Source: Pseudomonadota bacterium (lineage in GTDB: Bacteria; Pseudomonadota; Alphaproteobacteria; SHVZ01). From it: a stretch of DNA of 64,000 bases. The stretch covers positions 62,001 to 126,000 of the forward strand of contig JACQAG010000031.1 of NCBI GenBank assembly GCA_016195085.1, written 5' to 3'. Of the stretch, positions 1 to 64,000 are shown one piece after another. Under the pieces are notes generated by a model. That model was not told the DNA's origin, did no database searches, and was given only the letters and a program-made list of their open reading frames with translations. A program made the position numbers and the translations under genes. Position 1 is the first letter of the stretch; each line of letters begins with the position of its first letter.

Positions 1-323
1 TGCTGTTGCTGTCGCTGGGACTCGAGACCGGGCAAGTCCAGGCGATGCGCGATGCCTCGCCGTTGGCCTGGGCGGCGCTCGCCTACACGGCGATCGGCTC
101 GTCCCTCATCGGCTTCGGCGGCATGTACTATCTCTTGAAGCGCTATCCCGTTTCCTTGGTCACACCGCTCTTCCTGCTGGCGCCCATCTTCGCTGTCATC
201 GCCGGTATCACCCTCCTCGGCGATGTGATCACGCTTCGGATGATGGTCGGCACCGTGGTGACCCTGGCGGGCGTTCTCGTCATCACCCTCGCCCGCAATC
301 TCTCCCCCGGCGCCTCCGCCTGA
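1..323 (+). CDS. DMT/EamA-family transporter, C-terminal part
   Basis: Open at the left edge of the window: the reading frame runs in from upstream, so only about the last 107 residues are visible. They form hydrophobic segments ending in the pattern of the second EamA repeat: a helix beginning ALAYTAIGSS, then a YYLLKRYPVSLVTPLFLLAP stretch, then a helix ending VVTLAGVLVITLARN. Drug/metabolite transporters of this kind are inner-membrane exporters of about 300 residues with ten helices. The substrate cannot be told from this fragment. It is followed after 18 bases by a convergent acetyltransferase gene. Confidence 0.8.
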   Translation, partial: LLLSLGLETGQVQAMRDASPLAWAALAYTAIGSSLIGFGGMYYLLKRYPVSLVTPLFLLAPIFAVIAGITLLGDVITLRMMVGTVVTLAGVLVITLARNLSPGASA

Positions 324-341
324 CGCGGCTCGGCTTCCGCG

Positions 342-872
342 TCATGCCGGCAAGCGATCGAATAGGATCGTCGGCTTCTCCTTGTAGGTGGTGCGCTCGA
401 ATAGGCGGTAGCCGCATTTCTCCGCGACGCGGATGGAGGCGAGGTTATCGGGGCGGATCATGCAGACGGTCCTGGCGGCAGCGAAGTGCCGGTCGCCCCA
501 GGTGCCGGCGGCGCCGACCGCCTCGGTGGCGAAGCCCGCGCCATGCGCCCACCGGGCGAAGGCCCAACCGATCTCGGGCATGCCGTTCAGCGACGGCTTG
601 ATGTCGCGTCGATAGTCGGCAAAGCCGACCTCACCCATGAACCGGCCGGATACCTTCTCCTCGACCACCCAGAAGCCGAAGCCGAGCCATGCCCAATGCC
701 CGGCGTAGCGCAGGAGCCGGGTCCAGACTTCTTCCCCGGTGAAGGGCTTGCCGCCGATAAAGCGCGTCACCTCCGGATCGGCCCACATGGCCAGGCAGGC
801 CTCGAAGTCCTGGACGCGATGGCCGCGTAGGGTGAGGCGCTGGGTTTCGATGGTGGGGACACAGGGCGACAC
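342..872 (-). CDS. GNAT-family N-acetyltransferase (RimJ/RimL type)
   Basis: A 176-residue protein whose N-terminus has the TQRLTLRGHRVQDFEA pattern of RimJ/RimL-like acetyltransferases. GEVGFADYRR, then EIGWAFARWAHGAGFATEAV (the acetyl-CoA-binding strand and loop) and IRPDNLASIRVAEKCGYRLF follow in the expected GNAT order. It would transfer an acetyl group from acetyl-CoA to an amine, possibly a ribosomal protein N-terminus or a small molecule; the substrate is unknown. The start is GTG, and no convincing ribosome binding site precedes it. It lies convergent to the DMT gene and just upstream, in the same orientation, of nothing else in the window. Confidence 0.85.
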   Translation of the reverse strand: MSPCVPTIETQRLTLRGHRVQDFEACLAMWADPEVTRFIGGKPFTGEEVWTRLLRYAGHWAWLGFGFWVVEEKVSGRFMGEVGFADYRRDIKPSLNGMPEIGWAFARWAHGAGFATEAVGAAGTWGDRHFAAARTVCMIRPDNLASIRVAEKCGYRLFERTTYKEKPTILFDRLPA

Positions 873-916
873 GGGAGGGATGCCTCGCTTTCAAGGGGTA
901 AGATCGGCGACCGACA

Positions 917-1626
<710 letters not shown>

Positions 1627-1630
<4 letters not shown>

Positions 1631-2358
1631 GCGAGCGCCTCTTGGCCCAGGTAGCACTCGAGCACGGCCGGATCGCGCACGACGTCCTCGGGCCGCCCCT
1701 CGCTGATCTTCTCGCCGTGATTGAGCACGATCACCCGCTGGGCCAGCTGCATGACCGCGCGCATGACATGCTCGATCAGGAGGATGGTGAGCCCGGTTCG
1801 GCGATTGAGCTCGGCCAGCATGGCGACCATACGATCGGTCTCGGTCGGGCGCAGTCCGGCCATCACCTCATCCAAGAGCAGGAGCCGCGGCCGCGTCGCC
1901 AGGGCGCGTGCCAGCTCCAAGCGCTTGCGATCGGCAAGCGTCAGGCTCACCGCCAGGCGCCGGGCCTTGTCCTCGAGCTCGAGCAACGCCAGCAAGCGCC
2001 GGGCTTCCTCGCGGGCGGCAGCGACCGTGGGGCTCCATTTGAGCGCGCCGATCAGCACATTGTCCTCGACCGAGAGCTGGGCGAAGGGCCGCACGAGCTG
2101 AAAGGTTCTGGCGATCCCGGCCTGGCAGACCTGGTGCGGGGCAAGCCCGCGAAGGCTGAGCTCGTCGAGCCGGATCTCGCCCGCATCGGCGGCCAGCGCG
2201 CCGGCAATGATATTGAAGAGCGTGGTCTTGCCGGCACCATTGGGACCGATCAGCGCCACAACCGCGCCCGGCTCGATCTCGAAGCTGACGCCGTCGACCG
2301 CGATCAAGCCGCGGAAGCTCTTGGAGACGCCGGCAAGCCGGAGCAGGAGCTCACTCAT
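1627..2358 (-). CDS. livG: Branched-chain amino-acid ABC transporter, ATP-binding protein LivG
   Basis: A 243-residue ABC ATPase with Walker A GPNGAGKT at residues 38-45, the LivG-typical GIARTFQLVRPF, and Walker B LLLLDEVMAGL near 159-169. The signature region reads LTLADRKRLELARAL instead of the classical SGGQ or SYGQQRR form. The position and the following LELARAL are right, so this is a divergent subfamily rather than a broken protein. It overlaps livM by 8 bases and livF by 4, so translation is probably coupled. Confidence 0.93.
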
Positions 2359-3346
2359 CCTGAGGAGGCTCCAGGCCCAAGCGCCGTCTCAGCCAAGGCC
2401 AGACCCCTGTCGGCAAGACCATGATCACCAGCAGCAGGACGAGGCCTTGGATGATCTGCTTGGCGCCCGGAAGCGCCATGCCCGTCGCCTCCAAGGCCCA
2501 GGTCGTCGCCCGACCCAGTAGGGTCAAGAGAAAGGCGCCGACGACCGGTCCAAACAAGGTGCCGATGCCGCCGACGATGGGGGCGAGGATCGCCTCGATC
2601 GACCGCTCCGTCGAGAAGATCTGCTCGGGATAGAGCGTGTTGTAGTAGAAGGCGTAGAACACCCCGGCGAGCGAGGTCATCGCCGCCGACAGCGCAACCG
2701 CGATGAGGCGGTAGCGGAAGATGTCGATGCCCATCGCTGCCGCCGCCTCGGGATCCTCGCGGATGGCAAGCCAGTAGTAGCCGACCCTGCTGGTCAAGAG
2801 CGCATGGCAGAGGAGGAACGCGCCGGCGTTGAGGGCCAGCAAGAGATAGTAGAACATCGATGGCGGCCCCCTGAGCGCCAGGGGATCGAGCGCGCCGTGC
2901 TGGACCGGGAGGAAGAGCCCGCTCGCACCGCCGACCCAATCCAGATGATCGAAGAGGATGCGGGTGAACTCCGCAAAGGCGATGGTCAGCAGCGCGAAAT
3001 ACACACCCTTGACGCCGAAGCGGAATCCCAACCCGCCCACCACCAGGCCGGCCAGCGCCGCGAGAGCCATCCCGACGAACAGCCCGAGCGTGGGCGCCAC
3101 GCCCCAACGCACGAACAACGCCGCCGAGACATAGGCCCCGAGGCCGAGATAGAGCGAATGGCCGAGGGAGAGCTGACCGGCAAAGCCGGTCATCACGTTC
3201 CAGGCCTGGCCGACATAGGCGAAGTAGAGGACGAGGATCAGCACCGATAAGAGATACGAGTCGAGCAGCAACGGGGCCACCAGCATCGCGGCCGCGAACA
3301 ATGCGAGCGCACGAAGTTGAGCCGGCGGCGTTCGGGTTCGCGCCAT
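2351..3346 (-). CDS. livM: Branched-chain amino-acid ABC transporter, permease LivM
   Basis: A 331-residue inner-membrane permease with about eight to ten hydrophobic helices. The LivM hallmarks are present: AYVGQAWNVMTGFAGQLSLG, then GVKGVYFALLTIAFAE, RVGYYWLAIREDPEAAAAMG, and IVGGIGTLFGPVVGAFLL. The start at 3346 is set by a one-base overlap with the livH stop (TGATG). The open frame extends 90 codons further upstream, but that stretch is arginine-rich shadow sequence inside livH. It pairs with LivH to form the channel. Confidence 0.93.
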   Translation of the reverse strand: MARTRTPPAQLRALALFAAAMLVAPLLLDSYLLSVLILVLYFAYVGQAWNVMTGFAGQLSLGHSLYLGLGAYVSAALFVRWGVAPTLGLFVGMALAALAGLVVGGLGFRFGVKGVYFALLTIAFAEFTRILFDHLDWVGGASGLFLPVQHGALDPLALRGPPSMFYYLLLALNAGAFLLCHALLTSRVGYYWLAIREDPEAAAAMGIDIFRYRLIAVALSAAMTSLAGVFYAFYYNTLYPEQIFSTERSIEAILAPIVGGIGTLFGPVVGAFLLTLLGRATTWALEATGMALPGAKQIIQGLVLLLVIMVLPTGVWPWLRRRLGLEPPQDE

Positions 3347-4215
3347 CAACTCCGCCGGCCCATGATCCCGCTCGGCCGGAACAGGAGCACAACGATCAAC
3401 AGACCGAAGCTCACCATGCTCTTGGCCGAAGGCGAGAAGAGAAAGCCGGATACGGCCTCCGATACGCCGATGAGCACGCCGCCGATCAAGGCACCGGTCA
3501 TGCTGCCGAGGCCGCCGATGATGACGATGACGAAGGCGAGCAGGGTGAATTGCGGGGCCAGCATCGGCGTCGCGTCCAAGAGCAGGACCATGAGCGAGCC
3601 GGCGGCCCCCACGCATGCGGCACCCAAGCCGAAGGTGAGCGCGTAGAGGCGCTTGATGTCGAGGCCGATGACGGTGGCGCCGAGGAGATTGTCAGCGGAC
3701 GCGCGGATCGCCTTGCCCAAAATGGTGCCATGGAAAAAGAGGAAGAGCAGACCGGCCAGCGCGATCGCGGCCAGCGCGGCATAGACCCGCACCTTGTCGA
3801 GGAGCAACGGCCCGACTTCGAAGGCGTCGTAGGCATAGGGAAGGTTCACGTGCCGCGCATCGGGACCGAAGGCCAGTAGCAGCAGGTTCAAGACGATGAT
3901 GCTGACCGCCAGCAGCAGCACGAACTGCTCATGCTCCGGGCGGCCGATGAAGGGGTTCACCACCCAGCGCTGCAGCTGGTAGCCGACGACGAAGAGGGCG
4001 GCCGCCACCACCGGCAAGGCCCAGAGGGGGTCGATGCCGGTCCAATGGGAGAACCAGAACGCGGCGAACATCGCCATCACGGTGAGCTCGCCATGGGCGA
4101 AGTTCACCACCCGGACCACGCCGAAGATGACCGAGAGCCCGAGCGCCATCAGCCCGTAGACGAGGCCGGTCAAGATCCCGGTCGCGACGATGTTCAGATA
4201 GAAGGAGACGGGCAT
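3346..4215 (-). CDS. livH: Branched-chain amino-acid ABC transporter, permease LivH
   Basis: A 289-residue permease beginning MPVSFYLNIVATGILTGLVY, with the LivH signatures LGLSVIFGVVRVVNFAHGEL and FVIVIIGGLGSMTGALIGG. About eight membrane helices are visible. The frame is open for 12 more codons upstream, but those encode a peptide of the DTRVKPAYDE type that comes from an intergenic palindromic repeat (4223-4251), so the internal ATG at 4215 is preferred. It follows livK after about 125 bases that hold two copies of this repeat. Confidence 0.9.
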   Translation of the reverse strand: MPVSFYLNIVATGILTGLVYGLMALGLSVIFGVVRVVNFAHGELTVMAMFAAFWFSHWTGIDPLWALPVVAAALFVVGYQLQRWVVNPFIGRPEHEQFVLLLAVSIIVLNLLLLAFGPDARHVNLPYAYDAFEVGPLLLDKVRVYAALAAIALAGLLFLFFHGTILGKAIRASADNLLGATVIGLDIKRLYALTFGLGAACVGAAGSLMVLLLDATPMLAPQFTLLAFVIVIIGGLGSMTGALIGGVLIGVSEAVSGFLFSPSAKSMVSFGLLIVVLLFRPSGIMGRRS

Positions 4216-4222
4216 CCACTCG

Positions 4223-4310
4223 TCATACGCGGGCTTGACCCGCGTATCCATTTCTTGTCTCGGCGATCAGCAGCACGATGGACCCCCGGGTCAAGCCCGG
4301 GGGTGACGAT
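4223..4310. repeat. Two copies of a DxRVKPxxDE-type palindromic repeat between livK and livH
   Basis: Two related palindromes lie in opposite orientation between livH and livK. One has the core GCGGGCTTGACCCGC (about 4226-4253). The other has CCCCGGGTCAAGCCCGGGGG (about 4281-4303). Both contain the complementary GGGTCAAGCCC / GGGCTTGACCC centre that, when read as protein, gives peptides such as DTRVKPAYDE and DPRVKPGGDD. Repeats of this appearance are common between genes in alphaproteobacteria. Within the liv operon transcript they would fold into hairpins between the binding-protein gene and the membrane genes. Confidence 0.7.
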
Positions 4311-4340
4311 GAAATGCGGTCCATCGTGGCGGTGCTGGCG

Positions 4341-5606
4341 CTATCCGCGCTCGCGCCAGCCGGGCATCGGGAAGACCGGGGCCCTGACCGCCGCCTCCTT
4401 GGGCAGCACGACGGTGGGGGTGAGCGCGTGGTTCTGCACGGCGGCCGAACCGATGGCGTTGTTCTGGCCCTTCTCATCGAAGCGGATCGGGCCGCCGACC
4501 AGCATGTGGTCGGCGATGTTGGTCTGGCGGAGCGCTTCGGCGATCGCCTTCGGGTCGGTGGAGCCGGCGCGCTTCTGCGCTTCGGCCGCGATGAGGATCG
4601 CCTCGAAGGTGAAGCCGACATTGAAGGCATCGGTCTCGAAGCGATTCTTCGGGAACGCCTTCTTGAAGGCGGCCTCGACGGCCTTGGTCATCGCCGCGGT
4701 GGCGCTGGGCCAGGGCACGTTGGAAACGCAGAAATTCGCGTAGCCGCCGAGCGCCTGGTAGAACTCGTCGTCATACATGCCGGGGCTGCCCGGGCTGACG
4801 ATGCCCATGGGCTCGTAGCGCTGCTTCACCATCTCGCGGATGAGACGGATCGCATCGCCGGCCCGCGTGGTGACCATCACCAGCTCGGCCCCGCTCGCCT
4901 TCGCCTTGGCGATCTCCACGGACAGATCCTGCGCCTTCGGGTCATAGGCGATGGTCTCGACGATCGGGAACGGCATCGACAAGGTCGGGAACAGCCGATC
5001 GATGGCCGCACGGTTCGCTTGGCCGAAGGTGTCGTTGGCATGGATGTAGACGGCACTCTTCGGCGTCTTCCCCGTCGCCTGAAACAGGTCCTTCATGAGA
5101 TTGAGGCCGTTGCGGATCAAGGTCGGGCTGGTGGGGAAATTGCGGAAGGTGAACTTGTAGCCCTGATCGGTGATCTTCGGATCGGCGGCGACGTTGATGA
5201 CGAAGGGCACCCCATGCTGCTCGGCGGCTTGCGCGATGGCGCCGCTGGCCCCGGAATCGAAGGCGCCGACCAGCACCTTGGCGCCGTCATTCACCAGCTT
5301 CTCCGCCTGGGTGCGGGCGATATCGACATTCGATTCGAAGTCGACGCTAGCCACCTCGACGCGGTAGCCCATGTCGGCGAGTACGCCGGGCGCGATCTCG
5401 GCTCCGCGCTGGCAGGATTGTCCGGCCTGGGCGAGAAAGCCGGAGCGCGGCAACAGCACGCCGACCTTGAGGACTGGCGCCTGGGCGCGGGCCGGCCGAA
5501 ACGGCACGCCCTGGAGCGCCAGGGCGGCGACGGCGCCGGCGCTGAAGGCGCGGCGCGTGGGCTGGAAGCGGGTGGGTCGGGTGGGTCGCGTGGGTCGTGC
5601 GGGCAT
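4341..5606 (-). CDS. livK: ABC transporter substrate-binding protein, LivK/leucine-binding type
   Basis: A 421-residue periplasmic binding protein of the type I (leucine/amide) fold: APVLKVGVLLPRSGFLAQAG at the mature N-terminus, then VKVLVGAFDSGASGAIAQAA-like and PKSAVYIHANDTFGQ segments. The signal region has a twin-arginine-like TRRAFSAG at residues 17-24 and an ARA cleavage site near residue 41. The start at 5606 is chosen because GGAGG lies seven bases upstream. The first residues contain a tandem RPTRPTRPTR encoded by three 9-base repeats. It is the first gene of the liv operon. The real substrate could be an amide, urea or amino acid. Confidence 0.9.
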   Translation of the reverse strand: MPARPTRPTRPTRFQPTRRAFSAGAVAALALQGVPFRPARAQAPVLKVGVLLPRSGFLAQAGQSCQRGAEIAPGVLADMGYRVEVASVDFESNVDIARTQAEKLVNDGAKVLVGAFDSGASGAIAQAAEQHGVPFVINVAADPKITDQGYKFTFRNFPTSPTLIRNGLNLMKDLFQATGKTPKSAVYIHANDTFGQANRAAIDRLFPTLSMPFPIVETIAYDPKAQDLSVEIAKAKASGAELVMVTTRAGDAIRLIREMVKQRYEPMGIVSPGSPGMYDDEFYQALGGYANFCVSNVPWPSATAAMTKAVEAAFKKAFPKNRFETDAFNVGFTFEAILIAAEAQKRAGSTDPKAIAEALRQTNIADHMLVGGPIRFDEKGQNNAIGSAAVQNHALTPTVVLPKEAAVRAPVFPMPGWRERG

Positions 5607-5750
5607 TGAGTCCTCCATGGCACCGGAGCCTATGCATCTGCGGGCGAAGTCTAATGACCGCTCAGCGGCCTCACAAGCAAGCCGAATTGCGCCAGGGCGA
5701 TCCTTGCTCCCTCGCATTCAGGTTCGTATCCTGGCCCCAGCTGGGGAGGG

Positions 5751-7781
5751 ATGTCCTTGAAAACCGTCGCCACGCTGCCGCATCGGGTGCGTCTGATCGA
5801 GAATGTGTTCATTCCGGCCGCCGACGGCGCCCGGCTGGCAGCAAAGTTCTGGCTGCCGGAGGACGCGGAAGCAAAGCCGGTACCGGCGCTCCTCGAATAC
5901 ATCCCCTACCGCAAGCGCGACTTCACCGCCCAGCGCGACGAGCAGACCCATCGCTATCTGGCCGGGCACGGCTATGCCTCGGTGCGCATCGACTGCCGCG
6001 GCGCCGGCGATTCCGATGGCGTCATGCTGGACGAGTATCTGAAGCAGGAGCACGACGACGCGCTCGATGCGATCGCCTGGCTCGCCCGGCAGAGCTGGTG
6101 CACGGGGCGCGTCGGCATGTTCGGCGGCTCCTGGGGCGGGTTCAATTCCCTGCAGGTGGCCGCACGCCGGCCGCCGGCGCTCCGCGCCATCATCACCGTG
6201 GTCTCCACCGACGACCGCTATGCCGACGACATGCACTACATGGGCGGCGCGCTGTTGAACGACATGCTGTCCTGGGGCCAACAGTTCTTCGCCCAGCGCG
6301 GCCGACCACCGGATCCGGCCATCGTCGGCGAGCGTTGGCGGGAGATGTGGTGTGAACGTCTGGATGCGCTGGAGCCGCAGATCGCCACCTGGCTCGCCCA
6401 CCAGCACCGCGATGGGTTCTGGAAGCATGGCTCGGTGTGCGAGGACTTCTCCCAGATCCAATGCCCGGTCTATGCCATCGGCGGCTGGGCCGACGGCTAT
6501 TCGAACGCCGTCTTCCGCCTGCTCAAGGGCCTGACCGTACCGCGAAAGGGTCTCGTCGGGCCCTGGGGCCATGGCCGGCCGCATTTCGCGCTCCCCGGAC
6601 CGCTGATCGGCTATCTGCAGGAATCCCTCCGCTGGTGGGACCATTGGCTGAAGGACCGGGACACCGGCATCATGCAGGAGCCGATATTGCGGGCCTGGCT
6701 GCAGGAGAGCGTGCCGCCCCGCGCCTTCTACGACATGCGGCCGGGAAGCTGGATCGGCGAGCCGTCTTGGCCGTCGCCCAACATTGCCGAGCGCCGCTTC
6801 GTCCTGGCTCCGGGTGGACTCGTGGAATCGAAAGCGGCGGATACGCCGATGCCGATCCGCTCGCCGGAATCCCTCGGCATCGCTGGCGGGGAATGGTGTC
6901 CCTTCGGCGTGGGCGGCGTCGGACCGGAGATGCCGTTGGATCAGCGCATCGACGACGGCGGCTCTCTCAATTTCGATACGGCACCGCTGTCGGAGCCGAT
7001 GTCGATCCTGGGCGCGCCGGTCGCTGCGCTGGAGCTGCAGTCGGACAAGCCCAGGGCCATGGTGGTGGTTCGCCTGTCGGACATCGCTCCGGACGGTGCC
7101 GCCACGCGAGTCAGCTACGGGGTGCTCAATCTCGCCCACCGCGAGAGCCATGAGCGGCCGACGGCGATCGAGCCCGGGCGGCGTATCCCTGCGCGCGTCG
7201 CCTTGAACGACATCGCGCACACCTTTCCCCGCGGGCACCGGCTGCGCCTATCGATCTCGACCGCCTATTGGCCGATCGTCTGGCCGTCGCCCGATGGAGC
7301 GATCCTGACCGTGCTCGCGGGCGCCAGCACATTCCTCTTGCCGGTGCGCAAACCGCGGGCCGCCGACAAAGCCCTGACCCCCTTCGGCGAGGCCGAGGGC
7401 GTACCGCCGCTCGCGGTCACGGTCTTCCGCCCGGGCAAGATCGAGCGCACGATCCGCCGCGACGTCGCCACCGGCGAGGTCATCTATCGCATCGATCGGG
7501 ACGATGGCCGGGTCAGGCTGGAATCCGCCGGCACGATCCTGGAGACGGTGAAGAGCACCGACTATCGCGTGCGCGACGACGAGCCGCTTTCGGCCCGATC
7601 GGAGATTGCCGTCACCTTCCGCATGGAGCGCGCCGACTGGCGAGCAACGGTGGCGACCAAGGTGGTCTTGACCGGCGACGCCTCGCATTTCCGGCTGATG
7701 ACCGACCTCGACGTCTATGACGGCGAGGCGCGCATCCATTCCCGAAGCTGGGACCAGCGGATCAAGCGCGATCTCGTCTGA
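5751..7781 (+). CDS. CocE/NonD-family serine hydrolase (X-Pro dipeptidyl-peptidase-like)
   Basis: A 676-residue protein of the CocE / X-Pro dipeptidyl-peptidase S15 family. The alpha/beta-hydrolase core contains PALLEYIPYRKRD, DCRGAGDSDG (81-90) and the nucleophile elbow GGSWGG with the likely catalytic Ser127. GGWADGYSNA and GPWGH later supply the expected Asp and His regions. The C-terminal half fits the jelly-roll domain, with VRLSDIAPDGAATRVSYG and a PRGHRLRLSIS stretch typical of the family. No signal peptide is seen, so it is probably cytoplasmic. GGGGAGGG directly precedes the ATG. It likely cleaves an ester or an acyl/prolyl peptide bond; the substrate is unknown. Confidence 0.88.
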   Translation: MSLKTVATLPHRVRLIENVFIPAADGARLAAKFWLPEDAEAKPVPALLEYIPYRKRDFTAQRDEQTHRYLAGHGYASVRIDCRGAGDSDGVMLDEYLKQEHDDALDAIAWLARQSWCTGRVGMFGGSWGGFNSLQVAARRPPALRAIITVVSTDDRYADDMHYMGGALLNDMLSWGQQFFAQRGRPPDPAIVGERWREMWCERLDALEPQIATWLAHQHRDGFWKHGSVCEDFSQIQCPVYAIGGWADGYSNAVFRLLKGLTVPRKGLVGPWGHGRPHFALPGPLIGYLQESLRWWDHWLKDRDTGIMQEPILRAWLQESVPPRAFYDMRPGSWIGEPSWPSPNIAERRFVLAPGGLVESKAADTPMPIRSPESLGIAGGEWCPFGVGGVGPEMPLDQRIDDGGSLNFDTAPLSEPMSILGAPVAALELQSDKPRAMVVVRLSDIAPDGAATRVSYGVLNLAHRESHERPTAIEPGRRIPARVALNDIAHTFPRGHRLRLSISTAYWPIVWPSPDGAILTVLAGASTFLLPVRKPRAADKALTPFGEAEGVPPLAVTVFRPGKIERTIRRDVATGEVIYRIDRDDGRVRLESAGTILETVKSTDYRVRDDEPLSARSEIAVTFRMERADWRATVATKVVLTGDASHFRLMTDLDVYDGEARIHSRSWDQRIKRDLV

Positions 7782-7790
7782 GGCGAAGGA

Positions 7791-7820
7791 CGGCGGGGCC
7801 CGATCGGCCGGACCCCGCCG
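7791..7820. terminator. GC-rich hairpin between convergent genes
   Basis: CGGCGGGG (7791-7798) pairs perfectly with CCCCGCCG (7813-7820) around a 14-base, partly self-complementary centre (CGATCGGCCGG). It lies in the 77-base space between the CocE-type hydrolase and the convergent family 5 binding protein, where a bidirectional terminator is expected. No long T-run follows on either strand, so intrinsic activity is inferred only from the stem and its position. Confidence 0.5.
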
Positions 7821-7858
7821 AAGTTTGCGCATGAACGAGCGAAATTGCCGCCGAAGCG

Positions 7859-9427
7859 CTATGCTAGGCCGAACTTGCTGAACAGCACCCGCTGCCCGTC
7901 CGGCGAGAGCGCCGGTTTGATGCCGTTGCGGCACAACGCGGCGCTGACACCATGGGTCAGGAACACGTAGGACCCGGATTCCTCCATCAGCGTCTGCATG
8001 CGCTGATACATCCGGTCGCGCTTGGCGCGATCTTGCTCGCTCAGCGCGGCGACGTGCAGATCGTCGAACTCCTTGCTGCTGAGCCGCTCCCAGTTCCATT
8101 CGCCGATTTGGCTGGTGACGTACCAGGCCGTGGCCCATGAGGGATCGGGCTGCATGCTGAAGCGCACGATGTGCAGGGCCATCTTTTTCCACCCGCCGCT
8201 CTTGTCGCTGGCCAGCGCCTTTTGGGCACCGGCATCGAAGGGGGTGACTACGGCGGTGATGCCGATTTGGGCGAGGCTGGCGGCAACGACTTGGGCGGCG
8301 CTAATGAACTCCGCCGAGTTGCGCACGCCGATGTCGGTCTTGAAGCCATTGGGATAGCCGGCCTCGGCCAGCAACTGCTTGGCCTTGGCGAGATCCGGCT
8401 TCTCCACCAGATTCCGCGGGCGATGGCCGATGAGACCGGGCGCAATGACGCCCGTCGCTCGAGTGACGGCCCCAAAGAAGGCGCCTTCCAGCACGGAATC
8501 CACATCCACCGCGAGTTGAACGGCCTTGCGCACGCGGATGTCCTTGAAAATTCCATCTTCGCTTTGCATGCCGAGCCACCAGAAGGCGAGCGACGGTTTG
8601 ACGATCAGCGTGGATCCGGTCGGGGGCTTTGCCTTGAGCCGAGGAACCGCGGAGGCGGGTAGTTGCGGCGTGAAATCGAGCTCTCCCGCTTGATGGGCCA
8701 CTTCCGCCGCATTGGCATCGACGATGCTGATGTAGTGGATCTCATCGAAGACCGGCTTGGGACCGGTCCACAGCGGGTTGCGTTCGAGAATGACGATCCG
8801 GCGTGTCTCGAATTTCTGAATCCGATAGGGCCCGGAGACGGCGGGGACCGACGTCGTGATACGCTGGCCGTCCAGCTTCTCCACGGCCTTCTTGCAGAGG
8901 ATCACCCCGGAGCCGGACGGCAGCGTCGACTCCCACAGCGGCATGAACGGCTCTTTCATCACGATCACGCCGGAATGGGTGCCGGTGACCTCCACCTTGT
9001 CGAGCTTTTCCCAATCCACGCGATAGGCGGCCTTCATGTCCGGATTGGCGATCCGCTCGTAGGAGAATTTGACGTCTTCCGCCGTCACCTCGCCGAATCC
9101 ATTCGACCAGGCGATGCCCGGCTTCAGCTGAAAGCGGATGTGGGTCGGCGATTCCTGAACGATCTCGGTTGCGTACTCCTTCTCCCAGCCCCACTCGTCT
9201 CCGGCCTTGACGGTGATGAGGCCGCCGCAAAGGCAGCGCATGATGTCGTCCTCGATCGCTCCGAGGCGGTTCGCCGGGTCAAGGATTCCGGGATTCCCAT
9301 AGGCGCGAACACGAAGAACCTTGGTCGATTGCGCGAGGGCATTGGTGTTCGGCGACAATCCCGCCAAGGCGCCGGCTGCGGTGCCGGTTTGCAGGAAGCG
9401 CCGCCGAGATAGGGTGTTCCACGACAT
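7859..9427 (-). CDS. ABC transporter substrate-binding protein, family 5 (peptide type)
   Basis: A 522-residue extracellular solute-binding protein of the DppA/OppA class. The N-terminus has a twin-arginine signal (SRRRFLQTGTAAGALAG) and cleavage near ALAQ. Typical family 5 segments follow: LCGGLITVKAG, VTAEDVKFSYERIANP, DIRVRKAVQLAVDVD, and AKQLLAEAGYPNGF. GGGAGGA five bases before the ATG supports the start. It would bind peptides or another small solute in the periplasm. The oligopeptide-type ATPases at 13868-16119 are plausible partners, but the gene is separated from them and no DppB/DppC permease is present in the window. Confidence 0.9.
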   Translation of the reverse strand: MSWNTLSRRRFLQTGTAAGALAGLSPNTNALAQSTKVLRVRAYGNPGILDPANRLGAIEDDIMRCLCGGLITVKAGDEWGWEKEYATEIVQESPTHIRFQLKPGIAWSNGFGEVTAEDVKFSYERIANPDMKAAYRVDWEKLDKVEVTGTHSGVIVMKEPFMPLWESTLPSGSGVILCKKAVEKLDGQRITTSVPAVSGPYRIQKFETRRIVILERNPLWTGPKPVFDEIHYISIVDANAAEVAHQAGELDFTPQLPASAVPRLKAKPPTGSTLIVKPSLAFWWLGMQSEDGIFKDIRVRKAVQLAVDVDSVLEGAFFGAVTRATGVIAPGLIGHRPRNLVEKPDLAKAKQLLAEAGYPNGFKTDIGVRNSAEFISAAQVVAASLAQIGITAVVTPFDAGAQKALASDKSGGWKKMALHIVRFSMQPDPSWATAWYVTSQIGEWNWERLSSKEFDDLHVAALSEQDRAKRDRMYQRMQTLMEESGSYVFLTHGVSAALCRNGIKPALSPDGQRVLFSKFGLA

Positions 9428-9630
9428 GACTTCCTCCCGATATGGTTCAGACGCCGAGTCGGCCTCCTAGCGAGGGGTACGGACGCGCGTTTTTCTTGAA
9501 TTCCGAGCTTCGGCGGCAAGCAATTCTGACATGTCCGCGCCGGCAGGAGAAGCCGAGCACCTGCCGGCACCGCCGTTGCTTGCCGTCCGCAAGGGCTTAG
9601 GATGGGACGTCACCCCTTGGGAGTCCCGGC

Positions 9631-10440
9631 ATGCGCATCTTGGTGATCAACCCCAATACGACCGCATCGATGACCGCCAGCATCGGGGCGGCAGCGAGCG
9701 CTGCAGCTGCGTTCGGCACCGAGATCGTCGCCGTCAACCCCAAGGACGGTCCGGTGTCGATCGAAAGCCAATATGACGCGGCCTATGCGGTGCCCGGCAT
9801 GCTGGAGCTCATCCGCGACGGCGAGGGCCAAGGCTATGACGGCTACGTCATCGCCTGCTTTCGCGATCCTGGGCTGGAAGCCGCGCGCGAGATCGCCGCC
9901 TCTCCGGTGGTCGGCATCGCCGAGGCGGCCATGCACATGGCGAGCCTGATCGCCGACGGCTTCTCCATCATCGCCACGCTGCCGCGCTCGGTCGCGGTGC
10001 AGCAGGCACTGGCGCGCCGATACGGCTTCGAGCGGCATCTCAGGAGCGTGCGCGCCGCCGGCGTGCCGGTCCTGGACCTGGAGGATGCGCATTCCGGGGC
10101 CGCCGACAAGGTGAAGCGGGTGGTCGAGGAAGCGATCACCGTCGACGGCGCCGAGGCGGTGCTGCTGGGCTGCGCCGGCATGGTCGATCTGGCCCAGCGC
10201 CTCAGCGAGGAGACCGGCGTTCCGGTGCTGGACGGCGTCAGCGCGGCCGTCAAGCTGGTCGAGGCCATGGCCGGGCTCGGCCTCAAGACCAGCAAGGCCC
10301 GTTCCTATGGGAGCCCGCGGGCCAAGCCCTATGCCGGCCGCTACGCCGCCGCGGCACCCGGGGGTGGATTTTGGGAGGGGGTGGTCCCTACCCCCTCCCC
10401 GACCCTCCCCGGCACGCCGCCGGCGAAGGCAGCAGAGTAG
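9631..10440 (+). CDS. hyuA: Asp/Glu/hydantoin racemase family protein
   Basis: A 269-residue protein of the Asp/Glu/hydantoin racemase superfamily. It begins MRILVINPNTTASMTASI and has the two expected cysteine regions: IACFRDPGLEAAREI (about 73-87) and LLGCAGMVDL (about 174-183), which would act as the acid/base pair. With the hydantoinase and carbamoylase on the other strand, hydantoin racemase is the best reading; allantoin racemase is an alternative. GGGAG seven bases before the ATG fits. The last roughly 25 residues, rich in Pro and Gly, are encoded by a GC-rich intergenic repeat and are probably a non-conserved extension. Confidence 0.82.
   Translation: MRILVINPNTTASMTASIGAAASAAAAFGTEIVAVNPKDGPVSIESQYDAAYAVPGMLELIRDGEGQGYDGYVIACFRDPGLEAAREIAASPVVGIAEAAMHMASLIADGFSIIATLPRSVAVQQALARRYGFERHLRSVRAAGVPVLDLEDAHSGAADKVKRVVEEAITVDGAEAVLLGCAGMVDLAQRLSEETGVPVLDGVSAAVKLVEAMAGLGLKTSKARSYGSPRAKPYAGRYAAAAPGGGFWEGVVPTPSPTLPGTPPAKAAE
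10373..10398. repeat. GC-rich inverted repeat at the 3' end of the racemase gene
   Basis: GGGAGGGGGT and ACCCCCTCCC face each other around a six-base loop. A second weaker hairpin (CCCGCACCGCGGG, about 10506-10518) lies in the space to the next gene. The block resembles the CCCTCCCC-type repeats at 14993, 46351 and 59985. The first hairpin is translated as the C-terminal end of the racemase. Confidence 0.55.
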
Positions 10441-10539
10441 CGTTGACTCCGAACCCTCGCCCGCGATGCAGGAGAGGGGTCAACGATGTCGTTTCCGGCG
10501 CCCTCTCCCGCACCGCGGGAGACGGTCGGGGTAAGGGTC

Positions 10540-11433
10540 TTATTTCTGCGGCACGTAGCCGGGAAAGCCGGGAGTGCCGTAGCCGGGGAAGATCTCGACG
10601 CTGGCCGAGCCCGGCGGCGGCTTCATCCCGAACCATTTCTCGTAGATGACGGCGAGCGCGCCGTCCTTCTTCATGCTTTCCAGGATGAGGTCGACCTTGT
10701 TGCGGAAGGCCACGTCGTCGTGGCGAAAGGCGAGCGCGTAGACGCGATCGGCCGCCATGGTCAAGCCGACCCGGATCCGCTTCTCCTGCTGGGCCGCATA
10801 GAGGGCCCGCGGCAGGTCGAGGATGGCGGCGGCGGCCTGGGTCGAGAGGACGGCGCCGACCACGTCCTCGGTGCGGTCGAAGCGGACGATCTGGAATCCC
10901 AGCTTCGGGCCGTTCTCGCTGGCCCAGGTGTCGCCCTGGCCGCCCTTCAAGGCGGCGACGGTCTTGCCTTTGAGCGCGTCCGGGCCGTTCATCTCCGCCT
11001 CGCCCGCCCAGACCAGAACGCCGAGGCCGGTGGTCATATAGGGCTCGCTGAACAGCATTTGGCCGGCGCGCTCCTCGGTGACGACCGTCGCGGCCACAAC
11101 GAACTCGTAGCGCTTGGCGGCGAGCCCGGCGAAGATCCCGGAAAACCGCTGATCGCTGATCTCGTAGCCTGGGCGCCCCAGCCGCCGGGCAAGCTCGGCG
11201 GCAAGATCGATGGAAAACCCGGTCAGGGTCCCGTCGGCCTGGCGCATGGCGAAGGGCGCGAACCCCACATCGGCGGCCACCAGCAAGGGTTTTTCGGGAT
11301 TGGGGTCGACCGGCTCCGGGGTCTGAGCGCCGGGCTTACCCGGGCCCAGCACCAGGAACGCTAGGCCGAGGAGCAGCGGCAAGAAGCCTCTTGAGCCGCG
11401 GAACTGAGCGATCGATGCGGCGCCGGCGGTCAT
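10540..11433 (-). CDS. ABC transporter substrate-binding protein, family 3 (amino-acid type)
   Basis: A 297-residue polar amino-acid-type binding protein. It has a hydrophobic signal segment (GFLPLLLGLAFLVLGPG), then the family 3 pattern: LLVAADVGFAPFAMRQADG, LTGFSIDLAAELARRLG, GIFAGLAAKRYEFVVA, and LKGKTVAALKGGQGDTW. The start at 11433 is fixed by an ATGA overlap with the carbamoylase stop; the frame stays open far upstream but only as a shadow. Being cotranscribed with the hydantoin genes, it may bind a hydantoin, N-carbamoyl amino acid or amino acid. No family 3 permease or ATPase accompanies it. Confidence 0.85.
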   Translation of the reverse strand: MTAGAASIAQFRGSRGFLPLLLGLAFLVLGPGKPGAQTPEPVDPNPEKPLLVAADVGFAPFAMRQADGTLTGFSIDLAAELARRLGRPGYEISDQRFSGIFAGLAAKRYEFVVAATVVTEERAGQMLFSEPYMTTGLGVLVWAGEAEMNGPDALKGKTVAALKGGQGDTWASENGPKLGFQIVRFDRTEDVVGAVLSTQAAAAILDLPRALYAAQQEKRIRVGLTMAADRVYALAFRHDDVAFRNKVDLILESMKKDGALAVIYEKWFGMKPPPGSASVEIFPGYGTPGFPGYVPQK

Positions 11434-12368
11434 TCCGGTGGCGCCGTCGCGCCGGTTTGCTGGGTGATGATGCCGTAATGCTCGACTCGCCGGTGCTTGG
11501 CGAAGTTGAAGATGGTCTCCTTGCCCATGCGCGCCTGATCGAGATCGCAGTCGTGGACGACGAGCTCGTCGCCGAGGGTCGCGACCTGGGCCACGATCTC
11601 GCCCGAGGGCTGAATGATGCAGCTGCCGCCGATCATGCCGACACCCTCTTCCACTCCCGCCTTGGCCACGCCCACCACCCAGGTGGAGTTTTGATAGGCG
11701 CCGGCCTGCATGGTCAGGTGGTTGTGGAACATGCGGAGATGGTTGGGCTCGAATGCGGCAGTATTGCGGTCGGGCGTGTTGTAGCCCAGCAACACCAGCT
11801 CGACGCCCTTCAGGCCCATGACGCGGAAGGTCTCGGGCCAGCGGCGATCGTTGCAGATGCACATGCCGATCACGGCCCCTTGGCTGCGCCAGACCGGAAA
11901 TCCCAGGTCGCCGACCTCGAAGTAGCGCTTCTCCAGGTGCTGCCAGGGCCGCTCGGGCTCGAATTCCATGTGCCCGGGCAGATGCACCTTGCGGTACTTG
12001 CCGACGATGCGGCCCGCCTCGTCGACCAGGATCGCCGTGTTGAAGCGCCGCGTGCGGCCGCCCTCGCGGGTGAGCTCGGCAAAGCCGAGGTAGAAACCCA
12101 TCCGGTAGTCGCGGGCGGCCTCGAACAACGGCCGGGTCGCGGCACTCGGCATCTCCCACTCGAAGAAGGCATCGATCTCCGCCTGGTCGGTCATGTACCA
12201 GCGCGGGAAAAACGTGGTGAGTGCCAGCTCCGGGAAGACGATGAGCCGGCACCCCTTGCCATGGGCGGCGGCCATGAGGTCGAGCAGGCGCTTGACCACG
12301 CTCTGGCGCGGCTCGGCCCGGGCGATGGGCCCGAGCTGGGCCGCGCCGACGGTGAGGATGCGGGCCAT
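11430..12368 (-). CDS. N-carbamoyl-D-amino acid hydrolase (D-carbamoylase)
   Basis: A 312-residue nitrilase-superfamily amidohydrolase. The catalytic triad sits at exactly the numbers known for the Agrobacterium D-carbamoylase: Glu47 (in VFPELAL), Lys127 (in YRKVHLPG) and Cys172 (in GMCICNDRRWPE). The length also fits (about 304 in that family). It would hydrolyse N-carbamoyl-D-amino acids to the free D-amino acid, carbon dioxide and ammonia, in the cytoplasm. It abuts the hydantoinase stop with no spacer (TGAATG) and overlaps the downstream binding-protein gene by four bases, so the three are surely one transcript. Confidence 0.92.
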   Translation of the reverse strand: MARILTVGAAQLGPIARAEPRQSVVKRLLDLMAAAHGKGCRLIVFPELALTTFFPRWYMTDQAEIDAFFEWEMPSAATRPLFEAARDYRMGFYLGFAELTREGGRTRRFNTAILVDEAGRIVGKYRKVHLPGHMEFEPERPWQHLEKRYFEVGDLGFPVWRSQGAVIGMCICNDRRWPETFRVMGLKGVELVLLGYNTPDRNTAAFEPNHLRMFHNHLTMQAGAYQNSTWVVGVAKAGVEEGVGMIGGSCIIQPSGEIVAQVATLGDELVVHDCDLDQARMGKETIFNFAKHRRVEHYGIITQQTGATAPPE

Positions 12369-13841
12369 TCAACCCCCTCCCGCGGACAACATCCGGCCGG
12401 CCACGGCATCGAAGCCCTCGGTCAGGCGGCCCAAAGGCTTCGCCGACGTCGGCAGGGCGCAGCGCTGGAATTGTCCGCGGCCGCGTGCCTCCACCACCTT
12501 GCCACCCTCGGCGACGATTTCGCCGCGGGACAGCACCACCACCGGCCAACCCGTGAGCTGCATGCCCTCATAGGGGGTGTAGTCCATGGCGTCGTGAAGC
12601 ATGCTTTGGCTCACCGTCACCTGCTTCTTCGGGTCCCAGAGCGCGATATCGGCATCCGAGCCGACGGCGATGGTGCCCTTGCGCGGGTAGAGCCCGTAGA
12701 GCTTGGCCGCATTGGTCGCGGTCAGCGCCACGAAGCGGTTGAGATCGATGCGCCCGCGCCCCACACCCTCGGAGAACAACAGCGGCAAGCGCAGCTCTAT
12801 TCCCGGCACCCCGTTCGCCACCACCTTGAACGGCGCATTGGTGCCGTGGTGCTTCTTGCCCTCGCTGCCTTCGTAGCGATAGGGCGCGTGATCGGAGGAG
12901 ACGACCTGAAAGACGCCGGTCGTCAGCCCGTTCCACACCGCCTCCTGGCTAGCACGGTCGCGGGGCGGCGGGCTGCACATGCATTTCGCTCCCTCGAAGC
13001 CGGGCTTGTCGAGATCGTCGGCGGTCAGGAACAGGTATTGGGGACAGGTCTCGGCATAGATGCGGAGCCCCTGGGCCTGCGCCCAGCGGATCTCCTCGAT
13101 GGCATCGCGGTGGGAGACATGCACGATCAGGATCGGCACGTCGACCAGTTCCGAGAGCGCGATCGCCCGGTGCGTCGCCTCGCGCTCGGCCAGCCCGGCA
13201 TGGGCGACGGCGTGGTATTTCGGCTCGGTATGGCCGGTCGCCAACAGCCGGTCGGTCAGCCACTGGATGACGTCGTGGTTCTCGGCATGCACCATGACGA
13301 AGGCGCCCTCGGAGCGGGCGAGCGCCAGCACCTCCAAGACCTGGCGGTCATCGAGCCGGAGCGACTCGTAGGTCATGTAGATCTTGAACGAGGTGTAGCC
13401 GTCCTTGATCAAGGCCGGGAGCTCCTGACCCAGAACCTCCGCGGTCGGATCGGAGATGATCATGTGGAAGGCATAATCGATGACCGCCTTCGGCTGGGCC
13501 AGCGCATGGTAATCGTTCACCGTCTGCCTGAGCGACATGCCGCGATACTGCGCGGCGAAAGGAATGATGGTGGTGGTGCCGCCGCCGGCCGCCGAGCGGG
13601 TGCCGGTGTAGAAATCATCCGCGGTCCTCACCCCCGAAGAGGAGATCTGCTCGATATGGCAGTGGCCGTCGATGCCACCGGGGAGCGCCAGCAGGCCGCT
13701 GGCGTCGATCTCCCGGAGGCCGCGCTCAAGCCCCTCGCCCAAGGCGGCGACACGGCCGGCGCGGATGCCGATATCGGCGGTGACCGTATCGGCGGCCGTG
13801 ACCACCGTGCCGTTGCGGATGACGAGATCGAAAGCGGCCAT
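12369..13841 (-). CDS. D-hydantoinase / dihydropyrimidinase
   Basis: A 490-residue cyclic amidohydrolase of the dihydropyrimidinase family. Metal ligands are visible in order: His60 and His62 (GGIDGHCHIEQ), the lysine to be carboxylated Lys153 (TSFKIYMTY), His185 (MVHAENHD), His241 (IVHVSH) and Asp317 (SSDHAPY). It opens 5-substituted hydantoins or dihydropyrimidines to N-carbamoyl amino acids. The directly following D-carbamoylase favours the D-hydantoinase role. GGAG nine bases upstream supports the ATG at 13841; the 51 open codons before it look non-coding. The HCH variant at the first metal site (usually HTH) is slightly unusual. Confidence 0.92.
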   Translation of the reverse strand: MAAFDLVIRNGTVVTAADTVTADIGIRAGRVAALGEGLERGLREIDASGLLALPGGIDGHCHIEQISSSGVRTADDFYTGTRSAAGGGTTTIIPFAAQYRGMSLRQTVNDYHALAQPKAVIDYAFHMIISDPTAEVLGQELPALIKDGYTSFKIYMTYESLRLDDRQVLEVLALARSEGAFVMVHAENHDVIQWLTDRLLATGHTEPKYHAVAHAGLAEREATHRAIALSELVDVPILIVHVSHRDAIEEIRWAQAQGLRIYAETCPQYLFLTADDLDKPGFEGAKCMCSPPPRDRASQEAVWNGLTTGVFQVVSSDHAPYRYEGSEGKKHHGTNAPFKVVANGVPGIELRLPLLFSEGVGRGRIDLNRFVALTATNAAKLYGLYPRKGTIAVGSDADIALWDPKKQVTVSQSMLHDAMDYTPYEGMQLTGWPVVVLSRGEIVAEGGKVVEARGRGQFQRCALPTSAKPLGRLTEGFDAVAGRMLSAGGG

Positions 13842-13867
13842 GGTCAAGGCTCCAAAGTGAGGGCAAC

Positions 13868-14956
13868 TCAGCCTGCCGGGTGAGGTTTCCGCTTGCCGTA
13901 GATCGCTTCCAGCCGCGGCAGGTAGGCCTCCGCCGCGGCCCCTTTGCGCGCTGCCGGCGGCGTGATCGGCGGAATCTCCCGCCAGAAATGGCAAGCGACC
14001 CGATCGCCGCCGCCGATCTCATCCAGGTGCGGCTCCTCGATGCGGCAGCGTTCGCGCGCATGCGGGCAGCGCGTATGGAAGCGGCAACCCGAGGGCGGAT
14101 TGAGCGGGCTCGGCACGTCGCCCTCGAGGATGATGCGGTCGCGGGGCGCCGTCGGGTCCGGCACCGGGATCGCCGAGAGCAGCGCCTGGGTGTAGGGATG
14201 CTTCGGGTGGCGGTAGAGCTCGCGCTTGGCCGCGAGCTCGACGATCTTGCCGAGATACATGACCGCCACCCGGCTGCTCACATGCTTCACCACCGCCAGG
14301 TCATGGGCGATGAAGAGATAGGAAAGCCCGAAGCGATCCTGCAGATCCTGCAGCAGGTTCACGACCTGCGCCTGCACCGAGACGTCGAGGGCCGAGACCG
14401 GCTCGTCGCAGATCACCAGCTTCGGCTGCACGGCCAGGGCGCGCGCCACGCCGATGCGCTGGCGCTGGCCACCGGAGAATTCGTGCGGATAGCGCTCTTC
14501 ATGCCAGCTCGACAGGCCGACCAGCTCCAAGAGCTCGCGCACGCGCTGGCGGCGCTCGCCGGCATTGCCGAGCCCGTGGATCCGGAGCGGCTCGGCGATG
14601 ACGTCGCCCACGGTCATGCGCGGGTTGAGCGAGGCGTAGGGATCCTGAAAGATGATCTGCATCTCGCGCCGGAGCCGGCGCAGCTCGGTCTTGCCGAGCG
14701 CAAAGACATCGCTGCCGTCGAAGGTGACGCTGCCTTGGGTGCGGTCGATCAATCTCAAGATCAGCCGCCCGGTCGTCGACTTGCCGCAGCCGGACTCGCC
14801 CACCAGCGCCAAGGTCTCGCCGGCATCGAGGTCGAAGCTGACGCCGTCCACCGCCTTGACCGATCCCTGCTGGCGCGACAACAGGAGCCCGCGCCTGACC
14901 GGGAAATGCTTCACCAGATCGCGGACCGACAGGATGGGTCGAGCGGCGGCGGTCAT
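13868..14956 (-). CDS. Oligopeptide/dipeptide-type ABC transporter ATP-binding protein (DppF-like)
   Basis: A 362-residue ATPase with Walker A GESGCGKS, a long [16 protein letters not shown] signature, Walker [15 protein letters not shown], and the C-terminal oligopeptide-transporter extension ([16 protein letters not shown]). The order after the DppD-like gene and the two-subunit arrangement match Dpp/Opp systems, where both ATPases drive one permease pair. The start at 14956 is chosen as the ATG giving the normal family N-terminus. No permease genes are near. It lies 26 bases upstream of the hydantoinase gene and is probably cotranscribed with it. Confidence 0.9.
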
Positions 14957-14992
14957 GACGCGGTGGCACCGAACATTGGGCTGCGCGAACCA

Positions 14993-15090
14993 CCCCCTCC
15001 CCAACCCTCCCCCCTCAAGGGGGAGGGAGTAGAAGGTAGGTCTCCGCTTCGATTCCCTCCCCCCTTGCGGGGGAGGGTTAGGGAGGGGGG
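14993..15090. repeat. Composite CCCTCCCC-type inverted repeat between the two ATPase genes
   Basis: An outer pair of arms (CCCCTCCCCAACCCTCCCCC near 14995-15014 and its complement GGGGGAGGGTTAGGGAGGGG near 15069-15088) encloses two smaller hairpins, CCCCCTCAAGGGGG and CCCCCTTGCGGGGG. The element fills most of the 155 bases between dppD-like and dppF-like genes. It shares its core with the elements at 59985 and 46351, so it is a dispersed intergenic repeat. As RNA it could form a long branched stem inside the operon transcript. Confidence 0.7.
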
Positions 15091-15111
15091 TATGGCGGAC
15101 ATTGACTGGTC

Positions 15112-16115
<1,004 letters not shown>

Positions 16116-16119
<4 letters not shown>

Positions 16120-17564
16120 CGTCCCGGTGCCCTGCCCATGGGGAATACCATCGGCGACATCTCCTCGACCGTTCGTCCGGCCCAATCCCGCGCCTGGGCT
16201 CCGGCAAGCGCCCGGGCTTGCGCTTCGGCGAGCTTCGCATGCGCCGCTTCAATGTCGATGGTGAGAACGCGGCCGCCGCGGACCACCTGCGCGCCGTCGA
16301 CATAGACATCCTGGATCGCCCGCTCGCAAGCGGAATAGATGAGGCTTCGGAGCGGCTCGCGCACCGGCCGCATCGCCGGATGGGCGAGATCGACCAGGAC
16401 CAGGTCCGCCTTGGCGCCCACCGCCAGCCGACCGATGTCGTCGCGCCCCAGCGCCCGGGCACCGCCCACGGTGGCGGCGGTGAACACCTCGGCGGTCGAG
16501 GCGCCGCGATAGTCGCCGGCCATGACCCGGGCCAAGGTCGCCGCCCAGCGCATCTCTTCCAGCATGTTGTGGGGAAAGGTGTCGGTGCCGATGCCGACAT
16601 TGACCCCGGCGGCGATGTAGCGGTGCAGATGATTGAGGACGATACCGCGGCGCACGAAGACATTGGGACAATGGGCGAGGCTGGCGCCCGCATCCGCGAG
16701 GCGCCGGAGATCATCGGTCTCGGGCCAATGGAGCCAAGGGTGGTCGTTGATGAAGATGCCGTGGCCGATGATGGTGCTGGGGCCGAGAACGCCCAGCGAC
16801 TCCAGAAACTGGATGGGCGTCTTGCCGTGGCGCCGGGTGATCTCCTGGAACTCGACCACGCTCTGCGCGGCGTGAATCTGCAAAGGCACGCCGAGTTCCC
16901 GGGCGGCATCGCGGCTGGCCTCGAGCAGTGCCGCATCGCAGGTGTCGATCTGCGCCGGCGCCAGCATGGCATCGATGCGCCCGCTCGGGTGCTGGCGCGC
17001 GCGGCGAACCACGTCCACCGCCTGATCGAGGCCCTTCATGCCGGCGGCGGTGTCCCAGCTGTACTCGACCGCATGCCCATTCTGCGTCGTCCAGGAGGCG
17101 GAGCGGAACATCGGTCCCAACACCGCCCTGATGCCGGTTGCGGCGAGATCATCGGCCCATCCCGGCCGGTTCCCGGAGAGATCGACGAAGGTGGTCACAC
17201 CGCTCGCCAGGAGCTCGGCCACCGCCACCTCGGTCGCCGCCGTGGCGGCTTCCGGTCCGAGCCGGAATATCGGCATGTACTCATAGAGCGAGCTCATGCC
17301 GAGCGCGGGGCTGCCCAGCTCCTCCAGCAGCCCCTTGTTGCCCGGCTCGGAGGTGGGGTGGCTGTGAATATTGACGAGCCCCGGCAGCACCAAGCGATCG
17401 CGCGCATCGATCGTGGCGGTCGCCTCGCCCTCATAGCTCGGACCGATATAGGTGATGGCGTTGCCCTGAAACGCCAGGTCCACGTCGCGCAAATAGACGT
17501 GGCTCTTCTGCCCGACATCCCACGCGACTAGCCAAGACGCGCCCTTGACGAGCGTTGTGCTCAC
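16116..17564 (-). CDS. Amidohydrolase, cytosine deaminase/chlorohydrolase-like (metal-dependent)
   Basis: A 482-residue amidohydrolase-superfamily enzyme. The metal site is intact: His67 and His69 in [10 protein letters not shown], a histidine in LQIHAAQS, another in [10 protein letters not shown] and the aspartate in [10 protein letters not shown]. This arrangement fits the one-metal deaminase/chlorohydrolase branch (TrzA/AtzA, guanine and cytosine deaminases). The substrate is unknown but is probably a nitrogen heterocycle or amidine, given the hydantoin genes around it. It starts with GTG and overlaps the esterase gene upstream by four bases (GTGA). Confidence 0.87.
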
Positions 17565-18553
17565 TCAGCGGCGCTCCGGCGCGGCTGCTTCTTAGCCAAG
17601 GCGCGACAGAGGGCGGCGGCGACCGCCTGATATTCGCTGCGTGCCGCTTTGACTCCGGCGGTGAAGCGCAGATAGCCATGGATCAAGCCCGGCGCCAGGC
17701 GATACTCCGTTGGAACCCCGGCGCGCTGCAGCTTGGCTGCGAAGGCCGCGGCTTCGTCGCGCAGGCAATCATATTCCGCCGCGGTCACCAGCGCCGGCGG
17801 CAAACCGGTCAGATCCTCGGCCTGCAAGGGTGCCGCCAAGGGATTCCTGGTGAATCCGTCGCCGCCGACATAGTGGCGCCAATACCAGGCCATCGCGCTG
17901 CGCCTCAGCAAGGGGCCGTCGGCCAGCTGAATGTAAGAGAGCGTGTTCAAATTGCAGTCGGTCACCGGATAGTTGAGCATCTGGAAGGCGAGCTTGGGCC
18001 CGCCGCGGTCGCGCGCCATAAGACACACGCCGGCGGCGAGCGTGCCGCCGGCGCTGTCGCCGCCGACGGCGATCCGCGCCGCATCGACGCCGAGCTGAGT
18101 GGCTTCCTCGCCGACCCACCCGGTCGCCGCGAAACAATCCTCGAGCCCGGCCGGAAACGGATGCTCCGGCGCCAGCCGATAATCGACGCTTACCACCAAG
18201 CCCTTGAGGTCGCGGGCGAGTGCTGCGGCGACGCCGTCATGGGTATCGATGCTGCCGACCACCCAACCGCCGCCATGGAAATAGACCAGCGCCGGCATCG
18301 GCGCCGCTGCTTCGCGGTGGCGATAGAGCCTGACCTTGACCCCTTGGGCGATCACGCGATCTTCGACCTGAAGCTCGCTCGGCCTGGGCGGGCGCGAGGC
18401 GGCCGAGAGCTCCTCGACGCGGGCGCGCACGACCGTGTGCGGCAACTGTTCGGCCGGCACCGGATAGGCGGCCTCCATGGCCGCGATGAAGGGCAGGAGT
18501 TCAGGATCGAGTGGCAAGGGAAACCTCGGCGGCGCGGTTGGAGGAATGAGCAT
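17561..18553 (-). CDS. Alpha/beta hydrolase of the hormone-sensitive-lipase family (esterase)
   Basis: A 330-residue family IV esterase. The oxyanion-hole motif HGGG is at residues 93-96 and the nucleophile elbow GDSAGG carries Ser167. The late segments TAEYDCLRDE and PGLIHGYL carry the expected Asp and His. It would hydrolyse short acyl esters or a related bond in the cytoplasm. It is the first gene of the long minus-strand operon that goes on to the amidohydrolase, the two ATPases, hydantoinase, carbamoylase and binding protein. About 440 bases upstream lie before the next, divergent gene. Confidence 0.9.
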   Translation of the reverse strand: MLIPPTAPPRFPLPLDPELLPFIAAMEAAYPVPAEQLPHTVVRARVEELSAASRPPRPSELQVEDRVIAQGVKVRLYRHREAAAPMPALVYFHGGGWVVGSIDTHDGVAAALARDLKGLVVSVDYRLAPEHPFPAGLEDCFAATGWVGEEATQLGVDAARIAVGGDSAGGTLAAGVCLMARDRGGPKLAFQMLNYPVTDCNLNTLSYIQLADGPLLRRSAMAWYWRHYVGGDGFTRNPLAAPLQAEDLTGLPPALVTAAEYDCLRDEAAAFAAKLQRAGVPTEYRLAPGLIHGYLRFTAGVKAARSEYQAVAAALCRALAKKQPRRSAAE

Positions 18554-18991
18554 GGGTCAAGGCGAGGTCGCTATTTGAAGTCTAGATGGCAGGGCTTGTA
18601 CAGAGGTGGCCGCTTCGGGACCGGGACCATGGCCTCGGCGGACGGAGGGGCGAGCGGTCAGCTGACGACGGTCTTGCGCGGGTGGCGTGAGCAGGATCGA
18701 TTCGGTCTCCGGAGGGGTCCCACTCCCGGCCCCGATTCGAGCGGAGCCCCTTCACGTGCCTTCGGGAAAGAAAACGTCGTCGCTCCTCGCCGAGGGTGAA
18801 ATGACATGGCCTTGTGGGTTCGGCGATGCCGACCGCCCAGGTGTTGTGTGTCCTCTGTCGTTCCTTTCTCAATGCGCGAGCGGACGCGATTCGAGGTGGC
18901 GTTCGGCCCGGGCGATTTTCGTTGTCTCACGGCGCCAAGGCCGACAGACTTCGCCTTCAAAGGTCGCATTAAGCGATTGGGGCGGGGCTTA
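18554..18991. other. 438-base divergent intergenic region, no gene recognised
   Basis: This stretch separates the esterase operon (leftward) from a secreted-protein gene (rightward). It should contain both promoters. The frame of the rightward gene is open through part of it (from 18806), but the residues are arginine- and cysteine-rich and unlike a real N-terminus. I see no clear promoter boxes, long palindrome or RNA gene. Confidence 0.5.
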
Positions 18992-19513
18992 ATGAAACAG
19001 CGCAGGCGTGGTACGCGCGCGGCCGCAGCCGTCGTCGCACTGGGTTTGGCGGTAGCACCGGTGGCGGAGGCCGTTGCGGCTCAGTGCGTCAACCGGCCGG
19101 AAATCGAAGCCCGGCAGGTGCGCTTGCTGCAGACCGAGCTCATGGTCGCCGCGCTTAGCTGCAAGCATGGCGAAAGCTACGAGTTCAGCGACCATTACAA
19201 CGCCTTCGTGAACAAATTTCGTGGCTCGCTGCAGCAGCACGCGGCGGTGCTGAAGCAGGAGTATCGACGCCTCTACGGCGCCCAGCACGAGAGCGCGCTT
19301 GATCGCTTCATCACCCAGATCGCCAATACGGCGGCCGAACGCAGCTTGCATCAGCCGAACTATTGCGTGACGGTGCGGCCGGTGTTCGAAGAGGTGCTCA
19401 CGCTGAAGGCGAGCGACCTGCCTACCTATTCCGAGCGCCTGGCGCAGGCGAGCGAGGCGTCTCAGGCCGTCTGCGGCGCCGGCAAACAGGCCGCCCAAAG
19501 ACCAGCCGGGTAG
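18992..19513 (+). CDS. Secreted protein of unknown function
   Basis: A 173-residue protein with a clear signal peptide (positively charged MKQRRRGTR, hydrophobic AAAAVVALGLAVAPVAEAV, cleavage near VAA). The mature part is helical, with four cysteines (in AAQCVNR, LSCKHGE, NYCVTVR and AVCGAG) that could form two disulfides in the periplasm. I do not recognise the family. The downstream ATG at 18992 is preferred over the longer open frame because only it begins with a signal peptide. The gene ends convergent to the OmpA-family gene. Confidence 0.75.
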   Translation: MKQRRRGTRAAAAVVALGLAVAPVAEAVAAQCVNRPEIEARQVRLLQTELMVAALSCKHGESYEFSDHYNAFVNKFRGSLQQHAAVLKQEYRRLYGAQHESALDRFITQIANTAAERSLHQPNYCVTVRPVFEEVLTLKASDLPTYSERLAQASEASQAVCGAGKQAAQRPAG

Positions 19514-19542
19514 ATCCAGCAGCGCTGCACGCCGAGACGAAA

Positions 19543-19566
19543 CGGGCCGCCCGACCCGGCGGCCCG
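19543..19566 (-). terminator. Terminator hairpin after the OmpA-family gene
   Basis: CGGGCCGCC (19543-19551) pairs perfectly with GGCGGCCCG (19558-19566) over a six-base loop. Read on the minus strand the stem is followed by TTTCGT, giving a short T-rich tail downstream of the OmpA-family gene. It is also placed to stop transcription from the convergent secreted-protein gene. The hairpins at 62249-62336 have the same design and tail. Confidence 0.65.
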
Positions 19567-19595
19567 CCTCTCAAGCTTCGACAGCCAGAGCTCCC

Positions 19596-20483
19596 TTAGG
19601 GGAACACGATCTCCGCCCGCCGGTTGCGCGCCTCGCGCACGCCGTCGCCGGTCGGCACCAGGGGCTCGCTCTTGCCGCGGCCCACGGTTGCGACCTGGCC
19701 GGCAGGCAGGCCTTCGCGGACGAGGAAATCCTTCACCGCCGCAGCGCGGCGCTCGGATAGACGCTGGTTGTACGGCACCGTGCCCATGGTGTCGGTATGG
19801 CCGGTCACCATGATCCGAGTGGTTCCGGACTTCTTCGCGTTGTCCGCCGCATCCTTGAGGACGCGCGCCGCTTCGGGGGTGATGTCCGACTTGTCGAAGT
19901 CGAAGAACACCAGATAGGTGCGCGGCACCACCGGCGGCTGCGCGGCTGGTGCGGCTGGAGCGGGAGCGGGTGCCGCCGCCGCCGGCCTGGCTTCGAGCTC
20001 CGTCATCTGCCGGAGGAATTCGGCTCGGCATGAGGGGTTCGGGTCGCCTTCCCACTCATCCTCGATCCAGCAGTCGAACGAGGTCTGCGCCTTGGCCGCC
20101 GCGGCCGGTGCGCGGTCGCGCGCGCCGCCGTTCAGCACGTTGATCAACCGAGTCCGCGCCGCAGCGAGCTCGTCCGCCTTCGTTTGCGGCATGACATAGG
20201 TGCCGAGCCAGAAGACCTGCGGCGTGATCGTCACCTCGGCAGGCAGCACGGCTTCGCCCTTGGACGCGGCCAGCCCTTTGCGGGCGAACCAGTCGCCATG
20301 GGACCAATCGAATTCCTGGGTAGCTTCTTCCACCGCCAACTGTCTGTAATTGTCGGTCAGCGCCGCAGTGAACGGCTTACCCCCGAAAGTCGTGGCGCCG
20401 CGCAACGCCGTGACATCGCTGCCGATGCATCCGGCAAGCAATGCCAGCGCGGCAAAGCAGAGTAAGGTTTGCCATTTCTTCAT
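19596..20483 (-). CDS. OmpA-family outer-membrane lipoprotein
   Basis: A 295-residue protein with a lipoprotein signal: MKKWQTLLCFAALALLAGC, lipidated Cys19. A middle region of unknown fold, an Ala/Pro-rich linker (about 174-190) and a C-terminal OmpA-like peptidoglycan-binding domain follow. That domain has LVFFDFDKSDIT, VTGHTDTMG, NQRLSERRAAAVKDFL and the terminal NRRAEIVF. It would link the outer membrane to the cell wall. GGAG nine bases before the ATG at 20483 decides the start over the GTG five codons earlier. Confidence 0.9.
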   Translation of the reverse strand: MKKWQTLLCFAALALLAGCIGSDVTALRGATTFGGKPFTAALTDNYRQLAVEEATQEFDWSHGDWFARKGLAASKGEAVLPAEVTITPQVFWLGTYVMPQTKADELAAARTRLINVLNGGARDRAPAAAAKAQTSFDCWIEDEWEGDPNPSCRAEFLRQMTELEARPAAAAPAPAPAAPAAQPPVVPRTYLVFFDFDKSDITPEAARVLKDAADNAKKSGTTRIMVTGHTDTMGTVPYNQRLSERRAAAVKDFLVREGLPAGQVATVGRGKSEPLVPTGDGVREARNRRAEIVFP

Positions 20484-20960
20484 GTTGCTTTTCTCCACTG
20501 GGCTCCCCTGCAGGCCAACGCCTTGAGGTCACAAATTAGCACGGTTTCTCCTACGATCTCCCATCCGCAGCCTCACCGTCGCAGTCGCGGCCGAGGGAAC
20601 CAACACCCTAGCAACCGAGACTAACTCTGGTTTTGCCCGCCGCCCTCCTGGGCGAATGCGGGCATGGCCAGCCCCGACAGCGCCAGGCCGACGATCAGAC
20701 TTCTCGACACCACGGCTTCCTCGTTCTTCGATGCCCGGGGGCTGGTTTTTTGAGGCGGTGCGGATCCGCCCTCTTCCCGCCCTCCCTAGATGGCGGCGCA
20801 AGCATTGGTATTAATGGACTTTTTCAGCTCATATTGCAACGTACCGGAGTTCCAAACCCGTTGAGTGTTGCCCGCTCGCCACGGTCGGCCGTGCGCCGAA
20901 ACAGCGGAAATGTTAAACTTATTTTCCCTGACGTTGGTTTCTGCGGAGCGAGGGCAGGTC
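20484..20960. other. 477-base region between divergent envelope genes, with one tiny ORF
   Basis: The region separates the OmpA-family lipoprotein (leftward) from the SPOR lipoprotein (rightward). Besides the small minus-strand ORF at 20621-20713 it contains an AT-richer stretch near 20790-20850. That stretch could carry promoters, but I cannot place -35/-10 boxes with confidence. A 90-codon open frame on the minus strand here is arginine-rich and looks non-coding. Confidence 0.45.
20621..20713 (-). CDS. Possible 30-residue secreted peptide (mostly signal sequence)
   Basis: Preceded by GAGGA at a workable distance, two consecutive GTG codons open a frame with a short basic start, a hydrophobic core LIVGLALSGLAM and a good signal-peptidase site PAFAQ. 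Only about nine residues (QEGGGQNQS) follow before TAG. It is either a genuine tiny secreted peptide or the surviving N-terminus of a decayed exported protein. No continuation of the protein is visible in other frames after the stop. Nothing else identifies it. Confidence 0.35.
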   Translation of the reverse strand: MVSRSLIVGLALSGLAMPAFAQEGGGQNQS

Positions 20961-22259
20961 ATGCGCTTCATCGGATGGTCGATGCGAAGGGGTGGTCCCC
21001 TGAGCCGTGCCGTGTTGGCCGCTCTCCTCGTTCTGTCTCTTGACGGGTGCGCGTCCTGGTTCTCGCGCTCGACCGCGAAAGCCCCTGACGATGCCATGGC
21101 CGCGCCGGCGCCGAAGCCGGTCTACGCCGTCGGCGACAGCTACCTCTACGAGGACAACGGCAACCTCGTGCGCGAGCAGGTGATGGGCTTCAACGGCAGC
21201 CACGTCATCTGGTTCAACGATCGCGGCATGAGCTGGACCACCAATCCCGACATCGTCTCGCCGCCGCTCGCCTGGAGCGCCGATGCCCGTCTCGGCCCCG
21301 GCAGCCAGCATCTGTTCGGGGACCCCGGCGCGCTCTTCCCCTTGCAACCCGGTAAGAGCGTCAAGTTCCTCGTCGCCGGCTCGAGCGAGAACCTGCCCGA
21401 CGGGTGGCAAGCCGACAATGACTGCGCCGTGAAATCGCAGGAAAGCGTCAAGGTGAAGGCGGGTACCTTCGCCGCCTTTCGCATCGACTGCCGGCGCGGC
21501 GAGGTGACGGAAAGCCTGTTCTATGCGCCGATGGTCGAGAACTATGTGCTCCGGCTGCGCGCCCGGGCCGGCGCCGACCCGCATGAGCGCAAAGAGCTCG
21601 TCGACTTCCAATACGCCGCCATCCCCGAGCGCGCCGGCTCCCAGCAAATGGCCGACGCGGCGGCGACGGGAGACTTTCACCCGACGGAACCCGCCGGCGC
21701 CCATGCCGGTCCGGCCCAGACAGCAGCCGCATCCATGCCGGCCCCCTCCGATCTCGGCGCAAGGTTGACCCGCCTCGAGGCGGCCGTGGCCAAGCTGGAA
21801 AAGCAGAACATGGCGATGGCCCCCACTGCGGCCGCCATGGCGCCCACACCTTCCGGACGGCAGCCGGCAAGGCTGTCTCCCCAACAGGCAGCGCACGGGG
21901 CGGCACCCGCGGCGCATGGCGCGGCGCCGGCAGCCCACGAAGCCGCCGCTCAGCCGATGGAAGCCAAGACCGCGAGCGCATCCGCCAGCGCCGGTGGCGA
22001 ACGCTTCGGTGTGCACCTCGCCTCATACCGCTCCGTTGCCGTGGCGCAGGATGGCTGGACCAAGCTCGCCCGCAGCTTCCCCGACCTCCTGGGCCATGCC
22101 GATCACCGCACCACGGAGTTCGACCCGGGAGACGGCCGCGGCGTGTTCGTCCGGCTGCTTGCTGGACCCTATGCGGAACGCGCCGAGGCGACCAAGCTCT
22201 GCCGTGAGCTGCAGGCAAAACAGCTTTTCTGCCGGGTGGTCAGCCTGGGACCGGCCTAG
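20961..22259 (+). CDS. SPOR-domain lipoprotein
   Basis: A 432-residue protein. The N-terminal MRFIGWSMRRGGPLSRAVLAALLVLSLDGC-type signal, split here as RAVLAALLVL plus SLDGC, ends in a lipobox-like cysteine (Cys30). A globular part without a family I recognise follows (about 45-225). After it come a short coiled-coil segment (LGARLTRLEAAVAKLEKQN) and an Ala/His/Pro-rich linker with a repeated AAPAAHG unit. The C-terminal SPOR domain covers about 345-432 (FGVHLASYRSVAVAQDGW, FVRLLAGPYA). SPOR domains bind denuded septal peptidoglycan, so an envelope or division role is likely. An upstream start in frame exists but lacks a signal. Confidence 0.82.
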   Translation: MRFIGWSMRRGGPLSRAVLAALLVLSLDGCASWFSRSTAKAPDDAMAAPAPKPVYAVGDSYLYEDNGNLVREQVMGFNGSHVIWFNDRGMSWTTNPDIVSPPLAWSADARLGPGSQHLFGDPGALFPLQPGKSVKFLVAGSSENLPDGWQADNDCAVKSQESVKVKAGTFAAFRIDCRRGEVTESLFYAPMVENYVLRLRARAGADPHERKELVDFQYAAIPERAGSQQMADAAATGDFHPTEPAGAHAGPAQTAAASMPAPSDLGARLTRLEAAVAKLEKQNMAMAPTAAAMAPTPSGRQPARLSPQQAAHGAAPAAHGAAPAAHEAAAQPMEAKTASASASAGGERFGVHLASYRSVAVAQDGWTKLARSFPDLLGHADHRTTEFDPGDGRGVFVRLLAGPYAERAEATKLCRELQAKQLFCRVVSLGPA

Positions 22260-22271
22260 CCTCCGGGCCAC

Positions 22272-22994
22272 TCACTTGACCTTGCAACGCTCCGCCGAGA
22301 CCTGGATGAAGCCCCGCGGGCCGGCCGACAACGCGAATCGGTGCCTGGTCTGACCGACCACGACCGCGTGCTGCAAGGGTAGCTTGCCGGCGGCCTCGCT
22401 GCCGCGGCCTCCGGGTTCGGCGAACTTGACCGTCACCGGCTCGCCGGGATCGAACCACGCCTCCTGACGACCCTCGGCATTCCGCGTGGCGGCTCCTTGG
22501 GCGCTGAGCGTGAGCGTGCCGCCGGCAAACCCGACCGACATGCCCGGCCGCTCGCCTGCAATCGGCGTGCGCACCAGGAATCGCTTGATTTCCGGGGGCT
22601 CGCACTCCTCGCCGACCGGGCCGACGGCTGCCAGCAATGCCGCCAGCCGCTGCGGGTCGATCCCGGCGTCGAGCTGACGCCGGAGGCCTTGGATCAGCTC
22701 GCGCGGAACACCCGAACTCGACTCGTTTGCTAGACGGTCGCCGAGCTCGGCCAACTGCGACAAGGCGGCCTTATTTTCCGTGGCCAGGCGACGATTGGCC
22801 TCGTCCAGACGTTGGTTGGCTTGCGCCAGGCGGGCCATGTCTTCGGTCAAGCGCGTATTGCGGCCGCGTTCATCCTCCACGCCCAGCTGAAAGGCGAACA
22901 GGCCGATGCCGGCTGCCAGCAGGACGAGCGCTCCCCAACGCAGCAGCCTGAAGCTGCGGGAATTGCGCTCGTTACCGAAACGACCAGGCCCCAT
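22272..22994 (-). CDS. Membrane-anchored coiled-coil protein of unknown function
   Basis: A 240-residue protein with a basic N-terminus (FGNERNSRSFRLLRW), one membrane helix (about 20-37, GALVLLAAGIGLFAFQLG) and a heptad-rich coiled coil (about 48-90, LAQANQRLDEANRRLATENK). The C-terminal beta-rich domain has two cysteines. The layout suggests a single-pass inner-membrane protein with its C-terminal domain in the periplasm. It resembles small coiled-coil membrane proteins of the DUF6776 type, but I am not sure of the family. It ends 12 bases from the convergent SPOR-lipoprotein gene. Confidence 0.75.
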   Translation of the reverse strand: MGPGRFGNERNSRSFRLLRWGALVLLAAGIGLFAFQLGVEDERGRNTRLTEDMARLAQANQRLDEANRRLATENKAALSQLAELGDRLANESSSGVPRELIQGLRRQLDAGIDPQRLAALLAAVGPVGEECEPPEIKRFLVRTPIAGERPGMSVGFAGGTLTLSAQGAATRNAEGRQEAWFDPGEPVTVKFAEPGGRGSEAAGKLPLQHAVVVGQTRHRFALSAGPRGFIQVSAERCKVK

Positions 22995-23192
22995 GCCCGA
23001 TGATCCTGCCTCACATTGCTTAACGCGACGTCAACCGGGGACCGGTCCGGCGCCATCGCGCCGCGGCTCCCCGATGGATGTACCGCAACGGCTGCGTTGC
23101 GCCTAGCTCGCTTGGCGTCTGCGGGCGGCGCCGGCAAGCGCGGGCCGCCGCACCGTCTCACGGCTCTATGGTCGGCGCCGTTGCTCCCGCCT

Positions 23193-24125
23193 ATGCTCGC
23201 CGCATTGCCGCACGAGCCCTCAGAACGCCCCGCCCCGCCTGGTCCGGCCCCCACCGACCAGCCGGGCAAGGCCATTCTCCTCATGCTCTCGGCGGTTCTC
23301 ACCTTCAATCTGCTCGATTCCTCGGCCAAGTGGCTGACCGGCGGGTATCCCGTGGCGATGGTCGTTTGGTCCCGCTACGTCTTCAGCGTGCTGCTGATGC
23401 TGGCGGCGGTCCCTTGGCTCGGCGGTCTGTCGGCGCTGCGCACCAGGCGCCCGGCGATGCAGGCCGTGCGCGGCGTCCTGCTGCTCGCCTGCACGATCCT
23501 GTTCATGACGGCGATCGCCTACATTCCGCTCGCCACCGCCACCGCGATCGGCTTCGCCTCGCCGCTCTTCGTGACCGCACTGTCGATCCCGCTCTTGGGC
23601 GAGCGGGTGGGCCCGCGCCGTTGGGCTGCGGTGCTCGCCGGCTTCGCCGGGGTCGTCATCGTCATCCGCCCCGGTCTCGGCAGCGTCCATTGGGCCACGG
23701 TACTGCCGCTCCTGATGGCTATCTGCTATGCCGCCTACCAGATCCTCACCCGCATGCTGCGGGTGAGCGAGGGGCCCTTCGCCTCGCTGTTCTATCCGGC
23801 ACTCCTGGGCGCGCTCCTCGCCTCGGCGGCCGTGCCGTTCTTCTGGGTGACGCCCAGGTGGCCGGATCTCGGGCTCATGGCGCTGATGGGGCTGTTTGGC
23901 GGCACCGGACACTTCATCATGATCCGCGCCTTCGCATTGGCGCCGGTGTCCACTCTGGCGCCCTTCGCCTACTGCCAGATCATCGGTGCGGCGGGCCTGG
24001 GCTACGCCATCTTCGGCGACCTGCCGGATTGGCCGACGGGGGTCGGAACGGCGGTGATCGTCGCCAGCGGGATCTACGTTTGGCACCGCGAAGCGGTGCT
24101 CCGGGGAGCGGCCCGGCAATCGTAG
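23193..24125 (+). CDS. DMT/EamA-family transporter
   Basis: A 310-residue inner-membrane protein with ten predicted helices in two EamA repeats: VLTFNLLDSSAKWLTGGYPV, RGVLLLACTILFMTAIAYIP, TATAIGFASPLFVTALSIPL, then the second repeat ending YCQIIGAAGLGYAIFGDLPD. Such proteins export metabolites or amino acids; the cargo is not predictable. The start at 23193 gives a normal N-terminus; the frame is open 59 codons further up, but with arginine-rich, non-hydrophobic sequence. It is closely similar in plan to the DMT gene at 46500-47426. Confidence 0.88.
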   Translation: MLAALPHEPSERPAPPGPAPTDQPGKAILLMLSAVLTFNLLDSSAKWLTGGYPVAMVVWSRYVFSVLLMLAAVPWLGGLSALRTRRPAMQAVRGVLLLACTILFMTAIAYIPLATATAIGFASPLFVTALSIPLLGERVGPRRWAAVLAGFAGVVIVIRPGLGSVHWATVLPLLMAICYAAYQILTRMLRVSEGPFASLFYPALLGALLASAAVPFFWVTPRWPDLGLMALMGLFGGTGHFIMIRAFALAPVSTLAPFAYCQIIGAAGLGYAIFGDLPDWPTGVGTAVIVASGIYVWHREAVLRGAARQS

Positions 24126-24237
24126 CAGTTCCTCCGGTCGCACGGTGGACCAGCAACACGGCCTATGCGGGGCTTTCTCCCGCCTGATAAGCTAGCCCCG
24201 GCCTGATTGGACGCGAGCGCTATACAGGGAGGCTTCA

Positions 24238-25251
24238 ATGATCCGTCGCTTCGTCGCCGCCGCCGCCTTGGGGGCGGCACTGACCGCACTGCCGCCGACG
24301 ACTGAGAATGCCGCTGCCGAGGATTTCGTGCCCGCCATTCTCTTCGACATGGGCGGCAAGTTCGACAAATCCTTCAACGAAGCCGCCTACAACGGGGCGG
24401 AGCGCTTCAAGAAGGAGACCGGGATCGCCTACCGCGAGTTCGAGATCACCAACGAGGCGCAGCGCACCCAGGCCCTGCAACGCCTGGCCAGACGCGGCAG
24501 CGGCGGCCTCGGCGCCAACATCGTGGTCGCCATCGGTTTCGCCTTCACCACGCCCTTGACCCAAATCGCCAAGGAATTTCCCGACACCAAGTTCGTCATC
24601 ATCGATTCCGTCGTCGACGCGCCCAATGTGCAGTCGATCGTATTCCGCGAGCACGAGGGTTCCTTCCTCGTCGGCATGGTCGCGGCCATGGCGACCAAGA
24701 CCGGCAAGGTCGGCTTCGTCGGCGGCATGGACATCCCGCTCATCCGCAAGTTCGCCCTGGGCTATGTCGAAGGGGCGAAGCACGTGACGGCGAACATCGA
24801 GGTGTTCCAGAACATGACCGGCACCACGCCGTCGGCGTGGAACGATCCGACCAAAGGCGGCGAGCTCGCCCGCAGCCAGTTCGACCGCGGGGCCGATGTG
24901 ATCTACGCCGCCGCCGGCGCCACCGGTCTCGGCGTGCTGCAGGCCGCCAAGGATTCGGGCAAGTACTCGATCGGCGTCGATTCCAACCAGAACTACCTGC
25001 ACCCCGGCAGCGTGCTCACCTCGATGATCAAGCGCGTCGACGTGGCCGTCTACAATGCGGTGAAGACGGCGCGCGAGGGCACCTGGAAATCCGGGATGAG
25101 CAGCCTCGGGCTGGCCGAGGACGGCGTCGGCTATGCCATCGACGACAATAACCGCAAGCTGATCACGCCGGACATGGAGGCGAAGGTCGATGCAGCGCGC
25201 AAGGACATTATCGCCGGCAAGATCAAGGTGACGGACTACACGGCCCGCTAA
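24238..25251 (+). CDS. BMP-family nucleoside-binding lipoprotein-like periplasmic protein
   Basis: A 337-residue binding protein of the basic-membrane-protein (BMP/PnrA) family, which binds nucleosides. It has a signal peptide (MIRRFVAAAALGAALTALPP) without a lipobox cysteine. Family segments follow: AILFDMGGKFDKSFNEAAYN, NIVVAIGFAFTTPL, HEGSFLVGMVAA, GKVGFVGGMDIPLI and GADVIYAAAGATGLGVLQAA. GGAGG five bases before the ATG. It is the first gene of the nucleoside operon, 18 bases ahead of the ATPase gene, and delivers substrate to the two permeases. Confidence 0.92.
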   Translation: MIRRFVAAAALGAALTALPPTTENAAAEDFVPAILFDMGGKFDKSFNEAAYNGAERFKKETGIAYREFEITNEAQRTQALQRLARRGSGGLGANIVVAIGFAFTTPLTQIAKEFPDTKFVIIDSVVDAPNVQSIVFREHEGSFLVGMVAAMATKTGKVGFVGGMDIPLIRKFALGYVEGAKHVTANIEVFQNMTGTTPSAWNDPTKGGELARSQFDRGADVIYAAAGATGLGVLQAAKDSGKYSIGVDSNQNYLHPGSVLTSMIKRVDVAVYNAVKTAREGTWKSGMSSLGLAEDGVGYAIDDNNRKLITPDMEAKVDAARKDIIAGKIKVTDYTAR

Positions 25252-25269
25252 GGCACCGGGATCGGCGGC

Positions 25270-26807
<1,538 letters not shown>

Positions 26808-26811
<4 letters not shown>

Positions 26812-27932
26812 GCGCGGCCGCGCCCGGGGCCGGAACCCGGCCGGCCGGCCCCCCCCCGCGCTGGGTCGGGCTGGCGCTGGTACCCGTCGTCAACCTGCTG
26901 GCCGCGCTCGTGGCCTCCGGCGCCATCGTGCTGGCGGTCGGCGAGAACCCACTCGAGGCGATGCAGGTCTTGGTCACCGGCGCGTTCGGCGACGGCGAGT
27001 CCTGGGGCTACACGCTCTTCTATGCGACGAACTTCATTTTTGCCGGCCTGGCCGTCGCCGTCGCCTTCCATGCCGGTCTCTTCAACATCGGCGGCGAGGG
27101 TCAGGCCTATATCGGCGGCCTCGGCGTCGGCCTGGCGTGCCTTGCCTTCGGCGGCTGGCCGTTCTGGTTCGTGCTGCCGATGGCGCTCGCCGCCGCCATG
27201 CTCTTCGGCGCCGGCTGGGCCTACCTTCCCGGATATCTGCAGGCCTACCGCGGCAGCCACATCGTCATCACCACGATCATGTTCAACTTCCTCGCCTCGG
27301 CGCTGATGACCTATCTCATGGTGAACGTGCTGATCGTGCCGGGCCAGCAATCGCCGGAGAGCCGGGTCTTCGATGCATCCGCGCAATTGCCGAGCCTGCA
27401 TGAGGTCCTGGGCCGGCTCAATATCGACGTCGCCGTCTCGCCGCTCAACCTTGCCTTCCCGATCGCGCTCATCGCATCGGCCATGGTATGGGGATTCATC
27501 TGGCACACCAGCGGCGGCTACGCGCTTCGCGTCGTCGGCAAGAGCGAGCGCGCGGCGGTCTATGCCGGCATCTCGCCGTCGCGCAACATCGTCCTCGCCA
27601 TGGCGCTGTCGGGAGCGCTGGCAGGGCTGGTCGGCATCAACGAGATCATGGGCGTGCAGCATCGGCTCATCCTCAGCTTCACCGGCGGGGTCGGCTATGT
27701 CGGCATCGCGGTGGCGCTCATGGGTCGCAATCACCCGGTCGGCATCTGCCTTGCCGCCGTGCTGTTCGGCGCGCTCTACCAAGGCGGCTCCGAGCTCGCC
27801 TTCGTCATGCCCAATATCAGCCGCGAGATGGTGGTGGTGATCCAGGGGCTGGTCATTCTGTTTTGCGGCGCGCTCGAGCATCTCTTCCAACCGACGCTCA
27901 ACTCGCTGTTCCGTGGGCGCGCGGCACCGTGA
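26808..27932 (+). CDS. Nucleoside ABC transporter, permease 1 (YufP/NupB-like)
   Basis: A 374-residue BPD_transp_2 permease with about nine to ten helices. Typical segments: GLAVAVAFHAGLFNIGGEGQ, GSHIVITTIMFNFLASALM, and GGYALRVVGKSERAAVYAGI. The long cytoplasm-to-periplasm loop after NFLAS (about 155-200) is characteristic of YufP-type subunits. It starts with GTG overlapping the ATPase stop and ends overlapping the second permease, again as GTGA. Confidence 0.92.
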
Positions 27933-28903
27933 ACGAAACCTTCCTCATCGTCACGCTGATGAGTGCCGCCACCATCCGGGTCGCGACACCCTTGGTGCTG
28001 GCAGCGCTGGGCGGGCTTTTCGTCGAGCGCTCGGGCGTGGTCGATGTCGGGCTCGAAGGCAAGATGCTGGGCGCCGCCTTCGCCGCTGCGGCAACGGCGG
28101 CGGTGACCGGTTCTGCCTGGCTCGGCCTCGCGGCCGCGATCCTGGCGGGGGTGGCGCTGTCGCTCATCCACGCCTTCGCCTCGGTGACGCACCACGGCAA
28201 CCAGGTGGTTGCCGGCATGGCGCTCAACATCATGGTTGCGGGGCTGTGCCCGGTCCTGGCGAATGCCTGGTTCAAGCAAGCGGGCCAGACCCCGATCCTC
28301 GCCAGTACGGCGCGTTTCGGCCCGATCGATCTGCCGTTTTCCGCCGCGCTGGCCCCGGTGCCGATCCTCGGACCGATCTACCACGACGTGGTGAGCGGCC
28401 ATAACATTCTCGTCTACCTGACCGCCGCCGTGGTGCCGCTCGCGGCCTGGATTCTCTACCGGACGACCTTCGGCCTCCGGCTCAGGGCGGTCGGCGAGAA
28501 CCCGGCCGCGGTCGACACCGCCGGGATCTCCGTCCCGCGCCTGCGCTATCAGGCGCTGATCATCTGCGGGGTCCTGTCCGGCATCGCCGGCGCCTATCTC
28601 TCGACCGCGCACAATGCCGGATTCATCCGCGACATGACCGCCGGCAAAGGCTATCTCGCCTTGGCCGCGCTCATCTTCGGCAAATGGCGGCCGCTGCCGA
28701 CCTTGATCGCCTGCCTGATCTTCGCCTTCACCGATGCCTTGCAGATCCGGCTCCAGGGCGTGGAGCTGCCGCTGGTCGGCGCCATCCCGGTGCAGGCGAT
28801 CCAAGCCCTGCCTTACCTGTTGACCGTGCTGCTGCTCGCCGGGTTCGTCGGCAAGTCGATCGCGCCCAAGGCAAGCGGCATACCCTATTTGAAAGAGCGA
28901 TGA
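27929..28903 (+). CDS. Nucleoside ABC transporter, permease 2 (YufQ/NupC-like)
   Basis: A 324-residue BPD_transp_2 permease: TIRVATPLVLAALGGLFVER, VVDVGLEGKMLGAAFAAAAT, HHGNQVVAGMALNIMVAGLC and TFGLRLRAVGENPAAVDTAG are the conserved stretches. The GTG start at 27929 overlaps the first permease by four bases; the longer open frame upstream is a shadow within it. Its own ATGA end overlaps the start of the deaminase-phosphorylase gene, so uptake and catabolism are translationally coupled. Confidence 0.92.
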   Translation: MNETFLIVTLMSAATIRVATPLVLAALGGLFVERSGVVDVGLEGKMLGAAFAAAATAAVTGSAWLGLAAAILAGVALSLIHAFASVTHHGNQVVAGMALNIMVAGLCPVLANAWFKQAGQTPILASTARFGPIDLPFSAALAPVPILGPIYHDVVSGHNILVYLTAAVVPLAAWILYRTTFGLRLRAVGENPAAVDTAGISVPRLRYQALIICGVLSGIAGAYLSTAHNAGFIRDMTAGKGYLALAALIFGKWRPLPTLIACLIFAFTDALQIRLQGVELPLVGAIPVQAIQALPYLLTVLLLAGFVGKSIAPKASGIPYLKER

Positions 28904-30108
28904 GCAGCCTCGCCGAGATGATCCGCCGCGCCGCCGAAGCGCGCGAGCGCGCCTACGCGCCTTACTCGAAATTCCAGGTCGGCGCCTGCCTCAGAGGTGC
29001 CCGCGGCCAGCTCTATGCCGCTGCCAATGTCGAGAATGCCGCCTACCCGCAAGGCCAATGCGCCGAGGCCTCGGCAATCGGCATGATGATCGCCGCTGGC
29101 GAACGCCGCATCGTCGAGGCGGTGGTGATGGGCGGCGGCGACGGACTCTGCACGCCTTGCGGCGGCTGTCGCCAGCGCTTGCGCGAATTCGCCGACGATG
29201 GCCTGCCGATTCACATCTGCGGGCCCGAAGGGCTGCGGCGGACGGTCACTCTGGGGGAGCTGTTGCCGCTCTCCTTCGGACCGCATAATCTCGACCGTGC
29301 CGCTCCCGGCTCGCCCGACGCAGAGGCCGCCCAATCGGTGATCCAGGCGCGCCGGCCGGGATTCCTGCCCAGGCTTGCGATCATTCTCGGCAGCGGGCTC
29401 GGCCCGGTCGCCGACGCGATCGCCGATGCGATCGCCATCCCTTATAGCGAGCTCCCGGGCTTCCCGGAGACCAGTGTTCCTGGCCACGCCGGGCGGCTGG
29501 TGCTTGGGCGACTGGGCGGGCTCGGCGCAATCTGCCTGCAGGGGCGCGTGCATCTCTACGAGGGGGTGGCCGCCTCGGCAATGGCCGCGCCGATTGCGGC
29601 CATGCGCGCCCTGGGCGCGGAGATCCTGGTTCTGACCAATGCCGCGGGCTCACTTGACCCTGAGCTCGTCGAGGGCAGCCTGATGGCGATCTCCGACCAT
29701 ATCAACTTGCAGGGCGAGAGCCCGTTGCGCGGGCCGCGCTTCCTCGACATGACCGGAGCCTATGATGCGGATCTCCGGCTCCGGTTGAAACGCGCCGCCG
29801 CTGGCGCCGGCATCGCGCTCGCCGAAGGCGTCTACGTCGCTGTCCGCGGTCCGCAGTTCGAGACACCCGCAGAGATCACCGCTTTCCGGAAACTCGGCGC
29901 CCGGGCCGTCGGCATGTCGACGGCATGCGAGGCCATCGCCGCGCGTCAGGCCGGTCTCCGGGTGGTCGGCATCTCGATGATCACCAACCTTGCCGCGGGG
30001 CTCGTCGACAAGCCGGTCGACCATGCGGCGGTGGTAATGAAGGGAGGCGAGATCGCCGGCATGCTTGCTAAGCTGCTCGTCGCCTTCTCCGAGGAGCTCG
30101 GCTCATGA
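28900..30108 (+). CDS. Cytidine deaminase - purine nucleoside phosphorylase fusion protein
   Basis: A 402-residue two-domain enzyme in one uninterrupted frame. Residues 1 to about 130 are a cytidine deaminase: AYAPYSKFQVGACL, then the zinc site CAE (Cys54, Glu56) and PCGGCRQ (Cys87, Cys90). Residues about 150-402 are a purine nucleoside phosphorylase of the trimeric class: IILGSGLGPVAD, ETSVPGHAGRLVLG, GRVHLYEG, VLTNAAGSLDPEL, SDHINLQGESPLRG, GPQFETPAEI and GMSTACEAIAARQAG. A linker of about 20 residues joins them. Both domains look intact. It would deaminate imported (deoxy)cytidine and split purine nucleosides with phosphate. The start overlaps the permease stop (ATGA). Confidence 0.92.
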   Translation: MSSLAEMIRRAAEARERAYAPYSKFQVGACLRGARGQLYAAANVENAAYPQGQCAEASAIGMMIAAGERRIVEAVVMGGGDGLCTPCGGCRQRLREFADDGLPIHICGPEGLRRTVTLGELLPLSFGPHNLDRAAPGSPDAEAAQSVIQARRPGFLPRLAIILGSGLGPVADAIADAIAIPYSELPGFPETSVPGHAGRLVLGRLGGLGAICLQGRVHLYEGVAASAMAAPIAAMRALGAEILVLTNAAGSLDPELVEGSLMAISDHINLQGESPLRGPRFLDMTGAYDADLRLRLKRAAAGAGIALAEGVYVAVRGPQFETPAEITAFRKLGARAVGMSTACEAIAARQAGLRVVGISMITNLAAGLVDKPVDHAAVVMKGGEIAGMLAKLLVAFSEELGS

Positions 30109-30173
30109 CCGAGGATCTCTCCCGGATTGCCCGGCACGCGCTGCCGCTCGTGGATCTGACCAGGCGGTATTGA
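30105..30173 (+). pseudogene. Remnant of deoC (deoxyribose-phosphate aldolase), 22 codons
   Basis: An ATG overlapping the phosphorylase stop (ATGA) opens a 22-codon frame reading MTEDLSRIARHALPLVDLT, then RRY and TGA. The ALPLVDLT stretch matches the start of DeoC proteins (ALKLMDLT in E. coli, by memory), where it begins the first strand of the barrel. Everything after it is gone, and the thymidine phosphorylase begins at once. The best reading is a deletion that removed almost all of a deoC gene from its usual place in the operon. The peptide may still be translated, coupling deoA to the upstream gene. Confidence 0.55.
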
Positions 30174-30175
30174 TA

Positions 30176-31498
30176 TTGGCCCCGTTCTTTCCCCAGGAGC
30201 TCATCCAGAAGAAGCGCGACGGCGGCACACTCTCCCCCGCGGAGATCGCCGCCATCGTCGGCGGCATTGTCGACGGCGCCATGGGCGACGCGCAGGTCGG
30301 CGCCTTCGCCATGGCGGTGTTCTTCCGCGGCATGACGGCCGAGGAATGCGCCGATTTGACCCGTGCCATGGCCCGCTCCGGCTATGTGCTGGGCTGGCGC
30401 TCCCTCGACCTCGACGGGCCGGTCTTGGACAAGCACTCGACCGGCGGGATCGGCGACAAGGTGAGCCTGATGCTGGCGCCGATCATTGCCGCCTGCGGCG
30501 GCTTCGTACCCATGGTCTCCGGCCGGGCGTTGGGGCATACCGGCGGCACCGTCGACAAGCTCGAGAGCATTCCCGGATATCTCACGCAGCCGCCGATCGA
30601 ACAGTTTCGACGCGTCGTCGCCGATGCCGGTTGCGCCATCATCGGCCAGACCGAGGAGCTCGCCCCGGCCGACCGGCGCCTCTACGCCATTCGCGACGTG
30701 ACCGCCACCGTCGCCTCGATTCCGCTCATCACCGCCTCCATCCTCTCGAAGAAGCTGGCCGCCGGCCTCAATGGGCTGGTGATGGACGTCAAGTTCGGCT
30801 CCGGAGCGTTCATGGAGACGCGGGAGCAAGCGCGCGCGCTGGCAGCCAGCATCGTCTCCGTCGCCGGCAATGCCGGCCTTACGACCCGCGCCTTGCTGAC
30901 CGATATGAACCAGGTGCTGGGAACGACGGCGGGCAATGCGCTGGAAGTGACGGAGGCGGTGCAATACCTGACCGACGGGCCGCGCGAAGCCCGGCTCGAT
31001 CGCGTGGTCCGCGCGCTCGCGGCCGAACTCCTGGTGCTGGGCCGGCTTGCTGGAAACATCGCGGAAGCGGAGCGAGAGATCGAGCGCGCGATCCAGTCGG
31101 GCGCCGCTGCCGAACGCCTGCAACGCATGGTCCAGAGCTTGGGAGGGCCCGGCAATATCCTCCGAAACCCGGAGGCGCAACTGCCGCAGGCGCCCATTCG
31201 GTGCGCGGCGCCGCCGCTCAGGGCGGGTTTTCTCCGATCCGTCGACGCGGCGGCGGTCGGGCGCGTCGTGCTCGCCTTGGGCGGGGGCCGACGGTCGCCT
31301 CAGGATCCGATCGACCATGCCGTCGGCCTCTCCGAGGTGGCGGGCATCGGCGCGGCGGTGGGACCGGGTCGCCCGCTCGCCGTCGTGCATGCGCGCAACG
31401 CCGCCGAGGCGGAGGCGGCCTGCGCGGCACTGCAGGCGGCAAGCCGGGTTGGCGATGCGGCTCCGGCTTCCGCGGATCCCGTCGCCGCGCGTTTATGA
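30176..31498 (+). CDS. deoA: Thymidine phosphorylase
   Basis: A 440-residue pyrimidine-nucleoside phosphorylase, the same length as E. coli DeoA. Conserved blocks: QELIQKKRDG, the phosphate site DKHSTGGIGDKVSL (about 85-98), MVSGRALGHTGGTVDKLESI, LITASILSKKLAAG, VMDVKFGSGAF and LLTDMNQVLGTTAGNA, ending LALGGGRR and PLAVVHA. It cleaves thymidine or deoxyuridine to the base and deoxyribose-1-phosphate. The start is taken as TTG at 30176, with AGGCGG eight bases ahead; TTG at 30170 is possible. The longer open frame upstream lies inside the phosphorylase gene. Confidence 0.92.
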   Translation: MAPFFPQELIQKKRDGGTLSPAEIAAIVGGIVDGAMGDAQVGAFAMAVFFRGMTAEECADLTRAMARSGYVLGWRSLDLDGPVLDKHSTGGIGDKVSLMLAPIIAACGGFVPMVSGRALGHTGGTVDKLESIPGYLTQPPIEQFRRVVADAGCAIIGQTEELAPADRRLYAIRDVTATVASIPLITASILSKKLAAGLNGLVMDVKFGSGAFMETREQARALAASIVSVAGNAGLTTRALLTDMNQVLGTTAGNALEVTEAVQYLTDGPREARLDRVVRALAAELLVLGRLAGNIAEAEREIERAIQSGAAAERLQRMVQSLGGPGNILRNPEAQLPQAPIRCAAPPLRAGFLRSVDAAAVGRVVLALGGGRRSPQDPIDHAVGLSEVAGIGAAVGPGRPLAVVHARNAAEAEAACAALQAASRVGDAAPASADPVAARL

Positions 31499-31611
31499 CA
31501 ATTGCGCGGCGAAGGAGTTGTGCGCCTTCGGCCGTGTGATCCGCGGTAAGGCTGTTGCTCGCGTGTTCTAGCTCAGATTACACTCCGCGCCCTATTTGCA
31601 ATCGGTTCGCC

Positions 31612-32778
31612 ATGCGCCTTGCTCTCATCGTCTCGGGGTTCGGCGTCCTGGCGGTCGGCGCAGCGCTCTACTTCGGTCGAATTCCGGCCGATGTGACGCC
31701 GTTGACGGCGTCTCTCCTAGCGTATTTCGCGCCGCCACAGGCCGCCAGCCCTGGCTCGACGACGCCACCCCCGGTCCCGGTGACGGTCACCTCGGTGCGC
31801 GTGGAAGACGTGCCGATCCTGCTGTCGGGCATCGGCACGGTGCAGGCCTACAACGCCGTCAGCATCCGCAGCCGCGTCGATGGCGAGCTGGTGCAGATCC
31901 TGTTCCAGGAAGGCCAGGACGTGAAGGCGGGCGACCCGCTCGCCATAATCGATCCCCGGCCGTTTCAGGCCCAGCTCGCTCAGCAGGAGGCGATGCGGGC
32001 CCGCGACCAGGCGTTGCTGGAGGCGGCGCTCGCCGACATGCGCCGTTACGACGACTTGGTGCAGCGGAACTACGCAACCCGCCAGCAGGCCGAGACCCAG
32101 CGCGCGCTGGTCGAGCAGTACCGCGCCCAGCTGCGCAGCGACGAGGCGCAGATAACCTACGCCGCCACCCAGCTCGGATACACGCGCATTACCGCGCCGA
32201 TCGGCGGCCGGGTCGGCATCCGCCAGATCGACCAAGGCAATCACGTCCGCGCCTCGGACAACACGCCGATCGTGGTGATCAGCCAGCTGCAGCCGATCTC
32301 GGTCATCTTCACGCTGTCGGCGGCCGCCGTCAGCCAGACCAGCCTCTCCCTCGGCAAGGCCAACGCGCCAGTGACCGCGCTGGCCCAGGACGACAAGACC
32401 GAGCTCGACCAAGGCACGGTCGAACTCGTCGACAACCAGGTCGATCCGGCGACCGGCACGATCAAGCTGAAGGCGCGCTTCCCGAACGGCGCGCTGCGTC
32501 TCTGGCCCGGCGATTTCGTCAATGGACGCATCGTCGTCGATACCCGCAAGGCCGGCATGACGGTCCCCTCCGAAGCGGTGAGGCACGGGCCGCGCGGCGA
32601 TTTCGTCTGGCTGGTGAAACCCGACAACAAGGTCGGCGTGCAAAGCGTGCGAATCGGACAGACCTTCGGCGGACGCAGCTTGATCAATGATGGCTTGTCA
32701 CAGGGCCAACAGGTGGTGACCCAGGGCTACTACCGGCTGGAGGACGGTTCCCGCATCGAAATCCAGCCGCCGAAATAG
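31612..32778 (+). CDS. RND efflux periplasmic adaptor (MdtA-like)
   Basis: A 388-residue membrane-fusion protein. One N-terminal membrane segment (LALIVSGFGVLAVGAALYFG) is followed by the biotinyl-lipoyl half-motif YNAVSIRSRVDGELVQILFQ, a helical hairpin (about 120-185), the second lipoyl half ITAPIGGRVGIRQIDQGNHV, and the beta-barrel and membrane-proximal domains. It would bridge the RND pump at the inner membrane to an outer-membrane channel, for which no gene is present here. It precedes the pump gene by 19 bases. The internal ATG at 31612 is preferred as the start because it puts the membrane segment at the N-terminus. Confidence 0.9.
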   Translation: MRLALIVSGFGVLAVGAALYFGRIPADVTPLTASLLAYFAPPQAASPGSTTPPPVPVTVTSVRVEDVPILLSGIGTVQAYNAVSIRSRVDGELVQILFQEGQDVKAGDPLAIIDPRPFQAQLAQQEAMRARDQALLEAALADMRRYDDLVQRNYATRQQAETQRALVEQYRAQLRSDEAQITYAATQLGYTRITAPIGGRVGIRQIDQGNHVRASDNTPIVVISQLQPISVIFTLSAAAVSQTSLSLGKANAPVTALAQDDKTELDQGTVELVDNQVDPATGTIKLKARFPNGALRLWPGDFVNGRIVVDTRKAGMTVPSEAVRHGPRGDFVWLVKPDNKVGVQSVRIGQTFGGRSLINDGLSQGQQVVTQGYYRLEDGSRIEIQPPK

Positions 32779-32797
32779 CCCCGGGAAGGCTGGAACA

Positions 32798-35700
32798 GTG
32801 TCCGCCCCCTTCATCCTCAGGCCGATCGCAACCACGCTTCTCATCGCTGCGATCATGATCCTGGGGCTGCTCGGCTATCGCTTGCTGCCGGTGGCCGCGC
32901 TTCCCACCGTCGACTTTCCCACGATCCAAGTGGTGACACCCTACCCCGGCGCCTCGCCCGACGTGATCGAGACGTCGGTCACGGCACCCCTCGAACGCTA
33001 TTTCGGCGCGATCTCCGGGCTGGTCTCAATGAGCTCGACCAGCTCGTATGGCGTCAGCGACATCACCCTCCAGTTCAATCTGGCGCGCAGGATCGATGCC
33101 GCCGCCGAAGACGTGCAGGCGGCGATCAACGCCGCTTCCGGTTGGATCCCGATCCAGCTATTGCCGGGACCGCCGGTCTATCACCAGGTGAATCCCGCCG
33201 ATACCCCCGTGCTGATCCTGGCGCTGACCTCGGACACGCTGCCGCTGCACGAGGTCAACGACTACGCGGCCACCATCATCGTACAGAAGCTCTCGCAGGT
33301 GACCGGCGTCGGCGCGGTCACCGCTCAGGGCGGCCAAACCCGGGCGATCCGCCTGCAGATCAACCCCGCGCGCCTCGCCGGACTCGGCCTTTCCCTCGAA
33401 GACGTCAGGCGCAGCATCGCCGCCTCCACGGTCGACAATCCCAAGGGCGCCTTGGATGGCCCGCGCCAAGCCTTCCAGGTCGGCGCCAACGACCAGCTCA
33501 TTACCGCGGAGGCCTACCGGGATGCGGTGATCGCCTATCGCAACGGCGCGCCGGTGATGCTGCGCGACATCGGCAGGGCCATCGACGGCGTCGAGGATGC
33601 GGAGCAGGCGGCCTGGTTCAACGGCCGGGCTGCAGTCATCCTCGACATCCAACGCCAGCCTGGCGCCAACACCATCGAAGTGGTCGACGCGGTCAGGGCG
33701 CTCTTGCCGAAGCTGCAGAACCTGGTGCCGCCGACTCTCAAGATATCGGTCGTCGCCGATCGCACCGTCACCATCCGGGCGGCCATTGCCGACGTGCAGT
33801 TCACCCTAGTGCTCACCGCGGCCTTGGTGGTTCTGGTGATCTTCCTGTTCCTGCGCCGGCTGTGGGCGACCGTGATTCCGAGCGTGACCTTGCCGGTATC
33901 GTTGATTGCCACCTTCGGCGGCATGGCGGCGGCGGGCTTCAGCCTCAATAACCTCTCGCTGATGGCGCTCACCATCGCGTCGGGTTTCGTCGTCGACGAT
34001 GCGATCGTCATGATCGAGAACATCACCCGCTACATCGAAGACGGCGAGACGCCGCTCGCCGCCGCGCTCAAAGGGGCGAGGCAGATCGGCTTCACCATCG
34101 TCTCGCTGACGCTGTCCTTGATCGCGGTGTTCATTCCGCTCTTGCTGATGGGCGGCGTCGTTGGGCGGCTGTTTCGCGAGTTCGCGATCACGCTGTCCAT
34201 GGCCGTGGTCATTTCGGGCGTGGTGTCGCTCACCTTGACGCCGATGATGTGCGCGAAGCTCTTGAAGCTCGATCCGCCGGACCATCGACCCGGCCGCATC
34301 TTCCAATGGAGCGAGCGGGCCTTCGAGGCGCAAATGCGCTGGTACGTGGCCGGGCTCGATTTCGTGCTTCGGCACCGGGCGGCCACGCAAGTGGTGACTC
34401 TCCTCACCATCCTGGCCACGGGATGGTTCTATGCCATCGTGCACAAGGGCTTCGTGCCGCAGCAGGATACCGGGCTCCTGGTCGGGGCCACCGACGCGGC
34501 CCAGGACATATCCTTTGCGGCGATGGCCGAGCGGCAGCGGCTGGTGGCCGAGATCATCCGGCGCGACCCCGATGTCGTCGCCGTCGACAGCTTCGTCGGG
34601 GCAGGCAAGGTCAATCCGACCCTGAACAGCGGCAGGATCTATATCGACATCGGCAATCCCGACCGCCGCGGATCGGCAGCCCAGGTCATGGAGCGGCTGC
34701 GCGGCGCGACCGAGGGCGTTCCGGGCATAGCACTGCATCTGCAGCCGGCCCAGGACCTGCGGATCGAGACCAGAGCCACCCGCACGCAATACCAGTACGT
34801 GCTTCAGGATCTGGACGAGGCGGAGCTGAAGGATTGGAGCCTGAGGCTGGTTGCTGCGCTGCGCCAGCAGCCCGAGCTCGCCGATGTCGCCAGCGACCGT
34901 CAAGACGACGGGCTGAGAATGGTGATCACGATCGACCGCAAGGCCGCGGCCCGCTACGGCGTCACCTTGAGCGCCATCGACGCCACCCTCTACGACGCCT
35001 TCGGACAGCGGCAGATCGCCACCGTGTTCGGGCCGACGACGCAATACCACGTGATCCTGGAGGTCGATCCGGTCTTCCGCGCCGATCCCGGCATCCTCGA
35101 TAAGATCTACGTCACGCCCGACGCACCGGCGACAGTCGAGGTGCCGGGAGCAGCGGCGGGCGCGCCCAGGCGGCCGTCGATGCCGGTGCCGCTCTCCGCT
35201 GTCGCCTCGGCCGAACGCCGGCCCGCGCCCCTCTTGGTGGCCCATCAGGGATTGTTCCCGGCGACCACCATCTCCTTCAATCTGGCCAAAGGTGCTTCGC
35301 TCGGAGAGGCGGTGGATGCGCTGCATCGCACCGAGCGCGCGATCGGCATGCCCGAGTCGGTGGCCACCAGCCTCGCCGGGGCGGCGGCCGAATTCGCAGC
35401 CTCGCTCGACAGCGAGAAGCTCCTGATCCTGGCGGCGATCGTCACGGTCTACATCGTGCTAGGCGTGCTCTACGAGAGCTTCATCCACCCGATCACCATT
35501 CTCTCCACCCTGCCTTCGGCCGGCGTCGGCGCGCTGGTGGCGCTCATGCTCTTCCGCCAGGATCTCGACCTGATCTCGCTCATCGGCATCATTCTCCTGA
35601 TCGGCATCGTCAAGAAGAACGGCATCATGATGGTCGACTTCGCCATCGACGCGGAGCGGCGAGAGGGGCTGCCGCCCTTCGCCGCCATCCGGCAGGCCTG

Positions 35701-35962
35701 CATTCTCAGGTTCCGCCCGATCATGATGACGACCATGGCGGCCCTCCTCGGAGCCTTGCCGCTGGCGCTTGGAACCGGCACCGGCTCGGAGCTGAGACGT
35801 CCGCTCGGCATCGCCATCGTCGGCGGGCTCCTGGTCTCGCAGTTCCTCACCCTTTACACGACACCGGTCATCTATCTCACCTTCTCCTGGCTGCAGAGCC
35901 GTCTCGGCAGCCTCCACCGCCGCAGCCTCGTGCTCGCACCCGCGAAGCCGCCTGAGCCATGA
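32798..35962 (+). CDS. RND multidrug efflux pump (MdtB/MdtC-like)
   Basis: A full-length 1054-residue RND transporter with the MdtB-like start MSAPFILRPIATTLLIAAIM, twelve helices and two large periplasmic domains. The proton-relay aspartates are present in helix 4 (Asp400-Asp401 in GFVVDDAIVMIEN), with the conserved lysine region in helix 10 (GIVKKNGIMMVDFA). It would exchange protons for drugs or lipophilic compounds. It starts with GTG behind GGAAGG and overlaps the next RND gene by four bases, the arrangement of mdtB-mdtC, where the two pumps form a heterotrimer. Confidence 0.93.
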   Translation: MSAPFILRPIATTLLIAAIMILGLLGYRLLPVAALPTVDFPTIQVVTPYPGASPDVIETSVTAPLERYFGAISGLVSMSSTSSYGVSDITLQFNLARRIDAAAEDVQAAINAASGWIPIQLLPGPPVYHQVNPADTPVLILALTSDTLPLHEVNDYAATIIVQKLSQVTGVGAVTAQGGQTRAIRLQINPARLAGLGLSLEDVRRSIAASTVDNPKGALDGPRQAFQVGANDQLITAEAYRDAVIAYRNGAPVMLRDIGRAIDGVEDAEQAAWFNGRAAVILDIQRQPGANTIEVVDAVRALLPKLQNLVPPTLKISVVADRTVTIRAAIADVQFTLVLTAALVVLVIFLFLRRLWATVIPSVTLPVSLIATFGGMAAAGFSLNNLSLMALTIASGFVVDDAIVMIENITRYIEDGETPLAAALKGARQIGFTIVSLTLSLIAVFIPLLLMGGVVGRLFREFAITLSMAVVISGVVSLTLTPMMCAKLLKLDPPDHRPGRIFQWSERAFEAQMRWYVAGLDFVLRHRAATQVVTLLTILATGWFYAIVHKGFVPQQDTGLLVGATDAAQDISFAAMAERQRLVAEIIRRDPDVVAVDSFVGAGKVNPTLNSGRIYIDIGNPDRRGSAAQVMERLRGATEGVPGIALHLQPAQDLRIETRATRTQYQYVLQDLDEAELKDWSLRLVAALRQQPELADVASDRQDDGLRMVITIDRKAAARYGVTLSAIDATLYDAFGQRQIATVFGPTTQYHVILEVDPVFRADPGILDKIYVTPDAPATVEVPGAAAGAPRRPSMPVPLSAVASAERRPAPLLVAHQGLFPATTISFNLAKGASLGEAVDALHRTERAIGMPESVATSLAGAAAEFAASLDSEKLLILAAIVTVYIVLGVLYESFIHPITILSTLPSAGVGALVALMLFRQDLDLISLIGIILLIGIVKKNGIMMVDFAIDAERREGLPPFAAIRQACILRFRPIMMTTMAALLGALPLALGTGTGSELRRPLGIAIVGGLLVSQFLTLYTTPVIYLTFSWLQSRLGSLHRRSLVLAPAKPPEP

Positions 35963-37947
35963 GCCCGGCCGGCTGGAACATCTCGGGTCCGTTCATCCGA
36001 CGGCCGGTCGCGACGATCCTCCTGATGCTGGGCGTGCTCATTCTGGGCGGGGTCGCCTATACGCGTCTGCCGATCGCGGCCCTGCCCTCCGTCGACCGCC
36101 CCACCATCGGCCTCTGGGCCTCCTTGCCCGGAGCCAGCGCCGACACCGTCGCAACGGCGCTGGCGCAACCCTTGGAGACGCAGCTCGGCATCATTCCCGG
36201 CATCGTCGAGATGAGCTCCTTCAGCGCCATGGGCGGCACCAGCATCGTGCTGCAGTTCGACTTGAGGAAGGACATCGATGCCGCGGCCGGCGAGGTGCAG
36301 GCGGCGATCAACGCCGCCGGCCCGAACCTGCCGAAGGCGTGGGCCTGGCCTCCGGTCTATTGGAAGGCCAATCCGGCCGGCGCGCCGGTGATCGCGCTGG
36401 CGCTCAGCTCCGATGTGATCCCGCCGGGCGAGATCTACCAGGACGCCGACAGCGTGATCGGCCCGAAGATCTCGCAACTGCCCGGTGTGGCGCGCCTGTG
36501 GATCACCGGCGCCGAGCGCAGCGCGGTCAGAGTACAAGTCTCGGCGGGCCGGCTTGCGGCGATGAATCTCTCCCTCGATGCCGTGCGCGCCGCGATCGTC
36601 GCCAGCACCCAAAACCTGCCGAAGGGTGCCATCGACGACGGGGCGCAGCGCTACATGATCGAGGCCAATGACCAGCTGCTGAAGGCTGTCGAATACCAAG
36701 ACGTGATCGTCGCCTGGCGCAACGGCGCGCCGATCCGCCTCGGCGACATCGCCACCGTCACCGACAGCGTCATCAACAACAAGGTCGCCGGCTGGTTCGG
36801 CACCGGGCGCAGCGTGGTGATCTACGTCGCCAAGCAACCCGACGCCAACATCGTCGAGACCGTGGATGCGATAAAGGCGGCGCTGCCGGAGATCAAGCGC
36901 TGGCTGCCGGCATCGGTCAAGGTGCAGGCGGTGTACGACCGCACGACATTGATCCGCGCCTCGATCGCCGACGTGCAACGGACGATCGCAATCGCCACGG
37001 CCCTGGTGGTGCTGGTCATCGCGCTCTTCCTCAGGCGGTTCTGGGCAACGGTGATTTCCAGCCTCGCGATCCCGATCTCGCTTGCGGCAACCTTGGTGGT
37101 GATGGCGCTTTCCGGCTTCACTCTCGACAATCTTTCGCTGATGGCCATCACCATCGCGGTCGGCTTCGTCATCGACGATGCCGTGATCATGATCGAGATC
37201 GTCGCCAAGCGGATCGATGAGGGTCAGAGCCCGGTGGAGGCGGCGTTCGCCGGCACGCGCCAGCTCGGATTCACCGTAGTTTCGATCACCGCAGCACTGG
37301 TCGCGGCGTTGATTCCGGTGTTGTTCATGCCCGACGTCGTCGGCCGCTATTTCCGCGAATTCGGCGTGACCTTGGTCGCCGCCATCGTCGCATCGGCGCT
37401 GGTCTCGCTGAGCTTGACGCCGATGATGTGCGCGCGGCTGCTCGCCAGGCGGAAGCCGCCGGCGGCCAAGGCGCAGCGGCGGATCCGATTGCAGGGATGG
37501 TTCACCCGCGCCTACGAGCGGAGCCTCGATTGGGCTTTGCGCCACCGCTGGATCTCGCTCGCGCTGACGCTTGCGGTCACCGCCGCGACCGTCTGGCTCT
37601 ACATCGCCTTGCCCAAGGGCTTCATGCCGCAGCAGGACACGGGCATCATGTTCCTGCGCACCATCGCCAACGCCAATGTATCGTTTCCCGACATGGAGGA
37701 CAGGCAGCGCCGGGCCGGAGAGGCAATCCTCAAGGATCCGGCGGTCTCCGGCATTCTCTCCTATGTCGGCGAAGGCGGCGGCGATCCCGTCAGCTTCGGC
37801 AGCATGCTGATCGCGCTCAAGCCGCCTGAGGAACGCCGGATTCCGATCCAGGATGTGATCAAGCGGTTGCGCGACTTTCAATTACCCACATTTAGCGCGG
37901 GCGCTGAGGGATCGCACAAGTTCTTGCGCTGTTGGAATCGGCTGTGA
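35959..37947 (+). pseudogene. Second RND pump gene (MdtC-like), truncated by an IS
   Basis: The first 638 residues are a normal RND protein: GPFIRRPVATILLMLGVLIL start, periplasmic domain, helix 4 aspartates (Asp406-Asp407 in GFVIDDAVIMIE) and the middle loop FMPQQDTGIMF. The native frame ends at 37874 in VIKRLRDF. The next codons belong to the left end of an IS4-family element and give a 24-residue foreign tail before the stop. About 400 residues (second periplasmic half and helices 8-12) are missing and do not appear beyond the element. The protein cannot form a complete pump. Confidence 0.9.
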
Positions 37948-39405
37948 TTCCTTGTCTAGCACCGAATCGCGAGGGGAGCGGTGCCAATGGCGGGGGGATC
38001 TGATGCATGGTTTGATCGCGAGCTTGCTGGCTGCAGTCTTGCCGACGAACGTCTGAACAAGCGGCTCCGCAAGCTGGTGGCGCAGATCGGGAGCGCCATG
38101 GGCCAAAGCATTCCGCTGGTCTGCCAGGACTGGGCCAACACCAAGGCGGCCTATCGCTTTTTCTCCAACGACCGGGTCAGCGAGGCAGACATTCTGGCCG
38201 GTCACTTTCAATCGACGCGTGACCGTACGGTCGCCACCGATGGCCCCGTTCTTGTGCTCCATGACACGACCGAGTTCACCTACCAAAGAGAGAAGTCAGA
38301 CGCGATCGGGATAACCAAGAGCATAAACAGCGGACGGGACAAGGCGGGGCGCCTGAGATCGCACACGGTTTGCGGCATCCTGATGCACTCTAGCCTCGCA
38401 GTCACGACCGAAGGGCTGCCACTCGGGCTAGCGGCCGTCAAATTCTGGACCCGGAAGAAATTCAAAGGGACCGCCGCGCTCAAGAAGAAGATCAACCCGA
38501 CGCGCGTTCCCATCGAGAAGAAGGAGAGCATCCGGTGGTTGGAAAATGTCCAGCAATCCACGGAGCTTCTGGGTGACCCAGGACGATACGTCCACATCGG
38601 TGATCGCGAGAGCGATATCTACGAGCTTTTCTGTGCGGCCCAGGAAACCGGAACGCATTTTCTGATCAGGACCTGTGTCGACCGCTTGGCCGGCGACGGG
38701 CATCACACGATTGCCGACGAAATGGAAGAGGTCGCGGTCAAAGGGCTACATCGCATCGACGTTAGAGACAGCAACGGCGAGCCGGACGAAGCCGTTCTCG
38801 AAATCAGGTATCGCAAGATTCGCGTCCTGCCGCCGATCGGAAAGCAGAAACGCTATCCCGCGCTCACCTTGACGGTGATCCATGCCGAAGAGCGCGGGAC
38901 GCCGAAAAACAGAAAGAAGATCGATTGGAAGCTGATCACCGATCTGCCTGTTGGTTCCCGCGCGGACGCCATCGCGAAGCTCGAATGGTACGCTTTGAGA
39001 TGGAAGATCGAGGTGTTCCACAAGATCCTCAAATCGGGCTGCAAGGCCGAGGAGTCGAAGCTCAGGACCGCCCAGCGTCTGACCAATCTGGTCTCGGTCT
39101 TTTGCATCCTGAGTTGGCGGATCTTCTGGATGACGATGCTCAATCGTTCAGCTCCGGACGCGCTGCCAACTCTCGCATTGACCGCGACCGAAATCGCCGT
39201 GCTCGATCGCCTCGTGAGCGACAAGCCGCAAGCTCGGCGGAAAACGCTCTCGCATTATCTGACCAAGATCGCCCGGCTCGGCGGCTATCTCGCCCGCGCC
39301 AACGATCCTCCGCCCGGCAACACCGTCATGTGGCGCGGGCTTTCGCGCCTGACCGACATCGCGCTCGGAGCCATGGTCGGAGTCGAAATTGTGGGTAATT
39401 GAAAG
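37875..39405 (+). mobile_element. IS4-family (IS50/Tn5-like) insertion sequence, 1531 bases
   Basis: The element is bounded by perfect 16-base inverted repeats, CTTTCAATTACCCACA at 37875-37890 and its complement at 39390-39405. It holds a single transposase gene filling nearly the whole length, as in IS50. The nine bases outside each end (GTTGCGCGA left, GCATGTTCC right) differ, so no target duplication is visible, and the interrupted RND gene does not resume on the right. The element is therefore at a rearrangement or deletion junction, or at an assembly join through a multi-copy IS. Confidence 0.88.
37987..39402 (+). CDS. IS4-family DDE transposase (Tn5-like)
   Basis: A 471-residue transposase. 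The N-terminal domain (ELAGCSLADERLNKRLRKLV) matches the Tn5-type DNA-binding domain. The catalytic triad is Asp93 (LVLHDTTEF), Asp206 (IGDRESDIYELF) and Glu342 in the Y-R-E signature (YALRWKIEVFHKILKSG). All parts look intact, so the enzyme may be active. The ATG at 37987 is chosen over the GTG at 37981 because GGGGAG lies eight bases before it. The stop falls inside the right inverted repeat. Confidence 0.93.
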   Translation: MAGGSDAWFDRELAGCSLADERLNKRLRKLVAQIGSAMGQSIPLVCQDWANTKAAYRFFSNDRVSEADILAGHFQSTRDRTVATDGPVLVLHDTTEFTYQREKSDAIGITKSINSGRDKAGRLRSHTVCGILMHSSLAVTTEGLPLGLAAVKFWTRKKFKGTAALKKKINPTRVPIEKKESIRWLENVQQSTELLGDPGRYVHIGDRESDIYELFCAAQETGTHFLIRTCVDRLAGDGHHTIADEMEEVAVKGLHRIDVRDSNGEPDEAVLEIRYRKIRVLPPIGKQKRYPALTLTVIHAEERGTPKNRKKIDWKLITDLPVGSRADAIAKLEWYALRWKIEVFHKILKSGCKAEESKLRTAQRLTNLVSVFCILSWRIFWMTMLNRSAPDALPTLALTATEIAVLDRLVSDKPQARRKTLSHYLTKIARLGGYLARANDPPPGNTVMWRGLSRLTDIALGAMVGVEIVGN

Positions 39406-39407
39406 GC

Positions 39408-40592
39408 ATGTTCCAGCGAACACGTCACTTCGCTCCGACATTCAGGGCCTGGGATCAATCTGACGCTAGCGCGGCAATCGGAGAGATCGCCGCGGACGCG
39501 ATGTCGATGCTCGACGCGTCCGTCCTGTGGCCAGCGCATCCGATGGAAGACGGCTTGCAGGACGGGAACGGGTCCCTGTACTTCGGCGCGGCCGGGGTCG
39601 TCTGGGCTTTGGATTACCTGCATCGGGTTCAAACCGTCGCCGACGCGCACGACCTTGCAGCGGCGCTGACGGTAGCCCTGGAGCGAAACGCTCCTTGGTT
39701 CGCTGAGACAGCCTATTCCGGCCACGCGTCCCTGCTGATGGGAGAGCTGGGCATCCTGCTGGTTCAGATGCGCGTCGCGCCGAACCCAGGCCTTGCCGAG
39801 AAAATCTACGCACTCGCTGCGTCAAACAGCGACTTACCAATAGTGGAGCTCATGTGGGGATTGCCGGGCTCCATGCTCGCCTGCGTCCATATGCAGGCCA
39901 TGACCGAAGATGCCGGGTTCAAGGCTTTGTTCCAGGTGCAAGCCGCCCGGCTGTTGGCCGAGCTCGAGATGGTCGACGACGGTCCGATCTGGATACAGGA
40001 TCTGTATGGCCGCAAACAGCGTTTCCTCGGCCCGGTGCATGGCTTCGCGGGCAACATGCTGCCGCTTCTCCGTGGCTGGGATTGGCTGACCCCCGGACAG
40101 CGCGCCGTCATTGCTGATGCGGTGCCGCGTACCCTTGCGGCGCATGCGGTTCACTCGGCGCTGGGCGCAGCCTGGCCGGCGGTCGTGCCGAGCAGCCGGT
40201 CGCCGGTGCTGTGCCAGCACTGCCACGGCGCCCCAGGCATGGTGACCGCATTTGCGGAGGCGCCCTTCTCCGCGCCGGACTTCGAGGCATTGCTCCTTCG
40301 CGGCGGAGAGTTGACCTGGAACGCCGGGCCGCTCGCCAAGGGATCGAACCTGTGCCACGGCACCGGGGGCAACGGCTACGCCCTACTCAAGCTCTATAAG
40401 CGGACGGGCGACCCGCTCTGGCTGGAACGTGCGCGGGCGTTCGCCATGATCGCAATTGACCAGGTCCGGGACGCTCGTGCCACATTCGGACGCGGCCGCT
40501 ACTCGCTATGGACCGGAGATGTAGGTCTTGCGGTCTATCTGTGGGATTGCATCACGGGCGAGCCGCGATTTCCGACCATCGATGTGCTCTGA
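39408..40592 (+). CDS. LanC-like (lanthionine synthetase C-like) protein
   Basis: A 394-residue alpha-toroid protein with seven GxxG-type repeats (LYFGAAGVVWAL, SGHASLLMGELG, WGLPGSMLA, GFAGNML, GAPGMVTAF, GTGGNGYALL, TGDVGLAVYL). The zinc ligands of the LanC family are present: Cys272 in CQHCHGAPG and Cys316-His317 in NLCHGTGGN, plus His211 in GPVHGFAG. LanC enzymes add cysteine thiols to dehydrated residues. No precursor peptide or dehydratase gene is near, so a stand-alone LanCL-like role is more likely. The N-terminus appears complete, but its promoter region has been replaced by the IS end three bases upstream. Confidence 0.85.
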   Translation: MFQRTRHFAPTFRAWDQSDASAAIGEIAADAMSMLDASVLWPAHPMEDGLQDGNGSLYFGAAGVVWALDYLHRVQTVADAHDLAAALTVALERNAPWFAETAYSGHASLLMGELGILLVQMRVAPNPGLAEKIYALAASNSDLPIVELMWGLPGSMLACVHMQAMTEDAGFKALFQVQAARLLAELEMVDDGPIWIQDLYGRKQRFLGPVHGFAGNMLPLLRGWDWLTPGQRAVIADAVPRTLAAHAVHSALGAAWPAVVPSSRSPVLCQHCHGAPGMVTAFAEAPFSAPDFEALLLRGGELTWNAGPLAKGSNLCHGTGGNGYALLKLYKRTGDPLWLERARAFAMIAIDQVRDARATFGRGRYSLWTGDVGLAVYLWDCITGEPRFPTIDVL

Positions 40593-40810
40593 GCCGTCGG
40601 GTCACCGATCTCTATTTTCGGGTTTTAAACCTCATTTCGGCGCTTCAGGAACGCCAACCGCAAGCCCGGCCAATCAGACCTCCGATGAATTAGATTTTCT
40701 ATCTCAAAGCATGCGAAATCATCGTTTGTTGCATCGCGGAAACCTCCCCAATTCCATGGCTAGACGGGCGCCGAGGCGTCTGTAGACGTGCCGAGTGGGA
40801 GTAATCCGCC
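40593..40810. other. 218-base AT-richer intergenic region upstream of the DUF1127 gene
   Basis: The stretch is clearly less GC-rich than its neighbours, with runs such as TTTTCGGGTTTTAAACC and TAGATTTTCTATCTC. It follows the LanC-like gene and precedes the DUF1127 gene, so it probably carries the terminator of the one and the promoter of the other. I cannot define boxes or a reliable hairpin. Confidence 0.4.
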
Positions 40811-41038
40811 ATGACCACGCTAAGCTTTCATGACTGGCGTCTGGCCGCCGCACAAAAGCCCTCCCAGAGCGAAGGCGGCAGAGCCGTCGCAACCGTTACA
40901 AATCTCATCCGGACCTGGCGGGAGCGCGCCCGCCAGCGCCGCGAGCTTGCTTTGCTTGATGCCAGAGATCTCCGCGACATCGGCATCAGCATTTATGATG
41001 CGGAGTACGAGATCTATAAGCCATTCTGGCGCGACTGA
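40811..41038 (+). CDS. DUF1127 (YjiS-like) small protein
   Basis: A 75-residue protein ending in the DUF1127 block: WRERARQRRELALLDARDL followed by RDIGISIYDAEYEIYKPFW and RD. This arginine-rich C-terminal motif occurs in many small alphaproteobacterial proteins, some of which bind RNA and influence small-RNA turnover and phosphate or stress responses. GGGAG lies nine bases before the ATG. It stands alone between the LanC-like gene and an MFS transporter gene. Confidence 0.9.
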   Translation: MTTLSFHDWRLAAAQKPSQSEGGRAVATVTNLIRTWRERARQRRELALLDARDLRDIGISIYDAEYEIYKPFWRD

Positions 41039-41081
41039 GCCGACCCTCTCCCTCGCCCAATCCCCGAAGGACCTCCTGTCG

Positions 41082-42389
41082 ATGAGCTCATCCCCGATGA
41101 CGGCCGCGCCGGCCGCCAAGCGCCTGCACTATGCCTGGATCGTGCTCGCCGTCTCGTTTCTGACCTTGCTGACCGCGGCGGCGACCAGGGCGACGCCGGG
41201 CGTGCTCCTCGTGCCCTTGGAGCAGGAGTTCGGTTGGTCGCGGGCCACCATCTCGCTCGCGGTCTCGATCAATCTCGTGCTGTTCGGTCTCATGGGTCCG
41301 TTCGCCGCCGCCTTGGTCGAGCGCCTCGGCGCCCGGGCGACGATGATGCTGTCCTTGGGCATGGTCGCCATCGGCGTGGCGCTGACGACCTTGATGACCG
41401 CATCCTGGCAGCTCATCCTGCTCTGGGGGGTGGTGGTCGGCGGCGGCACCGGCATGACCGCGCTCGCGTTGGGCGCCACCGTGGTCAATCGCTGGTTCAC
41501 CCATCGTCGCGGCCTAGCCATGGGCATGCTGACGGCGAGCAGTGCCACGGGCCAGCTCATCTTCCTGCCGCTCTTGGCGACGTTGGTGCAGGACTGGGGT
41601 TGGCGATGGGCGGTCATCGTGGCGGCCGCGATCGGCCTTGCCATGGTGCCGATCATCGGCCTCTTCATGCGCAATCATCCGCACGATCTGGGATTGAATC
41701 GCCTGGGCGAGCCCGGCGTGGCCGAAGCGCCCAAGCCCAGCGCGGTCAATCCGGCGGTGATGGCGCTCGATGCCTTGCGGGAGGCGATGGCGTCCAGGAA
41801 CTTCTGGCTCTTGTTCGGCAGCTTCTTCATCTGCGGGCTCTCGACCAATGGGCTCATCGGCACGCATTTCATCGCCGCCTGCATCGACAACGGAATTTCC
41901 GAGGTGAGCGGCGCCGGCCTTCTGGCCGTCATCGGCGCCTTCGACTTCGTCGGCACGCTGGTCTCCGGCTGGCTCTCCGACCGCTGGAACAACCGCGTGC
42001 TCTTGTTCTGGTATTACGGCCTGCGCGGGCTCTCGCTCCTGTTCCTCCCCTACGCCTTCGATGTCTCCTTTTACGGCCTGTCCTTGTTCGCGGTGTTCTA
42101 CGGGCTGGATTGGGTGGCGACCGTGCCGCCCACGGTCAGGCTGACCGCCGACGTCTTCGGCCGCGATAAGGCCGGGCTCATCTTCGGCTGGATCTTCACC
42201 GGCCACCAGCTCGGCGCCGCGGTCGCCGCCTTCGGCGCCGGCGCCATCCGCACCGGCCTCGACGACTATCTCCTCGCCTTCATCATCGCCGGCGGCTTCT
42301 GCCTGGTTGCGGCGCTGATGTCGCTCGCCGTCGGGCGGGCGGGCAGCGAAGGCAAGGTGCCGGTGGCGGCGGCAGCGGCGCGCGGTTGA
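41082..42389 (+). CDS. MFS transporter
   Basis: A 435-residue major-facilitator protein with twelve helices. It begins HYAWIVLAVSFLTLLTAAAT and shows the oxalate/monocarboxylate-type pattern: GVLLVPLEQEFGWSRATISL after helix 1, then RGLAMGMLTASSATGQLIFL. Helix 7 follows a loop with NFWLLFGSFFICGLSTNG, and GWLSDRWNNRVLLFW is the second signature loop. The substrate is probably an organic acid, but this is only family-level inference. The start at 41082 is preferred because the longer frame overlaps the DUF1127 gene. Confidence 0.88.
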   Translation: MSSSPMTAAPAAKRLHYAWIVLAVSFLTLLTAAATRATPGVLLVPLEQEFGWSRATISLAVSINLVLFGLMGPFAAALVERLGARATMMLSLGMVAIGVALTTLMTASWQLILLWGVVVGGGTGMTALALGATVVNRWFTHRRGLAMGMLTASSATGQLIFLPLLATLVQDWGWRWAVIVAAAIGLAMVPIIGLFMRNHPHDLGLNRLGEPGVAEAPKPSAVNPAVMALDALREAMASRNFWLLFGSFFICGLSTNGLIGTHFIAACIDNGISEVSGAGLLAVIGAFDFVGTLVSGWLSDRWNNRVLLFWYYGLRGLSLLFLPYAFDVSFYGLSLFAVFYGLDWVATVPPTVRLTADVFGRDKAGLIFGWIFTGHQLGAAVAAFGAGAIRTGLDDYLLAFIIAGGFCLVAALMSLAVGRAGSEGKVPVAAAAARG

Positions 42390-42413
42390 GCGGGGTCGAC
42401 CGGATCACCCCTT

Positions 42414-44189
42414 TCAATCCCCCAGCGCAACGCCTTCACGCCTGGGGTCGGCGCCGCCCAGGAGGCCGGTGCGGGTGACTGCGATGCCATGCAGCCCGCT
42501 GGTGAATTCGCTGATCCGCGTCTCGTGGCCCATCGCCTTGAGGGAGGCGGCGAGCGCCGGCGCCGTGCTCGCCGTCTCGAGCTCGGTCACGCTATTGCGG
42601 CTGCCGACCAGCGGCAGGTCGATGGCGGCTTGGATGTCGTAGCGCCAATCGGCCCAAGCGACGATCGCCTTGGCAACGTAGTTGATGATGGCGCTGCCGC
42701 CGGGCGAGCCGATGACCATCGCCAAATGGCGGTGGCGATCGAAGAGGATGCTGGGGCTCATGGAGCTGCGCGGCCGCTTCGAGGCTTCGACGCGATTGGC
42801 CACGGGCTTGCCATCCTCGACCGGCGCGAAGGAGAAGTCCGTCAGCTGATTGTTGAGGAGAAAGCCGCGGACCATCAGACGCGAGCCGAACTGGTCTTCG
42901 ATCGTCGTCGTCATCGACAAGGCATTGCCGGCATCGTCGACGATCGACATGTGGCTCGTGGACGGAAGCTCGAGCGCATCGTCGTTGCCCCAGAGCCGGC
43001 CGGCGAGAAGCGGCGGCTGGCCGGGTGCGGCGCGTTTCATGCTGGCGTCGGCTCGAATGAGCCGGGCTCGGCTTTTCAGGTAGGCGGCATCGATCATCCC
43101 TCTGACCGGAACGGCGACCACGTCCGGATCGGCGATGTAGAGACCGCGATCGGCATAGGCCAGACGCTCGGCTTCCGAGAGGAGATGCGCGGCCGCGACC
43201 GATGGCGGCTTCAGCGGTTTCAGCGCGAAGCCATCGAGAATGCCCAAGATTTGCAGGAGCGTGATGCCCCCCGAACTGGGCGGCCCCATGCCGCAGATCT
43301 CGTAGCGGCGATAGGGTCCGCAGACGGCAGGCCGTTCCTTGGCGCGGTACTCCGCGAGGTCGGCCAGTGTCAGGTCGCCGGCATTGGCAGCCTCGCGCAC
43401 GGTCCGCACCATGTCGGCGGCGATCGGTCCGGCGTAGAACGCCTCGGCTCCGCCTTTGGCGATGGCGGAGAGGGTCTCGGCCAGCGCGGGGTTCGCAAGC
43501 CGCGTGCCGACTGCTTTGGGCGCGCCGTCGGGGTTGTAGAAATAGTCCTTGGCGGTGGGCGATTTCGGCAGATGGGCTTCGTCCTTCAGGAGCCCGTACA
43601 GCCTGGGCGAGATGGCGAACCCCTCGGTTGAAAGCCGAATCGCCGGCTCGAACAGCCTGGCCCAGGGCAGCCGCCCATGCGCCTTGTGCGCCATCTCCAG
43701 CATTCTGAGAACGCCCGGCACGCCGACCGAGCGGCCGCCGACGACGGCGTCATAGAAGCGCATGGGCTTGCCGTCGGCACCGAGGAAGCGGTCGGGCTTG
43801 GCCGAAGCCGGTGCCGTCTCGCGTCCGTCATAGCTGGTGATGCGCTTCTCCCGCGCCGACCAATAGACGATGAAGGCGCCACCGCCGATTCCCGAGGATT
43901 GCGGCTCGACCAAGTTCAGCACCATTTGCGTGGCGATCGCCGCGTCGATGGCGCTGCCGCCTTGGCGCAGCATGGCGCGGCCGGCCTCGGCCGCCAGCGG
44001 ATTGGCGGCGGCGACCATGTGGTGCTTGGCTCTGGCGAGCGTCTTGGTCGTGGCGCCGGTGGCGGCATCCGGCGCCTGGTTCTGGGCAAGCGCTGGCGCC
44101 GGTAGGCCCGGCGTCAGCACCAAGCAGACGAGGGTGAGAAGGCGTGCCGAAAGAGGGCAGGTTTTGATCATGACCATGAGTTTAGCCAT
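42414..44189 (-). CDS. ggt: Gamma-glutamyltransferase (glutathione hydrolase)
   Basis: A 591-residue Ntn-hydrolase precursor. It has a signal peptide (LLTLVCLVLTPGLPAPALAQ), the large-subunit landmarks NPLAAEAGRAMLRQGGSAID and SSGIGGGAFIVYW, and the donor-site arginine in DGRETAP. The autocleavage/nucleophile threonine is Thr411 in PSTSHMSIVDDAGNALS, and GSPGGSAIINYV lies in the small subunit. It would cleave gamma-glutamyl bonds of glutathione or related compounds in the periplasm. Three in-frame ATGs lie close together (44189, 44177, 44171). The first is listed; the third gives the most typical signal peptide. Confidence 0.92.
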   Translation of the reverse strand: MAKLMVMIKTCPLSARLLTLVCLVLTPGLPAPALAQNQAPDAATGATTKTLARAKHHMVAAANPLAAEAGRAMLRQGGSAIDAAIATQMVLNLVEPQSSGIGGGAFIVYWSAREKRITSYDGRETAPASAKPDRFLGADGKPMRFYDAVVGGRSVGVPGVLRMLEMAHKAHGRLPWARLFEPAIRLSTEGFAISPRLYGLLKDEAHLPKSPTAKDYFYNPDGAPKAVGTRLANPALAETLSAIAKGGAEAFYAGPIAADMVRTVREAANAGDLTLADLAEYRAKERPAVCGPYRRYEICGMGPPSSGGITLLQILGILDGFALKPLKPPSVAAAHLLSEAERLAYADRGLYIADPDVVAVPVRGMIDAAYLKSRARLIRADASMKRAAPGQPPLLAGRLWGNDDALELPSTSHMSIVDDAGNALSMTTTIEDQFGSRLMVRGFLLNNQLTDFSFAPVEDGKPVANRVEASKRPRSSMSPSILFDRHRHLAMVIGSPGGSAIINYVAKAIVAWADWRYDIQAAIDLPLVGSRNSVTELETASTAPALAASLKAMGHETRISEFTSGLHGIAVTRTGLLGGADPRREGVALGD

Positions 44190-44242
44190 GGCCGATGCGT
44201 CCCGTCATCCAGCCATCCTCGGGGTCATGTTACTCTCCCTCC

Positions 44243-45826
44243 ATGGCAGAGCTGCGGGCGGCCAATGATGCGGGGGATCAGACGCTGATCGACGCGCTGA
44301 CCCAGGCCCGCGCTCACTATCAGGCCGGGCATGCCGCGGCGGCGGAGCAGGGCTACCGCCAGATCCTCGAGACTCATCCCAACCAGCCCGAGGCGCTGCA
44401 CCTCCTCGGCTATCTCGCCTATCAGGCGGGGCGGCACGAGGCGGCGATCGAGCTCATCGGCCGCGCCGTCGCCTTCGGCGACGAAGCCGCGGCACCCCGC
44501 AACGATTTAGCCTTGGCGCTCTGGGCGTCCGGCAGACCCGAGGCGGCGGCCCAGTGCTGCCGAGCGGCGCTGGCGCTGAAGCCGGGCTTTCCCGAGGCCT
44601 GGCTCAATCTCGGCAATGCGCGCAAGGATCAGGGCGAGCCCGGCGGCGCCATCCAATGCTATCGCCGCACGCTGGCACTCGATCGGCGCCGGGTCGAGGC
44701 CTGGAACCAAATGGCGATCACCTGGATCGAGGAGGCGCGGTTCGACCTGGCCGAAAGCGCCTGCCTCAGCGTGCTCAGCCTGCGGCCGACCATGGCTGAA
44801 GCGCACTACAACCGGGCGCTGGCTCTTCTGGTGCGCGGCCGTTGGGGCGAGGCCTGGCCGGAATTCGAGTGGCGGCTGCGCGTGAAGGCGATGGCGAAGA
44901 CCCGCGCCGATATCGCCGGCCGGCGCTGGGAGGGCGGCTCCTGGTCCGGCGATCGGGCCGAGGCACCCGTCGTCCTCGTTCATGGCGAGCAGGGGCTGGG
45001 CGATTCGATCATGTTCTGCCGCTTCGCCCCCTTGGTGGTCGCCCGCGGCTGGCAGGTGGTGCTGGCCGTCCAACCCGAGATCGTCGGGCTCTTGGCCGAG
45101 GGGCTGGATTCCGAGGAGCTCACGGTCGGGGTGATCCCGAACGCGGCCGAGGGCATCGACGTGGCGCTTCCGCCCTACGATTCGCAAGTCTCGCTGATGA
45201 GCCTGCCGGCCTTGTTCGCAACCGAGCCCGCGACCATCCCCCATGAGCCCTATCTCCGAGCCGATCCGAAGCGTCGGCAACGGTGGCGGGCGCGCATTCA
45301 TGAAGCGGCTCCCAGCGGAATTCGGGTCGGCCTGGTATGGGCCGGCAATCCGCGTCGGGGCAATACGGCCGGTGCCGCCGTCGACCGCCGCCGGTCGCTC
45401 TCGCTCTCCCTGCTGGCGCCGTTGGGCGGCATCGAAGGAGCTCACTTCTTCGCCCTGCAGAAAGGCAAGGCCGGGCTCGAGGCCCTGCAGCCGCCGCCGG
45501 CGCTCGGGCTCGTCGATCTCGCTCCGGAGATTCGGGATTTCCGCGACAGCGCCGCCATCATCGCCGAGCTCGATCTATTGATTTCCGTCGACACCGCGGC
45601 CGCGCATCTCGCCGGCGCGCTTGGCTGCAAGGTGTGGCTCTTGAACCGCTTCGACACCGATTGGCGCTGGCTCTGGGAGCGCAGCGATTCCCCCTGGTAT
45701 CCCTCGCTCACGATCTACCGGCAGCCCCGGCGCGGCGACTGGCAGGCGACGATCCAGAGAGTGTCGGTCGATCTGGAACGTCTCGCCCGCGAGCCTGGCG
45801 GGCTCAGCGCGCACCCCGGAGTTTGA
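44243..45826 (+). CDS. TPR protein with glycosyltransferase-like C-terminal domain
   Basis: A 527-residue protein. Residues about 20-210 contain five or so tetratricopeptide repeats ([60 protein letters not shown]). The rest resembles the GT-B/heptosyltransferase-like domain that commonly follows TPRs in bacteria: [30 protein letters not shown] and [20 protein letters not shown]. The role may be glycosylation of an envelope or surface component; the target is unknown. It starts at 44243, divergent from ggt, and its end overlaps the convergent gpt gene by 23 bases. Confidence 0.87.
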
Positions 45827-46292
45827 CGATCGGATCGACGGCGCGGGCTTCCGTGTCCCACGGAAACAGGATCCAGGTATCCTGGCTGACCTCGGTCACG
45901 TAGGTGTCGACCAGCGGGCGGCCCGCCGGCTTCGCGTAGACCGTGGCGAAATGCGCCTTCGGCAGTATGCCGCGAACCGCCTGGGCGGTGACGCCGGTGT
46001 CGACGAGGTCGTCGATGATGAGCCAGCCGCTGCCGTCGCCGGGGGAGCCCTTCAAGATCGTGAGCTTGCCTTGGGTACGGTCGTCATAGCTGGCGATGCA
46101 GACGGTATCGACCAGCCTGACGTCGAGCTCGCGGGCGACCACGGCGGCCGGCACCAGCCCGCCGCGGGAGATGGCGACGATGCCGGTCCAGGGTCCCTTT
46201 TCCAAGAGCCGCCAAGCCAGCGCCTTCGCATCGCGATGCAGCTCCTCCCAAGAAACCGGGAAGGTCTTGCGCTGGGCCGATTGCTGGGTCAT
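45804..46292 (-). CDS. gpt: Xanthine-guanine phosphoribosyltransferase
   Basis: A 162-residue purine phosphoribosyltransferase closely matching E. coli Gpt over its length. It has [31 protein letters not shown], the PRPP loop [19 protein letters not shown] and [14 protein letters not shown], ending [11 protein letters not shown]. It converts xanthine, guanine and less well hypoxanthine with PRPP to the nucleotides. That links it functionally to the purine bases released by the phosphorylase encoded at 28900. GGAGA seven bases upstream supports the start. Confidence 0.93.
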
Positions 46293-46321
46293 GGGCTGGC
46301 TGTTCTCCGAGGCGGGAGTCT

Positions 46322-46468
46322 CTAGAGCGTGATCCGGTGAAGTGCAATCACCCCCTCACCCTTCCCTCTCCCCCAGTGGGGGAGAGGGTTGCGAAGGCTT
46401 GGCGAGGCGAAGCCGAGCCTAGCCGTAGCTGGGTGAGGGGGATTCCATCTCACCGGATCAGACTCTAA
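46322..46468. repeat. MITE-like composite inverted-repeat element
   Basis: The ends CTAGAGCGTGATCCGGTGA (46322-46340) and TCACCGGATCAGACTCTAA (46450-46468) are inverted repeats matching at 16 of 19 positions. Inside are a second perfect pair, CCCCCTCACCC / GGGTGAGGGGG (46351-46361 and 46431-46441), and a tight hairpin CCTCTCCCCCA-G-TGGGGGAGAGG (46365-46387). The nested symmetry and the lack of any open frame suggest a small non-autonomous mobile element or structured intergenic repeat. It lies between gpt and a DMT gene; no target duplication is obvious. Confidence 0.7.
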
Positions 46469-46499
46469 TAGCGGAACCCGTGCCGTTCCGACAATCGGC

Positions 46500-47426
46500 T
46501 CATGCCGCCTGATCGGTCCGCCGGCGCACCCGTTCCCGGTGCAGCACATAGAGGCCGCTGGCGACGATCACCGAGGTGCCGGCGGCGGTCCAGGCATCCG
46601 GCAGGTCGCCGAACCAGAGATAGCCGATCGGCACCGCCCAGATGATCTGCACATAGGCAAAGGGCGCCAGCACCGAGGCTTGCGCCAAGGTGAAGGCCCT
46701 TATGTTCATGTAGTTGGAGAGAGCGGCGGTGCCGCCCATCAGCAGCATCAGCAGCCAGCCCTGGCCATCGGGCCAAACCCATTGGAAGGGGGCGATGGCG
46801 GAGGTGATGAGGGCGCCGGTGACGGCGGTGTAGGCGAGCGTGGTCGAGCCCGGGTCATGGCGGGTCAGAAGCCTGGTGTTCACCTGATAGAGGGCCTGCA
46901 GGACCGCGACCGCCAGCGGCAGGAACAGGGCCCAGTGCACATGGCCGAAGCCCGGCCGGAGCACGATGACGACGCCGAAGAAGCCCACCAGCACCGCGGC
47001 GATCCGGCGCGGACCGACGATCTCGCCCAGCATCGGCACCGAGAGCACCGTCACCAGGAGCGGGGCCACGAAGTAGATCGCGATCGCATCGGCGATGCCG
47101 ATATAGCTGATGGCGAGCACATAGATGAAGGAAGAGCTGATCTGAAACAGAGACCGGCTGACCTGCAGGAGCGGCTTTGCGGTCCGGGCGAGGCGGCGCC
47201 AGCCATAGACCGGCAGGAACGGCAGCAGCGCCAAGAGCTGCAAGGTATGGCGCGCCCAAATGATCTCCGTCACCGGATAGAAACGGGTCAAATCCTTGCT
47301 CACGGCATCGACCGAGATGCCGATGCAGCCGCTCACCAGCACGAGGGCAATCGCAATGAGCACGCCGGAGCGTTCGCGCTCCCGGGCGGCGGCGCTGTCG
47401 GCGGACTCGAGCTTGGCGGCGCTCAC
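46500..47426 (-). CDS. DMT/EamA-family transporter
   Basis: A 308-residue inner-membrane protein with two EamA repeats: LVLVSGCIGISVDAVSKDLT, VLAISYIGIADAIAIYFVAP, then RIAAVLVGFFGVVIVLRPGF and, in the second repeat, APFAYVQIIWAVPIGYLWFG. It probably exports a small metabolite. The GTG at 47426 is preferred as the start because the longer frame to 47477 would run into the divergent MFS gene, and AAGGA lies 11 bases ahead. Its similarity to the DMT protein at 23193-24125 (same GERVGPRR/GEIVGPRR loop and HWA segment) suggests the two are paralogues. Confidence 0.87.
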   Translation of the reverse strand: MSAAKLESADSAAARERERSGVLIAIALVLVSGCIGISVDAVSKDLTRFYPVTEIIWARHTLQLLALLPFLPVYGWRRLARTAKPLLQVSRSLFQISSSFIYVLAISYIGIADAIAIYFVAPLLVTVLSVPMLGEIVGPRRIAAVLVGFFGVVIVLRPGFGHVHWALFLPLAVAVLQALYQVNTRLLTRHDPGSTTLAYTAVTGALITSAIAPFQWVWPDGQGWLLMLLMGGTAALSNYMNIRAFTLAQASVLAPFAYVQIIWAVPIGYLWFGDLPDAWTAAGTSVIVASGLYVLHRERVRRRTDQAA

Positions 47427-47467
47427 GGTGCGAAAATCCTTGCCGCGGGAGCCGAAGGCGGAGGAGT

Positions 47468-48748
47468 GTGGCGGCACTTCTGAGCCTCGCCGGTCCCGAC
47501 ACGCCCGTGCCCAATCTGCTCCGCCTTCTCGGTCCGTTGCTGGCCAGCGTCTTGCTGATGCAGCTCGCGACCGGGCTCTTCGGCACGCTGGCGCCGCTCA
47601 CCATGTCGCTTGCCGGCTTCTCCACGGAAACCGTGGGAACGATCGGCTCGGCCTTCTATCTGGGCCTGCTGGCGGGATGCATCATCGGCGGTCCGTTGAT
47701 CGAGCGGGTCGGTCACATCCGCACCTTCGCCGGCTTTGCCGCGATCTCGGCCGCCGCACCCCTGGCGTTGCCGGTCTTCCTCGATCCCTGGGCGTGGGCC
47801 GGGCTCAGGGCCATTTGCGGCCTCGCCATCGCCGTGCAGTCGGTCGCCGTCGAAAGCTGGCTCAGCGCCAGCTCGAATGACGAGAATCGCGGGCGCGTGT
47901 TCGCGATCTACATGTTCCTGGCCTATCTCGCCACCGCGGGCAGCCAGTTTCTTCTCACCCTCGACGATCCAAGGAGCGGCCATCTCTTCAGCCTGGTGGC
48001 GGGGTTTTCCGCACTTTGCCTGGTGCCGATCGCGCTCGCCCGTTCGGCCAATCCGGCCTTGCCCGAGCATGCTCCCTTCGGTATCGCCGAGCTCTACCGC
48101 CTCTCGCCGCTCGGCTTCATCGGCTGCGTCGCCTCCGGCCTGTTGCAAGGCGCGCTCTATTCGCTGGGCCCGATCTTCGCTGCTTCGAGCGGGCTCGGCC
48201 TCGCCCAAGTCTCGACCTTCATGAGCGCGACCGTCATCGGGGCGCTCCTGCTGCAGCTGCCGATCGGCCGCTTCAGCGACCGCATCGATCGCCGCGTCAT
48301 GCTGCTCGCCGTCGCCGCTGGAACCGCATTTGCCGCGGCGGCGATCGTGCTGGTCGCGGCCCGGATGCCGGCGGCACTCATGGTCGCCGCCCTGCTGTTC
48401 GGCGGCTTCGCCGCAACGATCTATCCGGTCAGCGTCGCCCACGCCAACGACTTCCTCCAGCCCAAGGATCGGGTGGCGGCCAGCGCCGGATTGCTGTTCG
48501 CCTACAGCGCCGGAGCGAGCCTCGGTCCGTTCCTGGCTTCGCTCGCCATGGGTCGGATCGGTCCGGCCGGGCTCTACATGTTCTTGGGCACCGTCGCCCT
48601 CGGCCTTGCCGGCTTCGTCCTCTGGCGCATGCGCCAGCGCCCGACGGTCGATGCCGCCGCGAAGGGCCGCTTTGCGTGGCTCAGCAGTCATTCGACGTCT
48701 GGCGCAAATCCGACAGGCGCCACCCCTCAGGCCAGCTCCGACCCATAG
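47468..48748 (+). CDS. MFS transporter (YcaD-like)
   Basis: A 426-residue twelve-helix major-facilitator protein. It has the segments LTMSLAGFSTETVGTIGSAF, GGPLIERVGHIRTFAGFAAI, VESWLSASSNDENRGRVFAI and GRFSDRIDRRVMLLAVAAGT, an order typical of the YcaD-like subgroup. The cargo is unknown. It starts with GTG right behind GGAGGAG, divergent from the DMT gene by about 40 bases. Its last 22 bases overlap the convergent soeC gene. Confidence 0.87.
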   Translation: MAALLSLAGPDTPVPNLLRLLGPLLASVLLMQLATGLFGTLAPLTMSLAGFSTETVGTIGSAFYLGLLAGCIIGGPLIERVGHIRTFAGFAAISAAAPLALPVFLDPWAWAGLRAICGLAIAVQSVAVESWLSASSNDENRGRVFAIYMFLAYLATAGSQFLLTLDDPRSGHLFSLVAGFSALCLVPIALARSANPALPEHAPFGIAELYRLSPLGFIGCVASGLLQGALYSLGPIFAASSGLGLAQVSTFMSATVIGALLLQLPIGRFSDRIDRRVMLLAVAAGTAFAAAAIVLVAARMPAALMVAALLFGGFAATIYPVSVAHANDFLQPKDRVAASAGLLFAYSAGASLGPFLASLAMGRIGPAGLYMFLGTVALGLAGFVLWRMRQRPTVDAAAKGRFAWLSSHSTSGANPTGATPQASSDP

Positions 48749-49674
48749 TAGAGCGTGACGGTGTGCTTGGCTTCGGCGAAGAAGAGCCAGCGCTCGACCA
48801 GGGTGCCCAAAAGCGCCGTCGCCGCCGCCAGCACCGCTTCGGTGCCGGTGAGCCAGGCCGGCCCGGTCAGGGAGGCGAGCGCAAATCCGAGCGGCAGCAG
48901 AAACCCGACGATTGTGGCGATGCGCCGGAGCTTCTCCGCATGCTTGCGGGCGATGACGAAGCCCATCTCGCTCATGAGATAGTTCTCGCCGGTATGCGGC
49001 GAGGCCAAGAGCCTGACCTTGCCCAGGCTCCCGAGGCCGGTGGCGCTCTCCGGTGTGGAAGCCGCCCGGCTGGTGTCGATGAAGCGCCAATACTGCGCCT
49101 TCAAGGTCCAGCCCAAGATGAGCGTCACGACCGCGATCCAGCCGATGGCCGGGTGGACGAGGCCGAAGACATGGGCGAGCGCATGCAAGAGCAAGGCGCC
49201 GGTCATCAGACCGAGGGCGAGATAGACCGGCACCACCCATTTGTTGTGCCAGCGTTGGATCGTCCGCAGGCTCCGGTAGATCATCGCCGTCGAGGCAATG
49301 GTCGCGAGCGAGAGGAGAATGCTGAGGAGCGCCAGCAGAGTCCAAGCCCCGTCGAGGACGCCGAGAACGACCCAGCCGAAGGCGAAGAGCCCGGCGGCGG
49401 GATATGTGGCCAATGCAGCCACACCTTCGCGGCTGAGCCAGGACGAGCGCCACTGGGAGACGGCGCGCCAGGCGCGCTCGGGATGGCCGAGATGCAAGGT
49501 CGAGGACAACAGACCCGCGGTCACCAGTGCCAACGCTGCACCGAAGGCTGCCGCTCCGAACCAGCGATCGGGCGGCAGCAAGCCCACAAGTGCTGCGACA
49601 CCGAGCCACACCAGCAGCCCGTAGCCGGCGCCCGACGCCGTCGTGAAGAGGATGATCGAGAAGGCAGGATGCAT
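48727..49674 (-). CDS. soeC: Membrane anchor subunit of a molybdenum oxidoreductase (SoeC/DmsC-like)
   Basis: A 315-residue membrane protein with about eight helices of the DmsC anchor family. It starts HPAFSIILFTTASGAGYGLL and contains LLSSTLHLGHPERAWRAVSQ, the loop shared by DmsC/SoeC proteins. It would hold the SoeA/SoeB dimer on the membrane and pass electrons to quinone. It lies 15 bases after soeB. In SoeABC, sulfite:quinone oxidoreductase, the catalytic part faces the cytoplasm, which fits the absence of a Tat signal on the SoeA-like protein here. Confidence 0.82.
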   Translation of the reverse strand: MHPAFSIILFTTASGAGYGLLVWLGVAALVGLLPPDRWFGAAAFGAALALVTAGLLSSTLHLGHPERAWRAVSQWRSSWLSREGVAALATYPAAGLFAFGWVVLGVLDGAWTLLALLSILLSLATIASTAMIYRSLRTIQRWHNKWVVPVYLALGLMTGALLLHALAHVFGLVHPAIGWIAVVTLILGWTLKAQYWRFIDTSRAASTPESATGLGSLGKVRLLASPHTGENYLMSEMGFVIARKHAEKLRRIATIVGFLLPLGFALASLTGPAWLTGTEAVLAAATALLGTLVERWLFFAEAKHTVTLYYGSELA

Positions 49675-49689
49675 GTCAGGCGCGGCTTC

Positions 49690-50436
49690 TCACGTCGACA
49701 GCATCCGATCGATCCAGGCCAAGAGGCGGTTCTCGACCGCGGGGGCTTTTGCCTGCAGACACGAGGACGCGCCGGTCGAGCCGGGTGCCGTCTTGCGCGG
49801 CCGCGGCGGCAGGTATTTGTTCACGGGCTTGTAGTCGAGCTCGGGCATGAGATCGTAGCCGCCGCGCTCGGCCACCAAGCGCGATACCGCGCTCTCCGGA
49901 TCGCCCAGATCGCCGAAGTGGCGGGCACCCACCGGACAGGTCGACACGCAGGCCGGCACCCGCTCCACCTCTTCCAGGTTCTCGTTGTAGATGCGGTCGA
50001 TGCAGAGCGTGCACTTCTTCATCACGCCGTCGTCTTCATCGTATTCGCGGGCACCATAGGGACAGGCCCAGGAGCAGAGCTTGCAGCCGATGCAGAGCTC
50101 GGCATTCACCAAGACGATGCCGTCCTCCGCCCGCTTGTAGGAGGCGCCGGTGGGGCAGACCTCGACGCAGGCCGGCGCCTCGCAGTGCAGGCAGGATTTG
50201 GGGAAGTGGACCGTGCGTCCGCCGTGGCTGTCTTCCGTCTCGAAGGCATGGATGCGGTTGAACCAGACACCCTTCGCCTGCGCCCCGTAGGGATCCTGAT
50301 CGGTGAGCGGTGCGGAATGCCCGCCGGTGTTCCATTCTTTGCAGTTGACGGCGCAGGCGTGGCAGCCGACGCAGATGTCGAGATCGATGACGAGCCCGAG
50401 CTTCCGCGGGCCGGGATCGGCGGGAAGGCTGGTCAT
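49690..50436 (-). CDS. soeB: 4Fe-4S electron-transfer subunit of a molybdenum oxidoreductase (SoeB/DmsB-like)
   Basis: A 248-residue ferredoxin-type subunit carrying four cysteine clusters: CVGCHACAVNC near the N-terminus, CLHCEAPACVEVCP, CIGCKLCSWACPYG and KKCTLCIDRIYNENLEEVER followed by PACVSTCPVGA. These should hold four [4Fe-4S] centres that relay electrons from SoeA to SoeC. Its ATG overlaps the soeA stop (ATGA), so the two subunits are probably made in step. Confidence 0.88.
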   Translation of the reverse strand: MTSLPADPGPRKLGLVIDLDICVGCHACAVNCKEWNTGGHSAPLTDQDPYGAQAKGVWFNRIHAFETEDSHGGRTVHFPKSCLHCEAPACVEVCPTGASYKRAEDGIVLVNAELCIGCKLCSWACPYGAREYDEDDGVMKKCTLCIDRIYNENLEEVERVPACVSTCPVGARHFGDLGDPESAVSRLVAERGGYDLMPELDYKPVNKYLPPRPRKTAPGSTGASSCLQAKAPAVENRLLAWIDRMLST

Positions 50437-53318
50437 GCGCGCCGGCCTCGGAACCAGGCGCCGTAGCGGAGCTTCGTCGGCGGCGGCACCATGCCCGGCG
50501 GGCGCGGCAGGGCCTGGAAGTCCGGCTCCGTGGTCGGCGGCTCGCCCGCACCTGCCTTCTCGATGCGCACCTTGAGATCATACCAGGCGGCCTGACCGGT
50601 CACCGGATCGGCATTGGCATAGCGGTAGAATCCGTCCCGCTCCGGCAGGAGCTCGGAAATGACGTGGTTGAGGAGGAACCCTGTCGTCGCCTCCGGCGCG
50701 TCTTGTGCGAGATTCCACGCACCCCGGCGCTTGCCCACCGCATTCCAGGTCCACACCGTGTCGGGGTTGACGCCGTCCATCAGCTTGACCTGGCCCTTCA
50801 CCCTACCGTGGTGGCTTTCGATCCACACCCAATCGCCGTCGGCGAGCCCCATTGCCTCGCCCCGCGCCCGCTCGAGGTAGAGCGGGTTCGTGCCATGGAT
50901 CTGCCGCAGCCAGGCGTTCTGCGAGCCCCAGGAGTGATACATCGCCATCGGCCGTTGGGTGATGGCGTGGAAGGGAAAGCGCCTTCCGTCCACCAGCGCC
51001 TCCTCGAAGGGCTCGTGCCAGAACGGCAGCGGATCGAAATACTCGGCCACGCGCCGGCGATGCGCCTCGGGGGGCTGCACGCGCCCGTGGCCTTCCGCGG
51101 CCAGCCGGAACCGCTGCAGGGGCTCGCTATAGAGCTGCAGGATGATCGGCGCCTCGGAGCCGATGAAGCCGAGCCGCTTGGCGAAGGCGAGGTATTCCCT
51201 GTTGACGTGCTTGTAGTAGCGCAGCTCCTCGGGCAGCTCGTGGCGGAAGAAGCAGCCATTCTCGATATAGCGCCGGACCTGCTCGGGATTGGGCGCGCCG
51301 GCGCCGACCTCGTTGCCGCTGGGCCCGCGCCAGCCGGCCAAGAGGCCGATGCCGGGGGCCCGCTCGTGATTGGCGATGTAGTCGGCATAGAGCCCGGGAT
51401 AGCGGGGCGTTCCATCCTCGCGCACCAAGCCTGGAAGCTTGAGCCGCTGACCGAGATCGATGAGCACGTCCTGGAAGGGCCTGACGTCGCGATCGGGTTC
51501 CACCACCGGCTGGCGGATGGCGTCGGCGAGCCCGTCGGCGTCGCTGATCGGCCGATCCAAGAGCGAGATGCAGTCATGGCGCTCGAGATAAGTGGTGTCC
51601 GGCAGCACCAGATCGGCGTAGGGCACCATCTCGGAGAAATACGCATCGGAATAGATGATGCGCGGGATCTTGTAGGTGCCGTCCGGGCCCTTGTCGGTCA
51701 GCATGGCAAGCGTGCCCGGCACGTTCATCGCCGAGTTCCAGCCCATGTTCGCCATGTAGAGAAAGAGCGTGTCGATCGGGTAGGGCTCGGCCTTCCAGGC
51801 CTGCAGGATGACCTGCTGCAGAAGCCCATGGGCGGCGAGCGGCGCCTCCCAGGAGAATGCCTTGTCGAGCCGGCAGGGCGTGCCGTCAGCCAGGACCAGA
51901 AGATCCTCGGGGCCCTGGGGAAATCCCAGGGGCGGACCCTTCATGGCGCTCGAAGGCGCCACCTGGTCGGGCCTGCCGGCGGGCTTGACCGCCGGCGGTG
52001 CGGCCTTCGGATAGGGCGGCTTGTAGCGGAAGCCGCCGGGCACGTCGATCGAGCCCAGCAGGATCTGCAGGAGGTGCAAGGCCCGGCAGGTGTGGAAGCC
52101 GTTGGAATGCGCCGAGATGCCGCGCATGGCGTGCAGCGAGACCGGGCGGCCGATCATTGTCGCATGCCGCTTGCCGGTCCAATCGGTCCAAGGCTGGTCG
52201 AGCACGATCTCCTGCTGGAAGGCGGCATGGGCGAGCTCGGCCGCGAGCCGCTTGATCGTCGCCGCCGGCACGCCGGTCGACGCCGCCACGCGGTCGGGCG
52301 CATAGCGATCGTCGAGATAGCGCCCGGCCATGAGCTGGAAGACCGGAACCGCACGCCGTCCGTCGCCGAGCCGACGCTCGCCCGCGAGCGCCGGCTGGAT
52401 CTCGCCGGCAAGCGCATCGGCAAGGCGACCCGCACCCATGTCCCAGACCAGCGGGCGGCCATCGCCATCGCGGGCGAAGAGGCCGTGATCGGCGCTACCG
52501 GGGTCTTGAATGACAAGCCAGGGCGCGTTGGTGTAACGCCGGAGATAGGCGACGTCGATCGCATCGGCGGCCAAGAGCTCATGGATGAGCGCCAGCACCA
52601 GGAGTCCGTCGGTGCCGGGGCGGATGCCGATCCATTCATCGGCGATGGCGGAATAGCCGGTGCGCACCGGGTTGATCGAGACGAATTTCGCGGCGCGCTC
52701 CGGCGGACGGGATTTGAGCTTGCCCAAGGCGAGCTTCAACGGATTGGAGGCATGGTCCTCGGCCACCCCGAAGAGCATGAAATAGCGTGTGTGCTCCCAA
52801 TCCGGCTCGCCGAACTCCCAGAACGAGCCGCCGATGCTGTAGAGCCCGGCGGCGGCCATGTTGACCGAGCAGAAGCCGCCATGGGCGGCGTAGTTGGGCG
52901 TGCCGAAGGCGCTCGCCCACCAGCCGGTCAAGGCTTGGCTCTGGTCGCGCCCGGTGTAGAAGGCCAGACGGCGGGGATCCTGCTCGCGGATCTGGCCGAG
53001 CCAGCCCGTGGCCAAGGCGAGCGCCTCCTCCCATTCGATCTCCGCAAATTCGCCCGAGCCGCGCGGGCCCACGCGCTTCAAGGGCTTCGACAGCCGCGCC
53101 GGCGACAGGTGCTGCATGATCCCGGCCGAACCCTTGGCGCAGAGCACGCCCCGGTTCACCGGGTGGTCGCGATTGCCCTCGATGTAGCGGATGCTGCCGT
53201 CCTTGAGATGCACGCGGATGCCGCAGCGGCAGGCGCACATGTAGCAGGTCGTGGTCTTGACCGAATCGGAGACGGCGGGCGACAGCTCGATGTGTTCGGC
53301 GGGTGCCAGCCAGCTCAC
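50433..53318 (-). CDS. soeA: Molybdopterin oxidoreductase, probable sulfite dehydrogenase SoeA
   Basis: A 961-residue bis-MGD enzyme of the DMSO-reductase family. The N-terminal [4Fe-4S] site is Cys25, Cys28, Cys32 and Cys60 (TTTCYMCACRCGIRV ... GVLCAKG). The middle has GGFCSVNMAAAGLYSIGGSF, NPVRTGYSAIADEWIGIRPG and PYADLVLPDTTYLERHD. No Tat signal is seen, so it is cytoplasmic, as known for SoeA. The start is GTG at 53318, overlapping the usp stop; the 107 open codons before it are shadow. With SoeB/SoeC and the neighbouring TauE-type exporter it most likely oxidises sulfite to sulfate. Another sulfur substrate is possible. Confidence 0.82.
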   Translation of the reverse strand: MSWLAPAEHIELSPAVSDSVKTTTCYMCACRCGIRVHLKDGSIRYIEGNRDHPVNRGVLCAKGSAGIMQHLSPARLSKPLKRVGPRGSGEFAEIEWEEALALATGWLGQIREQDPRRLAFYTGRDQSQALTGWWASAFGTPNYAAHGGFCSVNMAAAGLYSIGGSFWEFGEPDWEHTRYFMLFGVAEDHASNPLKLALGKLKSRPPERAAKFVSINPVRTGYSAIADEWIGIRPGTDGLLVLALIHELLAADAIDVAYLRRYTNAPWLVIQDPGSADHGLFARDGDGRPLVWDMGAGRLADALAGEIQPALAGERRLGDGRRAVPVFQLMAGRYLDDRYAPDRVAASTGVPAATIKRLAAELAHAAFQQEIVLDQPWTDWTGKRHATMIGRPVSLHAMRGISAHSNGFHTCRALHLLQILLGSIDVPGGFRYKPPYPKAAPPAVKPAGRPDQVAPSSAMKGPPLGFPQGPEDLLVLADGTPCRLDKAFSWEAPLAAHGLLQQVILQAWKAEPYPIDTLFLYMANMGWNSAMNVPGTLAMLTDKGPDGTYKIPRIIYSDAYFSEMVPYADLVLPDTTYLERHDCISLLDRPISDADGLADAIRQPVVEPDRDVRPFQDVLIDLGQRLKLPGLVREDGTPRYPGLYADYIANHERAPGIGLLAGWRGPSGNEVGAGAPNPEQVRRYIENGCFFRHELPEELRYYKHVNREYLAFAKRLGFIGSEAPIILQLYSEPLQRFRLAAEGHGRVQPPEAHRRRVAEYFDPLPFWHEPFEEALVDGRRFPFHAITQRPMAMYHSWGSQNAWLRQIHGTNPLYLERARGEAMGLADGDWVWIESHHGRVKGQVKLMDGVNPDTVWTWNAVGKRRGAWNLAQDAPEATTGFLLNHVISELLPERDGFYRYANADPVTGQAAWYDLKVRIEKAGAGEPPTTEPDFQALPRPPGMVPPPTKLRYGAWFRGRRA

Positions 53319-53809
53319 GTGACGGCGTCCACTTGCTCGTCCGTGAGGTCGCCCGGAACGATGGTGATCGGCACCTTGACCTTGCCGGCACCCTTGCCGG
53401 TCAGATAGGTCACCAGCGGGCCGGGTCCTTCCGGCCCGGTGCTGGCCGCCAGCACCAGGATGGAGATGCTGGCATCCTCGCCCAGCATCTTCACCACCTC
53501 TTCGCTGCGCGTACCCTCGCGCAGCTGCACGACCGGGATCTGCCCGGAGATGCGGTTGACGATCTCCGACAGCCTTTGCAGCGTCGCCTCCGCTTCCTGG
53601 CGCTTTTCGTCGCGCATGATCTCGCTGACGCCGCTCCAATGCTGGAACTCGACGGGCTCCTGCACATAGAGCAGCACCACGCGGCCGCCGGTCGCCTTGG
53701 CGCGACGGCTGGCGTAGCGAATCGCCACCGACAGCTCGGGGCTGTCGTCGACGACCACGAGGAACGTCCGGTCGTGGCGCGGGGGCGGCGCAACTGGCGT
53801 AGTGCTCAT
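53315..53809 (-). CDS. Universal stress protein (UspA family)
   Basis: A 164-residue Usp-domain protein: FLVVVDDSPELSVAIRYASR at the start, VVLLYVQEPVEF, then the ASISILVLAASTG and KVKVPITIVPGDL strands. The classical ATP-binding G-2x-G-9x-G(S/T) loop is only partly recognisable (STGPEGPG). It sits within the sulfite cluster between the TIGR02186 gene and soeA, overlapping soeA by four bases, so it is probably made with the enzyme. Its specific job is unknown. Confidence 0.87.
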   Translation of the reverse strand: MSTTPVAPPPRHDRTFLVVVDDSPELSVAIRYASRRAKATGGRVVLLYVQEPVEFQHWSGVSEIMRDEKRQEAEATLQRLSEIVNRISGQIPVVQLREGTRSEEVVKMLGEDASISILVLAASTGPEGPGPLVTYLTGKGAGKVKVPITIVPGDLTDEQVDAVT

Positions 53810-53827
53810 GGGTTCGGGCTTCGCCTT

Positions 53828-54571
53828 TCAGCTCCGGCGGAAGGCCAGGCTAGCAAGATATCCTGCCACTACCGCGATCGACACGGCAACGAGTCCATAA
53901 GCCATGGAAAGCTCTTGGGCAAAGTCGTAGATCTCCGCGCCGACGCCGATCTTGCTGATGAGGAGCGGTGTGGTCTGCGCGCTCACCACCTGCCCATCGC
54001 GCACGAGATAGACCTGCGCCTGATAGGTTCCGGTCGCCACATTGGCCGGGAAGGAGATCTTGGTGCGGAACAGCTGCTCGCCCAGAAAGGTGACGCGGGC
54101 AGCATCGGCGACGTAGAGCCCTTCGCGCTGCTTGTTGCGCACGAGGGCGGCGCGAAACTCCGGTAGATCGTCGCGCTGCGCTTCCGGATTGGGCGGAAGC
54201 AGCCGCAAATGCTCGAGGCCGAGCTGGTAGCGATCCAAGAGGCTCGGCTGCAGGATGTCGTCGATCGGCTTGCTGGATGCCAGCGCGTAAAAGGACGGCG
54301 CCTCCTCGAACGCCATCTCCTGCCGGTTGATCCAGACGCCGAAGAACCTTCCCTTGCGGCGGACCACCACAGGCCGCGACGGCCCGCTGACGACGACCAC
54401 CACCTCGCCTGGCCCGTCGGTGGCGCCGAACATGACGACTTCGGCCCCGGTGAAGCCGGCGGTGATCGCCACCAGGTGATCGGCGAGATCGGCGACCAAG
54501 GGCTGCGCCGGCGCGGGTCCTGGGGCAAGAATGAGAGCCATGGCGGCCAGCGCTGCGAGAGGCAGCCTCAC
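53828..54571 (-). CDS. TIGR02186-family membrane-anchored protein
   Basis: A 247-residue protein with a signal peptide (VRLPLAALAAMALILAPGPA, GTG start), a beta-rich exported domain (LVADLADHLVAITAGFTGAE, VVVVSGPSRPVVVRRKGRF, GVWINRQEMAFEEAPSFYAL) and one C-terminal membrane helix (YGLVAVSIAVVAGYLASLAF). This layout matches the TIGR02186 family, which is repeatedly found beside TauE/SafE exporters. Its GTG overlaps the tauE stop (GTGA). It may work as a periplasmic partner of the exporter; no biochemical role is known to me. Confidence 0.8.
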   Translation of the reverse strand: MRLPLAALAAMALILAPGPAPAQPLVADLADHLVAITAGFTGAEVVMFGATDGPGEVVVVVSGPSRPVVVRRKGRFFGVWINRQEMAFEEAPSFYALASSKPIDDILQPSLLDRYQLGLEHLRLLPPNPEAQRDDLPEFRAALVRNKQREGLYVADAARVTFLGEQLFRTKISFPANVATGTYQAQVYLVRDGQVVSAQTTPLLISKIGVGAEIYDFAQELSMAYGLVAVSIAVVAGYLASLAFRRS

Positions 54572-55488
54572 GACAGCAGCATCACGGCGACGGAATAGCG
54601 GTCGGCAGGCGTCACCATGAGGTCGAACGCGAGCTTGAGGCAGACGACCAGCACGGTGACCGCGAGCAGCCCGCGTAGCTGCTCGCCCCTCAGCCGCGAG
54701 CCGATCCTGGTGCCGATCTGCGCGCCGATGACGCCGCCGATGATGAGAAGAAAGGCGAGCACCACGTCGACCGCCTGGTTCTGCCAGGCCTGCAGGAAGG
54801 TGATGGCGCCGGCGACGAACACGATCTGCAGGAGCGAGGTGCCGACCACCATCGCGGTCGGCATGCCGAGCAGATAGATCATCGCCGGCACCATGAGGAA
54901 GCCGCCGCCAACACCCATGATCGCCGTCATCAGCCCGATGCCGAGACCGAGCGACAAGGGCAAGAGCGCGCTGATATAGAGCCGCGATTTGCGGAAGCGC
55001 ATCTTCAGCGGCAATCCATGCAGCCAATTGTGCTGATGCAGCCGGCGCGGCTTGCCGCCGGAGCGCGCCAGCCGGAGATAAGTGCGGATGCTCTCCTGCA
55101 GCATGAGCAAGCCGAGCGAGCCCAGGAGCACGACATAGGTGAAGGAGACGACGAGGTCGATGTGTCCCAGCCGGCGGAGCACGCCAAACAGCCACACGCC
55201 GAAGCCGCCGCCGACCAGGCCGCCGCAGAGCAGCACCAGCGCCATCGGCACATCGACGTTGCCGCGGCGCCAATGGGCAAGCGCGCCGGAGAACGACGCG
55301 GCGACGATCTGATTGGACCCGGTTGCGACCGCCACCGGCGCCGGCACGCCGATGAACAGCAAGAGCGGCGTCAGGAGGAAGCCGCCGCCGACACCGAAGA
55401 CGCCCGAGACGATGCCGATGAGCCCGCCGAGACCGACGACGAGAATAGTGTTCACCGAAATTTCGGCGATCGGCAGATAGACGTGCAT
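54568..55488 (-). CDS. TauE/SafE-family sulfite/organosulfonate exporter
   Basis: A 306-residue inner-membrane protein with about eight helices and the two family repeats GLIGIVSGVFGVGGGFLLTP and GLMTAIMGVGGGFLMVPAMI, each with a GVGGGF motif. The family exports sulfite, sulfoacetate or sulfolactate. It is the first gene of the minus-strand cluster that continues with TIGR02186, usp and soeABC, so removal of excess cytoplasmic sulfite is the likely role. Confidence 0.87.
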   Translation of the reverse strand: MHVYLPIAEISVNTILVVGLGGLIGIVSGVFGVGGGFLLTPLLLFIGVPAPVAVATGSNQIVAASFSGALAHWRRGNVDVPMALVLLCGGLVGGGFGVWLFGVLRRLGHIDLVVSFTYVVLLGSLGLLMLQESIRTYLRLARSGGKPRRLHQHNWLHGLPLKMRFRKSRLYISALLPLSLGLGIGLMTAIMGVGGGFLMVPAMIYLLGMPTAMVVGTSLLQIVFVAGAITFLQAWQNQAVDVVLAFLLIIGGVIGAQIGTRIGSRLRGEQLRGLLAVTVLVVCLKLAFDLMVTPADRYSVAVMLLS

Positions 55489-55575
55489 CGGGCCTGAGTG
55501 TTGAGCCGCTGGGGCCGCGCGAGGGCCGGCATTTTGCGCCGAACGCCGGCGAAGCGCAAACGTCCGTGGGGGTGG

Positions 55576-55596
55576 GGAGCCCCGGCCGCGGGCTCC
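55576..55596. terminator. Hairpin downstream of the first MGRC-type gene
   Basis: GGAGCCC (55576-55582) pairs with GGGCTCC (55590-55596) over a seven-base loop, about 35 bases after the stop of the minus-strand gene at 55632-56348. A second possible stem, GCCGGCA...TGCGCCG, lies nearby at about 55526-55545. No T-run follows, so activity is uncertain. Confidence 0.35.
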
Positions 55597-55631
55597 TGGG
55601 CTAAGAGTCGGCTCCGCGGATTAGCGACCGC

Positions 55632-56348
55632 TCAATCCTCATCCTCGCCGCCCTGCCGGCGCGGCCGGCCCGCAGCGGGCGGCAACCGCACCTCCAAGAC
55701 CGGCTGGATGACCGTCGACACGGCTTGCTGGGTGGCGGACTGCGCCGGGATGCGCTGCGGCCGCCAGCGCGGTGCCGCGTCGTAGAGCGCCTGCTGCTCG
55801 CGCGCGATCCAGGCGGCCAACCCGTCGACGTCCTCGCGCGTCATCTGTGTCTCGCGCGCTTCGAGCTCGATCCAGAGGTTGTTGAGGCGCATCAGGCGCT
55901 GGCGGCCGACCGGCATCGCCTCGACCTCGGCCATCCGCTCCTTGCCCCAGGCGATGGTGACGCTCCGCGCCGTCTGCGCCTCGCGGACGACACCCTGCAG
56001 GCGCTCCAGCTTGTCGGGCGGCAGGATGCCATCGCCCGGGCCGCAGCGTTTGGAGAGCTCTTGGATCCGCTGGAAATCCGCGCCGGTCAAATCGGCGAGC
56101 CGCTTGCCGTAATAGACGAGATCGAGGCTGCGCGGCGACAGCGGCGCCGGCAGGTCGGCGATCGGACCGACCGGCGCCTTGCCCCCCGGCAGGAGCTTGC
56201 AATCGGCTTTCTTTCCCGCGTTGAGCGGGGGAGCAGGGGGCGGCAGCGCGATGCCCGGTCTGGGCGGCTGGCTCAGCGAGCCTTGCGCCGCCGCCATCTC
56301 TGGCGAAGCCAGCAGCAAGATCAGCCCTAAGGCGAAGCACCGACCCAT
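55632..56348 (-). CDS. Secreted protein of unknown function, paralogue 1 of a tandem pair
   Basis: A 238-residue exported protein: MGRCFALGLILLLASPEMAA signal with cleavage near AAAQ, a Pro-rich linker, then a helical domain (about 48-190). The domain contains LLPGGKAPVGPIADLPAPLS, PRSLDLVYYGKRLADLTGAD, FQRIQELSKRCGPGDGIL and QMTREDVDGLAAWIAREQQA. A basic, Pro-rich tail ends it. Two mature cysteines (Cys50, Cys102) may form a disulfide. I do not recognise the family. It is closely related to the equally long protein encoded just upstream (56521-57237), clearly a tandem duplication. Confidence 0.78.
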   Translation of the reverse strand: MGRCFALGLILLLASPEMAAAQGSLSQPPRPGIALPPPAPPLNAGKKADCKLLPGGKAPVGPIADLPAPLSPRSLDLVYYGKRLADLTGADFQRIQELSKRCGPGDGILPPDKLERLQGVVREAQTARSVTIAWGKERMAEVEAMPVGRQRLMRLNNLWIELEARETQMTREDVDGLAAWIAREQQALYDAAPRWRPQRIPAQSATQQAVSTVIQPVLEVRLPPAAGRPRRQGGEDED

Positions 56349-56520
56349 GGTCCGTTCCGCATCCCAACGGGATGGAGCATTTTATATCAATATTTGCTGC
56401 GTTTGCGCTAGTCTCCCGCCGCTGAAATTCGACCGCGAACTTCGGAATCATCACACAAGATGGTTGAGCCGCACCGGAGCCGTTCGCGGGGTGCCGACCA
56501 TCGATACCAGCTCCGCTCCC
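56349..56520. other. 172-base space between the two MGRC-type paralogues
   Basis: This holds the 3' flank of paralogue 2 and the likely promoter of paralogue 1 (both minus strand). It contains an unusually AT-rich stretch for this genome, with ATTTTATATCAATATTTGC near 56377-56395, which would suit a promoter. No clear terminator hairpin is visible. Paralogue 1 may therefore be transcribed separately from paralogue 2. Confidence 0.45.
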
Positions 56521-57237
56521 TCAACCCTCCTCGCCGCCGGGCTTGCGGGGGCGCGCCGGCGGCGGGGGGCCCGCCGGGCCCGGTGCCGCCTGCAGGGCTG
56601 CCGCCGGCTGCCCCGCCCCCGTCTGGGCGGCTGTTGGCGGTGCTGTTGGCGGCAGGGTCGCCCGCTGCGCCGGACGCTGACCGGGTGCTGCGTCGTAAAG
56701 CGCCTGCTGCTCGCGGGCGATCCAGGCGGCAAAGCCGTCGACATCCTCCCGGGTCATCTGCGACTCATGCAGGCTGAGCTCGGTCCAGAGCTCGTTGAGC
56801 CGGGTCAAGCGCGCCCGCCCGACGGGCAGCGCCTCGACTTCGGCCATGCGTTGCTTCGCCCAAGCGATGGTGCCGCCGCGCGTCTTTTGCGCCTCGCGCA
56901 CCACGCTCAGCAGCTTCTGCAGCTTTTCTTCGGAGAGGATGCCCTCGCCCGGTCCGCATTTCTGCGACAGCTCGCCGATGCGCTGGAAGTCCGCCTCGGT
57001 CAGATCCACCAGGCGCTTGCCGAAATAGATCAGGTCCAGGCTGCGCGGGGACAAGGGCGTGGCCACGTCGGCGATGTGGGCGACCGGCGCCTTGCCCCCC
57101 GGCAGCAAGGCGCACTCGCCGGTGCGGAGCGGGGCGGCTTGCCCGGGCCTCGGCGGTTGCGCCGGGGGGGCTTGCCCCAGCGCCGCCGGCGTTCCCAGCA
57201 AGGCGAGCAGCAACGCCATGAGGAGGCATCGACCCAT
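56521..57237 (-). CDS. Secreted protein of unknown function, paralogue 2 of a tandem pair
   Basis: A 238-residue exported protein with signal MGRCLLMALLLALLGTPAAL and the same mature core as its neighbour: LLPGGKAPVAHIADVATPLS, PRSLDLIYFGKRLVDLTEAD, FQRIGELSQKCGPGEGIL and SQMTREDVDGFAAWIAREQQ. The cysteines at 42 and 94 correspond to those of paralogue 1. The Pro/Ala/Gln-rich tail differs most between the two. The start at 57237 is chosen because only it gives a signal peptide matching paralogue 1; the frame is open 217 codons further, through hutI, as shadow. Function unknown. Confidence 0.78.
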   Translation of the reverse strand: MGRCLLMALLLALLGTPAALGQAPPAQPPRPGQAAPLRTGECALLPGGKAPVAHIADVATPLSPRSLDLIYFGKRLVDLTEADFQRIGELSQKCGPGEGILSEEKLQKLLSVVREAQKTRGGTIAWAKQRMAEVEALPVGRARLTRLNELWTELSLHESQMTREDVDGFAAWIAREQQALYDAAPGQRPAQRATLPPTAPPTAAQTGAGQPAAALQAAPGPAGPPPPARPRKPGGEEG

Positions 57238-57308
57238 CGATTCGATCCGAGCCTGGTTGCAGTGGCTGGAAACTCGGAAGACGGTCTCGCCGCCTTCGCC
57301 TGGCAATT

Positions 57309-58526
57309 CTAGCGCAAGACGCCGCCGCCCCGCACCACCTGGTAGAGGGGATTGAAGCTGATGCGGTAGGCGAGCTCCGCCGGCCGCTCGACATCCCAGA
57401 GGACGAAATCGGCCGCCTTGCCGGCTTCCAGCGTGCCGCATCGGGCTGCCAGACCCAGCGCCCTGGCGCCGTTGCGGGTGACGCCGGCCAAGGCCTCCTC
57501 CGGGGTGAGGCGGAAGAGGGTGCAAGCCATGTTGAGCACCATGAGGATCGAGGTCATGGGTGAGCTGCCGGGATTGCAGTCGGAGGCGAGTGCCATCGGC
57601 ACCTCGAGGCGACGCAGGAGGTCGATCGGCGGCACTTTGCTCTCGCGCAGGAAATAGTAGGCGCCCGGCAGCAGCACGGCGACGCTGCCGGCCTCTTTCA
57701 GATCCGCCGCCCCCTGCTCGGAGAGGTGCTCCAGATGATCGGCGGACAAGGCCCCGAAACTGGCCGCGAGCGAGGCGCCGCCCTGGTCGGAGAGCTGCTC
57801 GGCATGCAGCTTGACCGGCAGGCTCAGCCGCCGCGCCGCCTGGAACATTCGCCTGGTCTGCGCCGGGCTGAAGGCGATCCGCTCGCAAAACGCGTCGACC
57901 GCGTCGACGAGATGCTCGGCCGCCGCCGCCGGCAGGACCTCTTCGGCTTGGAAGTGGATGTAGTCATCGGCGCGGCCCTCGAACTCCGGCGGCAGCGCAT
58001 GGGCGCCGAGAAAGCTGGTGGAGACGGTGATACCCGATTCCTGGCCCAGCTTGCGGGCGATCTGGAGCATGCGGATCTCGGTCGGCCGATCGAGGCCGTA
58101 GCCGCTTTTGATCTCGATGGTGGTGACGCCCTCCGCCATCAGCGCCTGCAGCCGACGCCGGGCACTCGCCAAGAGGGTTGCCTCGTCGGCGGCCCGGGTC
58201 GCCGCCACGGTCGAGCGAATGCCGCCGCCGGCGCGCGCAATGTCTTCATAGCTCGCACCTTGCAAACGGAGCTCGAATTCCCGGGCGCGATCGCCGCCAT
58301 AGACGAGATGGGTGTGGCAATCGACGAGGCCGGGGGTGATCCAGCGCATTCGCGCATCCATGACCGTGCGCGCCAACCTTTCGGGAGGCCCCGTGAGCTC
58401 CGCGCGGGCACCGACCCAGGCGATGCGGCCGCCCTCGACCGCGATCGCGCCATCGGCGATCTCGCCATAGGGCCGCCCCGGCACCATGGTCGCCAGCCGC
58501 GCATTCAGCCAAATCGCATCCCACAT
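57309..58526 (-). CDS. hutI: Imidazolonepropionase
   Basis: A 405-residue amidohydrolase-superfamily enzyme with metal site [20 protein letters not shown], substrate-loop [47 protein letters not shown] and the aspartate in [12 protein letters not shown]. These are the standard HutI landmarks and the length is normal. It hydrolyses imidazolone-5-propionate to N-formimino-glutamate, step three of histidine breakdown. It is divergent from hutF with only 43 bases between the starts. The genes for steps one and two (hutH, hutU) are not in the window. Confidence 0.94.
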
Positions 58527-58569
58527 CAGGCTTCGCTCCCGGGAGACCGGCCTCTAATCTAGCCCGGCC
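58527..58569. promoter_or_regulatory. Divergent hutI/hutF promoter region
   Basis: Only 43 bases separate the two start codons, so overlapping divergent promoters must lie here or extend into the coding ends. A CTCCCGGGAG palindrome (58535-58544) is the only symmetrical sequence. It could be an operator for a Hut regulator, but this is inferred from position alone. No boxes are assigned. Confidence 0.35.
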
Positions 58570-59958
58570 ATGAGCGGAAATTCCCCTTCATCCTCGCTGT
58601 TCGCCGCCGCGGCCTTGCTGCCCGAGGGCTGGACCGAGAGGGTACGCTTCGAGATTGCCGGCGACGGCGGGCTTGCCCGGGTGACGGCGGGGGCCTCGCC
58701 CGAGGGAGCCCAGCGCCTTTCGGGTCCGGTCATCCCCGGCATGCCGAATGTGCATTCCCACGCCTTCCAGCGGGCGATGGCGGGTTTGGCCGAGCATCGA
58801 GGCGCCGGGGACGATGATTTCTGGACGTGGCGGCAGGTCATGTATGGCTTCGTCGAGCGCCTGGGTCCCGATCAGATCGAAGCGGTGGCGGCCGAGCTCT
58901 ACGTCGAGCTCCTGGAAGCCGGATACACCGCCGTGGGCGAGTTCCATTACCTGCACCACGCGCCCGATGGCCGGGCCTATGACGACGCGGCGGAGCTATC
59001 GGAGCGCATCATCGCCGCGGCTGAGAGCACGGGGATCGGGCTCACCTTGCTTCCCGTGCTCTATGTCAGCGGCGGCTTCGGAGCCAAGCCGGCGGGTCCG
59101 GCCCAACGCCGGTTTCTCAATACCCCCGATCGATTTCTCAAGCTGGCGGCGGCGCTCTTCCAGCGGCACAAGGACGATCCGCAGCTCAAGGTGGGGATCG
59201 CGCCGCACAGTCTTCGCGCGGTGCCGCCGGCAGCCTTGAGCGAGGCCGTCGCCGGGATCGGCAGGCTCGACGGCGCGGCGCCGATCCATATCCACGTAGC
59301 CGAGCAGACGCGGGAGGTGGAGGAGTGCCTGGCCTGGAGCGGAATGCGCCCGGTCGAGTGGCTGCTCGAGCACCAGGCGGTCGATCGGCGCTGGTGCCTG
59401 GTTCATGCCACCCACATGAACGAGGCCGAGATCCAGCGCCTGGCGTCCAGCGGCGCCGTCGCCGGGCTCTGTCCGACGACGGAGGCCAATCTCGGCGACG
59501 GGGTGTTTCCGGCCGGCGCCTATCTCGCTGCCGGCGGGGCCATCGGCATCGGCTCCGACAGCCATATCTCAACGAGCCCGATCGAGGAGCTGCGCTGGCT
59601 CGAATATGGCCAGCGCCTCGTTCTGAGGCGCCGCAACCTCTTGGGATCTCCCGGCGGCTCGGTCGGTGCCGCACTCTATCGCCGGGCGCTCGCCGGCGGC
59701 GCCCAGGCCCTGGCCCGCCCCATCGGCCGGCTCGCCCCGGGCGCGCGGGCCGATCTCGTGGTTCTCGATCCCGAGTCGCCGACCCTGGCCGGCAAGACCG
59801 GCGACCGGCTCCTCGATGCGTTGGTGTTCGCCGGCAACGCGAACCCGGTCAAGGACGTGATGGTCGGCGGCCGATGGCAGGTCCGGGACGGTAGGCATCT
59901 TGCGCGCGAGCCCGTCCGCTCCCGCTTTCGCCGGACCATGCAGGCTCTCGGCGTCTAA
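58570..59958 (+). CDS. hutF: Formimidoylglutamate deiminase
   Basis: A 462-residue amidohydrolase with VIPGMPNVHSHAFQRAMAGL as the N-terminal metal motif, then DDDFWTWRQVMYGFVERLGP, HIHVAEQTREVEECLAWSG, WCLVHATHMNEAE and the metal aspartate in GIGSDSHISTSPIEELRWLE. These identify HutF, which converts N-formimino-glutamate to N-formyl-glutamate and ammonia in the five-step histidine pathway. N-formylglutamate amidohydrolase (hutG) would complete it but is not here. A GC-rich repeat follows the stop. Confidence 0.94.
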   Translation: MSGNSPSSSLFAAAALLPEGWTERVRFEIAGDGGLARVTAGASPEGAQRLSGPVIPGMPNVHSHAFQRAMAGLAEHRGAGDDDFWTWRQVMYGFVERLGPDQIEAVAAELYVELLEAGYTAVGEFHYLHHAPDGRAYDDAAELSERIIAAAESTGIGLTLLPVLYVSGGFGAKPAGPAQRRFLNTPDRFLKLAAALFQRHKDDPQLKVGIAPHSLRAVPPAALSEAVAGIGRLDGAAPIHIHVAEQTREVEECLAWSGMRPVEWLLEHQAVDRRWCLVHATHMNEAEIQRLASSGAVAGLCPTTEANLGDGVFPAGAYLAAGGAIGIGSDSHISTSPIEELRWLEYGQRLVLRRRNLLGSPGGSVGAALYRRALAGGAQALARPIGRLAPGARADLVVLDPESPTLAGKTGDRLLDALVFAGNANPVKDVMVGGRWQVRDGRHLAREPVRSRFRRTMQALGV

Positions 59959-59984
59959 GGTGCGCGTTTCGTGTGACTCCGATT

Positions 59985-60088
59985 GCCCCCACCCCGACCC
60001 TCCCCCACGCTGACGCATGGGGGAGGGAGCAGGAGGTCCGTCTCGACTCCCTCCCTCGCCGAAGGCGGGGGAGGGCTGGGGTGGGGGC
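59985..60088. repeat. Composite CCCTCCCC-type inverted repeat between hutF and the tusA-like gene
   Basis: The outer arms (59985-60006 and 60067-60088) are complementary at 20 of 22 positions, with cores GCCCCCACCCC and GGGGTGGGGGC. Inside, CCCTCCCCCACG pairs with CATGGGGGAGGG, and CCCTCGCCGAAGGCGGGGGAG forms a further stem. The plan and sequence match the element at 14993-15090. Placed between two convergent genes, it may also serve as a bidirectional terminator. Confidence 0.7.
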
Positions 60089-60108
60089 ATCCCTTGAACG
60101 GACTTGGT

Positions 60109-60339
60109 CTACCGCGCGCGCTCGAGCTCGAAGGTGTAGACCCCGTCGGCCTCCGACCAGGTGATGAGCGCGTGGCCGGCGGCGCGGCAGAAGGCCTGGA
60201 AGTCCTTGACCGCGCCGGGGTCGGTCGCCAGCACGACGAGCTTGCCGCCGGGCGGCACGTCCTTCAGCGCCTTGCGCGCGCGGAGCACCGGCAGCGGACA
60301 CTTCAGGCCCTTGGTGTCGAGGATTGGGGTGTCGGCCAT
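60109..60339 (-). CDS. TusA-family sulfurtransferase-like protein
   Basis: A 76-residue protein with the TusA/SirA signature LDTKGLKCPLPVLRARKAL, in which the CPxP cysteine (about residue 14) carries persulfide sulfur in known family members. The second half (KLVVLATDPGAVKDFQAFCR, HALITWSEADGVYTFELER) is the usual two-layer fold. AAGGAT nine bases upstream supports the ATG at 60339 over the GTG before it. Possible roles are sulfur transfer for tRNA modification, molybdenum cofactor or sulfur oxidation. The soe cluster 5 kb away makes the last idea attractive but unproven. Confidence 0.88.
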   Translation of the reverse strand: MADTPILDTKGLKCPLPVLRARKALKDVPPGGKLVVLATDPGAVKDFQAFCRAAGHALITWSEADGVYTFELERAR

Positions 60340-60383
60340 CACCGGCGATCCTTAAGGCATGGACTCTGGGTGGCCAAGGGCGC

Positions 60384-61235
60384 TCAGCCGCCGACGAAGC
60401 TGACGATCACCCCGGTCGCTTCATCCGCGTGCACGATGAGCGTCTCCTTGGGGCCGGGCTTGGGGTCGACGCCGGTCGATTCCAGAGCGGCTCTGGTGCG
60501 TTTGATGTCGCTGACGCGAAGCGTGAGTGCCACGATGCAAGGCAGCGGCCGCGTCGCCTGCGCCTCCACGCCCGGAAAGCGGCTCGCGAGCGATGCGGGC
60601 GGCACGATCTCGATCGCTTCCCGGCCGGTGTCGACGACGGGGTGGCGGCAAACGGTGTCGACCGCATGCTTGCCGAACCAGCGCTGGAACAGCTCGACCA
60701 CCGGCCCGGGCTCGGCGGCGGCAATGGTGTAGCGCTCGACCGCGATCGATTCGTTGGCGTGCCTCACCCATTCCGGGCGGCGCGTGAGCGCGGGCGTGGT
60801 GTGATGGCAGACGAAGGCGCGAAATCCCGGCACCGTGCCGTCCGCCGGATTGACCAGGCGGAAGCGCAGGAGCTGCTCGCCCTCCTTGAGCTCGATCCCG
60901 CGGGCAAGATCGGTCGGGCCGACCGGCCGGTAGCCCTCGCGCGCCAACAGCGAGGCGGCCGCCTCGGGATCGGCCGAGCCGAAGGCGAGCCCGATAGCGC
61001 CGGGGCCGATCGCCAGGTGGCGCTCGAGATTGCGGGTGTCCGCCTTCTCGTCGACGATGCCGATGAGCTCGATATAACCCTCGTTCAGCATGATGCAGTA
61101 GTTGCCGGTGCCGCGACCCTGGTGGCGGCCGCGGGGGGTCAGCGTGAAGCCGAGCCTGGCCCAGGTGCGCTTCGCCATCTCGAGATCGCGCGCGACCACC
61201 TGCAGATGATCGACGCCGTGGATCGGGGCAGTCAT
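60384..61235 (-). CDS. VOC-superfamily protein (glyoxalase-like)
   Basis: A 283-residue protein with two vicinal-oxygen-chelate modules. It begins GVDHLQVVARDLEMAKRTWA, followed by YCIMLNEGYIELIGIVD. The full length and the middle PEWVRHANESIAVERYTIAA fit the glyoxalase-like family with a C-terminal half-module (IVALTLRVSDIKRTRAALES). Such proteins bind a divalent metal and act as lyases, isomerases or dioxygenases; the reaction here is unknown. It is 21 bases downstream of the MTA phosphorylase gene and probably in its operon. Confidence 0.82.
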   Translation of the reverse strand: MTAPIHGVDHLQVVARDLEMAKRTWARLGFTLTPRGRHQGRGTGNYCIMLNEGYIELIGIVDEKADTRNLERHLAIGPGAIGLAFGSADPEAAASLLAREGYRPVGPTDLARGIELKEGEQLLRFRLVNPADGTVPGFRAFVCHHTTPALTRRPEWVRHANESIAVERYTIAAAEPGPVVELFQRWFGKHAVDTVCRHPVVDTGREAIEIVPPASLASRFPGVEAQATRPLPCIVALTLRVSDIKRTRAALESTGVDPKPGPKETLIVHADEATGVIVSFVGG

Positions 61236-61256
61236 TGGTTTAATCCGGGCATCGCC

Positions 61257-62144
61257 TCAGCCACCGAGCACGCGGCCGGCCACCGCATCGAGCTTGGCCA
61301 CCAGCTCGGGATCGCGGGCGTCCTTATGGGTGATGAGGGCGTGATCGAGCACCGTGCGGCAACCCTTCGGACAGGGCCCCTGATGCGCGGCCAATCTGGG
61401 CACCACCGCCTTCACCAGTGCGCGGGCCTTGTCGGCATTGCCCAAGAGCACCTTCACCACCGACTCCACCGTCACATGGTCGTGGTCCGGGTGCCAGCAA
61501 TCGAAGTCGGTGACCATGGCGACGGTGGCGTAGCAGAGCTCCGCCTCGCGGGCGAGCTTCGCTTCGGGCATGTTGGTCATGCCGATGACGTCGCATTTCC
61601 AGCTGCGGTAGAGATTGGATTCCGCCAGCGAGGAGAATTGCGGGCCTTCCATCACCATGTAGGTGCCGCCGCGCCTGACATCGAGGCCGAGGCCCTGGCC
61701 GGCGGCGACGAGGTGATCGCCGAGCCTGCCGCACACGGGATGCGCCATGGAGACATGCGCCACGCAACCCTTGCCGAAGAAGCTCTTGGCCCTGGCGAAG
61801 GTGCGGTCGATGAACTGGTCGACGACGAGGAAGCTGCCGGGGGGCAGATCGGCGCGCAGCGAGCCCACCGCCGAGACCGAGATCACGTCGGTGGCGCCGA
61901 CCCGCTTCAAGGCGTCGATGTTGGCGCGGTAGTCGATGTCGCTCGGCGCATGGCGATGGCCGCGTCCATGGCGCGGCAGAAAGACCAGGGGCTGCCCGTC
62001 GAGGGTGCCGAACATGAGCTGATCGGAAGGATCGCCCCAGGGCGTGTGCACGGTCTGCCAGCGCATGTCGGTCAGACCTGGAATGTCGTAGACGCCGCTG
62101 CCGCCGATGATGCCGACCAGCGCCTTGTTCTCGGCCTTTGCCAT
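61257..62144 (-). CDS. mtnP: S-methyl-5'-thioadenosine phosphorylase
   Basis: A 295-residue member of the MTA/purine phosphorylase family. Key parts: GIIGGSGVYDIPGL, the phosphate-binding LPRHGRGHRHAPSDIDYRAN, VSAVGSLRADLPPGSFLVVD, MEGPQFSSLAESNLYRSW, GMTNMPEAKLAREAELCYAT and MVTDFDCW. The DFDCW end is typical of the MTA-type rather than inosine-type enzymes. It cleaves methylthioadenosine, released by polyamine and quorum-signal synthesis, to adenine and methylthioribose-1-phosphate. GGGAG seven bases before the ATG supports the start; the longer frame is read from intergenic sequence. Confidence 0.9.
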   Translation of the reverse strand: MAKAENKALVGIIGGSGVYDIPGLTDMRWQTVHTPWGDPSDQLMFGTLDGQPLVFLPRHGRGHRHAPSDIDYRANIDALKRVGATDVISVSAVGSLRADLPPGSFLVVDQFIDRTFARAKSFFGKGCVAHVSMAHPVCGRLGDHLVAAGQGLGLDVRRGGTYMVMEGPQFSSLAESNLYRSWKCDVIGMTNMPEAKLAREAELCYATVAMVTDFDCWHPDHDHVTVESVVKVLLGNADKARALVKAVVPRLAAHQGPCPKGCRTVLDHALITHKDARDPELVAKLDAVAGRVLGG

Positions 62145-62248
62145 GGATGGCTCCCTGCCCCCAATGCGAGCTGGGGAGTTTTTCAACAATGCCGGCTCCC
62201 GGCAAGCGTGGATGAGGGCCGACGAATTCCTAGAGGGCACCAACGAAA

Positions 62249-62336
62249 CGGGCCACCCTGGGTGGCCCGATCTGAGTGAGACGGGCCACCCTGGGTGGCC
62301 CGACCCGAACGAAACGGGCCACCCAGAGGTGGCCCG
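62249..62336 (-). terminator. Three tandem terminator hairpins after the cytochrome bc1 operon
   Basis: Three near-identical stems repeat with an exact 33-base period. Two perfect palindromes, CGGGCCACCC-T-GGGTGGCCCG, lie at 62249-62269 and 62282-62302. A variant with CCACCCAGAGGTGG at its centre lies at 62315-62336. On the minus strand the first and third stems met by polymerase leaving the cytochrome c1 gene are followed by TTTCGTT. Together they should stop or protect the bc1 transcript. They lie 30-118 bases after the stop of the cytochrome c1 gene. Confidence 0.72.
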
Positions 62337-62366
62337 ATCGGTTCGGCGCGGCGTCGGGTCCGAGGC

Positions 62367-63119
62367 TCAGTGAATATCGGCCCAGACCTTGCGCTTGGTC
62401 GCGTAGAGCATGCCGGTGAGGATGAGAAGGTAGAGCATCACCTTCCAGCCGAGCTGCTTCCTTTGCTCGAGGATCGGCTCGGAGGCCCAGGTAAGGAAGG
62501 TGGTGACGTCGCGCGCCTCCTCAGCCACCGTCGCCGGCGTTCCGTCCTGGAAGGTGACGCTGCCTTCATTCAACGGCGGCGGCATGGCGATCTGGTGGCC
62601 TGGGAAGACCGCGTTGTAGTTCATCCCCTCCAACAGCTTCACCTCGGCCGGCGGCTCGCCGTAGCCGGTGAGAATGGCGAAGAGATAGTCGGGGCCGCCC
62701 GGGCGGGCGCTGACGATCTTCGAGAGGTCGGGCGGCAGCGCGCCGTTGTTGACGGCGCGGGCGGCCTTGTCGTTCGCATAAGGCTTGGCGAAGCTGTCGG
62801 AGGGTCGTCCGGGCCGCGTGAACATCTCGCCCAGGTCGTTGGGGCCGTCCTGCACCTCGACGCTGGCGGCGATGGCGCGAATGTTCTCCTCGTCGAAACC
62901 GATCTCCGCCAGGTTGCGATAGGCGAGATAGGTCATCGGATGGCAGGCCGAGCACACTTCCTTGTAGACCTGGAAGCCGCGCTGGAGGGCCGCCCGGTCG
63001 AAGGTGCCGAAGAGACCGTCGAACGACCAGTGCTGCTTCGCCGGACGGCTTTCCTCCGCGGCTTTCGCTGATCCGAAGGTGAGCGCCAGGACGGCGAGAG
63101 CGGCGGCGAGGCGGCGCAT
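62367..63119 (-). CDS. petC: Cytochrome c1 of the bc1 complex
   Basis: A 250-residue protein with a signal peptide ([20 protein letters not shown]) and the heme c site CSACH (Cys56, Cys59, His60). The cytochrome c1 blocks GFQVYKEVCSACHPMTYLAY, PPDLSKIVSARPGGPDYLFA and the Met ligand region HQIAMPPPL follow. A C-terminal membrane anchor (GWKVMLYLLILTGMLYATKR) closes it. It passes electrons from the Rieske centre to a soluble cytochrome c in the periplasm. Its ATG overlaps the cytochrome b TAA by one base (TAATG). It is shorter than mitochondrial-type proteins but normal for this group. Confidence 0.94.
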   Translation of the reverse strand: MRRLAAALAVLALTFGSAKAAEESRPAKQHWSFDGLFGTFDRAALQRGFQVYKEVCSACHPMTYLAYRNLAEIGFDEENIRAIAASVEVQDGPNDLGEMFTRPGRPSDSFAKPYANDKAARAVNNGALPPDLSKIVSARPGGPDYLFAILTGYGEPPAEVKLLEGMNYNAVFPGHQIAMPPPLNEGSVTFQDGTPATVAEEARDVTTFLTWASEPILEQRKQLGWKVMLYLLILTGMLYATKRKVWADIH

Positions 63120-64000
63120 TACGGCTTCTCCATGGGTGCCGCTCTGGCGCCGGCGATACCGGCACCGCCGGCCAAGACCGGGGCGTTGATCGAGGTTGGC
63201 AGCGGCAGCGGTCGCTCGAGCTTGCCCAAGAGCGGCGTTAGAATGAGGAAGTGGAAGAAGTACCAGAAGGTGGCGATGCGGCCGACGATGAGGAACGCGC
63301 CGCTCGGCGGGTTGGCGCCGACCCAGCCCAGAACCAGCGCGTCGACGACCAGGACCCAGAAGAACCACTTGAACACCGGCCGGAACCGCGCCGAGCGCAC
63401 CCGGCTGGTGTCGAGCCAAGGCAGGATCAGCAGCAGCAGGATCGAGCTGAACATGGCGATGACGCCCAGGAGCTTGTTCGGGATCGAACGCAGGATCGCG
63501 TAGAACGGCAGCAAGTACCATTCCGGCACGATTTCCGACGGCGTCGACAACTGGTTGGCCGGGATGGAGTTGTCCGGATTGCCGAAGATCTCCGGCCAGA
63601 AGAACACGATCGCGGCATAGACGATGAGGAACACGCCGAGCCCGAAGAGATCCTTCACCGTGTAGTAGGGATGGAAGGGGATGCTGTCCTGCGGGCCCTT
63701 GGTGTCGATACCGATGGGATTGCTGGAGCCGAACCGGTGAAGGGCCACCAGATGCAGCACGACCACGCCGACGATGACGAACGGCAAGAGGTAGTGCAGC
63801 GAGTAGAAGCGGTTGAGCGTCGCGTTGTCGACGGCGAAGCCGCCCAACAGCCAGGTGACGACCTTCGGGCCGACCAGGGGAATGGCGGAGAACAAGTTGG
63901 TGATGACGGTGGCACCCCAGAAGCTCATCTGGCCCCAGACCAGCACGTAACCCATGAACGCCGTCGCCATCATCAACAGCAGGATCACCACGCCGATGAT
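63119..64000 (-). CDS. petB: Cytochrome b of the bc1 complex, C-terminal part
   Basis: Partial: the gene continues past the right edge of the window. The roughly 290 visible residues begin in helix C ([20 protein letters not shown]). They include the heme-binding [20 protein letters not shown] region, the quinol-site [19 protein letters not shown] (PEWY motif) and the remaining C-terminal helices ([20 protein letters not shown]). The Ala/Gly-rich last 20 residues are not conserved. It carries the two b hemes and the quinone sites of the complex; the Rieske gene is expected further upstream. Confidence 0.95.

Follow-up and report, generated by a model that had tools for sequence, protein, structure and literature searches.

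The window, meaning the whole stretch of 64,000 nt analysed here, contains two adjacent genes on its reverse strand, W2 and W1, which lie between hutI and a gene for a TauE/SafE-type exporter (Table 1). A preliminary description of this DNA had reported two neighbouring genes of 238 residues whose products both begin with MGRC, and the open reading frames are confirmed at these positions, each starting with ATG. Core motifs had also been said to be shared by the two proteins, and QMTREDVDG and WIAREQQALYDAA are indeed present in both translations. The two genes are separated by 172 bp, and their setting between a sulfite cluster and histidine genes is as it had been described, with hutI and hutF on one side and TauE, Alph_Pro_TM, Usp and a molybdopterin oxidoreductase set on the other. 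A sigma-70-type scan of positions 55450-57400 yielded no promoter, and the single terminator-like site in this interval lies on the opposite strand and is at chance level. The neighbouring genes for Alph_Pro_TM (PF09608) and TauE/SafE (PF01925) share the strand of W1 and W2, and the Alph_Pro_TM protein resembles W1 and W2 in having a leader-like start, as judged by eye. However, W1 and W2 belong to different families from these proteins and match neither model. The grouping of TauE with Alph_Pro_TM, a universal-stress protein and the molybdopterin oxidoreductase set (53315-55488, reverse strand, in the window) is common to the window and to the loci of gene copy b in the sister genus g2, which is considered below.

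Table 1. Features of the tandem pair and of the two genes that flank it, in window coordinates.
Feature	Coordinates	Strand	Description	Basis
hutI	57309-58526	-	Imidazolonepropionase-type amidohydrolase; 71 bp upstream of W2	Pfam Amidohydro_1 and HUTI_composite_bact
W2	56521-57237	-	Upstream copy, 238 aa plus stop, probably exported; adjoins hutI	ORF, translation, family alignments
W2 signal-peptide-like segment	57175-57237	-	Residues 1-21, then Gln22	Hydrophobic window and family A-Q site, by eye
W2 conserved region	56686-57114	-	Residues 42-184: Cys42 to Cys94 segment and helices 103-136, 141-160 and 163-183	AlphaFold2, dN/dS
W1	55632-56348	-	Downstream copy, 238 aa plus stop, probably exported; adjoins tauE	ORF, translation, W2 match
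W1 signal-peptide-like segment	56286-56348	-	Residues 1-21, then Gln22	Hydrophobic window, family alignment
W1 conserved region	55773-56201	-	Residues 50-192 (Cys50, Cys102)	Translation, codon comparison, family alignment
tauE	54568-55488	-	TauE/SafE-type exporter; 143 bp downstream of W1	Pfam TauE, 2.9e-48

W1 and W2 are members of a small, lineage-restricted alphaproteobacterial family that is absent from the libraries searched. The preliminary description had recognised no known domain, and our searches agree, as neither protein had a Pfam or NCBIfam match at E 10, and the single PHROGs match, for W1, was at E 0.84. When 24 family members were compared with Pfam and NCBIfam, matches were confined to one or two members each, with a best E-value of 0.00051 in one member. 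The PDB sequence search brought up weak matches to the coiled coils of SNAP-25 and CueR (best E 0.041), which we attribute to helix composition and disregard. Relatives were detected in 11 of 142 genomes of a set of relatives using a single-protein query and in 13 of 385 genomes of the class using a 13-sequence profile, the window's genome being counted both times, and in 2 of 398 genomes of the phylum using a 24-sequence profile, namely the window's genome and G112. A single-protein scan of a genome-contig collection gave no match, and an alignment scan of this collection gave 11 loci, all in metagenome-assembled genomes. The matches of W2 (4.6e-66) and W1 (2.2e-64) to family profile A3 arise by construction, as both sequences are rows of that profile. 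No relative of W2 or the G403 protein was found among plasmid records at E 0.001. The literature that our search brought up concerned sulfur metabolism, which does not show that the family is unpublished.

The family gene is common only within a few taxonomic families. These are f1, to which the window belongs (7 of 7 genomes), f107 (31 of 36, one of them with a fragment), f135 (4 of 4), f122 (2 of 2) and f96 (1 of 1). Comparison of single and paired occurrence, which had been suggested earlier, is informative in this respect: outside f1, matching genomes carry one family gene at most, counting two adjoining matches in G414 as pieces of one gene, and six of the seven f1 genomes carry two.

To define the conserved features of the family, 51 sequences were extracted with script-chosen start codons, and 49 were aligned after two G400 pieces of one broken copy were dropped; G414, among the 49, looks frameshifted near its end. 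In W2 numbering, Cys42, Leu67, Leu76 and Cys94 are identical in all 49 sequences, W1 and W2 included, each of Tyr71, Lys74, Asp83 and Tyr181 in 48, and Asp165 in 47. The two cysteines that had been singled out in the tandem pair are thereby invariant across the aligned members. They correspond to Cys50 and Cys102 of W1 and are spaced by 52 residues in both proteins, and a third cysteine, Cys4 of W1 and W2, is not among the conserved columns of the 49-sequence alignment. Of the 49 proteins, 48 have a hydrophobic stretch at the N-terminus, the exception being G230, whose start is uncertain. At the likely cleavage site, A is found in 45 proteins and Q in 46, and W2 itself reads G-Q. The signal-peptide-like starts reported for W1 and W2 are thus borne out by hydrophobic stretches, as read by eye. 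The family protein is likely periplasmic, judging from the hydrophobic N-terminus and the A-Q motif, and on this sequence basis the earlier term "periplasmic" stands as a likely location but not as an established one.

Structure prediction, which had been proposed as a check on the helical core, is in line with these features. The AlphaFold2 model of W2 built from a 24-sequence alignment has a mean pLDDT of 79.1 and a pTM of 0.62, with blocks of residues 61-180 scoring 81-98, and it contains a helix at residues 81-94 in addition to the three long helices listed in Table 1. An earlier model from 13 sequences shows nearly the same elements. The architecture of the family can be summarised as a signal-peptide-like N-terminus, two invariant cysteines, a compact region whose last part is predicted to form three long helices, and a tail that varies between members. 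Foldseek comparison of both models with the PDB returned nothing at E 0.001 or better and, the second model included, no match below E 1. VIA-align gave best Z-scores of 8.3 and 7.9 for the two models, mostly from superpositions of 50-80 residues, within the helical part, with bundles that are unrelated, and with a few rows of 100-123 residues at an rmsd above 4; in the second round of fold searches mainly residues 116-187 were covered, so that the Cys42-Cys94 segment was barely tested. Generic three-helix bundles of the PDB (5yij, 2rkk and 2bq0) superpose on 63-71 residues of the W2 helical part with Z-scores of 7.0-7.9 and rmsd values of 2.7-2.9. Given that Z-scores of this size are common for helical bundles, we claim no relationship to these structures.

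A search of the window's own genome (G000, 4.8 Mb in 95 contigs) with W2 returned, besides W2, only W1 (62% identity, E 3e-74) at a threshold of E 0.001. The alignment of W1 and W2 spans 229 codons and contains 140 identical residues. The pairwise dN/dS is 0.26 for the core (W2 residues 42-184), 0.92 for the signal-peptide part and 0.69 for the Pro-rich tail, and the conserved region has a dS of 0.70 and a dN of 0.18. The core of W1 and W2 is under purifying selection. Selection on the pair, as proposed in the preliminary description, is supported by this core value, and the relaxed selection (dN/dS near 1) that was to be looked for does not appear there. The equal length of the proteins is true of both genes but carries no significance, because insertions in the linker and the tail cancel out over the 229 aligned codons; we therefore rejected it as evidence of anything. 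The synonymous difference (ps) ranges from 0.24 to 0.72 per 20-codon window and lies mostly between 0.35 and 0.65; it is high along most of the alignment, in which there is no long near-identical tract.

The history of the pair was examined in a tree of the 49 proteins, in which W1 and W2 form one clade (support 96/88) with end branches of 0.48 and 0.24, respectively. Because W1 and W2 are mutual closest relatives, their duplication or homogenisation postdates the split from the sister genus g2. The earlier suggestion that two long-separated functions have been kept is not supported by this relationship. In g2, copy b occupies the same locus as the window pair, from hutI to TauE, in six of six genomes, and copy a lies elsewhere in the genome in five of the six. 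The gene order is hutI-b-rhodanese-tauE in g2 as opposed to hutI-W2-W1-tauE in the window. Copy b follows hutI after 14-15 bp in each of the six genomes, and in the five that were measured its end is overlapped by the rhodanese frame; a tblastn search for this rhodanese in the window gave a best E-value of 1.4. Topology tests disfavoured placing either protein singly with the b copies (p-AU 0.027 for W1 and 0.026 for W2) and were borderline for the pair with the b copies (p-AU 0.065). None of the groupings with the a copies was rejected, with p-AU values of 0.173 for W1 alone, 0.177 for W2 alone and 0.499 for the pair, and copies a and b were joined in one clade with a support of only 54/39.

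The duplication of W1 and W2 looks real, local and lineage-specific rather than ancient. Local duplication after the split from g2 is the simplest history, with gene conversion as the alternative. In the latter case, the tandem would be old, W1 and W2 would have been homogenised by gene conversion, and copy a of g2 would be a relocated member. Such a history is compatible with the common locus of the window pair and copy b and with the unrejected groupings of W2, W1 or both with the a copies. Nevertheless, we consider it unlikely, given the support for the W1 and W2 clade and a synonymous difference that is high along most of the alignment and leaves no long near-identical tract. It is more doubtful still that the duplication mainly serves dosage, with W1 drifting. 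The end branch of W1 is twice that of W2, and the signal peptide and the tail evolve freely, both of which would agree with drift. A neutral copy, however, would be expected to have a dN of about 0.35 on its own branch, if half of dS is taken as the guide, in contrast to the core dN of 0.18 for the whole pair, and the cysteines and core motifs are intact in W1 as well as in W2.

Outside f1, the family gene has a strongly conserved neighbour. At 29 of 37 loci, the gene immediately upstream is on the opposite strand and belongs to the gamma-glutamyltransferase family (PF01019); this gene, here called Ggt-like, and the family gene stand head to head. The divergent gaps measured at 28 of these loci from script-chosen start codons are 53-154 bp, the twenty-ninth locus being that of G400, where the family gene is broken by stops. 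At four further loci, all in f135, one gene lies between the family gene and the Ggt-like gene, with gaps of 1072-1732 bp; in G140 this intervening gene appears by eye to encode a class IV aminotransferase. Counted by genus, the linkage is direct in 11 and has one gene between in 1 of the 14 genera outside f1. No other neighbour in the stretches fetched is kept as well as the Ggt-like gene. The clusters that come after it comprise 22 and 15 genomes, and the 22-genome cluster is by position an opposite-strand frame within the same Ggt-like gene. The Ggt-linked family proteins are 22-32% identical to W2. PF01019 is a neighbour of the family in most lineages outside f1 rather than its parent family, as W1 and W2 do not match this model.

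The linked enzymes differ from the Ggt of the window. Five Ggt-like proteins tested against TIGR00066 scored 257-289 bits, under the cut-off of 357.85, as compared to 402 bits for the window's Ggt. In the G112 enzyme, a Thr aligns with the N-terminal residue of the mature small subunit. This enzyme has other residues at the positions that read R-E and P-(L or R)-S-S-M in the window's Ggt and in 2e0w, the solved Ggt of E. coli; these positions presumably bind the gamma-glutamyl group. By eye, no hydrophobic leader is evident in the printed start regions of the Ggt-like enzymes, G101 excepted, where the earliest start adds a short hydrophobic stretch; the rows of G112, G404 and G399 in this check are without a start. 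Divergent regions are alike within genera. Of the 28 measured regions, 26 were read by eye, all but those of G419 and G392, and as they showed no operator common to genera, a shared operator was rejected. In G400, the family gene at approximately 8409-8996 on the reverse strand of L124 is interrupted by stops and the divergent Ggt-like gene is open, indicating that the exported partner can decay first. Fifteen genomes of f107 and f96 also have additional genes beyond the divergent pair in common, two of which, shared by G112 and G101, look by eye like an AmmeMemoRadiSam protein B and its radical SAM partner.

The linkage has clear exceptions. It is absent in f1 (7 of 7 genomes, the sister genus included), where W1 and W2 have hutI and TauE and no head-to-head Ggt-like gene beside them, and at four loci outside f1 (G127, G230, G407 and G408). 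The closest Ggt-like genes of the window's genome lie on contigs C60 and C26, and in f1 and f122 the closest such genes are on different contigs from the family genes. G407 likewise has both genes on different contigs. Both genomes of genus g277 carry the Ggt-like gene but lack a family match. In G408 (84% complete), the family gene is present and Ggt-like matches are distant ones only (best E 1.9e-29, none at 1e-40). In f107, genomes G305 and G216 (1.5 Mb) have neither gene, the Ggt-like gene of G394 is cut by a contig end, and G418 has a family-gene fragment and a weak Ggt match only. The window does contain a Ggt gene, at 42417-44078 on the reverse strand, about 11 kb from W1. Its product has a leader, as judged by eye, and belongs to another subfamily, being 26-37% identical to the divergent Ggt-like proteins where BLAST aligned them. 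G000 holds about 12 gamma-glutamyltransferase-family loci in its 4.8 Mb (16 matching pieces), on contigs C8, C12, C26, C31, C38, C39, C48, C60 and C61, with one of them at 42417-44204 on the reverse strand of the window and one C39 copy having a stop within the match; the sister genomes have 18-32 matching pieces each. With so many loci in the genome, the nearness of the window's Ggt may be due to chance, and we rejected it as proof of linkage. In g2, a Ggt with a leader-like start is encoded on the same strand as copy b, and the two starts are about 8.3 kb apart in the five genomes whose stretch reached it.

The support for a pathway role of the family is circumstantial and comes from the Ggt-like and aminotransferase neighbours elsewhere and from hutI, rhodanese and TauE in f1. 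As read from sequence and gene context, the family protein may be a non-catalytic periplasmic protein for binding or as an adaptor in the scavenging of amino-acid or gamma-glutamyl compounds, a role that we propose tentatively and that is somewhat unlikely as it stands. The protein would be exported through Sec, and its two cysteines would form a disulfide in the periplasm. There it would act as a small binding or adaptor protein, and in most other lineages it would be co-regulated with the Ggt-like gene from their common divergent intergenic region, with a cytoplasmic Ggt-like Ntn-hydrolase processing the imported compound. In f1, the gene stands instead beside hutI and the sulfur gene set, and in the window's genome its duplication gave two similar proteins with diverged tails, which may provide dosage or slightly different tails. 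The broader proposal, which we regard as rather unlikely in full, pairs this exported, disulfide-bearing helical family, as a conserved divergent companion, with a Ggt-like Ntn-hydrolase subfamily whose substrate site is altered. The two would form a joint uptake-and-hydrolysis module for an amide or gamma-glutamyl-like compound, the exported half of which, in the window's lineage, would have moved beside genes for histidine and sulfur and been duplicated.

It is a real possibility, if short of an even one, that the family consists of general cell-envelope or stress proteins and that its neighbours (Ggt-like, hutI, rhodanese and TauE) represent an old gene order that is functionally meaningless. 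The neighbours do vary by lineage, some copies lie elsewhere (the a copies, G127 and G230), and g277 and G408 each keep one of the two genes without the other. In addition, the longer synteny in 15 genomes, which includes other genes, indicates that old gene order persists in this group. What an inert gene order accounts for less well is the divergent Ggt-like neighbour itself, which is found at 29 of 37 loci, or 33 with the one-gene gaps, when the other clusters reach 22 genomes at most, and which has held across divergence down to 22-32% identity with W2. This linkage could also be taken to mean that the family protein is a direct physical partner of a Ggt, such as a chaperone, inhibitor or activator, in which case the Ggt at 42417-44078 would be the partner in the window. 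Ggt-like genes do adjoin the family in most other lineages, and a Ggt with a leader-like start lies about 8.3 kb from b in five sister genomes and about 11 kb from W1. We consider such a partnership very unlikely, however, as the adjacent Ggt-like enzymes mostly have no hydrophobic leader and the family protein has one, and as the window's Ggt is of another subfamily in a genome where Ggt genes are plentiful. Direct contact between the two proteins is unlikely given that the enzyme looks cytoplasmic and the family protein exported. This separation, together with the exceptions to the linkage and the lack of a common operator in the regions read, also weighs against the proposed scavenging role.

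Our analysis turns two orphan genes into a defined family with 49 aligned members, invariant residues, a core model and a strongly conserved neighbour. This definition, together with the conserved neighbour, makes the function of the family testable in genomes where the divergent pair is intact. The finding is real but modest, with one strong genomic lead in the linkage to Ggt-like genes. If the module reading is false, W1 and W2 would represent an ordinary lineage-specific duplication of an exported protein. If it is true, it would indicate that a Ggt-like hydrolase of several alphaproteobacterial lineages has an uncharacterised substrate.
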